In this document: positions 1-43,648 of the stretch, piece after piece
How positions within the stretch are numbered: position 1 is the first letter of the stretch
Layout: every line of letters starts with the position of its first letter
DNA from: an uncultured Lachnospiraceae bacterium
Lineage (GTDB): Bacteria; Bacillota; Clostridia; Lachnospirales; Lachnospiraceae
NCBI GenBank assembly: GCA_900314085.1
Contig: OMTX01000120.1
Coordinates: 1-43,648, forward strand
Length of the DNA: 43,648 nt
Reading direction: 5' to 3'
The notes under the pieces: generated by a model
Seen by the model: only the letters and a program-made list of their open reading frames with translations
Database searches by the model: none
What the model was told of the DNA's origin: nothing
Made by a program: the position numbers and the translations under genes

Positions 1-397
1 CGTCGTAGATCTGGATGATGACCTGGGCGGACTTGAAGGTCATATAGGAAATCCCGAGGAAGCCGAATACCGAAAAACCGGCGGATGTCTTCGGCAGATA
101 CTTGTTCAGGCAGAGCGGCAGGATTGAGAGAATCAGAAAAAGCCAGTAGAGCTTTCCGTTCCGCTTCCACTTCTTCCGAACGACAAGATATACCCTCGCT
201 TCAATATATTCCCAGGCTAGGAAGATGCCAAGGAAAATGAGGGCCGGAAGATTGTGCCCCATCGCGAGAAATACGAAAAGGACTGATACCGCGAAACCGT
301 AGTACCGAAGCGGCTTTTCGAGGACTCCCAGGATGATGGCCGGAATGCAGGCCGCTGCCAAAGTCAGGAAAAAGGAGAGGTCCGTGAAAAGCGCCAT
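1..397 (-). CDS. dltB: DltB, D-alanyl transfer membrane protein (MBOAT family), N-terminal part only
   Basis: The first 132 residues of a membrane protein that runs off the left edge. The translated start is MALFTDLSFFLTLAAA, followed by several hydrophobic segments separated by a basic stretch (VVRKKWKRNGK) and the motif FLGISYMTFKSAQ, which is typical of DltB. DltB is a membrane-bound O-acyltransferase that helps move activated D-alanine across the membrane for attachment to teichoic acids. The start codon shares one base with the dltA stop codon (TGATG), so the two genes are translationally coupled and belong to one dlt operon. I read this frame by hand because it is incomplete in the window. 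The catalytic histidine region lies outside. Confidence 0.85.
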   Translation of the reverse strand, partial: MALFTDLSFFLTLAAACIPAIILGVLEKPLRYYGFAVSVLFVFLAMGHNLPALIFLGIFLAWEYIEARVYLVVRKKWKRNGKLYWLFLILSILPLCLNKYLPKTSAGFSVFGFLGISYMTFKSAQVIIQIYD

Positions 398-2025
398 CAG
401 AAGCTCTCCTCCAATGCCTTGCGGTCCAGCTTCCCGTTGTTCGTCATCGGAAAGCTCTCAAAGAAGGCGACACGCTTGGGGACCATATAGGCGGGAACCC
501 GCTCTGCAAGCGCATTTCGGATGGCCTTTCTTCTCGCATAGGACGTATCCTCTCCGGGCTCCTGCAATATGCAGGCCGCAATCCCGTAGATTTCCCCGTC
601 CTTCTTTTCCGGAATCGCCGCAGCGCTTTTCACGCCGGGAATCTGCATGAGGTTTTTCTCGATGTCCCCGAGCTCGATCCGGTAGCCGTGCAGCTTAATC
701 TGGGAATCGGCTCTTCCTGCGCAGTAGACCATCCCGTCACTTGTCACGTACCCGAGATCGCCTGTATGGTAGGCCCGGTTTCCCTTGTCGTCCGTGAAGA
801 AGGCGGCCGCCGTCTTTTCGGGATTATGATAATATCCCTTCGCTACGGTGTCTCCCGTGATGATGAGCTCTCCCTTCTCTCCCGCAGGCAGGCGCTTTCC
901 GTCTTCGGACATGGTATACATTTCCGTGCCGGGTTTGACATAGCCCACCGGTAAAGGACCCTCGGCGGCGAGCATCGCGCGAGCCATCGGCACCGCCGTC
1001 ACGCAAACGGTCGTCTCTGTCGGCCCGTAGGTATTCACGATCCCGGCAGCGGGGAATCTCTCCATGAGCCGCTCCACCGTTGCTTTCTTCAGGGGTTCCC
1101 CGCAGAAGAGAAATTTCTGAAGATCCGGCAGGAGGCCCGGGCCGAATGCCGGATCCCCGAGGCAGAGGTCCGCGAAGGACGGAGTCGACACCCAATAGGT
1201 AATGCCCTTGTCCTTCAGGAATGTATCCCGTTTTGCCGGGTCGTCCACCATGTCGTGGGAAAGGCAGACGACGGCCGAGCCTGTGGCGAGGCCGGTCCAG
1301 GTATCCATGACGGAGAGGTCGAAAGAGAAGGGCGCCTGGTTTAAGAAGACGCCTGCCTTTTCATCGACGAGTCCGACGGACCAGGCCAGATAGGCCTCGA
1401 GATTTCCGGTCGTCACCTCCACGCCCTTGGGCTTTCCGGTAGATCCCGACGTGAAGATAATATAGTGCACGGATGTTTTCGCATTCGCACAATCTGCGAA
1501 AACGGCCGAAATATCTGCGTTTTCAGCAATGGCGGCGACTCCTTCCGCGGAAATCACGCCTGCTGCCTTTGCAACCGCCTTCGAAGAGCCCGGAATTTCG
1601 GGCGCTGTATTTGCGGCTGTCTCTCCATCCTTCTTTGCAGATTCTGGAATCCCGGCTGTCTCAAAGACCTTCGCCGCTTCCGGAATTTCAATTCCATCGG
1701 GCAAAGGCTCTGTCGCAAAGACGACAGGGCTGTTCACGGCTTCAAGGATGTCTGAAATCCTTCCTGCCGGCATATTCGTATCCAGCGGCACATAAGGCTT
1801 CCCGCTCCGCACACAGGCGAGGAAGCAGACCGGCTGCCAAATATTTTTGTGACCATACACAGGAATTGGCTGACCTTCCTTGAGGAGAAGTCCAGCCAAC
1901 CATCCGGCGACCCTGCCGGAGTAAGTCCACAGATCTTCGTAGGTAATTGAGCCCGCAGGCATGACAAAGGCCGGCGCATCAGGCGTCTTTGCCGCGTGCT
2001 CTCGTATCGTTTCTAAGATGTCCAT
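397..2025 (-). CDS. dltA: D-alanine--poly(phosphoribitol) ligase subunit 1 (DltA)
   Basis: An adenylation enzyme that activates D-alanine with ATP and loads it on the carrier protein DltC, for D-alanylation of lipoteichoic and wall teichoic acids. The 542-residue product has the full set of ANL-superfamily motifs: the P-loop IIFTSGSTGKPKGVEV near residue 189, NTYGPTE, YHTGDLGY, YRIELGDIE, and the C-terminal catalytic lysine in NNGKLDRKAL. It is about 35-40 residues longer than the usual DltA of about 505. The excess is an alanine-rich, low-complexity insertion at roughly residues 113-182, just before the P-loop. It is followed by dltB with a one-base overlap. About 70 bp separate it from the upstream gene on the same strand, and I see no convincing promoter there. 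Confidence 0.93.
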   Translation of the reverse strand: MDILETIREHAAKTPDAPAFVMPAGSITYEDLWTYSGRVAGWLAGLLLKEGQPIPVYGHKNIWQPVCFLACVRSGKPYVPLDTNMPAGRISDILEAVNSPVVFATEPLPDGIEIPEAAKVFETAGIPESAKKDGETAANTAPEIPGSSKAVAKAAGVISAEGVAAIAENADISAVFADCANAKTSVHYIIFTSGSTGKPKGVEVTTGNLEAYLAWSVGLVDEKAGVFLNQAPFSFDLSVMDTWTGLATGSAVVCLSHDMVDDPAKRDTFLKDKGITYWVSTPSFADLCLGDPAFGPGLLPDLQKFLFCGEPLKKATVERLMERFPAAGIVNTYGPTETTVCVTAVPMARAMLAAEGPLPVGYVKPGTEMYTMSEDGKRLPAGEKGELIITGDTVAKGYYHNPEKTAAAFFTDDKGNRAYHTGDLGYVTSDGMVYCAGRADSQIKLHGYRIELGDIEKNLMQIPGVKSAAAIPEKKDGEIYGIAACILQEPGEDTSYARRKAIRNALAERVPAYMVPKRVAFFESFPMTNNGKLDRKALEESF

Positions 2026-2095
2026 TTCAATGCTTCTATGCTTCTGCCTCAGTTGCCGGAGGCTATATTACTCTTGCAATGTGTACAAACTGTGT

Positions 2096-2971
2096 TTAGG
2101 CATTCACTTTTCCCTGCAGCCAGATCTCGCCCTTGAAACGGCGGCCTTTTGCGGGAATGCCGAGCAGGTCCTTCTCGTTGACGGTTACTTCAAACTTCAT
2201 GCTTTCCGTGACGATGGTCAGAACCCAGACCGTCTGCCGGGTGACCTGATTTAAGAACTTGTGGAAATCCGTAATCTCCCCGACGACAGCGTACTTGTCC
2301 GTCTCCACGCCGACGGGCATGAAGGAGGTATCGATGATTTCATAGACGGACTCATTCTGCAGGCGGGATGTAATCTGGGAATAGAGATTCATCTCGTCCA
2401 TGGAGAGGTCTTCGTAAGCCCGCTCATCTCCGCTCCGCGCGGCCTGTACGAGTTCGCCTTTTTTCTGCCGCGCCTTGTCCGCCCTCTGCTTGAACTCTTC
2501 CGTCTTGAAGGACGGAAGAAGGATGGTGCCTGTGTCCGCCAGCCCCATCAGGGAGGTTCCTCCGAAGAAGACCTCGGAATTGTTCTTCTGGTCCGTCTTC
2601 AGAAGGGCCATCATATCCTGGACGAAGTAGACGAGGTCGACGCCGATCCTCGTATCATCGCAGACGCCATACATTCCGTTCCGATCCGTCTGGGGTATTA
2701 TATTAGTCTCAAGCTGATTCGCCTGCAGCTTCGGTTCGCGATAGGGGAAATAGCTGTCGAGAATAAAATTCCCGTCGGCGCCGTAATAGCCGCGCATCGA
2801 AATGCCCATGCCGGGCGAAACTTCCTTGCGCTTTTCCACGATCGGATTGTCATCGAGGTCCACGGCTTCGATCGTGATGTCCGGATCCGGAAGCGCTTTC
2901 GTATATAGCCATTCGTCGAAATCCCTCTTCGAGAAGGTTCCGAAGCCGATGGCATTCAGATATTTATGCAA
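2096..2971 (-). CDS. Uncharacterised protein, resembles DUF3881-type Lachnospiraceae proteins; TTG start
   Basis: A 291-residue soluble protein of unknown function. I chose the TTG codon at 2971 because it gives the N-terminus MHKYLNAIGFG, which I recall as the conserved start of this Lachnospiraceae family. The family number is from memory and needs checking. The start lies inside the last codons of the DUF4446 gene (8-bp overlap), so the two are probably translationally coupled. A longer frame beginning at an ATG at 3040 would encode an implausible basic leader (MTGMPCSVSPLRKRRHLER) overlapping DUF4446 more deeply. No signal peptide, membrane segment or catalytic motif is evident. Being tied to a membrane protein next to parAB suggests a cell-cycle or envelope role, but that is only inference. 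Confidence 0.7.
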   Translation of the reverse strand: MHKYLNAIGFGTFSKRDFDEWLYTKALPDPDITIEAVDLDDNPIVEKRKEVSPGMGISMRGYYGADGNFILDSYFPYREPKLQANQLETNIIPQTDRNGMYGVCDDTRIGVDLVYFVQDMMALLKTDQKNNSEVFFGGTSLMGLADTGTILLPSFKTEEFKQRADKARQKKGELVQAARSGDERAYEDLSMDEMNLYSQITSRLQNESVYEIIDTSFMPVGVETDKYAVVGEITDFHKFLNQVTRQTVWVLTIVTESMKFEVTVNEKDLLGIPAKGRRFKGEIWLQGKVNA

Positions 2972-3461
2972 GGCTGCCCATTGCCTTTCCAAGTGCCTTC
3001 TCTTCCTCAGGGGAGAGACCGAGCACGGCATTCCCGTCAATAATTTCCTTCACATAGGTATAGCACCCGTCGCGGCTGTGCACGATATTCAAAATGTAGC
3101 CGTTGTTCAGGTCGTCCAGCATGCAGAGGGTGAAGGACATATTGCCGCCCATCTGATCCAGGGCGTTGTACTTCTCAAGGCCGAACTTGTTGTAGCAGCC
3201 CTTCAGATGTTCCTGGATATTCTGTATTGCCTTCTCGTTCGCGTCGTTCGCGGTCCGCAGGGAGTCGACCTGTTCCAGCCGGTAGACGAGCGTATCCTCC
3301 AGGGATTTCGCGTTCTTCCCCTTCATGAAAATTTCCAGCCGCTTTTTGATCCGGTTCATCTGAACCATATTGACAATGATCAAAATGAGGAGGACGACGG
3401 CCACGGCCGCGAGGCCGATGATGATATAATCGGACGGAATTCCGAGATACTGTTCTATCAT
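2964..3461 (-). CDS. DUF4446-type membrane-anchored protein
   Basis: A 165-residue protein with one strongly hydrophobic N-terminal segment (YIIIGLAAVAVVLLILIIV, residues about 13-31) and a cytoplasmic domain that starts with a predicted coiled coil (MNRIKKRLEIFMKGKNAKSLED). This is the layout of DUF4446, a small family commonly encoded just downstream of parB in Clostridia; its function is unknown. The C-terminal half contains SFTLCMLDDLNNGYILNIVH and a conserved-looking YVKEI segment. It reads in the same direction as parA and parB and overlaps the next gene by 8 bp. The assignment rests on architecture and position. Confidence 0.78.
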   Translation of the reverse strand: MIEQYLGIPSDYIIIGLAAVAVVLLILIIVNMVQMNRIKKRLEIFMKGKNAKSLEDTLVYRLEQVDSLRTANDANEKAIQNIQEHLKGCYNKFGLEKYNALDQMGGNMSFTLCMLDDLNNGYILNIVHSRDGCYTYVKEIIDGNAVLGLSPEEEKALGKAMGSLA

Positions 3462-3593
3462 ACTTTTTCTTTCTTATGATTAATATAAAGCCACTATACT
3501 ATGCGTAGTTTCTGCCTTGCAGAGAATCGAACACATTTTTGTTTTCCATTCTCCGCTCCGAATGCCATCTGGTTTCCGTGATAGTTTTTTCTG

Positions 3594-4529
3594 TCAGATC
3601 TGCTGCAGGCGGTCTACGAGGTGGTTCAGCTCTTCTTCAGAATAATATTCAATCTCAATCTTCCCGCAGGTTCTGTCCTTCGGGGAAATCTTCACCTTTG
3701 TCCCGAGTCTCGTCTTCAGCTTTTCTTCCGTATCCGCATAGATGGCGGCAAGGGCAGGCGACACTTCTTTTCCTGATCCGCCAGCCGGCTTTTCCTGCTC
3801 TTCCTTCTGCAGCTTCTTGACGGCCTTCTCCACATCGCGGACAGACATCCGTTCATCGAATACCCGCTGGGCGAACTCGTACTGCCTGTCCCCGTCCTCT
3901 ATTGCAAGAAGGGCGCGGGCATGGCCGCCGGACAGCTTTTCCGTGACGAGCATTTCCTGGACTCTTGGGTCGAGCTTCAGGAGGCGGATGGCATTCGTGA
4001 TCGTCGTCCGCTTCTTCGAAACCTTCTCCGCAATCTGATCCTGCGTCAGGTCGAAGTCCTCCATCAGCTTCTTGTAGCCCTGGGCTTCCTCAATCGGATT
4101 CAGGTCCTCCCGCTGGATATTCTCAATCAGCTGGATTTCAACGATTTCCTCCGGCGTATAGTTGCAGATGATGACGGGCACTTCCTTGAGCCCCGCCTTT
4201 TTTGCAGCCCGCCACCGGCGCTCGCCTGCAATGATAATATAAAAATCTTTCTTTTTCTGAACGAGCAGCGGCTGGAAGATTCCATGCTGTTTGATGGAGT
4301 CGACAAGATTGTCGAGCTCATCCTCATCGAAATTTTTCCGCGGCTGGTCCGGATCCGGCTCCACCTTGTTGATCGCCATCATTACCCGGCCGTCGTCATC
4401 CCGGCCTGCCGCGTCGCTTTCCTTTTTCGCGGATGCGGCGCTCGCCCCTGCTCGCGCCGGCGGGATCAAAGCGTCAAGTCCTGCGCCCAGCGCCGAATGT
4501 TTTTTCTTCTTCGTATTTGTTTCAGGCAT
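3594..4529 (-). CDS. parB: Chromosome-partitioning protein ParB (Spo0J)
   Basis: The CTP-dependent DNA clamp that loads at parS sites and organises the newly replicated origin, working with ParA and the SMC complex. The 311-residue product has the N-terminal ParA-contact motif (ALGAGLDALIPP, residues about 12-23), the CTP-binding core with DQPRKNFDEDELDNLVDSI and GERRWRAAK, the helix-turn-helix LTQDQIAEKVSKKRTTITN that reads parS, and a C-terminal dimerisation domain. The linker before the C-terminal domain is rich in Lys, Glu and Gly. It lies 111 bp downstream of parA on the same strand, with a near-consensus parS in that gap. Perfect parS sites lie about 1.3 kb upstream. Confidence 0.96.
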   Translation of the reverse strand: MPETNTKKKKHSALGAGLDALIPPARAGASAASAKKESDAAGRDDDGRVMMAINKVEPDPDQPRKNFDEDELDNLVDSIKQHGIFQPLLVQKKKDFYIIIAGERRWRAAKKAGLKEVPVIICNYTPEEIVEIQLIENIQREDLNPIEEAQGYKKLMEDFDLTQDQIAEKVSKKRTTITNAIRLLKLDPRVQEMLVTEKLSGGHARALLAIEDGDRQYEFAQRVFDERMSVRDVEKAVKKLQKEEQEKPAGGSGKEVSPALAAIYADTEEKLKTRLGTKVKISPKDRTCGKIEIEYYSEEELNHLVDRLQQI

Positions 4530-4605
4530 TCCTTCATCTACCTTTTTCTATCTGCGTTTCTTTTCCGGCAGAAGCTTTTCCTATGGTCAGGTTCCTTTCA
4601 ATCCG

Positions 4606-4621
4606 CTTTTTCACGTGAAAC
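4606..4621. other. Degenerate parS site between parA and parB
   Basis: TTTTTCACGTGAAACC matches the 16-bp parS consensus TGTTTCACGTGAAACA at 14 of 16 positions and keeps the central CACGTG. It lies in the short gap between parA and parB. It could be a secondary ParB-loading site or an autoregulatory operator. Confidence 0.6.
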
Positions 4622-4640
4622 CTTTACCTGAAATTTCTGC

Positions 4641-5405
4641 TCAGTGTCTTGCGATAATCTCATCCGCCAGCTTGCGGTAGCTCTCTGTTCCGGCTGACTT
4701 GCTGTCGTATAGATTGATGGGAAGTCCGTGGGAAGGAGCTTCCGCGAGACGCACATTTCTCGGAATAATCGTCTCGTAGACATGAGCCTGTATGGAATTC
4801 TTCACGGATTCCACGACTTCATTCGAGAGATTTGTTCGCCCGTCGAACATCGTAAAGACGACGCCGTCCATCGTCAGCTTGTCATTCAGCCGGTCATGCA
4901 CGAGATCGATCGTCATCATCAGCTGGGCGATTCCTTCGAGTGCGTAGTACTCGCACTGGATCGGAACCAGCACGCTGTCCGCAGTCGTCATCGCATTGAT
5001 GGTCAGCATATTGAGCGAAGGCGGGCAGTCGATGATCACGTAGTCGAAGTCATCCTTCACATAGTCAATCGCATCCCGCAGAATATATTCTTTATTGTTC
5101 TCGTCAATCAGCTGGATCTCTGCTCCGGATAGATCGATATTCGAGGGGATCAGCTTCAGTCCCGGAATATTCTCTACCTCGACCATGCATTCCTTGGCGG
5201 AATTTTCACCGAGCATCAGGTCGTAGATCGACGTCTCCAGCTCGTTCTTGTTCAAGCCGAAACCCGAGGTCGTGTTTCCCTGGGGATCCGTGTCGATGAC
5301 CAGAACCTTTTTCCCTTTTTCAGCCAGGCAGGCGGAGAGATTGATCGCTGTCGTCGTCTTCCCGACGCCGCCCTTCTGGTTTGCAATTGCAAGTACTGTT
5401 CCCAT
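4641..5405 (-). CDS. parA: Chromosome-partitioning ATPase ParA (Soj)
   Basis: The Walker-type ATPase that partners ParB in origin segregation and, in Bacillus, also controls DnaA. The 254-residue product begins MGTVLAIANQKGGVGKTTT, giving the deviant Walker A lysine signature KGGVGKTT at residues about 11-18. It then shows VLVIDTDPQGN (Walker A') and YVIIDCPPSLNMLTINAM (Walker B). The length is typical of chromosomal Soj proteins. The start ATG is preceded by AGGGAGAAAG at suitable spacing. The 5' region is the long gene-free stretch that carries two perfect parS sites. Confidence 0.96.
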   Translation of the reverse strand: MGTVLAIANQKGGVGKTTTAINLSACLAEKGKKVLVIDTDPQGNTTSGFGLNKNELETSIYDLMLGENSAKECMVEVENIPGLKLIPSNIDLSGAEIQLIDENNKEYILRDAIDYVKDDFDYVIIDCPPSLNMLTINAMTTADSVLVPIQCEYYALEGIAQLMMTIDLVHDRLNDKLTMDGVVFTMFDGRTNLSNEVVESVKNSIQAHVYETIIPRNVRLAEAPSHGLPINLYDSKSAGTESYRKLADEIIARH

Positions 5406-5570
5406 GCTTTCTCCCTATTCTTGTCTCTGAATAATCGCCTGCGCCCTGTCCTATTCCCGTGTCCGAAGATTTCTCCTCTGCATGGAATTCAGACTGTTCT
5501 TCTTTTTGCAGGCATTGCCGGGAGCTTATTCTCCCGCTTTTCTGAATATCGATGGCCGTCCCTTCCAAGG

Positions 5571-5751
5571 TGGTACGTGAAACGTATTATATGATTAACA
5601 GCGCCATAAGTCATCACCACAGGCAAATTTATTTGCCGGGTGGTGAATGACTTCATGGCGCGACCCACAGCGAACGCGAAGTGCAAACGAGCGGGAGCTG
5701 TGGAAGTAGGACGAGAGTTGCCTTGCAACGAAGTCCTGCGTTAATCGTACC
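5571..5751. repeat. Branched inverted-repeat element, possible structured RNA or non-coding mobile repeat
   Basis: Seen directly: an outer stem, GGTAC (5572-5576) plus GATTAAC (5593-5599) pairing with GTTAATC (5740-5746) plus GTACC (5747-5751), encloses three hairpins. Hairpin 1 (about 5601-5661) is a long stem with arms starting GCGCCAT and ending ATGGCGC and the inner palindrome GGCAAATTTATTTGCC. Hairpin 2 pairs CCACAGC (5665-5671) with GCTGTGG (5697-5703). Hairpin 3 pairs AGGAC and GTTGC with GCAAC and GTCCT (about 5708-5737). The element has a clear outer boundary, as a structured RNA or a short non-autonomous repeat would. I do not recognise the family. Confidence 0.6.
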
Positions 5752-5857
5752 AAACAGACCGTAATTATATCACTTTCAAACTTCGATTACGAATGCGGAT
5801 TTGCCTTTGATATCCACAATTTGTGGCTTTCTTCTAGATATTGTGGAGTACGCACTG

Positions 5858-5873
5858 TGTTTCACGTGAAACA
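5858..5873. other. parS site, perfect match
   Basis: TGTTTCACGTGAAACA, identical to the 16-bp palindromic ParB-loading consensus. It is upstream of parA and exactly 100 bp from a second identical site. Confidence 0.95.
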
Positions 5874-5957
5874 TTTTGCCATCAAAAACCACAATGTTTT
5901 GTACCATGAATTTGATGTCAAATCAAAATCTAGATATCCGTTGAACAGGTTCGAGAA

Positions 5958-5973
5958 TGTTTCACGTGAAACA
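5958..5973. other. parS site, perfect match (second of pair)
   Basis: A second perfect TGTTTCACGTGAAACA, 100 bp from the first. Together they mark the main ParB-loading zone about 9 kb from dnaA. Confidence 0.95.
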
Positions 5974-6043
5974 TGACCACAAGATTTAGTCGGGTAGAAA
6001 ATCCTTCGGGAAAGTACGATGAATTTGTGGAAGATTTTCATAT

Positions 6044-6784
6044 TCAACTGTCCGCATTTTGAGCAGATGAAGAGTCTTCCGCAGGAAGCTTTTCAAATTC
6101 AGGATCATCCGCAGAAAGAGAGTCATCCGCCTGAGGCAATTTCTTGTCGGAAGCCGGATTGTCTGCAGGGAGATGATCTTCCGCCTGAGCCAGATCCTTT
6201 TCTGCCTCGGAATTTTCTACAGAGACAGGATCAACCGCAGAGGAATTCGTGAAGGAATCACTCGTTGGGTGATCTCCCATAGAAGAGGCCTCTGCCTCTT
6301 CAGGCGCCGCTTCCTTCAGAAGAGTCTGAAGTTCGATCTTTGCCCGGAGGGGATCCGCAGGCAGGTAGGAAGAAATATTCTTCAGCTTGTAGAGAAGCTC
6401 ATGATATGTTTCCTCATCAGCCGTCTGTCTTTTTTCGAGTTCTTTCTTTCCAACAGTATTTCCTTTGAGGATATGGGACAGTTCTTCGCGGGCGGTCTTC
6501 AGGTCGGAAAGCTTTTTTCTGGAAACGTCAATTGAAATATTGATTTCCGACTGGCGTTTTTCGAGTTCGTCAATCTGCGCACGGGTTTCCGCAATCTTGC
6601 CTGTATCTTCCGTATTGGACCGGGGAGAAAATTCATTGAAGGACTCTCCCTCATCCTTGATGAGCATCTTCAGGAATTTGCGTTCCTCCCGCAGCCGGGT
6701 GGAAACCATGTCGAGCTCCTCCTCGGCAGAGAGAAGGTCGGAAGTATAGGTGTCGCTCAGATTTTTCAAAAGCTCATCCAGCAT
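6044..6784 (-). CDS. Unknown coiled-coil protein with acidic repetitive tail
   Basis: A 246-residue protein I do not recognise. Residues about 1-150 are strongly charged and heptad-like (for example LSAEEELDMVSTRLREE and AQIDELEKRQSEINISIDV), which indicates a long coiled coil. The C-terminal 80 residues are acidic, Ser/Pro/Asp-rich and made of loose repeats of the pattern LPADNPASDKKLPQADD then LSADDPEFEKLPAEDSS, probably disordered. It has no membrane segment or signal peptide. The ATG has a good ribosome binding site (AAGGAG, 7 bases away) and lies 11 bp after the rsmG stop, so the two form an operon. It sits where many Firmicutes carry noc, but it lacks the ParB/Noc core and is not a Noc. 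Confidence 0.8.
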   Translation of the reverse strand: MLDELLKNLSDTYTSDLLSAEEELDMVSTRLREERKFLKMLIKDEGESFNEFSPRSNTEDTGKIAETRAQIDELEKRQSEINISIDVSRKKLSDLKTAREELSHILKGNTVGKKELEKRQTADEETYHELLYKLKNISSYLPADPLRAKIELQTLLKEAAPEEAEASSMGDHPTSDSFTNSSAVDPVSVENSEAEKDLAQAEDHLPADNPASDKKLPQADDSLSADDPEFEKLPAEDSSSAQNADS

Positions 6785-6795
6785 ATGTGCGCTCC

Positions 6796-7548
6796 TTATG
6801 AAAGCGGTTCCTTCGAGGGAAGCCCGGCCTTGCGGGGATATTTCTTCGGCGTGGTCTTTGTCTTCCGGATCGTCACAATGGTCCGCTCCCCCATCTGATC
6901 CGGCAGGTCAAAGCCTGTCGTGAAAATAATTTTTCCACCCAGAAAAGCGACAGCCTTTTCTGCTGCCGTAATCTCCGACTCAGTCTCCGCCTTTCCGCCC
7001 TTCATAGCAGTGAAATATCCTCCGGGTTTTACAAGGGGAAGGCAGTATTCGGAGAGAGTCGTCATATTGGCAACTGCCCGGGAAGTGACGAGGTCGAAGG
7101 TTTCACGTGAAGCCTTGTCGTGCCCTAAGTCTTCCGCCCGGGAATGACAGATGCTGCAGCCGTCATGAAGCCCAAGTGCCGTCAGAGTTTCATCAATATA
7201 GAGGAGCTTCTTGTTCACGGAATCCACGAAAGTAATCTTCACATTGGGAAACAGAATTTTGATTGGAATTCCGGGAAATCCTGCGCCGGTTCCCAGATCA
7301 CAGACCCGGCAGCCGTTCTCCAAAAGATTACGGATCTTCTGGTCTTTGACCAATGTGAGGGAATCATAGAAATGCTTAACCGCCACTTCCCTTTCATCCG
7401 TAATTGCCGTCAGGTTCATGACTTCATTCTTTGCAATGAGCAGGTCATAAAGCATGGAAAATTTCTGTAGGGCCTTGTCATCTGCAGACAGGCCAAGTGA
7501 CTCAATATTCGTTTTCAGTTCGGAAAGTACGGAGGCAGAAAGGCCCAT
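6796..7548 (-). CDS. rsmG: 16S rRNA (guanine-527-N7)-methyltransferase RsmG
   Basis: A methyltransferase that places N7-methyl on G527 of 16S rRNA using S-adenosylmethionine. The 250-residue product has the SAM-binding motif VCDLGTGAGFPGIPIKI (residues about 87-103), the GidB-typical MNLTAITDEREVAVKHFYDSL upstream, and SRAVANMTTLSEYCLPLVKPGG. The C-terminus ends in a basic tail (KTKTTPKKYPRKAG), as in other RsmG proteins. The start has GGGAG 7-8 bases upstream. It sits in the classic mnmE-mnmG-rsmG-parA order. A parS-like 16-mer lies inside its coding sequence at 7099-7114. Confidence 0.95.
   Translation of the reverse strand: MGLSASVLSELKTNIESLGLSADDKALQKFSMLYDLLIAKNEVMNLTAITDEREVAVKHFYDSLTLVKDQKIRNLLENGCRVCDLGTGAGFPGIPIKILFPNVKITFVDSVNKKLLYIDETLTALGLHDGCSICHSRAEDLGHDKASRETFDLVTSRAVANMTTLSEYCLPLVKPGGYFTAMKGGKAETESEITAAEKAVAFLGGKIIFTTGFDLPDQMGERTIVTIRKTKTTPKKYPRKAGLPSKEPLS
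7099..7114. other. Degenerate parS-like site inside rsmG
   Basis: GGTTTCACGTGAAGCC keeps the central TTTCACGTGAA and matches the parS consensus at 13 of 16 positions. Degenerate parS sites inside origin-proximal genes are known in other Firmicutes. Binding strength here is uncertain. Confidence 0.45.
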
Positions 7549-7655
7549 TTAAAAATCTCCCAATTAAGAAGTAAAAGTCACAGGTGAAATAGAAATTTAA
7601 AATGCCAACTTCAAATGCCCTTTATAGAGCAAAATATAGTTCAACGCAACAAAAA

Positions 7656-9548
7656 TTATTTATGAAGATATTTTCCTGACTTCAGATACACGAGCAGGAC
7701 AGAGATATCCGCAGGCGAAACCCCGCCGATGCGGGAGGCCTGGCCGATATTGACCGGGCGGATTTCCTTCAGCTTCTGCCGGGCCTCGATGCGGAGGGAG
7801 GGAACCTCATCGTAGTTGAGCTCCTCCGGAATCAGCTTGCCCTCCACATTTTTGAACTTCTCCACCTGCTTCTTCTGCCGGTCGATATAGCCCGCATACT
7901 TGATGTCGATATTGACTTCTTGCGTAAAGTCCTTCGGCAGATCCGGCCGGTCGGGATCCAGAGGGTTTACTGCGTCATACGAAAGTTCGGGACGTCGAAT
8001 CAATTCGGCAAGAGAGGCGCCGGTGCCGAGAGCAGCGGAGCCCAATGAGGTCAGCACGTCATTGACTGATCTGTTTGCCCCGACGCGCACCGATTCAACA
8101 CGGGAAATTTCATCGGCAATCGCGGCTTCCTTTTTTTCAATGTAAGAAGCCCGCTCATCAGAAAGCAGACCTACCCGATGGCCGAATTCGGTGAGACGGA
8201 GATCCGCATTATCCTGGCGGAGAAGCAGACGATACTCGGCGCGGGACGTCATCATGCGGTAGGGCTCGCGGTTCACCTTCGTCACGAGGTCGTCAATCAG
8301 GACGCCGATGTAGGAAGTCGACCGGTCAAGGATCAGGGGCGGCTCGCCCTTCACGAACATCGCCGCATTGATGCCGGCGACAAGACCCTGGGCTGCAGCC
8401 TCTTCATAGCCGGAGCTTCCGTTGAACTGGCCGCCGGCAAAGAGGCCTTCAATATTCTTGAATTCCAATGATAATTTCAGCTGGTTCGCCGAGATGCAGT
8501 CGTACTCGATGGCATAGGCATTGCGGACGACTTTCGCATCCTCAAGCCCCTTCACCGTGTGGATCATCGCATGCTGGACTTCCTCGGGAAGGGACGACGA
8601 CATCCCATCGATATACATTTCGTTTGTGAAAAGAGACTCGGGCTCGATAAAGAGCTGATGACGGTCTTTTTCGCTGAATTTTACCACTTTGTCCTCAATT
8701 GAGGGGCAATATCTCGGACCGGTTCCTTCGATGATTCCGGCGTAAATCGGAGACCGGTCGAGGTTGTTCCGGATGATTTCGTGTGTCGTCTCATTCGTAT
8801 AGGTGAGGTAGCACTTCTCCTGGGGCTTCTGAATTTTCGCGGGATCCGTCGACCAGGAAAAGGGAGTGATGACCTCGTCTCCATACTGAGGAACCATCTC
8901 CTCGTAGTGGATGGTTCTTCCATCAATGCGGGCGGGCGTTCCGGTCTTAAAGCGCTGCATACGGACTCCGTTTGCGACAAGGGAATCCGTGAGGTGGGTC
9001 GCCGCCTTCAGCCCGTTCGGTCCCGTGTGCTCTATGATCTCTCCGAAAAGGCAGCGGGCATTTAAGTAGGTGCCGGTGCAGAGAATTACGGCTTTTGCGT
9101 AGTAAGTTGCCCCACTTAAAGTCGTCACTCCGCAAATTTTATTATTCTCTACTATGAGGTCGCAGACCTCGGCCTGGCGCAGCGTCAGGTGGTCCGTATG
9201 CTGCAGGGTGCGCCGCATCTCAAGCGAATACATCTGCTTGTCCGCCTGGCAGCGGAGAGAGTGGACTGCAGGCCCCTTGCTGGTATTCAGCATCTTCGAC
9301 TGCAGGAAGGTCTTGTCGATATTTTTTCCCATCTCCCCGCCGAGGGCATCGATTTCAAAAACGAGGTGCCCCTTTGACGAGCCGCCGATGTGGGGATTGC
9401 AGGGCATGAAGGCGACAGCGTCCATGGCGACCGTGAAGATGATCGTTTCGAGCCCGAGCCGCGCAGCAGCGAGGGCGGCTTCACACCCGGCATGTCCGGC
9501 GCCAACCACGACGACGTCATAATTTTCTTTGATCACATCCATTGCCAT
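7656..9548 (-). CDS. mnmG: tRNA uridine-5-carboxymethylaminomethyl modification enzyme MnmG (GidA)
   Basis: The FAD-dependent partner of MnmE that modifies the wobble uridine of several tRNAs. The dinucleotide-binding motif [17 protein letters not shown] is at the N-terminus, followed by [22 protein letters not shown] and, in the middle, [21 protein letters not shown], all diagnostic. The C-terminal domain ends with [17 protein letters not shown] chose the ATG at 9548 (630 residues, [11 protein letters not shown]) because GAGAGG lies 10 bases upstream. An in-frame TTG at 9566 would make that ribosome binding site part of the coding sequence. It is followed by rsmG after about 107 bp and preceded by mnmE on the same strand. 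Confidence 0.95.
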
Positions 9549-9636
9549 AGCGGCAAAACCTCTCAACAGGAAACAGGTAAACTGTCTCTCAAAACGTAAT
9601 ACAAAAAGGGGGACTTAAAAGACACCCAGTGTTAAA

Positions 9637-11133
9637 TCACTTGCCGATACAAAACTTCGAGAAGATTTCCTCGACGAGATCGTCTCCGACCTCCTGCCCG
9701 AGGATCCGGCCGAGGGCACCATAGGCGTCCATCAGGTCGACCGTATAGAAATCCTCCGGCAAACCCTCATCAATAGAATTGATTACTAATGTAAGACTCT
9801 TTACCGCGCTGTCAATTTCATATTTGTGGCGGGCATTCGTGAGAAGGACTTCGTTTGAGGCAGCGGGAAGACCGCCCGAAGCCTTTTCCGAAAGGAACAT
9901 TCCCCGCAAAGCCGTCTGGAATTCCTGCACCCCGTCTGCGCTCCGAGCGGAAAAATCAATTATTTTTACAGGATTTTTCTGTGTTTCAGCCGGAAAAACG
10001 GCTTCTGCTGCATTTTCAGAAACAGGAGACGGGGACACGGGCGCCTGACCGGGTTTTGCTGCAAACAGTCCCCGCACATCGTCAGCGGAAATGACGGCCT
10101 CTGCATCCGACTTGTTCAGAAGGACGATGAAATTCTTGCCAGAAAGAGCAGACGCAATCTTCTCATCATTTTCATCGAGGGGGCGCGACCGGTCGCAGAC
10201 AAAGAGGACGAAATCCGCCTCCCCGATTTTCTCCAGAGACTTTTCCACCCCGATCTGCTCGACAATATCATCAGTATTTCGGATGCCGGCAGAGTCGATG
10301 AGGTTCAGCGTCAGGCCGCCGACTCGCACCCGTTCTTCAATGAGGTCGCGCGTCGTTCCGGGAACATCAGTCACAATGGCCCGGTCGGATTTCGACAGCA
10401 AATTCAGAATCGAAGACTTGCCGACATTGGGCTTGCCGACGATGACCGTATCAATGCCGTCCTTCAGGATTTTCCCGTCATTGAAGGTCGCGGAAAGCCC
10501 TGAAAGTTCAGCAATCAGAGAACTGCATTCTGTCTTCAGCCTTTCAGGGAAACCCGTGAGGTCGAAGTGCTCCGGATCATCAAGAGCAGATTCAATATAA
10601 CCGCATTCATAGATAATCCGCTCGCGATATCCGGCAATCTGTTTCGAAAGACGCCCGGAAAGCGTCCTTTCGGAATTCTTCAGAGAAAAATCATTGTCAG
10701 AAGATATGATATCCGCTACGGCTTCCGCTTCGGAAAGATCAATCCGTCCGGCAAGGTATGCCTGTTTCGTAAATTCCCCGGGCTCGGCGGGCCGCGCCCC
10801 TGCTGCGATTACGGCATCGAGAACCTTGTCCGCCGCGAAAAGCCCGCCGTGGCAGTTGATTTCAACGGTGTCTTCCGTCGTATAGGAATGGGGCGCCCGG
10901 AAAATCGAAACGAGAACCTCGTCAATATCTTTGATATGTCCGTAATGAATCGTATTGGCTGCCGCCTTTGACAGCGGAGCATCCGGTCCATGAAATATTT
11001 CATCAATAATAGAGAGCGCTGATTTTCCGGAAATCCGGATGATGGCAATGCCGCCAACCGCCCGTCCCGTGGCAATCGCCGCAATCGTATCCGCAAAGGG
11101 ATCCGTATAGTTTTCGCGCTCTATATTATTCAT
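9637..11133 (-). CDS. mnmE: tRNA modification GTPase MnmE (TrmE)
   Basis: A GTPase that works with MnmG in tRNA wobble-uridine modification. The 498-residue product has an N-terminal folate-binding domain (FADTIAAIATGRAVGGIAIIR), a helical domain, and an inserted Ras-like domain with GKPNVGKSSILN (G1), DVPGTTRDLIEE (G2), DSAGIRN (G3) and NKSDA (G4). It ends in the expected FCIGK with the essential cysteine. It is longer than the usual 450-460 residues because of a roughly 40-residue Pro/Ala-rich insertion just after the NKSD motif (LFAAKPGQAPVSPSPVSE onward). The gene begins a new unit after the jag terminator. Confidence 0.95.
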   Translation of the reverse strand: MNNIERENYTDPFADTIAAIATGRAVGGIAIIRISGKSALSIIDEIFHGPDAPLSKAAANTIHYGHIKDIDEVLVSIFRAPHSYTTEDTVEINCHGGLFAADKVLDAVIAAGARPAEPGEFTKQAYLAGRIDLSEAEAVADIISSDNDFSLKNSERTLSGRLSKQIAGYRERIIYECGYIESALDDPEHFDLTGFPERLKTECSSLIAELSGLSATFNDGKILKDGIDTVIVGKPNVGKSSILNLLSKSDRAIVTDVPGTTRDLIEERVRVGGLTLNLIDSAGIRNTDDIVEQIGVEKSLEKIGEADFVLFVCDRSRPLDENDEKIASALSGKNFIVLLNKSDAEAVISADDVRGLFAAKPGQAPVSPSPVSENAAEAVFPAETQKNPVKIIDFSARSADGVQEFQTALRGMFLSEKASGGLPAASNEVLLTNARHKYEIDSAVKSLTLVINSIDEGLPEDFYTVDLMDAYGALGRILGQEVGDDLVEEIFSKFCIGK

Positions 11134-11253
11134 TACGACTCAACTAGCCTCTGTCTGCGCGCTGTGCGCTTGCCAATCGGCAAGTTTCCCTGCATCAATA
11201 TCCGTAAGGCTCTCCCTGCGTGCTTCGCACTTGGGACAGCCTAACGGCTATAG
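11134..11253 (-). promoter_or_regulatory. mnmE leader region with several small hairpins
   Basis: Between the jag terminator and the mnmE start the minus strand can form AGCC/GGCT, GTGC/GCAC, CTTGCC/GGCAAG and GCGC/GCGC hairpins in succession. I find no clear promoter hexamers. The mnmE promoter should lie here because the upstream unit is terminated. No known riboswitch is recognised. Confidence 0.35.
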
Positions 11254-11303
11254 AAAATAAAAAAAGTGGAAGATATGGAAGACATCGCTCCCACATCTCC
11301 CAC
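11254..11303 (-). terminator. Rho-independent terminator after jag
   Basis: On the minus strand a 16-bp stem (with a few G-U pairs) is formed by 11288-11303 and 11266-11281 around the loop CGATGT. It is followed by a T-run interrupted once (T7-A-T4). It closes the rpmH-rnpA-yidD-yidC-jag unit. Confidence 0.9.
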
Positions 11304-11328
11304 GAAATTTCTGTGAAGTTCTATGAAG

Positions 11329-12162
11329 TTACTCTGCGTCGCGCTTGGGTGTCACAACGACGTGACGGTAAGGCTCCTCGCCCTCGCTGTGCGTCTCGAC
11401 GAAGGGATCGTCCTGCAGGGCGTAGTGAATGATGCGGCGCTCGTAGGGATTCATCGACTCGAGGTCGACAGCCCGGTGCGTCCGCTTTACCTTGCCGGCA
11501 ACGTTCTTTGCCAGGTTCTCGAGAGTTGCCTTGCGGCGCTCGCGGTAGTCCTCCGTGTCAATCTTGACGCGGGTGTAGGGAGAAGTCTTGCGGTTGACGG
11601 CCAGAGAAGTGATGTACTGGAGGGAATCCAGCGTCTGGCCGCGCTTTCCGATGATGATGCCCATCTCCGGACCTTCGAGGTCGATGGAAAGCATATTGTT
11701 TGCGGCGTCAAGCTCGGAGTGGATCGTGACGTCGAGCTTCATCGCTGCGAAGACGTCCTTGAGGAAGGCTTCCGCCGCATCAACGACTGCCGGATCCGAA
11801 GGACCGGACGGCTCGTGATGATGATGCTCTTCTGCGTCTGCCGTGTGAGCTGACTCTGCCTTTGCTATAACAGGTGTTTCAGCAGCAGGTGCCTCAGGTG
11901 CGGCAGCTGCCTCGGGAGCTGCAGGTGCTTCAGGCGCATCAGCTGCTGCAGGCGCTTCAGGAGCCGGTGCGGGCTCGCCGCAGGGCTCCCCCTTCAGCGA
12001 CGTCAGGCGGATGACTGCATCCTTGGAGCCCAGATTGAAAAGACCTTTCGAGCCCTTCTCAACGACCTCGTACGTGATCTGGTCGCTGGTGACACCCAGT
12101 TCCACGCACGCCTTCGTGATGGCATCGTCTACAGTCTTTCCACTGTATTCGTAATTTTCCAT
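11329..12162 (-). CDS. jag: RNA-binding protein Jag (KhpB/EloR type)
   Basis: A single-stranded RNA-binding protein, linked in other Firmicutes to elongation and division control, encoded beside yidC. The 277-residue product has the Jag N-terminal domain (YSGKTVDDAITKACVELG), an Ala/Pro/Glu-rich linker (residues about 70-130, repeats such as APEAPAAADAPEAPAAPEA), a His-rich patch (EEHHHHEPSG), a type II KH domain with the GxxG loop in GIIIGKRGQTLDSLQY, and an R3H domain (MNPYERRIIHYALQ). The linker is unusually long and repetitive. The start has AAGGAC upstream. It follows yidC after 121 bp and is probably cotranscribed. Confidence 0.93.
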   Translation of the reverse strand: MENYEYSGKTVDDAITKACVELGVTSDQITYEVVEKGSKGLFNLGSKDAVIRLTSLKGEPCGEPAPAPEAPAAADAPEAPAAPEAAAAPEAPAAETPVIAKAESAHTADAEEHHHHEPSGPSDPAVVDAAEAFLKDVFAAMKLDVTIHSELDAANNMLSIDLEGPEMGIIIGKRGQTLDSLQYITSLAVNRKTSPYTRVKIDTEDYRERRKATLENLAKNVAGKVKRTHRAVDLESMNPYERRIIHYALQDDPFVETHSEGEEPYRHVVVTPKRDAE

Positions 12163-12246
12163 ATAGTATTTGTCCTTAAATGAATAATTTCATCCGTGCA
12201 GATATCCGTCTATGGAAAACCGGGCAAAGCCGGCCTCCTCAGACTT

Positions 12247-12283
12247 CAATTTTCAATGTGCAAAATTTTGTACATTGAAATTG
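12247..12283. repeat. AT-rich 37-bp palindrome directly after the yidC stop
   Basis: The arms CAATTTTCAATGTGCAAAA and TTTTGTACATTGAAATTG pair almost completely with no loop. The palindrome begins at the base after the yidC stop codon. It is not followed by a T-run, so it is more likely an mRNA stabilising hairpin between yidC and jag, or a DNA palindrome, than a terminator. Confidence 0.6.
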
Positions 12284-13561
12284 TCACTTCTTCGTATTTC
12301 CGTTGTTGAACTCAGCGACCATATTCGCCTTTGCTGTAAGCGATCCCTCGGGGGCGTTCTTCCGGGCCTCTTCCCGGGCTTCGTACTCAGCCTGGGCTTC
12401 AGCGGAGATATTCGCCTTGTCCGCCATGGTGGTCACCTGGCGGGTGGAAATCTGGGATGCTGCCAGCATCTGCTCGCGCTTGATGCCGCGCTTCGCTGCC
12501 TTCTCTTCCGCCTTTTCCTTGTTTTTCTCAACGATGGCATCGAGATCCATCTTTGCGAAGTGGCGGTTCAGGAAGATCTGCTGAACAGTACGGGTGACAG
12601 AGCCGGCAATCCAGTAGAGGGACAGGCCGACAGGCACCGTGAAGGCAATGATCAGTGACATCAGGGGCATCATCATGTTCATCGTCTTCATCTGACGCGC
12701 CATCTGGTCCTGGCCGTTCGATGCCGTAGGCATCAGGCGGATATTGAGGACCTGGGTCACGTAGGAGATGACGGGAACGAGGATGGCGCAGATCACAAGC
12801 GCTGCGGATCCTGCCGTAAAGCCCGCTTTGATGATGTTCCAGGGCGTATCGCTGATATTCAGGATACCGAAGTAGTTGACGGCCTTTAAATTATTATAAG
12901 TCGTCGTGATGGAATCCGTGAGATTGGGGAAGGAGTCAGAGAGACCTTTCCAGCCGGAATCCGAAAGCTTGTAGAGAACGTCGATTGTATAGTTCTTCAG
13001 TGCGCTGGTATCGGAAACTGTGAAATCGACCTGTACGCTTGAAAGCTTGGCTGCTTCGTAGACGGACTGCATCGTCTTTGCAAAGCCGTCCGTGGAAACA
13101 ATGCCGTCGACGAGGTTCGTGAAGATAGCCTTCACGCCGCCGAGGTAGGCCGGGACATTGTAGAAAACCCGGTAGAGGGCGAAGAAGATGGGCATCTGGA
13201 TCAGAAGCTGAATGCAGGAGCCCGACGGGGAGATGCCGTACTTGTCGTAGACCTTCTGCGTCTCCTCGTTCATGGCCATCATGGACTGCTGGTCCTTCTT
13301 GCCACTATACTTCTTCTGGATGGCCTGAAGCTCCGGCTGCATCTTCTGGGACAGCATCGAAAACTTCTGCTGCCGCCAGGTCAGCGGGAAAAAGGCCATA
13401 TAAATAATGATAGTGAACAGGATAATAGCGACGGCTACACTCTTGATGCCGAAGGCCTGGTTCATCCCGACGTAGATGCCGTTCATGAGCCAGCCGAGGA
13501 ACTTGGCGATCGGCCCGAGGAAAGCCCCCTTATAAGCTGTCAGAAATAGTGTTGCTGCCAA
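12284..13561 (-). CDS. yidC: Membrane protein insertase YidC (Oxa1 family)
   Basis: Inserts membrane proteins with or without SecYEG. The 425-residue product has an N-terminal hydrophobic region, then KSVAVAIILFTIIIYMAFFPLTWRQQ with the conserved groove arginine. Next come a cytoplasmic helical hairpin (MQPELQAIQKKYSGKKDQQS), GSCIQLLIQMPIFFALYRVF, a long extracellular loop of about 100 residues, and two further membrane pairs ending VGLSLYWIAGSVTRTVQQIF. The basic tail is long. The start is TTG at 13561, with a strong GAGGAGG 5 bases upstream and no better ATG. The extracellular loop is larger than in Bacillus SpoIIIJ. It begins 10 bp after yidD. Confidence 0.95.
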   Translation of the reverse strand: MAATLFLTAYKGAFLGPIAKFLGWLMNGIYVGMNQAFGIKSVAVAIILFTIIIYMAFFPLTWRQQKFSMLSQKMQPELQAIQKKYSGKKDQQSMMAMNEETQKVYDKYGISPSGSCIQLLIQMPIFFALYRVFYNVPAYLGGVKAIFTNLVDGIVSTDGFAKTMQSVYEAAKLSSVQVDFTVSDTSALKNYTIDVLYKLSDSGWKGLSDSFPNLTDSITTTYNNLKAVNYFGILNISDTPWNIIKAGFTAGSAALVICAILVPVISYVTQVLNIRLMPTASNGQDQMARQMKTMNMMMPLMSLIIAFTVPVGLSLYWIAGSVTRTVQQIFLNRHFAKMDLDAIVEKNKEKAEEKAAKRGIKREQMLAASQISTRQVTTMADKANISAEAQAEYEAREEARKNAPEGSLTAKANMVAEFNNGNTKK

Positions 13562-13571
13562 TCAAACCTCC

Positions 13572-13862
13572 TCAAAAGGTTCCGGGCGGCAGTATTTTCT
13601 TTCCCTTGCGCGAACGAAAGCCTTCTTTTTCGCGCATCTCCGAAGTGAAATCCGGAACGGGATCGTATCCGCCCTTGGAGAAAGGGTTGCACCTCAGAAT
13701 CCGCCAGGCTGCGAGGGCGCCGCCTTTGAGGGCGCCGTACTTCTCGACCGCCTCGAGTCCGTAGGCCGAACACGTCGGATAGTAGGGGCATTTCGTCCAT
13801 TTCAGAGGGGAGAGGTATTTGCGGTAGAATTTGATGATGGCAATGAGAATTTTCTTTGCCAT
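13572..13862 (-). CDS. yidD: Membrane protein insertion efficiency factor YidD
   Basis: A small protein of 96 residues thought to assist YidC at the inner face of the membrane. The core [33 protein letters not shown] and [14 protein letters not shown] is diagnostic of the family, with the conserved cysteines in [10 protein letters not shown] and RCNP. I start at ATG 13862 ([13 protein letters not shown]), which has GGAAGGAG six bases upstream. A longer in-frame extension to 13922 lacks family similarity. It lies in the conserved rnpA-yidD-yidC order. Confidence 0.94.
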
Positions 13863-13938
13863 ATACCGCTCCTTCCTGAATATATGACTAATATAAAACC
13901 AGTTGAACGGACAAAAATCCATCCTTCGCAGAACCGCG

Positions 13939-14292
13939 TCAGTTCTGCGTTTCCATAGGTTTTACGATATGAAGGTGCTTCGCAAGATGCACGAGGGAGC
14001 CTCCGACCCGGTCGAAATCAGCACCGGCGGCGGCAGCTCTTGCGACGACTACGATGTCTGTCCCGGGGACAAACATTTCTTCCCGCAGTCTGTAGTTCTC
14101 GCGGACGAGGCGCTTGACGCGATGCCTCACCACGGAGTTCCCGACTTTCTTTGAAACGGAGACGCCGAGCCGGGACCGGCCGCTTCCGTTTGACAGAGCG
14201 TACACGACGAATTCGTGGTTTGCACATGAACGGCCCCTCTTATATACCGCCCTGAAATCGTCATTTTTTTTGAGTCTGTCTGTAAAAATCAT
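13939..14292 (-). CDS. rnpA: Ribonuclease P protein component
   Basis: The protein subunit of RNase P, which binds the 5' leader of precursor tRNA and supports the catalytic RNA. The 117-residue product starts [20 protein letters not shown] and carries the signature region [24 protein letters not shown]. The RNR motif reads RHR here, a known variation. It begins 7 bp after the rpmH stop, so rpmH and rnpA share an mRNA. Its ribosome binding site (GAGAA) is weak, consistent with coupling to rpmH. Confidence 0.95.
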
Positions 14293-14299
14293 TTCTCAA

Positions 14300-14434
14300 T
14301 TAAGCAGTGAGCTTGTGACGGCCCTTTGCCATCCGTCTCTTCAGAACCTTGCGGCCGCCTGCAGATGCCATCCGCTTGCGCCATCCGTGCTCGCGCTTGC
14401 GCTGTTTGTTCTTGGGCTGGAATGTCATTTTCAT
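14300..14434 (-). CDS. rpmH: 50S ribosomal protein L34
   Basis: A 44-residue, highly basic ribosomal protein. [20 protein letters not shown] and the ending [12 protein letters not shown] are almost invariant in L34. The ATG at 14434 has AGGAGG 8-9 bases upstream. An in-frame upstream extension has no similarity. It is the first gene left of the origin. Confidence 0.98.
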
Positions 14435-14506
14435 GATAGATATCCTCCTAATATAAGTAGGTTTTAAAGTAAGTGTTTCAGAGCCTTTCCGCGCAAAGGG
14501 GCGCAC

Positions 14507-14877
14507 TTCCCCCGCGAAAGGCCAAGAAACGCTTCTACATTATAACAAAAAGTTTTCCCGTGTCAACGAAAATCCGTGGAAAGCCTTGTCAATACTGTTG
14601 ATAACAGTTGATAATTCTGTTCATAAATATTTTTTATTGACAAAATGTTTAAAAATCGGTTCAAAAATCCGTTTATAAACAAATTATAAATTTTCCGGTA
14701 CTCCCACACAGGCAGATATAGCCGTTTTAAGCCCGTTAACGGTGTGCACAAGCCCCCAGTCCAAAATGTTTATAAAAAATCGGTGAAAGCCGATAAAAGT
14801 TGCTAAAAAAGCCCGATTACGGTAAAATAGGACAGATTGAAAATTGGCCTATTAGCGGATTTTTTACCGGAGTTTGT
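14507..14877. other. Replication origin region (oriC) between rpmH and dnaA
   Basis: The gene-free segment between the divergent rpmH and dnaA genes. It holds five 9-mers related to the DnaA box TGTGGATAA/TTATCCACA: TGTTGATAA at 14596-14604, AGTTGATAA at 14606-14614, TGTTCATAA at 14618-14626, TTATAAACA at 14673-14681 and TGTTTATAA at 14767-14775. The interval 14627-14694 is strongly AT-rich and could unwind. The first two boxes are spaced 10 bp apart, about one helical turn. The dnaA-dnaN gap (16255-16560), with its AT-rich end, may form a second origin lobe as in Bacillus. Confidence 0.8.
14800..14828 (+). promoter_or_regulatory. Probable dnaA promoter
   Basis: TTGCTA at 14800-14805 and TAAAAT at 14823-14828, separated by 17 bp, about 50 bp before the dnaA start. 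The DnaA box at 14767 is just upstream and could mediate autoregulation. Confidence 0.6.
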
Positions 14878-16254
14878 ATGGAAATCGTTGAAGAAAAGTG
14901 GGAGCAGATATTAGAAACCCTGCGAACAGAATACGACATCAAGGAGATGCTCTTCAACACCTGGCTCAAACCCCTTCGTGTCGGATCCGTCACGGACAGC
15001 ACCCTGACACTGATCTATCCCATCGCCACATCCCTTGTCACAAACAAGGATTTCGTCGTCAAATATATCACCGAGCATTACGGTGTCCAGCTGGCCATGG
15101 TCGTTTCCCAGGTTTCGGGAAAGGACTATGAAATCTTAATCGACGTTCAGAACAAGGACGCTGCTCCTGAAAGAGAGGAGCACCCGTATTTCACGACGTC
15201 TTCGAATTACGCTGCATCCCATTTAAATGAGAAATTCACGTTCGAGACCTTCGTCGTCGGCTCCACGAACCGCTTCGCCCAGCAGGCGTCTCTGGCCGTC
15301 GCCGATTCCCCCGGAAAATCCTACAATCCCCTGTATATCTACGGCGGACCGGGACTCGGAAAAACCCACCTCATCCACGCCATCGGAAATTACATTCTTC
15401 AGGAGGATCCTTCAAAAAAGGTTCTCTACGTGACTTCCGAGGAGTTCATGAATGAAGTCATCGACTCCATCCGGAACAATACGGCAAATGCGAAATCCAT
15501 GTCGAATTTCCGTGACAAGTACCGGATGGTAGACGTCCTCCTCATCGACGATATTCAGTTCATAATCGGGAAGGAACAGACACAGGAGGAATTCTTCCAT
15601 ACATTTAACAGCCTGACTCAGGCGGGAAAGCAGATTGTTCTCACTTCGGACAAATCTCCCAAGGAGATGAAAACCCTGGAGGAACGGATCCGCACCCGTT
15701 TTGAACAGGGCCTGATGGCGGACATCGGCTACCCGGAGTATGAGCTTCGAATGGCCATCCTGCGGAAAAAAATCGAAGAAGACGGAATCGACATTTCCGA
15801 TGAAATCCTGAATTACATCGCTTCAAATATCAAGAGCAACGTCCGGGAGCTCGAAGGCGCCCTGAACAAGCTCGTTGCCTACCGGCGGCTTGAAAACACG
15901 GAAATTACAATTGATATCGCCATCCGCGAGCTTTCATCCTTCATCTCTCCTGACAAGCCGCGGGAAATCACCCCGCAGACTATCATTGAGGTCGTGGCTG
16001 ACCACTACAAGATTTCCATCGACCAGATGGTTTCATCCAACCGGTCTTCCTTCATCGCAACGCCGCGCCAGGTGGCGATGTACCTCTGCAAGACAATGAC
16101 GGACTGCTCCCTCGACGTCATCGGATCCTTCCTCGGCGGCCGCAACCATTCGACCATCATCCACGGAGCCGGAAAGATTGCGGAGGAATATGAAAAGAAC
16201 CCGGAGATGAAGGAGCAGATCGACGCCATCAAAAAGAAGCTGGCGCCCCAGTGA
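14878..16254 (+). CDS. dnaA: Chromosomal replication initiator DnaA
   Basis: The AAA+ initiator that binds DnaA boxes and opens the origin. With the ATG at 14878 the protein has 458 residues: domain I (MEIVEEKWEQILETLRTEYD), a linker to about residue 115, the AAA+ core with Walker A YGGPGLGKTHLIHAIGNY (about 154-171) and Walker B VLLIDDIQF, and the domain IV DNA-binding signature GGRNHSTIIHGAGKI near the end. The chosen start has GGAG 6-7 bases upstream. A further in-frame TTG start at 14800 would extend the protein over the promoter and has no family support. Confidence 0.97.
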   Translation: MEIVEEKWEQILETLRTEYDIKEMLFNTWLKPLRVGSVTDSTLTLIYPIATSLVTNKDFVVKYITEHYGVQLAMVVSQVSGKDYEILIDVQNKDAAPEREEHPYFTTSSNYAASHLNEKFTFETFVVGSTNRFAQQASLAVADSPGKSYNPLYIYGGPGLGKTHLIHAIGNYILQEDPSKKVLYVTSEEFMNEVIDSIRNNTANAKSMSNFRDKYRMVDVLLIDDIQFIIGKEQTQEEFFHTFNSLTQAGKQIVLTSDKSPKEMKTLEERIRTRFEQGLMADIGYPEYELRMAILRKKIEEDGIDISDEILNYIASNIKSNVRELEGALNKLVAYRRLENTEITIDIAIRELSSFISPDKPREITPQTIIEVVADHYKISIDQMVSSNRSSFIATPRQVAMYLCKTMTDCSLDVIGSFLGGRNHSTIIHGAGKIAEEYEKNPEMKEQIDAIKKKLAPQ

Positions 16255-16560
16255 GAAATCAACAGACAGCCCTTTGAAAAAGCATCTGATCCGGAAGCTA
16301 TTTATATAAGAAGAAACAGGTTTCGACAGTCTGAAAAAATTCTTTTGAACACGGTAGAAAATCCGGTTGAAAAGGCAGCCTTTTTTGAAAATCTAAAAAA
16401 CTTATAAACCTGCTTTCCCCTTCGTTCCGACAGAATCTTTGACAGGGGAAAAACCTTGACAATATTGGGCGGCGATGCCTTTTCGACATATGAACGCCCC
16501 CTATTATTAATACGAATATTTTTTATATTATTTTTCTTTTATAAGGAGCATGGCCGAAAA
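16255..16560 (+). other. dnaA-dnaN intergenic region
   Basis: A 306-bp gap. It contains a weak hairpin with a T-run (about 16369-16386, AAAAGG/CCTTTT) that may end the dnaA transcript, and a lone DnaA-box-like TTATAAACC near 16402. It also has two perfect -35 hexamers TTGACA (16439-16444 and 16456-16461) without clear -10 partners, and a very AT-rich segment (16501-16543) before dnaN. In Bacillus the unwinding site lies in this position. Confidence 0.5.
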
Positions 16561-17670
16561 ATGAAAATCACATGTGAACAGGCGTCCCTGGCCAGGGGAG
16601 TCAACATCGTATCGAAGGCAGTACCTGTCCGTTCCACGATGCCCATTCTCGAATGCATCCTCATCGATGCTTCAACGAACCGCATCACGATGACCGGAAA
16701 CGATATGGAGCTCGGCATTGAGACAGTTGTTGAAGGTACGATTGAAGAACGCGGAATTGTCGCCCTCGATGCCAAATTCTTCGGAGAGCTGATCCGGAAG
16801 ATTCCCGATGCGCCTGTGACTATTGAGACAGACGAGTCCTGGCATACGACGATTACCTGCGAAAAGACGGTTGTCCGCGTATCCGGCAAGCCCGGCGACG
16901 ACTTCCCGAATATTCCCGTCGTCACGAGAAACAAGCCTGTCGTCATTTCCCAGATGGGACTCCGCGACCTGATCCGGCAGACGACCTTCGCTGCTGCCAT
17001 CAACAATAATAATAAACTGATGACCGGCGAGCTCGTTGAAATCACGGACTCCCGCCTGAAGGCTGTCACCCTCGACGGAAACCGGATTGCCATCCGAAAT
17101 GTCGTTTTGGGATCCGAAGCGGATGACTCTTCCTGCATCGTTCCGGTCAAGGCTCTGAACGAAGTCGGAAAAATCCTGGACGGCGGCGCTGACGACCTCA
17201 TCAATATCTACTTCACGGAAAACCACGTCCTTTTTGACTTCAACGATACGACGGTCGTTTCCCGCCTGATTGACGGCGAGTATTTCAAGATCGACCATAT
17301 GATTTCTTCTGACTATGTCACGAAGATGACCTGCAACAAGAAGGCCCTTCTTGACTGTATCGACCGGTCGACCATCATGGCCCGCGAGGCAGACAAGAAA
17401 CCGATTGTCTTCTCCCTTCAGGGACAGACGCTTTCCATGAGCATCGAATCCATCTACGGCGTCATGAATGAAGAGCTTGAGGTCGTCAAGGAAGGCTCGG
17501 ATATGGTCATTGGCTTCAATCCCAAGTTCCTGATTGATGCCATCCGTGTCATTGACGACGAAGAGATTACCTTCTACCTGCTGAATACGAAGAGCCCGGC
17601 CATGATCAAGGACGAGGAAGGCAACTATATCTACGTCGTCCTGCCCATCAATATTTCCACCCGGCAATGA
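16561..17670 (+). CDS. dnaN: DNA polymerase III beta subunit (sliding clamp)
   Basis: The ring-shaped processivity clamp. The protein has 369 residues from ATG 16561: MKITCEQASLARGVNIVSKA, then STMPILECILIDA, a middle domain, and the C-terminal IGFNPKFLIDAIRVIDDEEITFYL. The length is typical for Firmicutes. AAGGAG lies 12 bases upstream. An earlier in-frame start in the AT-rich region encodes an unlikely hydrophobic leader. The stop codon overlaps the recF start (ATGA). Confidence 0.97.
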   Translation: MKITCEQASLARGVNIVSKAVPVRSTMPILECILIDASTNRITMTGNDMELGIETVVEGTIEERGIVALDAKFFGELIRKIPDAPVTIETDESWHTTITCEKTVVRVSGKPGDDFPNIPVVTRNKPVVISQMGLRDLIRQTTFAAAINNNNKLMTGELVEITDSRLKAVTLDGNRIAIRNVVLGSEADDSSCIVPVKALNEVGKILDGGADDLINIYFTENHVLFDFNDTTVVSRLIDGEYFKIDHMISSDYVTKMTCNKKALLDCIDRSTIMAREADKKPIVFSLQGQTLSMSIESIYGVMNEELEVVKEGSDMVIGFNPKFLIDAIRVIDDEEITFYLLNTKSPAMIKDEEGNYIYVVLPINISTRQ

Positions 17671-18755
17671 TCATATCCTCCATTGATCTTCTGAACTTCC
17701 GGAACTACGGAAAACTATCGCTTGCCTTCGACCCCGGGAACAATATTATCTTCGGGGACAATGCCCAGGGGAAGACAAATCTCCTGGAGGCCTGCTATGT
17801 CTCGGCGACAACACGGTCCCACCGGGGAAGCCGGGACAATGAGCTCATCTCCTTCGGGTGTGATGAAGCCCACATCAAAACGCTTGTGGTGAAGGATGAA
17901 CGGGATACGGCCATCGACATCCACCTGAAGGCAGGGAAAAAGAAGGGAATTGCGGTCAACCACGTTCCCCTGAAAAAGGCAGCAGACCTCTTCGGAATAC
18001 TGAACATCATCCTCTTTTCTCCGGAAGACTTAAACATCATCAAGGACGGGCCTGCGGAACGGCGCCGCTTCATGGATATGGAGCTCTGCCAGCTCGACCG
18101 CGTGTATCTTTCCGACCTGACGCAGTACAAGAAGGCCCTGAACCAGCGGAATGCCCTGCTGAAGGACCTTTATGATAATAAAAACCTCCTGGGAACGCTC
18201 GATGCCTGGGACTTGCAGCTCGTCCGCTACGGAAAGGCCATCATAGAGCGGCGGGCGAAGTTCATCGAAGACCTCTCACCGATTGTGGCGGACATCCATT
18301 CCGATATTTCCGGACAGAGGGAAAAGCCCTCTGTTTCCTATGCGCCGGATACTTCTGCAGAGGCATTTGAGGAGCGCCTCTTCATGGCCCGTGACCGCGA
18401 CATCCGCATGGGTGCTACATCTGCAGGCCCCCATCGCGATGACATTTCCTTTGCCATTGAGGGGAAAGATATAAGGACTTTCGGATCCGAAGGCCAGAAG
18501 CGGACGATTGCCCTCTCCCTCAAGCTGTCCGAAATCCGCCTTGTGGAGCAGATCATTGATGACAAGCCGGTACTGCTCCTTGACGACGTGCTTTCGGAGC
18601 TGGACCGGAACCGGCAGAACCTGCTGCTGTCTTCACTTTCCGATGTGCAGACTATCATCACCTGCACAGGGCTCGACGATTTCGTAGAAAACCGCTTTCA
18701 TACGGACCGGCTCATTCATGTGGTTTCGGGAACCGCGGAAGTTGTTGAAAAATAG
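17667..18755 (+). CDS. recF: DNA replication and repair protein RecF
   Basis: An SMC-like ATPase that helps load RecA at gaps. The 362-residue protein has Walker A GDNAQGKTNLLEACYVS (about residues 30-46), the ABC signature-like region TFGSEGQKRTIALSLKLSE, and Walker B PVLLLDDVLSELDRNRQNLL. It starts within the dnaN stop codon (ATGA, 4-bp overlap). The small S4-domain gene (yaaA) often found between dnaN and recF in Firmicutes is absent here. Confidence 0.96.
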   Translation: MIISSIDLLNFRNYGKLSLAFDPGNNIIFGDNAQGKTNLLEACYVSATTRSHRGSRDNELISFGCDEAHIKTLVVKDERDTAIDIHLKAGKKKGIAVNHVPLKKAADLFGILNIILFSPEDLNIIKDGPAERRRFMDMELCQLDRVYLSDLTQYKKALNQRNALLKDLYDNKNLLGTLDAWDLQLVRYGKAIIERRAKFIEDLSPIVADIHSDISGQREKPSVSYAPDTSAEAFEERLFMARDRDIRMGATSAGPHRDDISFAIEGKDIRTFGSEGQKRTIALSLKLSEIRLVEQIIDDKPVLLLDDVLSELDRNRQNLLLSSLSDVQTIITCTGLDDFVENRFHTDRLIHVVSGTAEVVEK

Positions 18756-20796
<2,041 letters not shown>

Positions 20797-20900
20797 GATA
20801 AGCAACAGGCAATCCAAATAGTTTTTGTATTACATTAATATAGAAAGACAGATTTTTCCTGCCTTTCAGATATGTTCATAGTTTCCAATAAGGACAAATA

Positions 20901-23576
20901 ATGGACGACACAGTATTTGACAACATACAGGAAGTAGGCCTCAAGAAGACCATGGAGTCTTCCTACATCGACTACGCGATGAGCGTTATCGCTTCCCGCG
21001 CCCTGCCCGATGTACGGGACGGCCTGAAGCCGGTGCAGCGGCGTGTGCTCTATTCCATGATCGAGCTCTCCAACACGCCGGACAAGCCCCACCGGAAGTG
21101 CGCCCGAATCGTCGGCGATACCATGGGTAAGTACCATCCCCACGGGGATTCCTCCATTTACGGGGCTCTCGTAAATCTGGCCCAGGAGTGGAACACGAGG
21201 TACCCTCTGGTCGACGGGCATGGAAACTTCGGTAGTGTCGACGGGGACAGCCCGGCCGCCATGCGGTACACGGAGGCCCGTCTTTCCAAGATTTCCATGG
21301 CCATGCTGCAGGACCTGATGAAGGACACCGTAGACTTCACGCCCAACTTCGACGGAACCGAGAAGGAGCCCGTAGTGCTGCCCTCCCGCTTCCCGAACCT
21401 GCTGGTCAACGGCACCACCGGCATTGCGGTCGGCATGGCGACGAACATCCCGCCCCACAATCTGCGGGAGACCGTCAATGCAGTCGTGAAAATAATCGAT
21501 AACAAGGTGAGCGAAGGCCGCGAAACAGAGCTGCCCGAACTCATGGAAATTATAAAGGGACCCGACTTCCCCACGGGCGGCGAGATTCTCGGCACCCGGG
21601 GCATTACGGAAGCCTATACGACGGGCCGAGGCAAGATCAAGGTCCGGGCCGTCACGGATATTGAGCCCATGGCCAACGGCAAGCACCGGATTGTCGTCAC
21701 GGAGCTCCCTTACGGAGTCAACAAGGCCCGCCTGATTGAAAGTATTGCGGACCTCGTGAAGGACAAGAAGCTGGACGGCATCACGGCCCTGACCGATGAG
21801 ACCAGCCGCGAGGGCATGCGGATTTCCATCGAACTCCGGAAAGACGTAAACCCGAACGTCATGCTAAACCAGCTCTACAAGCATACCCAGCTTTCCGATA
21901 CCTTCGGCGTCATCATGCTCTCCCTCGTAAACGGGGAGCCCAAGGTCCTGAATCTGAAACAGATGCTGGACTACTACCTGACCTATCAGGAAGAGGTAGT
22001 CACCCGGCGGACGAAGTACGACCTGAACAAGGCGGAAGAGAGAGCCCATATCCTGGAAGGTCTCCTCATCGCCCTCGACCACATCGATGAAGTCGTTCAG
22101 ATCATCCGCTCTTCGGAAACCGTCCAGATTGCGAAGGACGGTCTCATGCAAAGGTTCGGCCTCTCCGACAAGCAGGCCCAGGCCATCGTTGATATGCGCC
22201 TCCGCGCCCTGACCGGTTTGGAGCGGGGCAAGCTCGAGGAAGAGTACGCAGAGCTTGAAAAACGGATTGCCGAATACAAGGCCATCCTCGGAGATGAGAA
22301 TCTCCTGCTCGGCGTTGTCCGGAAGGAAATCCTCGAAATTGCCGACAAGTACGGCGATGACCGGCGGACCTCCATCGGCTACGATGAAGAAGAGCTTGAA
22401 GACGAGGATCTGATTCCCGATACGGAAGCGGTCGTCACCTTCACGAAGCTCGGCTACATCAAGCGGATGAGCATAGACAATTTCAAGGTCCAGGGGCGCG
22501 GCGGCAAAGGCATTAAGGGCATTCAGACCATTGAGAACGACTACGTCGTCGACATGATCCAGACGACGACTCACCACGACATGCTCTTCTTCACGAACAA
22601 GGGGCGTGTCTACAAGCTCAAGGTTTACAAGGTTCCCGAGGCATCGCGGACAGCCCGCGGCACGGCCATCGTCAACCTCATCAACCTGCAGCCGGATGAG
22701 AACATTACTTCCATGATCCCCATGAAGACCTACGGGGACGACGAGTACCTCTTCATGGCGACCTACAACGGTATCGCGAAGAAGACGAAGCTCTCCGAGT
22801 ATGCCAATATTAATAAAAACGGCCTGATTGCCATCAACCTCCGCGACGACGACCTCCTGATCGAAGTCAAGAAGGCCCACGATACGGACGAAGCCATGCT
22901 CTTCACGCGCGACGGCCAGGCTGTCCGCTTCCGGCTTTCCGATGTCCGCTGCACGGGCCGCGCATCCTACGGCGTCATCGGCATGAACCTCGTGGACGAC
23001 GACCACGTCATTGCCATGCAGCTTGTCTCCCAGGGCAATGCGGTCCTCATCGCATCCGAAAACGGCTACGGCAAGTGCACGCTCATTTCCGAGTTCCCGC
23101 TTCATAACCGCGGCGGCAAAGGCGTCAAGTGCTACAAGATCACGGAAAAGACAGGCTCCGTTGTCGGCGTAAAGGCCGTGAACGATGACGACGAGGTCAT
23201 GATCATCAATACCGGAGGCGTCATCATCCGCATCAAGGTTCACGATACGAAGCTTACGAGCCGCATCGCCATGGGCGTGAAGCTCATCAATCTCTCCGGC
23301 GACGAGAAGGTCATCTCCATCGCCAAGGTCCGCCAGGAAGCTATGGTGGATCCGGACGACGAGGCAGAAGGCGCGGAAGCTGAATCGGCGGAAGGCGCAA
23401 ATTCAGAGACAGCCGTAGAAGCAGCTGACGAAGGCGCAGGAACTACAGAAGAAGATCTGATCGAAAAGCAGGAAGCGGATAAGCTTCCCTCCGACATAGA
23501 GGAGCTCCTGGACCGGGCGGAATCTGACGCAGACGATGATGAGGGCGACGGCTCCTCTGACGGAGATGAAGAATGA
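20901..23576 (+). CDS. gyrA: DNA gyrase subunit A
   Basis: The DNA-cleaving subunit of gyrase. The 891-residue protein has the catalytic tyrosine in [10 protein letters not shown] (Tyr123), the quinolone-determining region [16 protein letters not shown] (about 77-92), and a six-bladed C-terminal domain with the GyrA box QGRGGKG near residue 530. The position equivalent to E. coli Asp87 is Gly, while the Ser83 equivalent is kept. A 75-residue acidic, alanine-rich tail follows ([20 protein letters not shown], ending [12 protein letters not shown]), longer than in Bacillus. The stop codon overlaps the fumarase alpha start (ATGA). Confidence 0.97.
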
Positions 23577-24418
23577 AAAGAGCCGTAGATACTGCTGAAA
23601 TCCGGGAGGCCGTGAAAAGCCTCCTGATGGACGTAAACTATAAGCTCTCCCCGGATGTCGCATCGGCTATTACAAGTGCGGCAGATACGGAAAAATCAGA
23701 GCTCGGGAAAAAGGTCCTCTCCACACTGACGGAGAATCTGAAGGTGGCGGATGAGGAGCAGATTCCCATCTGCCAGGACACGGGGATGGCCGTGGTCTTT
23801 CTGGAAATCGGCCAGGACGTGGAATTGATGGGTGAATACCTCGAAGATGCCGTAAATGCAGGCGTCCGCGAAGCCTATACGGAAGGGTATCTGCGTAAGT
23901 CCGTCGTCTCAGATCCCATTGAGCGGAAGAACTCCGGCGACAACACGCCCGCCATTATTCATACAAGAATCGTCAAAGGAAACCAGGTTACGGTGACGTG
24001 CGCGCCGAAAGGCTTCGGGTCTGAAAATATGTCGCGCGTCTTCATGCTGAAGCCCGCCCAGGGAATAGAAGGCGTGAAGGCGGCGGTCCTCGAAACCGTG
24101 AAAGCCGCCGGCCCCAATGCCTGCCCGCCCTTCGTCGTCGGCGTCGGCATCGGGGGAGACTTTGAAAAATCCGCCCTCATGGCAAAGCAGGCCCTGACTC
24201 GGGAAATTGACAGCTGCAGTGAAGTTCAGTGGGCGGCAGACTTGGAAACGGAGCTGCTCTCCGAAATCAATGCACTGGGTATCGGCCCGGCCGGGCTCGG
24301 CGGATCCGTCACTGCGTTGGCTGTAAACATCAACACTTATGCAACGCATATAGCCGGCCTCCCGGTAGCTGTCAATATGTGCTGCCATGTGGACCGGCAC
24401 GGAAAGGTTGTCATATAA
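23573..24418 (+). CDS. Class I fumarate hydratase (or tartrate dehydratase), alpha subunit
   Basis: The [4Fe-4S] catalytic subunit of a two-subunit class I hydratase that interconverts fumarate and malate; homologues also act on tartrate. The 281-residue product has cysteines in [24 protein letters not shown] and [11 protein letters not shown] that fit the cluster ligands, plus [17 protein letters not shown] and [19 protein letters not shown]. It begins inside the gyrA stop codon, an unusual pairing of functions, and is followed by the beta subunit after about 97 bp. Sequence alone does not separate fumarase from tartrate dehydratase; the fumarase role is more likely in Clostridia. Confidence 0.88.
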
Positions 24419-24515
24419 TATCTGTAGAACAGGAATAAATAACCTGGCAGAACCGGCGAAAATACTGTGTTTGTGAACGCAGGAAATTTCGTTTGGCTTG
24501 CAGGAAATAGCAGCT

Positions 24516-25058
24516 ATGGAACGTGAACTAATTCTTCCGGCGGACAGGGAGGTATTGAAAACCCTGACGGCCGGCGACTTCGTGAATATAAGCGGGGAAA
24601 TCTACGTAGCGCGGGACGCGGCCCACAAGCGCCTGATGGATTTGATTACGGCCGGAAAGCCGCTCCCTATTGAGCTTTCCGGCGAGACCATTTACTACAT
24701 GGGTCCGACGCCGGCGCGCCCGGGTCGGGTCACCGGCTCTGCCGGTCCGACCACGGCAAGCCGCATGGACTTTGCGGCGCCAACCCTTCTCGATATGGGC
24801 CTTTCCGTGATGATCGGAAAAGGCAAGCGGTCGAAGGAAGTTCACGAAGCCATCGTCAGGAACGGGGCGGTCTATCTTGCAGCCATCGGCGGCGCAGGGG
24901 CCGTGATTTCCAAGGCGATTGAAAAGTCCGAAGTCGTCTGCTACGGGGATCTTGGAGCGGAGGCCATCCGGAGGCTTACGGTGAGGGACTTTCCGGCGAT
25001 TGTGGTCATTGACTCGACCGGCCGCGACCTCTACGAAGAGGTATCCCCTTCAGAATAA
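24516..25058 (+). CDS. Class I fumarate hydratase (or tartrate dehydratase), beta subunit
   Basis: The C-terminal swivelling subunit of the same enzyme, 180 residues from the ATG at 24516. Typical features are LTAGDFVNISGEIYVARDAAHKRL, YYMGPTPARPGRVTGSAGPTTASRMD and AAIGGAGAVISKAIEKSEVV. A TTG six codons upstream is an alternative start; I prefer the ATG because AGGAAA lies 8 bases upstream. The alpha and beta genes read in the same direction and complete one enzyme. A weak hairpin without T-run (ATCTCC/GGAGAT) follows the stop. Confidence 0.88.
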   Translation: MERELILPADREVLKTLTAGDFVNISGEIYVARDAAHKRLMDLITAGKPLPIELSGETIYYMGPTPARPGRVTGSAGPTTASRMDFAAPTLLDMGLSVMIGKGKRSKEVHEAIVRNGAVYLAAIGGAGAVISKAIEKSEVVCYGDLGAEAIRRLTVRDFPAIVVIDSTGRDLYEEVSPSE

Positions 25059-25141
25059 TGTAAAACGCGAAATCTCCTGTTGCCGGAGATACCTGTGAAA
25101 GACCTTGAAAAGAGGCATTCTTTGAAATTGGAAAAATCTGC

Positions 25142-25170
25142 TTTACTTTGTTTGCGGGATTTTGTATAAT
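25142..25170 (+). promoter_or_regulatory. Promoter of the tRNA-Ser/tRNA-Cys unit
   Basis: TTTACT at 25142-25147 and a perfect TATAAT at 25165-25170, with 17-bp spacing, about 50 bp before tRNA-Ser. Confidence 0.7.
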
Positions 25171-25222
25171 AGCACTTGCGTTTCCGGTCAGCGCGGAGAC
25201 GTCGGCGGAAGCGATTCCGAGT

Positions 25223-25313
25223 GGAGAAGTACTCAAGTTGGCTGAAGAGGCGCCCCTGCTAAGGGTGTAGGTCGGCTAATACCGGCGCGAGGGTTCAAAT
25301 CCCTCCTTCTCCG
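25223..25313 (+). tRNA. tRNA-Ser (anticodon GCT)
   Basis: A 91-base class II tRNA. The acceptor stem is GGAGAAG/CTTCTCC, the anticodon GCT is at 25258-25260 in the loop between CCCC and AGGG, and a long variable arm (TGTAGGTCGGCTAATACCGG region) is present. The T arm is GAGGGTTCAAATCCCTC. It reads AGC and AGT serine codons. No CCA is encoded. Confidence 0.95.
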
Positions 25314-25412
25314 TGGCAGAGGTAAAACTCAAAGCCAAGGCCCTTTCTCCGGGGCCCCCGCGAAACGAAGTTTCGTGGGGAAAAGGAGACGTAGCGTAGC
25401 TCACGTCGACGC
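25314..25412 (+). other. Spacer between the two tRNA genes with a strong hairpin
   Basis: CCCCG and CGAAAC (about 25355-25365) pair with GTTTCG and TGGGG (about 25369-25379), flanked by TCTCC/GGAGA. The hairpin has no T-run and may be an RNA-processing signal or a small dispersed repeat. Confidence 0.45.
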
Positions 25413-25483
25413 GGCGCCATAGCCAAGCGGTAAGGCAAAGGTCTGCAAAACCTCTATCACCAGTTCGATTCTGGTTGGCGCCT
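25413..25483 (+). tRNA. tRNA-Cys (anticodon GCA)
   Basis: A 71-base tRNA. The acceptor stem is GGCGCCA/TGGCGCC, the anticodon GCA is at 25445-25447 (AGGTCTGCAAAACCT), the T arm is CCAGTTCGATTCTGG, and the discriminator base is T, as expected for cysteine. Confidence 0.96.
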
Positions 25484-25486
25484 CGC

Positions 25487-25522
25487 AAAGGACATCTGAA
25501 ATTTCAGGTGTCCTTTTTCTTT
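25487..25522 (+). terminator. Rho-independent terminator after tRNA-Cys
   Basis: GGACATCTGAAA pairs with TTTCAGGTGTCC and is followed by TTTTTCTTTT. It ends the tRNA transcript. Confidence 0.92.
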
Positions 25523-25623
25523 TGTGCGAATCGTGGATCCGACCGCTTGTCTCTCTTCGCGTGAAAACAGGTCACAGGCATTCGTTCTTTCCTGAAATTT
25601 CCCTCAAGGTTTCGAAATTAGTC

Positions 25624-25652
25624 TTGCAATGGCTTTGCCGGGGTGCTATAGT
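25624..25652 (+). promoter_or_regulatory. Promoter of the trp operon
   Basis: TTGCAA at 25624-25629 and TATAGT at 25647-25652, with 17-bp spacing. Transcription should begin near 25659, about 515 bases before trpE. Confidence 0.75.
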
Positions 25653-25658
25653 CTTTGG

Positions 25659-26015
25659 CAAATGAGGCAATTCTCACTTGCCGTTTCGAAACCTGCATAC
25701 AAGCATGCAGTTCGAAATGTTTCCGTACGATTGAGTGTTGCGCCGAAACCTATGACGCGGAGAATGGGCCGCTGAGGGCGGCGGGGAAAAGGACGAAAGC
25801 CCCTAGTATCTGCCGACGCGAAGGGATGCGTGAGTTCCCGGGGATATGCAGGTATCCCGTCAAGTGCACGCTGTCAAAGGCGTGAAAGCAGGGTGGCACC
25901 GCGGGTCACACTTACATTTCTTGTGATGGTAAGGACTCGTCCCTCGCAATATAAGTATCGTTGTATGTGGGCGGTATTTGTGTTGCGAGGGATGGGTCCT
26001 TTTCTTTATCTCCAG
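25659..26015 (+). promoter_or_regulatory. T-box riboswitch leader of the trp operon (tRNA-Trp sensing)
   Basis: The universal T-box sequence AGGGTGGCACCGCG is at 25890-25903, followed by the CGTCCCT element and a terminator. T-box leaders sense uncharged tRNA by pairing a specifier codon with the anticodon. A TGG in GAATGGG at 25765-25767, about 125 bases before the T-box, is the best tryptophan specifier candidate, but I could not draw stem I with confidence. Two further hairpins lie early in the leader: GGCAA-TGAG/CTCA-TTGCC (25657-25683) and TTTCGAA/CTGCAT arms (25684-25717). Confidence 0.9.
25932..26010 (+). terminator. T-box attenuator terminator before trpE
   Basis: GGAC and TCCCTCGCAA (about 25933-25949) pair with TTGCGAGGGA and GTCC (about 25983-25999) around a loop of about 33 bases, then TTTTCTTT. 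It competes with the antiterminator that the T-box forms with uncharged tRNA. Confidence 0.88.
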
Positions 26016-26173
26016 GACGGAAATCAGAGCAGGCTGCGTTTTTTCGCAAAATTCGAAGAACCGGATGCATGCAGGATTTGCGCTAATGGAGAGCATAGAC
26101 GGATCTGTCCTGCTTAAAAAATATTATTCATGAAAAATCTGCGCCTGCAGCAGGAGAAGGAAAGGCAGGAACA

Positions 26174-27670
26174 ATGGGAGGAAAGATAATTCCGGAACGC
26201 GTTGAGGTCGAGGCACTGCTTCATAGCGGGAAGTACCGGCGCGTGCCGATTGCGAAGGAGATTTTTGCAGATGCCTTCACGCCGGTGGAAACAGTGCGGA
26301 TTCTCAGAAATGCCAGCAAGCACTGCTTCCTCTTCGAGAGCGCGGAGCAGGAGGAGCGGTGGGGACGCTACTCTTTCCTGGGTTTTCAGCCGCAGATGGA
26401 TATCGCCTGCACGGACGGGCATCTCACGATTTCAAAGGAAACGGACGATGGGGAGATCGTTGTGCAGGAAGGACACGTCGCCCATCCCGGCTCCATCATC
26501 CGGAAGATCCTGTCCGAGTACACGAGCCCCATTGTCAAAGGCCTGCCGCCCTTTACAGGCGGGCTTGTCGGCTACTTCTCCTACGACTACATCAAGTACG
26601 CCGAGCCGAACCTCGACCTCACGAGTCAGGAGGGGACGGACTTCCGCGACGTCGACCTCATGCTCTTCAACGACGTCATCGCCTTTGACAATTACCGGCA
26701 GAAGATCTATATCATCTCCGGCGTTTTGAATGACGACATCGACGGAGCCCTTGCGCGGATCGGGGAAATCGAAAGAATCCTCCGCAGCGGGGCGAAAAAA
26801 TACTTTCCGCCACTTTCCATCGATACCGAAATCAAGCCCTTCAAGAAAAAGGACGGGTTCTGCCATATGGTGGAGGCGGCAAAGGACTATATCCGTGAGG
26901 GCGACATCTTCCAGGTCGTCCTCTCAAACCCGCTTCTCGCGCAGGCTTCGGGCTCCCTCTTCGATACGTATCGTGTCCTTCGGGCCACGAACCCTTCGCC
27001 CTATATGATCTACATGTCGTCGGAGGACATCGAGGTCGCGGCGTCATCGCCGGAGACACTTGCGCGGCTTGACATTGCAGACGACCGCAAGGTCTTCACC
27101 TTTCCCCTCGCCGGTACGCGGGCGCGGGGAAAGACACCGGAGGAAGACGCGGAAATTGAAAAAGGATTGCTCGCCGACGAAAAGGAGCTGGCTGAGCACA
27201 ATATGCTGGTCGACTTAGGGAGAAACGACATCGGCCGCATCGCCGACATCGGAACCGTCAAAGTTGAGAAGTATATGGAAATCGAGCGTTTTTCCCGCGT
27301 CATGCACATCGGCTCGACCGTCACCGGCCGTCTCCGTAGCGATTATGATGCTGTAAATTGCGTAGATTCGATACTCCCCGCGGGAACCCTCTCCGGAGCA
27401 CCGAAATTCCGGGCCTGCCAGATCATCCAGGAGCTGGAAGGCAGGAAACGCGGCCTCTACGGCGGGGCCATCGGCTACATCGACTTCGCCGGCAATCTCG
27501 ACGTCTGCATCGCCATCCGCCTCGTCTACAAGAAGAAGGGGCAGATCGTGATCCAGTCCGGCGCCGGCATTGTCGCGGATTCTGTTCCGGAGAACGAGTG
27601 GAACGAATGCCACAACAAGGCCGCTGCCGTTGTCGATGCCTGCCGGGCTGCGGAAGGAGGTTTAGAATAA
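26174..27670 (+). CDS. trpE: Anthranilate synthase component I
   Basis: Converts chorismate and ammonia (or glutamine, with TrpG) to anthranilate, the first step of tryptophan synthesis. The 498-residue protein has the tryptophan-feedback region (CFLFESAEQEERWGRYSFLG, a variant of the LLES motif), and the catalytic signatures VDLGRNDIGRI, SILPAGTLSGAPKFRA and GGAIGYIDFAGNLDVCIAIR. It is the first gene of the operon, controlled by the T-box, and ends one base before the trpG start codon. Confidence 0.96.
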   Translation: MGGKIIPERVEVEALLHSGKYRRVPIAKEIFADAFTPVETVRILRNASKHCFLFESAEQEERWGRYSFLGFQPQMDIACTDGHLTISKETDDGEIVVQEGHVAHPGSIIRKILSEYTSPIVKGLPPFTGGLVGYFSYDYIKYAEPNLDLTSQEGTDFRDVDLMLFNDVIAFDNYRQKIYIISGVLNDDIDGALARIGEIERILRSGAKKYFPPLSIDTEIKPFKKKDGFCHMVEAAKDYIREGDIFQVVLSNPLLAQASGSLFDTYRVLRATNPSPYMIYMSSEDIEVAASSPETLARLDIADDRKVFTFPLAGTRARGKTPEEDAEIEKGLLADEKELAEHNMLVDLGRNDIGRIADIGTVKVEKYMEIERFSRVMHIGSTVTGRLRSDYDAVNCVDSILPAGTLSGAPKFRACQIIQELEGRKRGLYGGAIGYIDFAGNLDVCIAIRLVYKKKGQIVIQSGAGIVADSVPENEWNECHNKAAAVVDACRAAEGGLE

Positions 27671-27671
27671 T

Positions 27672-28250
27672 ATGATTATCCTGATAGATAATTACGACAG
27701 TTTTTCCTACAACCTCTACCAGCTGATCGGCTCTGTGGATCCGGACATCACCGTCTATCGAAACGACGCAATTTCTGTTGAACAGCTTGACGAAACGAAG
27801 CCCGACGCCATTGTCCTCTCCCCCGGGCCCGGCCGCCCGGCGGCGGCCGGCATCTGTGAGGATGTCGTAAAAAAGCTCGGCGGCAAGTACCCAATTCTCG
27901 GGGTATGCCTCGGTCACCAGGCCATCTGCGAGGCTTCCGGCGGAAAGATTGTCTACGCGACGGAGCTCATGCACGGCAAGCGGAAGGAAATGCACCGCAC
28001 AGGCGAGTCAGTCCTCTTGAACGGGCTTCCGGATGTCTTTTTTGCGGCACGTTACCACTCGCTCGCGGCTGACGCGGCAAGTCTTCCGGCGTCCCTGAAG
28101 GTCACGGCGGTGTCTGAAAAGGACGAGGTCATGGCTGTGGAGGACGCATCCAAGCAGCTTTTCGGCCTGCAGTTCCATCCGGAGTCCGTGATGACGGATG
28201 TCGGGGAGCAGATTATAAGGAATTTCTGCAGGATCTACCAGGAAAAGTGA
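27672..28250 (+). CDS. trpG: Anthranilate synthase component II (glutamine amidotransferase)
   Basis: Supplies ammonia from glutamine to TrpE. The 192-residue class I amidotransferase has MIILIDNYDSFSYNLYQ, the oxyanion loop SPGPGRP, the catalytic cysteine in GVCLGHQAICE and the His-Glu pair in FHPESVMTD. It could also serve p-aminobenzoate synthesis (PabA), but its place in the operon points to tryptophan. It is not fused to trpD, and trpD does not follow. Confidence 0.95.
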   Translation: MIILIDNYDSFSYNLYQLIGSVDPDITVYRNDAISVEQLDETKPDAIVLSPGPGRPAAAGICEDVVKKLGGKYPILGVCLGHQAICEASGGKIVYATELMHGKRKEMHRTGESVLLNGLPDVFFAARYHSLAADAASLPASLKVTAVSEKDEVMAVEDASKQLFGLQFHPESVMTDVGEQIIRNFCRIYQEK

Positions 28251-28257
28251 GAATTGT

Positions 28258-28533
28258 TGGCGGAGGTTTGCAGCAGAACTAGCCCGTAAGCCCACTGTGG
28301 GAGACCGCTTTGGTGGAGGTTTGCAGCGGAACTTGCCATAGGGCGAAGAATTGGGGCTTCCGTGGTGGAAGTTTGCAGCGAAACGTGCTTGTTGGCCGGA
28401 AAGCGGCGGCGGGTATGGTGGAGGCTTGAAGCGGAACCTGCTATAGGCCGAAGAATTGCGGCTTTTGTGGTGGATGCTTGTAAAACAAGGCGATATAAGC
28501 CACAATAGCGGGCCGGAATTGGTGGAAGTTTGT
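28258..28533 (+). repeat. Tandem array of 52-53 bp units between trpG and trpC
   Basis: Units begin at 28258, 28311, 28363, 28416, 28468 and 28520, a period of 53, 52, 53, 52 and 52 bp. Each opens with TGGTGGAGGTTTGCAGCGGA or a close variant. Units 2 and 4 also share GCGAAGAATTG or CCGAAGAATTG and a GGC-rich end. The sixth, partial unit (TGGTGGAAGTTTGT) is the translation start region of trpC itself. The array fills the space where trpD would be expected. Confidence 0.85.
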
Positions 28534-29346
28534 ATGGAGAATATACTTGAGAAGATCGCCGCGAGCACGTGCGAGCGGGTCGCCGAAGAAAAGAAAAAAG
28601 TGTCTCTCGTCGAGATGCGGGCGCGGGCCGAGGCCTGTGCCGAGGCCCTGCATACGGCGCCGGCCGCGGAACAGGAAAAGAAAAGCTTTCTCAAATCCCT
28701 GCAGCGGCCGGGCCTCTCCTACATCTGCGAGGTCAAGAAGGCGTCGCCCTCCAAGGGGCTGATTGCACCGGACTTTCCGTACCTCACGATTGCGAAAGAC
28801 TATGAGGCCGCCGGCGCGGCAGCCATCTCCTGCCTGACCGAGCCCTTCTACTTCCAGGGGGCTGACAGTTACCTTGAGGAGATTGCTGCAGAAGTGCAGA
28901 TTCCGGTACTCCGGAAAGATTTTGTTGTAGATGAATACATGATATATGGCGCATCTGCACTGGGAGCAAGTGCTGTGCTGCTGTTATGTAATATTTTGGA
29001 CGATGTTCAATTGAAGGAATACAGGCTTCTTGCTGAAGAGCTCGGCATGGATGCCCTCGTAGAGGCCTATGATGGAGCCGAGCATGAGCGGGCCCTCAAG
29101 TCTGGGGCAAAAATCGTCGGCGTCAACAACCGTGACCTCCGCACCTTCGAAGTCGACACGGGTCGCTCCGTTGCCTTCCGTAAGGAAACGCCGGCCGACG
29201 TGGTCTTCGTCTCCGAGAGCGGCATCCGGGATGCAGCCGATATCGCAAAGCTGAAAGAAGCAGGTGTTGACGGCGTCCTCATCGGTGAGACCCTGATGCG
29301 CGCACCGGACAAAGCGGCCGCACTTGCGGCGTTAGACGGCAGGTAG
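28534..29346 (+). CDS. trpC: Indole-3-glycerol-phosphate synthase
   Basis: Closes the indole ring from carboxyphenylamino-deoxyribulose phosphate. The 270-residue TIM barrel has CEVKKASPSKG (residues 65-75, catalytic lysine), AISCLTEPFYFQG, PVLRKDFVVDEY (phosphate and catalytic residues), GVNNRDLRTF and SESGI. I start at ATG 28534 (MENILEKIAAST); the ribosome binding site GGTGGAAG lies in the last partial unit of the upstream array. A longer upstream frame would translate the repeat DNA and is rejected. The N-terminal 60 residues are a typical extra helical region. Confidence 0.95.
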   Translation: MENILEKIAASTCERVAEEKKKVSLVEMRARAEACAEALHTAPAAEQEKKSFLKSLQRPGLSYICEVKKASPSKGLIAPDFPYLTIAKDYEAAGAAAISCLTEPFYFQGADSYLEEIAAEVQIPVLRKDFVVDEYMIYGASALGASAVLLLCNILDDVQLKEYRLLAEELGMDALVEAYDGAEHERALKSGAKIVGVNNRDLRTFEVDTGRSVAFRKETPADVVFVSESGIRDAADIAKLKEAGVDGVLIGETLMRAPDKAAALAALDGR

Positions 29347-29479
29347 GGATGTCATTTGCTGGAAGTCGACAAGAATTGTCCCCGGTGCCGGCGAAAAGGG
29401 ATGCCATTTGCAGCAAGACTGCAGGAATTGTCCCTGGCACCAGCCCCAGGGGATGCCATTTGCAGGAGGTGAGGCTTCT
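29346..29479 (+). repeat. Tandem 52-bp units between trpC and trpF
   Basis: GGGATGYCATTTGC begins at 29346, 29398 and 29450, an exact 52-bp period. The first two units share AGAATTGTCCC or GGAATTGTCCC at the same offset, followed by a GGTGCC or GGCACC block. The third, partial unit contains GCAGGAGGTGAGG, the ribosome binding site of trpF. Confidence 0.85.
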
Positions 29480-30265
29480 GTGACAAAAATCAAGATCTGC
29501 GGCTTGCGGCGGGATGAGGACATAGGCATAGTCAATGACTATCTGCCGGACTATGCAGGATTCATCATCGATTTTCCAGCAAGTTTCCGCTCGTTACCGC
29601 ACGAAGAAGTAAAAAATCTGACCGCCAAACTCGACAAAAGGATCCTTCCGGTCGGCGTTTTTGTGGATTCTCCGATTGAGATTGTGATCGAGCTTCTGAA
29701 AGAGGGCGTCATCGGAGCCGCCCAGCTGCACGGGAGTGAAAGTCCTGAATATATCATGAAGGTGCAGGAAGCAACCGGGAAGCCCGTCATCAAGTCCTTT
29801 GTCCTGCCAAAGGAAGATGCCTCGCAAAGGCAGGAAATACAAGGCTTTTCAAAGATAACAGCCTCAGGTCCGGTTGATTGTTCACCCGCCGCGCATCTTT
29901 CTAATGGAGCTTTCACACAAAGCCAGGAAACGCAAGGCTTGCAGGACATAGAAAAGAAATCTGCTGAAGACCTCCGATGGCGGGCTGAAGAAATTCTCAA
30001 AGCTGCTGCAGCCTCGCCAGCCGACATGATCCTCCTCGACGCAGGAAAGGGCAGCGGGCAGACCTTCAACTGGAATCTGCTAAGCGGGTTTTCCCACCCC
30101 TACTTTCTGGCGGGAGGCATCTCGGAAAATAATATTAGTAATGCGATAAAGACCCTCCGTCCGTACGCAGTGGATATCAGTTCTTCTGTAGAAACTGACC
30201 GCTTCAAAGACAGACAAAAGGTAAAAAATATCATCGAAATAGCAAGGAAAGGAAGCACGAAATGA
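29480..30265 (+). CDS. trpF: Phosphoribosylanthranilate isomerase with an internal insertion
   Basis: Catalyses the Amadori rearrangement of phosphoribosylanthranilate. The start is GTG at 29480 ([15 protein letters not shown]), preceded by GGAGGTGAGG. The general-base cysteine (Cys7), the strand [14 protein letters not shown], the acid Asp187 in [15 protein letters not shown] and the phosphate motif [11 protein letters not shown] are present. The protein has 261 residues against about 205 for the family. The excess is a hydrophilic block at residues about 111-165 that itself contains two related segments (QRQEIQGF and QSQETQGL, 31 codons apart). The stop overlaps the trpB start (ATGA). Confidence 0.92.
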
Positions 30266-31467
30266 GCGAAAACAATAGCAGCACGTCCAAGGGGCGCTTC
30301 GGCATCCACGGCGGTCAGTACATTCCCGAGACCTTGATGAATGCCGTCATCGAGCTCGAGGACGCCTACAATCACTACAAGGACGATCCCGAGTTCAACC
30401 GCGAGCTGACCGACCTCTACAACAATTACGCCAACCGCCCTTCCCTCCTCTACTATGCGGAAAACATGACGAAGGACTTGGGCGGCGCGAAGATCTACCT
30501 GAAGCGGGAAGACCTGAACCACACCGGCGCCCACAAGATCAACAATTGTCTCGGCCAGGGCCTTCTCGCCAAGAAGATGGGAAAGACGCGGCTCATCGCA
30601 GAGACCGGAGCCGGCCAGCACGGTGTTGCGACTGCGACCGTTGCCGCTCTCCTCGGTATGGAGTGCGACGTTTACATGGGCGTCAAGGACATGGAGCGGC
30701 AGGCTCTGAACGTCTACCGCATGCGGCTTCTCGGCGCCCAGGTCCACGGGGTGGAATCCGGCACCGGAACCCTCAAGGATGCGGTTTCAGAGACGATGCG
30801 CGAGTGGACGCGGCGGATTTCCGACACCCACTACTGCCTGGGCTCCTGTATGGGGCCCCATCCCTTCCCCACGATTGTCCGCGACTTCCAGGCCGTCATT
30901 TCCCGGGAAATCAAGCAGCAGATGCTGGAAAAGGAAGGCAGGCTCCCCGATGTCGTCATGGCCTGTGTCGGCGGAGGTTCGAATGCGATAGGAAGTTTTT
31001 ACCACTTCATCGATGACAAATCGGTCAGACTCATCGGTTGTGAAGCAGCCGGGCGGGGTACGGACACCTTCGAGACGGCAGCGACAATTGCCACCGGCCG
31101 CCTCGGTATCTTCCACGGCATGAAGTCTTACTTCTGCCAGGACGAGTACGGGCAGATTGCTCCCGTGTATTCTATTTCAGCAGGCCTCGACTATCCGGGC
31201 ATCGGACCGGAGCACGCTTGGCTTCACGACTCCGGTCGGGCAGAATATGTGGCTATCACGGACGACGAAGCTGTAGATGCCTTTGAGTATCTGTCCCGCA
31301 CAGAGGGAATCATTCCTGCCATCGAAAGCGCCCACGCGGTTGCCTATGCAAAGAAGCTGGCGCCGACACTGTCGAAAGACAAAATTATTGTCATCACGGT
31401 TTCCGGCCGTGGCGACAAAGACGTGGCAGCCATCGCAAGATACCGCGGTGAGGATCTGCATGATTAA
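30262..31467 (+). CDS. trpB: Tryptophan synthase beta chain
   Basis: The pyridoxal-phosphate enzyme that joins indole and serine. The 401-residue protein has the cofactor lysine in [16 protein letters not shown] (Lys92), [20 protein letters not shown], the phosphate loop [12 protein letters not shown], and [16 protein letters not shown]. It is the standard TrpB1 type. It is coupled to trpF by a 4-bp overlap and separated from trpA by 211 bp. Confidence 0.97.
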
Positions 31468-31678
31468 TATATAACCGTAAAGGATCAAGGACTTCATTAT
31501 CGGCAAAAAAACGAAAATTTGCCGTAAATGAAGTAGAACGAAACGGGAGTGCAGTGGGACAGCTGCAATGCTTTGTTTCATGTGCGCCCGCTCTAAAAGT
31601 GAGTGCATAAGAACAGCTGTGAAGTGGGGTGCCCCCTGCGTTCACCGGCATGTCTTGAATTATAAGGAGAAAATAGAA
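31468..31678 (+). other. trpB-trpA gap with a long hairpin
   Basis: ACTTCATT and CGGCAAA (about 31491-31507) pair with TTTGCCG and AATGAAGT (about 31518-31534). The rest has GC-rich patches but no gene. The hairpin lacks a proper T-run and might trim or attenuate the message before trpA. Its GGCAAA/TTTGCC core and the following AACGAAACGGGAG resemble parts of the element at 5571-5751. Confidence 0.5.
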
Positions 31679-32461
31679 ATGGCAGAGATAAAAATTGCGG
31701 ACGCCTTCGCAGCGCACAAGGCCTTCATCCCCTTCATCACCTGCGGGGATCCGGACCTTCCTACGACGGAAGAGATTGTGGTGAAGATGGTGGAGGCCGG
31801 CGCCGACCTCGTGGAGCTTGGCATCCCCTTCTCGGATCCCACGGCCGAAGGCCCGGTCATCCAGGGAGCCAACCTCCGCGCCCTGACCGGCGGCGTCACG
31901 ACGGACAAAATTTTCGACATGGTAAAGGATCTGCGCACGAAGGTCTCAATCCCCATGGTTTTCATGACCTACGCGAACGTCGTCTATTCCTACGGGATGG
32001 AGCGTTTCATGACTAATGCTGCGTCGGCGGGCGTACAGGGCCTCATTCTTCCGGACGTGCCCTATGAGGAGAAGGAGGAGTTTGCCGTTCCAGCGAAGGC
32101 GCACGGCCTCGAGCTTGTTTCCCTGATTGCTCCGACCAGCCACGACCGCATCCGCACGATTGCAAAATCCGCAGAGGGCTTTGTCTATTGCGTTTCTTCC
32201 CTGGGCGTCACGGGAATGCGGACTGAGATCACGACGGACGTCAAGGCCATGGTCGACCTGGTGAAGTCCGAGAACAATATCCCCTGCGCCATCGGTTTCG
32301 GGATCTCGACGCCGGAGCAGGCGGCCGATATGGCAGGCAAGTCCGACGGCGCCATCGTAGGATCTGCCATTGTAAAGCTATGCGAGAAGTACGGCCGCGA
32401 CGCTGTCGGCCCCATCTACGAGCTTGTCAAGTCCATGGCGGATGCGGTGCATGAGGCGTAA
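31679..32461 (+). CDS. trpA: Tryptophan synthase alpha chain
   Basis: Cleaves indole-3-glycerol phosphate to indole for channelling to TrpB. The 260-residue TIM barrel (MAEIKIADAFAAHKAFIPFI) has the catalytic Glu46 in DLVELGIPFSDP and the motif SDPTAEGPVIQ. In that motif the position of E. coli Asp60 is Glu, a variant I believe is common in Clostridia. GLILPDVPYEEKEEF and CVSSLGVTGMR are also typical. I start at ATG 31679, with AAGGAG upstream. It is the last gene of the operon and is followed by a strong terminator. Confidence 0.96.
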   Translation: MAEIKIADAFAAHKAFIPFITCGDPDLPTTEEIVVKMVEAGADLVELGIPFSDPTAEGPVIQGANLRALTGGVTTDKIFDMVKDLRTKVSIPMVFMTYANVVYSYGMERFMTNAASAGVQGLILPDVPYEEKEEFAVPAKAHGLELVSLIAPTSHDRIRTIAKSAEGFVYCVSSLGVTGMRTEITTDVKAMVDLVKSENNIPCAIGFGISTPEQAADMAGKSDGAIVGSAIVKLCEKYGRDAVGPIYELVKSMADAVHEA

Positions 32462-32475
32462 ATAAAATGATATTC

Positions 32476-32519
32476 ATCCCCACCCGTTTCGCCTCAGGGC
32501 AGCGGGTGGGGATTTTTTT
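32476..32519 (+). terminator. Rho-independent terminator of the trp operon
   Basis: ATCCCCACCCG pairs perfectly with CGGGTGGGGAT, followed by T7. Confidence 0.95.
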
Positions 32520-32528
32520 GTTGCCATA

Positions 32529-32558
32529 ATGATAAAATTATGATAAAAAAATGATAAA
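32529..32558 (+). repeat. Three ATGATAAA repeats upstream of the toxin-antitoxin pair
   Basis: ATGATAAA occurs at 32529-32536, 32540-32547 and 32551-32558, spaced 11 bp, one helical turn. This fits an operator at which the antitoxin represses its own operon. TATGAT at 32539-32544 may be the -10 box. Confidence 0.55.
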
Positions 32559-32571
32559 GGAGGCGCTAGAT

Positions 32572-32835
32572 ATGATGCAGATACGCCCTGTTTCCGACCT
32601 TCGGAACAATTTCTCGGATATTGAAAAAACGGTGCAGAATGGCGCTCCGGTTTACCTGACGAAAAACGGCTACGGGACAATGGTCGTTATGAGTCTGGAG
32701 CAGTACTCGGCACTTACGAATTCTACGGAATTGGCTCTGGACGAGGCAGACCGGCAGGCGGAGATGTCGGATCTGCGCCTTACTCATGATGAGGTTTTTG
32801 GCCGTTTGAGGAAGAGAAGCCATGAAAAAGTATGA
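32572..32835 (+). CDS. Type II antitoxin, Phd/YefM family
   Basis: An 87-residue antitoxin (MMQIRPVSDLRNNFSDIEKT). The N-terminal MQIRPVSDLRNNFSDI and GAPVYLTKNGYGTMVVMSLEQY are typical of the Phd/YefM DNA-binding fold; the C-terminal part should bind and block the toxin. The ATG at 32572 has AAAGGAGG 8 bases upstream. It overlaps the toxin gene by 14 bp. It probably binds the ATGATAAA repeats just upstream. Confidence 0.88.
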   Translation: MMQIRPVSDLRNNFSDIEKTVQNGAPVYLTKNGYGTMVVMSLEQYSALTNSTELALDEADRQAEMSDLRLTHDEVFGRLRKRSHEKV

Positions 32836-33139
32836 GCTCCGCTATCTGCCGCTGTTTTTTGACGACCTGGCGGAGAAGACGGATTATATCCGCTACCGTC
32901 TTATGAATCCTGAAGCAGCAGATAATCTCCTGGATGCGGTGGAAGAAGGTATCCTGAAACGGTTGGAAAATCCGGAGAGCTTTGAACCATATGAGTCCGA
33001 GCGGGAAAGAAAATACACCTACTACCGGATCTATGTGCAGAAATTCATTGTGTATTATGTCGTAATTCCGGGAAAGCCGCCCGTAATGGAAGTCCGGCGA
33101 TTTCTGTACAAGGGACAGGACAGAGACAATATTGTATAA
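32822..33139 (+). CDS. Type II toxin, RelE/ParE superfamily
   Basis: A 105-residue toxin (MKKYELRYLPLFFDDLAEKT). The fold is recognised from the N-terminal YLPLFFDDLAEKTDYIRYRL, the middle RKYTYYRIYVQKFIVYYVV and the C-terminal VMEVRRFLYKGQD. These families either cut mRNA on the ribosome (RelE) or inhibit gyrase (ParE); the sequence does not tell which. It overlaps the antitoxin gene and is followed by a terminator. Confidence 0.88.
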   Translation: MKKYELRYLPLFFDDLAEKTDYIRYRLMNPEAADNLLDAVEEGILKRLENPESFEPYESERERKYTYYRIYVQKFIVYYVVIPGKPPVMEVRRFLYKGQDRDNIV

Positions 33140-33143
33140 AACA

Positions 33144-33178
33144 GGAGTCTGCCTCGTAAAGCAGGCTCCCGCGTTTTT
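33144..33178. terminator. Bidirectional terminator between toxin gene and uppP
   Basis: GGAGTCTGC (33144-33152) pairs with GCAGGCTCC (33161-33169) and is followed by T5. On the other strand a TTTTA run follows, so it can also end uppP. Confidence 0.8.
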
Positions 33179-33197
33179 GACTTATATTATTCTAATG

Positions 33198-34025
33198 TCA
33201 CTTCAGGAACGTCATCCCCGCCACCAGCACAAACGCGCCGAGGGCGATCCGGTACCAGCCGAAGACCTTGAAATCGTGGGTTTTGACGAAGTTCATGAGA
33301 AAACGGATGATGAAGAGAGAAACGACGAAAGCCGTAATGCAGCCCACAAGAAGGACAGCGATTTCGTTTCCGGTGAAGGCCCCGCCGAACTTCACGAGCT
33401 TCAGAAGGGACGCCCCAAGCATGACAGGAACGGCCAGGAAGAAGGTGAATTCCGCCGCGCAGGTGCGGGAGACGCCGATGAGCAAGGCCCCGATGATGGT
33501 AGCGCCGGAGCGGGACGTGCCCGGGAAGATAGCCGCGATTACCTGGAAGAGGCCGATGATTAGGGCTGTTTTCCAGGTGAAGTCCCGGATGCGGGTGATG
33601 ACGGGTTCCCTGTTTTTCTCATAGTTCTCGACCACGATGAAGGCGATGCCGACGATGATCAGGGCAAGCGCCACGCTTGTCGGATTGTAGAAAAGGGTTT
33701 CGAATTCATCGTCGAAGAGGGCGCCGACAATGGCAGCCGGGATGCAGGCCAGGATGATCTGTCCCCACATGCGCATCGTACGCTTTTTCACAGCCGGTTT
33801 TCCGTTGTGAATTCCGAAGGGCCACAGGCGTTTCCAGAAGAGGACGACGACAGCCAGGATGGCGCCGAGCTGAATCACGACCTCGTACATGGAGTAGAAG
33901 CCGTCCGACACATTCTGGAATTTCAGCAGAGAATTTAAAAGAATCATGTGGCCTGTCGATGAAATCGGCAGCCACTCCGTGATGCCCTCCACGATACCGT
34001 AGATGATGGAAATCAGGATGTCCAT
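33198..34025 (-). CDS. uppP: Undecaprenyl-diphosphatase UppP (BacA)
   Basis: A membrane enzyme that dephosphorylates undecaprenyl pyrophosphate so that the lipid carrier can be reused for wall synthesis; overexpression gives bacitracin resistance. The 275-residue protein has about eight membrane segments and both signature motifs, GIVEGITEWLPISSTGHM (residues about 10-27) and PGTSRSGATIIGALLIG. The start codon is near a plus-strand promoter that belongs to the neighbouring antisense locus. It is a single-gene unit. Confidence 0.95.
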   Translation of the reverse strand: MDILISIIYGIVEGITEWLPISSTGHMILLNSLLKFQNVSDGFYSMYEVVIQLGAILAVVVLFWKRLWPFGIHNGKPAVKKRTMRMWGQIILACIPAAIVGALFDDEFETLFYNPTSVALALIIVGIAFIVVENYEKNREPVITRIRDFTWKTALIIGLFQVIAAIFPGTSRSGATIIGALLIGVSRTCAAEFTFFLAVPVMLGASLLKLVKFGGAFTGNEIAVLLVGCITAFVVSLFIIRFLMNFVKTHDFKVFGWYRIALGAFVLVAGMTFLK

Positions 34026-34051
34026 CGAAACTTTACCGCCTTTTCAAAATA

Positions 34052-34080
34052 TTGACAAAAATTCATGCTGTACCTATAAT
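34052..34080 (+). promoter_or_regulatory. Consensus sigma-A promoter facing the small toxin gene
   Basis: TTGACA at 34052-34057 and TATAAT at 34075-34080, with 17-bp spacing: both hexamers are perfect. It is the strongest promoter in the window, and no protein gene follows on this strand until tyrS, 420 bp away. It would drive an RNA antisense to the 25-residue peptide gene. Confidence 0.85.
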
Positions 34081-34086
34081 ACTTAT

Positions 34087-34175
34087 AAAGAGAGTACTGC
34101 AACAAGCGGCTGGTCTCGATCAGGTTATTAAATTGCTAAAACAACCGTCACTTGCCCGAGTGGCGGTTGTTGCGT
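34087..34175 (+). ncRNA. Probable antisense RNA (antitoxin) to the small peptide gene
   Basis: The RNA expected from the perfect promoter at 34052-34080. It would cross the shared hairpin at 34140-34167 and so pair with the 3' end of the peptide mRNA. On this strand the hairpin lacks a T-run (GCGTCTT follows), so some transcripts may extend over the whole peptide gene. The 3' end given is a guess. Confidence 0.55.
34138..34168 (-). terminator. Terminator embedded in the end of the small peptide gene
   Basis: On the minus strand AACAACCG pairs with CGGTTGTT around the last codons and stop codon, followed by TTTTAG. The C-terminal codons of the peptide are therefore also the 5' arm of its terminator. 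Confidence 0.75.
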
Positions 34176-34225
34176 CTTACAGTAATTGTCACTGTGAAAG
34201 TGCCAATATGAAATGTAATTCGCAT
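34148..34225 (-). CDS. 25-residue peptide, candidate type I toxin
   Basis: Read by hand on the minus strand: MRITFHIGTFTVTITVRR followed by NNRHSGK and a TGA stop. The N-terminal two thirds alternates hydrophobic and polar residues (beta-strand-like) and the end is basic. GAGGAGG lies 8 bases before the ATG, and this ribosome binding site can fold into a 10-bp hairpin (34229-34253: CATCA and TCTCC with GGAGG and TGATG) that would hide it. Its own promoter (34307-34335) and terminator give an mRNA of about 165 bases. A perfect promoter reads toward it from the other side. I do not recognise the peptide family; toxicity is inferred from the layout. Confidence 0.6.
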   Translation of the reverse strand: MRITFHIGTFTVTITVRRNNRHSGK

Positions 34226-34228
34226 AAA

Positions 34229-34253
34229 CATCACCTCCTCTCGGAGAATGATG
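34229..34253 (-). promoter_or_regulatory. Hairpin hiding the ribosome binding site of the small peptide gene
   Basis: The two arms, CATCA plus TCTCC and GGAGG plus TGATG, with loop GAGA and a single bulged T, cover the whole Shine-Dalgarno sequence. Confidence 0.65.
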
Positions 34254-34306
34254 ACCAGCCGCCTGCCGTTAAGCAGTGCTCTCCATCCGCATTAGCGGAC
34301 AGTTCA

Positions 34307-34335
34307 AGTCTACTATCTTCTCCACCGCATGTCAA
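34307..34335 (-). promoter_or_regulatory. Promoter of the small peptide gene
   Basis: On the minus strand, TTGACA (34335-34330) and TAGACT (34312-34307) with 17-bp spacing. The leader of about 75 bases that follows is rich in hairpins. Confidence 0.7.
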
Positions 34336-34407
34336 ACATTTGTTTGTAATTCATGTATTTTCTTTTTGTCCTTTTGTCTATCCAGCTGCCTTTCCTTTTT
34401 GTTTAAG

Positions 34408-34436
34408 TTGAAAAAGCAGGCGCAAACCGATACAAT
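34408..34436 (+). promoter_or_regulatory. tyrS promoter
   Basis: TTGAAA at 34408-34413 and TACAAT at 34431-34436, with 17-bp spacing. The leader is only about 58 bases and carries no T-box, unlike many Firmicute tyrS genes. Confidence 0.75.
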
Positions 34437-34501
34437 GTCAAACGGTGCCGCAGAAAGTACGGACACTACATTATTCATAAAATATCAAGGAGAATCGTTC
34501 G

Positions 34502-35734
34502 ATGGGAATTTACGAGGAACTGGTGGAGCGCGGGCTGATCGCCCAGGTCACCGATGAGGCAAAGGTCAGAGAGCTTGTGAATGCAGGCAAGGCGACCTTC
34601 TATATCGGCTTCGATCCGACGGCGGATTCGTTGCACGTCGGCCACTTCATGGCCCTCTGCCTGATGAAGCGCCTGCAGGAGGCGGGAAACAAGCCCGTTG
34701 CCCTGGTCGGCGGCGGTACCGGCATGATCGGCGATCCTTCCGGCCGGTCCGATATGCGGTCCATGATGACAAACGACATCATCGATCATAACTGCGACTG
34801 CTTCCGGAAACAGATGTCCCGCTTCATCCATTTCGGTGACGGCGATTCCGACGCCATAATGGTGAACAATGCGGACTGGCTTCGCGATCTCAACTTCATG
34901 GAGTTCATGCGCAGCGTCGGCGTTCATTTCAATGTGAACAATATGCTCCGCGCCCGCGCCTATGAAAACCGTATGGCCCGGGAGGGGGGACTCACTTTCT
35001 TCGAAATGAGCTACATGCTTCTGCAGGCCTACGACTTCTATCGCCTCTACTGCGACAAGGGCTGCAACCTGCAGTTCGGCGGTGATGACCAGTGGTCGAA
35101 TATGCTGGCGGGCGCTGACCTGATCCGCAAGAAGACAGGTCACGACGACGCCTACGCTATGACAATTACTCTTCTCACCAAGTCCGACGGAACGAAGATG
35201 GGAAAGACGAGCGGCGGCGCCGTCTGGCTTGATCCGAACAAGACTTCTCCTTACGACTTCTACCAGTACTGGCGCAATGTCGACGACGGCGACGTCATCA
35301 AGTGCATCAAGATGCTGACCTTCCTGCCCCTCGAGGAAATCCGTCCCATGGAGTCCTGGGAAGGCGAGAAGCTGAATGAGGCCAAGGACATCCTGGCATT
35401 TGAGCTCACAAAGCTCGTTCATGGGGAAGAGGAAGCAGAGAAGGCACGCGAGGCTTCGAAGGCGCTCTTTGCCGGAGGCGCGGATTCTGCCAACCTGCCC
35501 CAGATGACGCTGACTTCTGCAGACGTCGCTGACGGCATCGGCATCCTTGACATCATCGTAAAAGCCGGCTTTGCGGCCACGAAGAATGAGGCCCGCCGGG
35601 CTCTGACTCAGGGTGGCGTCACCGTGAATGGCGACAAGGTCGAGGATCCGAAGACTGTTTACGAAAAGAAGGATTTTGAGGATTTCGTCCTGAAGAAGGG
35701 CAAGAAGAAGTTCGTCAAGGTCGTCGTCGAGTAA
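34502..35734 (+). CDS. tyrS: Tyrosyl-tRNA synthetase
   Basis: Charges tRNA-Tyr. The 410-residue class I synthetase has FYIGFDPTADSLHVGHFMAL (HIGH-like HVGH), the tyrosine-binding region QAYDFYRLY with QFGGDDQWSN, the KMSKS-like KMGKTSGGAVWL, and a C-terminal S4 domain (KAGFAATKNEARRALTQGGV). AAGGAG lies before the ATG. It is a single-gene unit with its own promoter and terminator. Confidence 0.97.
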   Translation: MGIYEELVERGLIAQVTDEAKVRELVNAGKATFYIGFDPTADSLHVGHFMALCLMKRLQEAGNKPVALVGGGTGMIGDPSGRSDMRSMMTNDIIDHNCDCFRKQMSRFIHFGDGDSDAIMVNNADWLRDLNFMEFMRSVGVHFNVNNMLRARAYENRMAREGGLTFFEMSYMLLQAYDFYRLYCDKGCNLQFGGDDQWSNMLAGADLIRKKTGHDDAYAMTITLLTKSDGTKMGKTSGGAVWLDPNKTSPYDFYQYWRNVDDGDVIKCIKMLTFLPLEEIRPMESWEGEKLNEAKDILAFELTKLVHGEEEAEKAREASKALFAGGADSANLPQMTLTSADVADGIGILDIIVKAGFAATKNEARRALTQGGVTVNGDKVEDPKTVYEKKDFEDFVLKKGKKKFVKVVVE

Positions 35735-35752
35735 TTAAAATAGCGTTCAACA

Positions 35753-35787
35753 AAAACGGGACTGTGCAAAAGGCACAGTCCCGTTTT
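35753..35787 (+). terminator. Rho-independent terminator after tyrS
   Basis: AAAACGGGACTGTGC pairs perfectly with GCACAGTCCCGTTTT. It has A-runs and T-runs on both sides and can work in both directions. Confidence 0.93.
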
Positions 35788-35799
35788 CGCGTCTTTGAA

Positions 35800-35867
35800 G
35801 CAGCACTCACCCATCTTGAAGCGGCGCGCGTATCAAATTCCTGCATCTGATGCAGCACTCACCCATC
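35800..35867. repeat. Direct repeat at 52-bp distance next to the permease stop
   Basis: GCAGCACTCACCCATC occurs at 35800-35815 and 35852-35867, exactly 52 bp apart; the second copy reaches the stop codon of the permease gene. On the minus strand the unit also contains TGCAGGAATT, found in the trpC-trpF array as well. Confidence 0.7.
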
Positions 35868-37137
35868 ACGGATGCCAAACGCCCCATACGAAGAGGTAGC
35901 CGACGACAACTGCTGTGAGTGTGAAGGGAATTCCGATGCGGAAGAAGTCGCGGAAGCGGACCTCGTAGCCTTCCTTCCGGAGCATGCCGACAGCGGCGAT
36001 ATTGGCGGAAGCTCCGATGGGCGTCAGGTTGCCGCCGAGCGTTGCCCCGACGAGGAGGCCGAAGTAGAGAAAGTAGGGCTCGACGCCCATAGTCGTTGCG
36101 ACAGCGCCCATCAGGGGAAGCATCGTGGCGACGTAGGGGATATTGTCAATGAAGGCGGAAATCAGGACGGAACCCCAGACGACAATGGAGTAGAGAAGGA
36201 ACATATTTGATCCGCCTGCTGCCGCAATGAGGTTTGCGAGATCATCAATGAGGCCGACATTGCGGATGCCTGCGATGACGACGAAGAGGCCGGCCAGGAG
36301 GAGCATGGTCTGGTAGTCCATATTCTTGAGCGAATGGATCATACCTGACGTGCCCTTCTGCTTCGCGATTTCCCAGACAATAGTGAGTACGCCGAAGGCC
36401 ATGCAGATATAGCCGTTTGTCATTGCCGGCGTATTCGGAATGAAGGAAGCGATGATGAGGGCAACGACGTGGCCGAGCATCGTAATTGTGGGAACGAGGT
36501 CCTTCACTTCCGTGTGCTGGTCAGAGTCGACGGGCTGCTTGTCATTGCGGAAAAGCACCATCATGATGGGAATCGTGGCAAGCGCTCCGAGCTCGACTGC
36601 AAACGTGATGCCGGCCTTCCCGTGGAACCAGATGAAGTCGTTGAAGTTCATGCCTGCGGCGCCGGCCAGCATGATGGACGTCGTGTCGCCGACGAGGGTA
36701 GCCGCCCCCTGCAGGTTCGAGGACACTGCAATGGAAAACAGCATAGGTACAGGCGAAATCTTCAGCTTCTTGCAGATGGCGAGTCCTACGGGGGCGATCA
36801 TGAGGACGGTCGCGACATTGTCAATGAAGGCGGAGACGATGCCGGCGAAGAGGGACATGATGATGGTCACCCACATCACGTTCGGACAGAGCCGCAGGAG
36901 GCCGTCCGCAATCTTTTCCGGCATCTTCGACTCGATGAAGTAGTCGACAATGACCATGGTGCCGAAGATCATGAGCAGGACGTTCCAGTCGATGGCTGTC
37001 GGAACGGCGCTGACCGGAAGCATGCCGGCGGCGACGAAGACCGCCGCTGTGACCAGCGCCACGAGGTAGCGCCACTTGGGCAGGATCACCATCAGGGCAT
37101 ACATGACGATGAAAATGATAATAGCCGCTGTTTTCAT
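35866..37137 (-). CDS. Ion permease of the ArsB/NhaD/SLC13 (ion transporter) superfamily, candidate manganese exporter
   Basis: A 423-residue membrane protein with about 11 hydrophobic segments. Two related re-entrant regions mark the superfamily: GIVSAFIDNVATVLMIAPVG followed by SSNLQGAATLVGDTTSIMLA in the first half, and VLISAFIDNIPYVATMLPLMG followed by GATLGGNLTPIGASANIAAVG in the second. Members exchange arsenite, sodium or organic acids; the substrate cannot be read from the sequence. Its leader is a yybP-ykoY-type manganese riboswitch, which points to Mn2+ efflux or a Mn2+-linked function. No arsenic gene is nearby. The ATG has AAGGAGAG close upstream. It is a single-gene unit. Confidence 0.85.
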   Translation of the reverse strand: MKTAAIIIFIVMYALMVILPKWRYLVALVTAAVFVAAGMLPVSAVPTAIDWNVLLMIFGTMVIVDYFIESKMPEKIADGLLRLCPNVMWVTIIMSLFAGIVSAFIDNVATVLMIAPVGLAICKKLKISPVPMLFSIAVSSNLQGAATLVGDTTSIMLAGAAGMNFNDFIWFHGKAGITFAVELGALATIPIMMVLFRNDKQPVDSDQHTEVKDLVPTITMLGHVVALIIASFIPNTPAMTNGYICMAFGVLTIVWEIAKQKGTSGMIHSLKNMDYQTMLLLAGLFVVIAGIRNVGLIDDLANLIAAAGGSNMFLLYSIVVWGSVLISAFIDNIPYVATMLPLMGAVATTMGVEPYFLYFGLLVGATLGGNLTPIGASANIAAVGMLRKEGYEVRFRDFFRIGIPFTLTAVVVGYLFVWGVWHP

Positions 37138-37163
37138 ACACTCTCCTTTTTGGACGCGAAGAC

Positions 37164-37211
37164 AAAAAAAGACTTTTGCCCCACAAATACAATACGTGCG
37201 GCAAAAGTCTT
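37164..37211 (-). terminator. Regulated terminator of the manganese riboswitch
   Basis: On the minus strand AAGACTTTTGCC (37211-37200) pairs with GGCAAAAGTCTT (37180-37169), followed by T7. It ends about 27 bases before the permease ATG. Its 5' arm is the 3' end of the aptamer, so the two structures are mutually exclusive. Confidence 0.9.
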
Positions 37212-37334
37212 GCGATTTCGTACGAATCCGGACCCGATTGCGGTTGTCGCAATGTGCTGACGACTCCGGACGGCTTCGGGCTTTATATTATTCATGAATA
37301 ATGTGAAACGCGAAGTCCGCTACTCCCTTTTGTG
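37200..37334 (-). promoter_or_regulatory. yybP-ykoY family manganese riboswitch aptamer
   Basis: On the minus strand the leader starts CACAAAAGGGAGTAGCGG (37334-37317) and ends CGCAAGACTTTTGCC. In the middle it has GTCGTCAGCAC, then an ATTGCG/CGCAAT hairpin and CGGGTCCGGA. These match the conserved parts of the yybP-ykoY motif (GGGGAGUAG loop, GUCGUCA loop, GCAAGACCUUU 3' end) in the right order. CAAAAG at the 5' end pairs with CTTTTG at the 3' end to form P1, which would block the terminator. The family binds Mn2+ and usually turns expression on when Mn2+ is high. Confidence 0.88.
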
Positions 37335-37339
37335 TTGTC

Positions 37340-37368
37340 ATCATACCCGAAACACCGGCGAAAGACAA
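37340..37368 (-). promoter_or_regulatory. Promoter of the riboswitch-permease unit
   Basis: On the minus strand TTGTCT (37368-37363) and TATGAT (37345-37340) with 17-bp spacing, placing the transcription start next to the first base of the aptamer. Confidence 0.7.
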
Positions 37369-37388
37369 GCGTATTTTTTTCGTATTCG

Positions 37389-37417
37389 TTGAAAAGACAC
37401 AATTTCTCGGGTATAAT
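37389..37417 (+). promoter_or_regulatory. Promoter of the zinc-ribbon protein gene
   Basis: TTGAAA at 37389-37394 and a perfect TATAAT at 37412-37417, with 17-bp spacing, divergent from the riboswitch promoter. Confidence 0.8.
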
Positions 37418-37476
37418 ACAAAATAACTTTGTGTATCGGTTTAACCGATGTGTTCGTTTTTTTCAGGAGGAATACG

Positions 37477-37821
37477 ATGGACGATTTCTTTGGAAAACTG
37501 GGTGACACGATTGTCTCCGGCGGCAAGGCAGTAGGCGACAAGGCAAAGGAACTTTCCGATGCTGCAAAGATTCAGATCGATATCAAGAAGAACGAGGACA
37601 TCCTGACAGAGGAGTTTGCAAAGATCGGAAAGAAGTACTACGAGGAGCACAAGGATTCCGAGCCGACGGAGTTCCAGACCATTGCAGCAACGGAACGGCA
37701 GATTGCCCATCTGAAGCAGCAGCTTCAGGACATCAAGGGAACGAAGATCTGCCCGGCCTGCGGTGCAGAGAACCCTGCGGATGCTACGTTCTGCAGCAAG
37801 TGCGGCGTCAAGCTCGACTAA
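37477..37821 (+). CDS. Small coiled-coil zinc-ribbon protein, function unknown
   Basis: A 114-residue protein (MDDFFGKLGDTIVSGGKAVG). An amphipathic N-terminal helix is followed by a long charged helix that probably forms a coiled coil (KNEDILTEEFAKIGKKYYEE, TERQIAHLKQQLQDI). The C-terminus is a zinc ribbon with four cysteines in CPACGAENPADATFCSKCG. Similar zinc-ribbon proteins are common in Clostridia without a known function. AGGAGG lies before the ATG at 37477; upstream in-frame residues lack support. It has its own promoter and terminator. Confidence 0.85.
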   Translation: MDDFFGKLGDTIVSGGKAVGDKAKELSDAAKIQIDIKKNEDILTEEFAKIGKKYYEEHKDSEPTEFQTIAATERQIAHLKQQLQDIKGTKICPACGAENPADATFCSKCGVKLD

Positions 37822-37839
37822 GCACTATATCGGATTTTC

Positions 37840-37907
37840 AGGAAGGCAGGATGGAGGCTTCTTTCCGGTGCCTATGCACGGGAAGGACTTCCGTCCTGCT
37901 TCTTTTG
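37840..37907 (+). terminator. Terminator after the zinc-ribbon protein gene
   Basis: GAAGGCAGGATGGA pairs with TCCGTCCTGCTTC (one bulge) around a loop of about 35 bases that has its own small hairpin, followed by TTTT. Confidence 0.7.
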
Positions 37908-37994
37908 CGATGAGGCGGGGGCAGCATGTCCGCACTTTATCGCAAAGGAAGATTTTTCGGAACATATATTTCAGCATTAGTTAGGACATAAGAA

Positions 37995-39992
37995 TTGAGC
38001 GACAGAGGAAAGTACTACATCACAACAGCCATTGCCTATGCATCGGGCAAACCCCATATCGGAAATACCTATGAGATCGTCCTGGCGGACGCCATTGCCC
38101 GTTTCCGCCGCCAGCAGGGCTACGACGTCTTCTTCCAGACCGGAACGGACGAGCACGGACAGAAGAACGAGACAAAGGCCCAGGCAGCAGGCGTTTCCCC
38201 CAAGGAATTCGTGGATTCGACTGCCGCTGAAATCCGCCGAATCTGGGACCTCATGAATACGTCCTACGACAAATTCATCCGGACGACGGACGACTACCAC
38301 GTAGCCCAGGTGCAGAAGATATTCAAGAAGCTCTACGACCAGGGCGACATCTACAAGGGCCACTACGACGGCCTCTACTGCAACGAGTGCGAGGCCTTCT
38401 ACACGGAGTCCCAGCTCGTGGATGGCAAGTGCCCGGTCTGCGGCAGTGAGGTTCACGCCCAGCAGGAGGAGGCTTACTTCTTCCGCATGAGCAAGTACGC
38501 CCCCCGGCTCATTGACTACATCAATACCCACCCCGATTTCATCCAGCCCGTGAGCCGGAAGAATGAGATGATGAACAATTTCCTCCTGCCCGGCCTGCAG
38601 GACCTCTGCGTTTCCAGAGCCTCCGTCAAGTGGGGCATTCCGGTCACCTTCGACCCCAACCAGACCGTCTATGTCTGGCTGGACGCCCTGACGAACTATA
38701 TCACGGGAATCGGCTATGATGCGGACGGCAATTCCACGGACCAGTACAAGAAGCTCTGGCCGGCGGACCTCCACCTCATCGGCAAGGACATCATCCGCTT
38801 CCACACCATTTACTGGCCCATCTTCCTGATGGCCCTCGGAGAGCCGCTGCCCAAGCAGGTTTTCGGCCACCCCTGGCTCCTGCAGGGCGGGGAGAAGATG
38901 TCGAAGTCCAAGGGCAATGTCATCTATGCGGATGACATGGTGGATCTCTTCGGCGTCGACGCCTCCCGCTATTTCGTCCTCCACGAGATGCCCTATGAAA
39001 ACGACGGCGTCATTACCTGGGAGCTTCTGGTGGAGCGCATCAATTCCGACCTCGCCAATGTCCTCGGAAACCTCGTCAAGCGGACCGTTTCCATGACGAA
39101 CCAGTACTTCAGCGGCGTCGTAAAGGATCCGGGCGCTTCCGAGCCCGTTGACGACGAGCTGAAGGCGCTCGCTGTAGCAACGCGCGACCTCTGCGACAAG
39201 GACATGGAGACACTTCGCGTGGCGGACGCCATGACGAAGGTCTGGGATCTCTTCAAGCGCTGCAACAAGTATATCGATGAGACAGAGCCCTGGGTACTGG
39301 CGAAGGATCCGGCGAAGCATGACCGGCTCGCTACCGTCCTCTACAATCTCGTTGAGGCCATCTCCATCGGAGCAAGCCTCATCAAGTCCTTCATGCCGGA
39401 TACCTCCGCAGCCATCCTGAAGGAGCTTGGCGCAGAGGAAATTCCCTACGATGAGCTCGACAAGTGGGGGCACTATCCTGCCGACGGCAGCCGGAAGGTG
39501 ACGGAAAATCCGACCACCCTCTTCGAGCGGCTCAAGCTCGATGACGTGATGAAGAAGGTTGCTGTCATAGAAGCCGCCCAGAAGAAGGCTGCTGCTGCTG
39601 AAGAAGGAAAGAATGAAAAGCCTGCGAAGGCAGCAGGAGAAGCAGACACGACCGTTGAGCACAAGCCCGAGATTACCATTGATGACTTTGACAGGCTGGA
39701 ATTCCGCGTCGGCGAGATCCTCTCCTGTGAAGCCGTTCCCAAGTCGAAGAAGCTGCTCTGCAGCCAGGTGAAGATCGGCTCCGAGACGAAGCAGATCGTG
39801 TCCGGCATTCACAAATATTATTCGCCGGAAGAAATGGTCGGCAAGAAGGTCATGGTGCTTGTGAACCTGAAACCCGCGAAGCTGGCCGGTGTTCTCTCAC
39901 AGGGGATGATTCTCTGTGCAGAGGATGAAAACGGGGACCTGGCTCTGATGAAGCCGGAGAAGGATTTCTCCGCAGGTTCTGAGATTTGCTGA
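37995..39992 (+). CDS. metG: Methionyl-tRNA synthetase with C-terminal tRNA-binding domain
   Basis: Charges initiator and elongator tRNA-Met. The 665-residue protein starts at TTG 37995 (MSDRGKYYITTAIAYASGKP); AGGA lies 8 bases upstream and no ATG precedes the conserved start. HIGH is HIGN in KPHIGNTYEIV, the zinc knuckle has CNECEAFYTE and CPVCGSE, and KMSKS is in GEKMSKSKGNVIY. Residues from about 545 are a charged linker (Ala/Lys-rich) and an EMAP/Trbp111-like domain (IDDFDRLEFRVGEILSCEAV), which forms dimers and aids tRNA binding. It is followed by a terminator and then tatD. Confidence 0.96.
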   Translation: MSDRGKYYITTAIAYASGKPHIGNTYEIVLADAIARFRRQQGYDVFFQTGTDEHGQKNETKAQAAGVSPKEFVDSTAAEIRRIWDLMNTSYDKFIRTTDDYHVAQVQKIFKKLYDQGDIYKGHYDGLYCNECEAFYTESQLVDGKCPVCGSEVHAQQEEAYFFRMSKYAPRLIDYINTHPDFIQPVSRKNEMMNNFLLPGLQDLCVSRASVKWGIPVTFDPNQTVYVWLDALTNYITGIGYDADGNSTDQYKKLWPADLHLIGKDIIRFHTIYWPIFLMALGEPLPKQVFGHPWLLQGGEKMSKSKGNVIYADDMVDLFGVDASRYFVLHEMPYENDGVITWELLVERINSDLANVLGNLVKRTVSMTNQYFSGVVKDPGASEPVDDELKALAVATRDLCDKDMETLRVADAMTKVWDLFKRCNKYIDETEPWVLAKDPAKHDRLATVLYNLVEAISIGASLIKSFMPDTSAAILKELGAEEIPYDELDKWGHYPADGSRKVTENPTTLFERLKLDDVMKKVAVIEAAQKKAAAAEEGKNEKPAKAAGEADTTVEHKPEITIDDFDRLEFRVGEILSCEAVPKSKKLLCSQVKIGSETKQIVSGIHKYYSPEEMVGKKVMVLVNLKPAKLAGVLSQGMILCAEDENGDLALMKPEKDFSAGSEIC

Positions 39993-40001
39993 AAGACAGG
40001 A

Positions 40002-40031
40002 TTTCCGCGGCTTTCAAGGCGGAAATTTTGT
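40002..40031 (+). terminator. Terminator-like hairpin after metG
   Basis: ATTTCCGC (40002-40009) pairs with GCGGAAAT (40020-40027), followed by TTT. It probably ends metG or weakens read-through into tatD. Confidence 0.7.
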
Positions 40032-40066
40032 AACACAGAAATTTCTGTGAATGACAGCTGAAATAT

Positions 40067-40900
40067 ATGAAGATATTTGAAACCCACGCGCATTATGAAG
40101 ACAGGAAGTTCGACTCCGACCGGGCCGAACTTCTTTCTGCTTTGCCGAAAAAGGGCGTCAGTCCCGTCATCAACGTCGGAGCCTCAATGGAAACTACCCG
40201 GCAGACGGTAGAGCTGGTGAAACAGTGGCCCTATATGTATGCGGCGATCGGTGTCCATCCGGAAGAAATCCGGGACCTGACGGACGACGACATGGAGTAC
40301 CTCAGGGCCCACGCTATGGACGAGATGGTCGTCGCCATCGGGGAGATCGGCCTCGACTACCACTACCTGAAGGAAGATTATAAGCATATTGAGGACTTAG
40401 GCGAACGACACGCAGCTATCGACGCTGTGAAGGAGAAGCAGAAATATTGGTTTCTGCGGCAGATGGAAATCGCCCGGGAAGCGGACCTGCCCTGCATCTT
40501 CCACATGCGGGACGCGGCGGCGGACACGATGGCGCTTCTTTCCGAGGCGGCAGAAAAGGGAACCCGCGGCGTCATCCACTGCTATTCCTATTCCGTGGAT
40601 CATGCCCTGAAATACATTGACATGGGCTATTACATCGGAATCGGCGGGGCTGTCACGTTTTCTGATTCGAAAAAGCTGGCGGAGGTTGTGAAGGCCATTC
40701 CCCTCTCCCGCATTCTGACGGAGACGGACTGTCCCTATATGGCGCCGGAGCCCTTCCGGGGGCAGCGGAATGACTCGACCTATATCCCCTACGTCATCGA
40801 CCGGATCGCGGAGCTTCGCGAGATCACGGAGGAAGAGGTCCTCGAGGCGACGGCGGAGAACGCCTACCGACTTTTTACGAAGGTGAAGAAGAGATATTAA
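40067..40900 (+). CDS. TatD-family metal-dependent deoxyribonuclease
   Basis: A TIM-barrel hydrolase of the amidohydrolase type, with DNase activity in characterised members. The 277-residue protein has the metal ligands in ETHAHYED, the glutamate in GEIGLDYHYL, FHMRDA, VIHCYSYS, and the C-terminal TETDCPYMAPEPFRGQRN. The usual Firmicute neighbourhood metG-tatD-rsmA is kept, but the RNase M5 gene often found between tatD and rsmA is absent. The ribosome binding site is weak. rsmA starts one base after its stop. Confidence 0.93.
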   Translation: MKIFETHAHYEDRKFDSDRAELLSALPKKGVSPVINVGASMETTRQTVELVKQWPYMYAAIGVHPEEIRDLTDDDMEYLRAHAMDEMVVAIGEIGLDYHYLKEDYKHIEDLGERHAAIDAVKEKQKYWFLRQMEIAREADLPCIFHMRDAAADTMALLSEAAEKGTRGVIHCYSYSVDHALKYIDMGYYIGIGGAVTFSDSKKLAEVVKAIPLSRILTETDCPYMAPEPFRGQRNDSTYIPYVIDRIAELREITEEEVLEATAENAYRLFTKVKKRY

Positions 40901-40901
40901 T

Positions 40902-41768
40902 ATGCCGGGAATTGATTACGGAAACAGCGCAAATACAGGGGCCTATCTGAGGAAGTCCGGCTTCCGCGTGAAGAAGAACTACGGGCAGAACTTCCTGACG
41001 GACGAGACGGTGCTTACGGATATCGCTGATGCGTCAGGCGTGACGGCGCGCGACACGGTTCTCGAGATCGGGCCGGGAACGGGAAACCTGACGCGGCTTC
41101 TTGCGGCGCGGGCGAAGAAGGTCATTGCCGTCGAAGTCGACAGCGAGCTCATCCCCTATCTGACAGTCGCGCTCGAACATTTCGACAATACAGAAATCAT
41201 CAATACGGACATCATGCAGGCGGACCTCTCCGAGATCCTTTCGGATGTGGACGGAGACTTCCTTGTCGTCGCGAACCTCCCCTATTACATTACGACGCCT
41301 GTTGTGACAAAGCTTCTCGAGGCCGACCTCGGAGCCCGCTCCTTCACCTTCATGGTGCAGAAGGAAGTCGCGGAGCGGATGGCGGCCGCCCCCGGTTCCA
41401 GGGACTGCGGCGCCATCTCCTATTTTGTCGCCTGGCGGACAGAGGCAGAGATTGTGCGGACGGTGCCGGCGGCAGCCTTTTACCCGCCCCCCAAGGTGGA
41501 CTCTGCCGTCATCCATCTCACCATGCGGGAACATCCGCCCGTCAACGAAAACGTTGACGAAACGAGGCTTTTTTCTATAATAAAATCAGCGTTTGCCCTG
41601 CGCAGAAAGACGCTCGCGAATGCGCTCGCGTCGGCAGGTGTCTGCGGGGACATGACGAAGGACGAAATCGGAGACGCCATTGAAAAAGCGGGCCTTTCGC
41701 GGACCGTCCGCGGGGAGCGGCTGACGCTTGACGACTTCTGCGGGCTTGTGAACATTATAGATGCCTGA
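40902..41768 (+). CDS. rsmA: 16S rRNA (adenine-1518/1519-N6)-dimethyltransferase RsmA (KsgA)
   Basis: Dimethylates two adenines in helix 45 of 16S rRNA during late 30S assembly; loss gives kasugamycin resistance. The 288-residue protein has KKNYGQNFLTDETVL, the SAM-binding VLEIGPGTGNLTRLLA, the catalytic motif VANLPYYITTPV, and YPPPKVDSAVIHL. It is cotranscribed with tatD. Confidence 0.96.
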   Translation: MPGIDYGNSANTGAYLRKSGFRVKKNYGQNFLTDETVLTDIADASGVTARDTVLEIGPGTGNLTRLLAARAKKVIAVEVDSELIPYLTVALEHFDNTEIINTDIMQADLSEILSDVDGDFLVVANLPYYITTPVVTKLLEADLGARSFTFMVQKEVAERMAAAPGSRDCGAISYFVAWRTEAEIVRTVPAAAFYPPPKVDSAVIHLTMREHPPVNENVDETRLFSIIKSAFALRRKTLANALASAGVCGDMTKDEIGDAIEKAGLSRTVRGERLTLDDFCGLVNIIDA

Positions 41769-41792
41769 AAACAGATGCGTGCGCTTTCTGCC

Positions 41793-41840
41793 GGGGTTGT
41801 GTGGCATTTAGGTTGCGGTTTTTGCCCGGCTTTATATTAT
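41793..41840 (+). promoter_or_regulatory. rsmA terminator-like stem and probable promoter of the GGDEF gene
   Basis: GCCGGG (about 41789-41794) can pair with CCCGGC (about 41825-41830), followed by TTTATATT. TTGCGG at 41813-41818 and TATTAT at 41835-41840, spaced 16 bp, may be the promoter of the next gene. Confidence 0.45.
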
Positions 41841-41865
41841 TCTTACAGGATGGAAATGCAGGACA

Positions 41866-43503
41866 ATGGATTTCGAAAAGTATCCTGAAAACATCACATC
41901 GTTTGTGGAGAAGGTCAACACTTCCCTGGGCCAGGACCGGGAGGCAGCGCTTGCTGCCGCAAACAGCCTCGAGGGAATCGGCCTCCTGCAGAACGACAAT
42001 GCCCTCGTCGGCTATGCCCGTTTCATGCGGGGTGAGGAGTACTACCTCGAAAACGACATGGTCGACTTTTATACGGACATGGTCTCCTGCCTTGATCCTT
42101 TTGAAAAGGCCGGGGAATGGGAGTATCTCGTCCGGGCGAACAATCTGCTCGGCATCATGTCCACGAACCGCGGCAATGCGCCGTTTGCGATGGACTACTA
42201 TTCCCGTGCCCTTTCAATCTCGCGGTCCCATAGTCTCAAGAACCTTGAGATCATGATGAACCTGAACATCGGCACCCTTTATCTCGCGAATGGTGAAAAT
42301 GACGAAGCCATCGGCCGCTTTACAAATTCGTGTGAGCTCATAGAAGGGGTCGACCTCGCCCCGGATGAATATTATTCCTATATGTCTGCTGCCCTGCTCG
42401 GTCTCTCCAAGGCCTGCCTGCACCGCGGCGACCAGGCGGCGGCCGGGGACTGGTTCGACCGCATGCAGACGACGTGCGCCGACCGGCTCGAAGGCCACGA
42501 CAAGCTGGCCATTGACTGCTTCGGCGCCATCCTCTACGACCGGCTTGGACGGCAGGTGGAAAAGCAGCGCTACATTGACGCTGTCCGCGCGGAGTTTGCC
42601 GGCGAAGTGCCGGTGATGGATGTCTTTGACGACGTCTACGAATATATGGCCATGCTGGAGCAGACTGGCGAAGCTGAGGAGTTTGACACCATCTGCGGCC
42701 GCATGGAAGCCCTGATTGCGAAGACGAATGTCAAGTACCTGGAGCGCCGCATCGTCGAGCTCCGCCTTGAGAAGGCGCGGATGGAAGGAAAGGCAGACGA
42801 ATACAGGGATCTGGCTGTCCGCTTCTTCGAGCTCTACGAAACGGGGGAGCAGGAAAACTCCCTGATGATCCGGAATATGCTCCGTCTCCGCGGCTCCTTC
42901 AACGATCTCGCCCGCATCAACCGCGAGGTCGAGGAGGAGAACAAGGTCCTGCAGCGGAAGTCCGTCACGGATGCCCTGACGCAGATGGACAACCGCGCCG
43001 GTCTCAACGCCTACGCCGGAATGTCCTTCAACCGCGCTGCCCAGAGCGGCCAGGACTGGGCTATCGAGATCCTCGATATCGACTACTTCAAGGAATACAA
43101 TGACAATTACGGCCACCAGGCAGGCGACGAGTGCATCACGTTTGTTGCCTCCATGGTGAAAGCCTTGAAGCGCTACCCCGGCGTCTTCTGCGCCCGCTAC
43201 GGCGGCGACGAATTCGTCGTCATTTACGAGGGCTACAAGGATACGGAGGTCTTTGAAATGGCGAAGGACCTGAAGGCAACGATCCTGAAGAAGGCCGTCG
43301 AGCACAAGTTTACAAAGTCCTATATGAAGATCGTCACGGTTTCCCAGGGCATCTTCTGGGGGCACCCCGACAAGAATTCCACGGCATGGAACTTCCTCCA
43401 CGCCGCTGACAACTTCCTCTACAAGGCAAAGACCAAGTCCCGGAACTCCATCATGATGGGCTTCCACTTAGGTGACGACGACGAGGTGCCGTGGGAGGGC
43501 TGA
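41866..43503 (+). CDS. TPR-repeat diguanylate cyclase (GGDEF protein)
   Basis: A 545-residue cytoplasmic protein without membrane segments. Residues 1-350 are all-helical and contain TPR-like pairs (for example NNLLGIMSTNRGNAPFAMDY and MNLNIGTLYLANGENDEAIG), a likely sensor or partner-binding region. A coiled linker (DLARINREVEEENKVLQRKS) leads to a GGDEF domain starting at SVTDALTQMDNRAGLN, with the intact active site RYGGDEFVVIYEG. It should make cyclic di-GMP from GTP. I see no RxxD product-inhibition site before the GGDEF. No EAL domain and no c-di-GMP effector is in the window. Confidence 0.9.
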   Translation: MDFEKYPENITSFVEKVNTSLGQDREAALAAANSLEGIGLLQNDNALVGYARFMRGEEYYLENDMVDFYTDMVSCLDPFEKAGEWEYLVRANNLLGIMSTNRGNAPFAMDYYSRALSISRSHSLKNLEIMMNLNIGTLYLANGENDEAIGRFTNSCELIEGVDLAPDEYYSYMSAALLGLSKACLHRGDQAAAGDWFDRMQTTCADRLEGHDKLAIDCFGAILYDRLGRQVEKQRYIDAVRAEFAGEVPVMDVFDDVYEYMAMLEQTGEAEEFDTICGRMEALIAKTNVKYLERRIVELRLEKARMEGKADEYRDLAVRFFELYETGEQENSLMIRNMLRLRGSFNDLARINREVEEENKVLQRKSVTDALTQMDNRAGLNAYAGMSFNRAAQSGQDWAIEILDIDYFKEYNDNYGHQAGDECITFVASMVKALKRYPGVFCARYGGDEFVVIYEGYKDTEVFEMAKDLKATILKKAVEHKFTKSYMKIVTVSQGIFWGHPDKNSTAWNFLHAADNFLYKAKTKSRNSIMMGFHLGDDDEVPWEG

Positions 43504-43504
43504 G

Positions 43505-43604
43505 TTTGCCTGTCAAATCTGTACAATCGAATACAATTTCGACAGCTGCAAGGCCCTGTTTGCGGCGCCTTCAGGAAACTTGTTTTTTACGCTTGACAGG
43601 CAAA
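43505..43604. repeat. 12-bp inverted repeat with TGTACAAT motifs after the GGDEF gene
   Basis: TTTGCCTGTCAA (43505-43516) and TTGACAGGCAAA (43593-43604) are exact inverted copies 76 bp apart. Each is followed within 20 bp by TGTACAAT or similar (43520-43527 and 43617-43624), and TACAAT occurs four times in all. This may be an operator region or a promoter of the gene beyond the right edge. Confidence 0.55.
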
Positions 43605-43648
43605 TTGATACAATCCTGTACAATTTTTTACAAACCCATATGAAAAGC

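Follow-up and report, generated by a model that had tools for sequence, protein, structure and literature searches.

In the analysed window, i.e., a 43,648-nucleotide stretch of DNA from an uncultured Lachnospiraceae bacterium (contig OMTX01000120.1), a gene encoding a permease of the IT superfamily is preceded on the minus strand by a leader (37345–37164) with the anatomy of the yybP-ykoY (Mn2+) riboswitch. The elements of the locus are listed below; R1 and R3 are covariance models introduced further on.

37340–37368, minus strand: promoter-like site TTGTCT-17 nt-TATGAT (consensus scan, 9/12, consensus match only)
37199–37335, minus strand: yybP-ykoY-class aptamer (R1, 31.1 bits; R3, 34.8 bits; isolated fold)
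37327–37332, minus strand: 5' strand of the P1.1 switch helix, CAAAAG (pairs with 37207–37202)
37321–37326, minus strand: 5' strand of L1, GGAGUA (alignment of 75 leaders)
37254–37260, minus strand: L3 bulge, UCAGCAC (aligned against the Llac and Xory L3; PMC6754395)
37208–37211, minus strand: 3' strand of L1, AAGA (RAGA in all 75 leaders aligned)
37164–37211, minus strand: intrinsic terminator with the 5' arm AAGACUUUUGCC (full-leader fold)
37143–37148, minus strand: ribosome-binding site AAGGAG (from the sequence)
35866–37137, minus strand: IT-superfamily permease of 423 aa (Pfam CitMHS, 2.8e-57; ArsB/SLC13 fold)

Just 3' of the permease gene (35800–35867, minus strand) lie two copies of GATGGGTGAGTGCTGC, which is found nowhere else in the genome assembly. 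A divergent promoter-like site (11/12) and a terminator-like hairpin (37389–37453, plus strand) precede a gene encoding a zinc-ribbon protein (approximately 37429–37821).

The three conserved blocks on which the sequence-only reading had based its assignment are all present in the minus strand, namely GGGAGTAG at 37327–37320, GTCGTCAGCAC at 37264–37254, followed by a hairpin, and GCAAGACTTTTGCC at 37213–37200. Folded in isolation, the aptamer forms P1.1 (CAAAAG/CUUUUG), P2, P3 with a seven-base bulge, and P3.1. In the minimum-energy fold of the full leader, P1.1 is lost to a 12-bp terminator stem (AAGACUUUUGCC/GGCAAAAGUCUU) followed by a U run (z = -4.1), and the 5' arm of this stem includes the 3' strand of P1.1. 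The aptamer-only and full-leader folds thus make P1.1 and the expression platform mutually exclusive, and the overlap of P1 (CAAAAG/CTTTTG) with a terminator, claimed earlier, is borne out by the bases which P1.1 and the 12-bp stem have in common. Both the aptamer anatomy and this competition come directly from the computed folds, and their mutual exclusion provides the layout of an ON switch, in which the ligand would hold P1.1 and the terminator would be blocked. By-eye inspection revealed a comparable terminator layout after most of the orthologue leaders. As for P4, the window leader has a short possible hairpin (UUCGUACGAA) 5' of P1.2; many of its relatives have no P4, which is often missing also from UPF0016 and MntP leaders in the host phylum. 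It had further been proposed that a promoter sets the transcription start next to the first aptamer base. The position of TTGTCT-17-TATGAT (37368–37340) is indeed compatible with a transcript start at the aptamer, but its identity as a promoter stays at the level of a consensus match.

A search with the Rfam model RF00080, the check put forward by the sequence-only reading and one on which it had staked the assignment, was negative in the window both at the gathering threshold and at E<=10, and none of the Rfam riboswitch families matched within the window. Across 299 genomes of the host's family, RF00080 gave no match above its cut-off and six below it, two of which (G209 and G269) coincide with matches of our model R2 (see below). 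However, the same model also puts a validated manganese switch, the E. coli mntP leader, below its cut-off (41.6 bits against 45 bits). Because of this control and of the zero count in the 299 family genomes, the absent match is weak evidence; it reflects the reach of the model and not a defining biological feature, and after the mntP control RF00080 was set aside as a decisive test for the window, the loci and the genomes alike. The missing Rfam match would suit the reading that the leader is a mere attenuator or terminator which has no ligand pocket and resembles the class by chance. This reading is contradicted by the recurrence, covariation and base conservation described in the following paragraphs, and we regard it as highly improbable.

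Permease homologues were drawn from public genomes, and 94 loci were searched for the leader. R1, a covariance model built from 11 orthologue leaders with the window leader excluded, detects the window leader at 31.1 bits (E=7.5e-5 in 624 kb) and finds the leader at 28 of the 94 loci, the window counted. In a MAFFT alignment of the 11 leaders, 86.7% of cells are paired and 22/29 pairs have changed on both sides; the corresponding values are 89.8% and 25/29 for the 28-leader alignment, which was fitted to the structure from R1 and is hence biased towards it. Among 500 shuffles of the latter alignment none reached the observed covariation score, and none did so for the 11-leader set either. This covariation across the permease leaders is deep and includes P1.1, which covaries in the relatives of the window leader in the 28-leader alignment. 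In a maximum-likelihood phylogeny of the permeases, 26 of 80 rows have the leader, scattered so that 15–17 gains or losses are needed; some of the rows without it appear to lie within operons, and at three loci the available upstream sequence was too short. The link between leader and permease is therefore either old or repeatedly made. The same aptamer does occur before orthologous permeases, as the sequence-only reading would have it, and its occurrences are spread over the permease tree.

The tie to manganese genes was established with two further models. R2, built from the 28 permease leaders, matches 172/299 genomes of the host's family and 129/299 of the host phylum, and finds the E. coli mntP aptamer within the mntP leader (26.4 bits, E=1.6e-5). 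R3 consists of 28 leaders, of which 27 belong to TerC, UPF0016 or MntP genes, including E. coli mntP; its remaining row, a second match in one locus (L221), could not be assigned a target. With R3 the window leader reaches 34.8 bits (E=1.5e-5 in 279 kb) and the 27 other permease leaders 22–71 bits, the lowest being L030 (22.4), in which L3 failed to align. As the members of R3 were gathered with R2, itself derived from permease leaders, this test is partly circular; the kinds of genes that lie 3' of the leaders, and the mntP control, do not depend on that circularity. Like R1, R3 was not trained on the window leader. As for the unpaired bases, L1 GGAGUA and RAGA are invariant in 75/75 aligned leaders and identical across target classes, and the L3 sequences that aligned open with UCA, ACA or, in a single case, CCA and all have adenine as their third base. 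In the window this base is A at 37258, the equivalent of the L3 adenine that contacts Mn2+ in the structures of the L. lactis (A41) and X. oryzae (A48) aptamers (PMC6754395).

By these computations the leader almost certainly belongs to the yybP-ykoY class. The R3 match, the invariant L1, the retained L3 adenine and the recurrence at 28/94 loci make a yybP-ykoY riboswitch controlling an IT-superfamily permease a well-supported reading. The assignment made from the letters alone, a leader of this class before such a permease, is upheld by structure, covariation, orthologue recurrence and the largely independent model R3, and the addition of this permease to the targets of a known riboswitch class is likewise well supported. 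A literature search returned no report of it as a target; one may still exist.

BLASTP was used to group the genes 3' of approximately 175 R2 matches, and these were given names on the basis of their sequences; ten representatives were checked against Pfam. The commonest targets are P-type cation ATPases (71) and CaCA exchangers (32), followed by TerC (17), OadB (13), UPF0016/GDT1 (8), IT permeases (5), LemA (4), SPFH (4), MntP (3), CNNM (3), HtpX (2) and a few others. Over the same leaders we noticed two L3 subtypes, type A (UCA-ACANNCU) and type B (CG-UCANNAC), in a post hoc comparison that counts related sequences and has no held-out set. Type A occurs with MntP (3/3), UPF0016 (8/8) and HtpX (2/2). 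In turn, type B accompanies CaCA (32/32), OadB (13/13) and the sampled permeases (5/5), as well as LemA, SPFH, CNNM, TerC (16/17) and P-type ATPases (60/71). The permease leaders are mostly of type B, unlike those of MntP and UPF0016. Exceptions of type A occur within families: six ATPases, one TerC and the near-identical permease leaders L092 and L097.

This division by target leaves room for different specificities, e.g., Ca2+, and it bears on the possibility that the leader is a yybP-ykoY variant sensing another divalent ion, most plausibly Ca2+, with the permease serving in the homeostasis of that ion. The prevalence of P-type cation ATPases and CaCA exchangers among the targets in the host phylum would fit such a variant, as would the grouping of permeases with CaCA and OadB in type B. 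Breaker's group considers it probable that some yybP variants sense other divalent ions (PMC7266159), and, according to a review passage summarising Martin 2019, the S. pneumoniae mgtA aptamer reportedly binds Ca2+ tighter than Mn2+ (PMC9495176). Yet the L. lactis aptamer that was crystallised in the presence of Mn2+ (PMC6754395) is itself of type B, and so are nearly all TerC leaders; the Mn-sensing adenine is retained, and the swaps of subtype inside gene families argue for a shared ligand. A sensor of another ion appears unlikely to us, and the narrower proposal that type B yybP leaders of these Clostridia, the window leader among them, have shifted to, e.g., Ca2+ and that permeases with DN motifs export that ion appears quite unlikely; if true, the latter would add both a ligand to those of a classic aptamer and a family to the known exporters. 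Mn2+ is the most likely ligand, an assignment that we consider probable.

As for the permease itself, it matches Pfam ArsB as well, more weakly than CitMHS, and thereby stands outside the known Mn2+ exporter families (MntP, TerC, UPF0016 and YoaB-type ATPase). Its scores against the NCBIfam models MamN, DASS, ArsB and NhaD are all below the cut-offs, e.g., 53.9 bits for the arsenite pump, the cut-off of which is 415. The best PDB match of its AlphaFold model (pLDDT 84.6) is ArsB 10tp (TM 0.82). Residues D106, D151 and D331 are invariant or near-invariant in 33 homologues. They are also present in paralogues of about 30% identity, before which no leader was seen; hence, these aspartates single out no manganese carrier, and the idea that they form a family-specific metal site was dropped.

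An alternative is that a Mn2+-sensing switch governs a permease that exports no manganese and moves instead protons, Na+, a carboxylate or a metalloid in a wider response to metal or membrane stress. The nearest solved relatives of the permease are ArsB and DASS carriers, and the regulon holds OadB, flotillin/SPFH, LemA, HtpX and Na/Pi-like genes, which are not known metal exporters. MntP genes are moreover present in 18/23 genomes with the permease switch. Against this stand the 16/23 such genomes in which the R2 match is single, with no second one, and, as regards dicarboxylates, the replacement of the SNT motifs of DASS carriers by DN motifs in the permease, which argues against such a substrate. 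We consider a non-exporting permease a substantial possibility, at somewhat under an even chance.

In the 23 genomes with the permease switch TerC genes are absent (0/23), and MntP generally carries no leader. That the permease stands in for missing exporters is unsupported given the 18/23 genomes with MntP, although TerC is found in none; likewise, the notion that MntP of the same genomes is preceded by the same leader proved generally false, with the exception of one genome (G063). In this Butyrivibrio genome (L322) two leaders are present: MntP is preceded by a type A leader and the permease by a type B leader.

In the preferred reading, the leader is a riboswitch of the yybP-ykoY (Mn2+) class that turns transcription ON. 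At low metal, the terminator would take up the 3' strand of P1.1 and transcription would stop 5' of the permease gene. At high metal, L1 would dock on L3 around the ion and P1.1 would be held, so that the terminator could not form and the permease would be made. The permease would then move the sensed metal or relieve metal stress, export being the simplest reading. Here we infer the ligand, the transported substrate and the direction of transport. As the whole explanation, an ON switch combined with a permease that moves the metal or relieves the stress seems probable. That the permease exports Mn2+ is nearly an even call, and we put it forward tentatively. The suggestion that it constitutes an additional family of Mn2+ exporters is reasonable as a hypothesis but no more than that, given the variety of genes under the control of this leader and the presence of MntP in 18/23 of the genomes with the permease switch.

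If the ligand is Mn2+, a permease of the IT superfamily would join the short list of manganese-controlled carriers as a candidate exporter. The Rfam manganese model overlooks most such leaders in the host's family (0/299 genomes as opposed to 172/299 with R2), and, given how widespread the missed leaders are, databases understate the metal regulon of these Clostridia. The split of L3 subtypes, in turn, offers a handle on whether the yybP aptamers include sensors of ions other than Mn2+.

Several known systems resemble parts of this locus. The Na+-I riboswitch (DUF1646 motif) is likewise located before genes for cation carriers and for oxaloacetate decarboxylase (PMC9337991), and was considered in view of the OadB and Na/Ca exchanger targets; it was rejected, as its two-helix architecture is unlike that of the window leader and no Rfam match was obtained. 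The permease shares with ArsB (10tp) and DASS/SLC13 (VcINDY) the fold, the paired hairpin/loop motifs and an Asn at both hairpin tips. Its identity with ArsB in the structural match is, however, 18%, and the tip Asn residues are preceded by D106 and D331, positions that are aligned with Ala/Asn in ArsB and with Ser in DASS. The leader differs from textbook yybP-ykoY members in the window-type P1.1 (AAAAG/CUUUU instead of AAAGG/CCUUU, a covarying change), in its long P2 and, in many of its relatives as in UPF0016/MntP leaders, in the lack of P4; it differs from the known ones also in being missed by RF00080 and in having an IT-superfamily permease as its target. With the class, including the E. 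coli mntP, L. lactis yoaB and X. oryzae switches, it has in common L1 GGAGUA/RAGA, the seven-base L3 with the sensing adenine, the P1.1 switch helix, P1.2, P2, P3 and P3.1, together with the predicted ON switching by antitermination.
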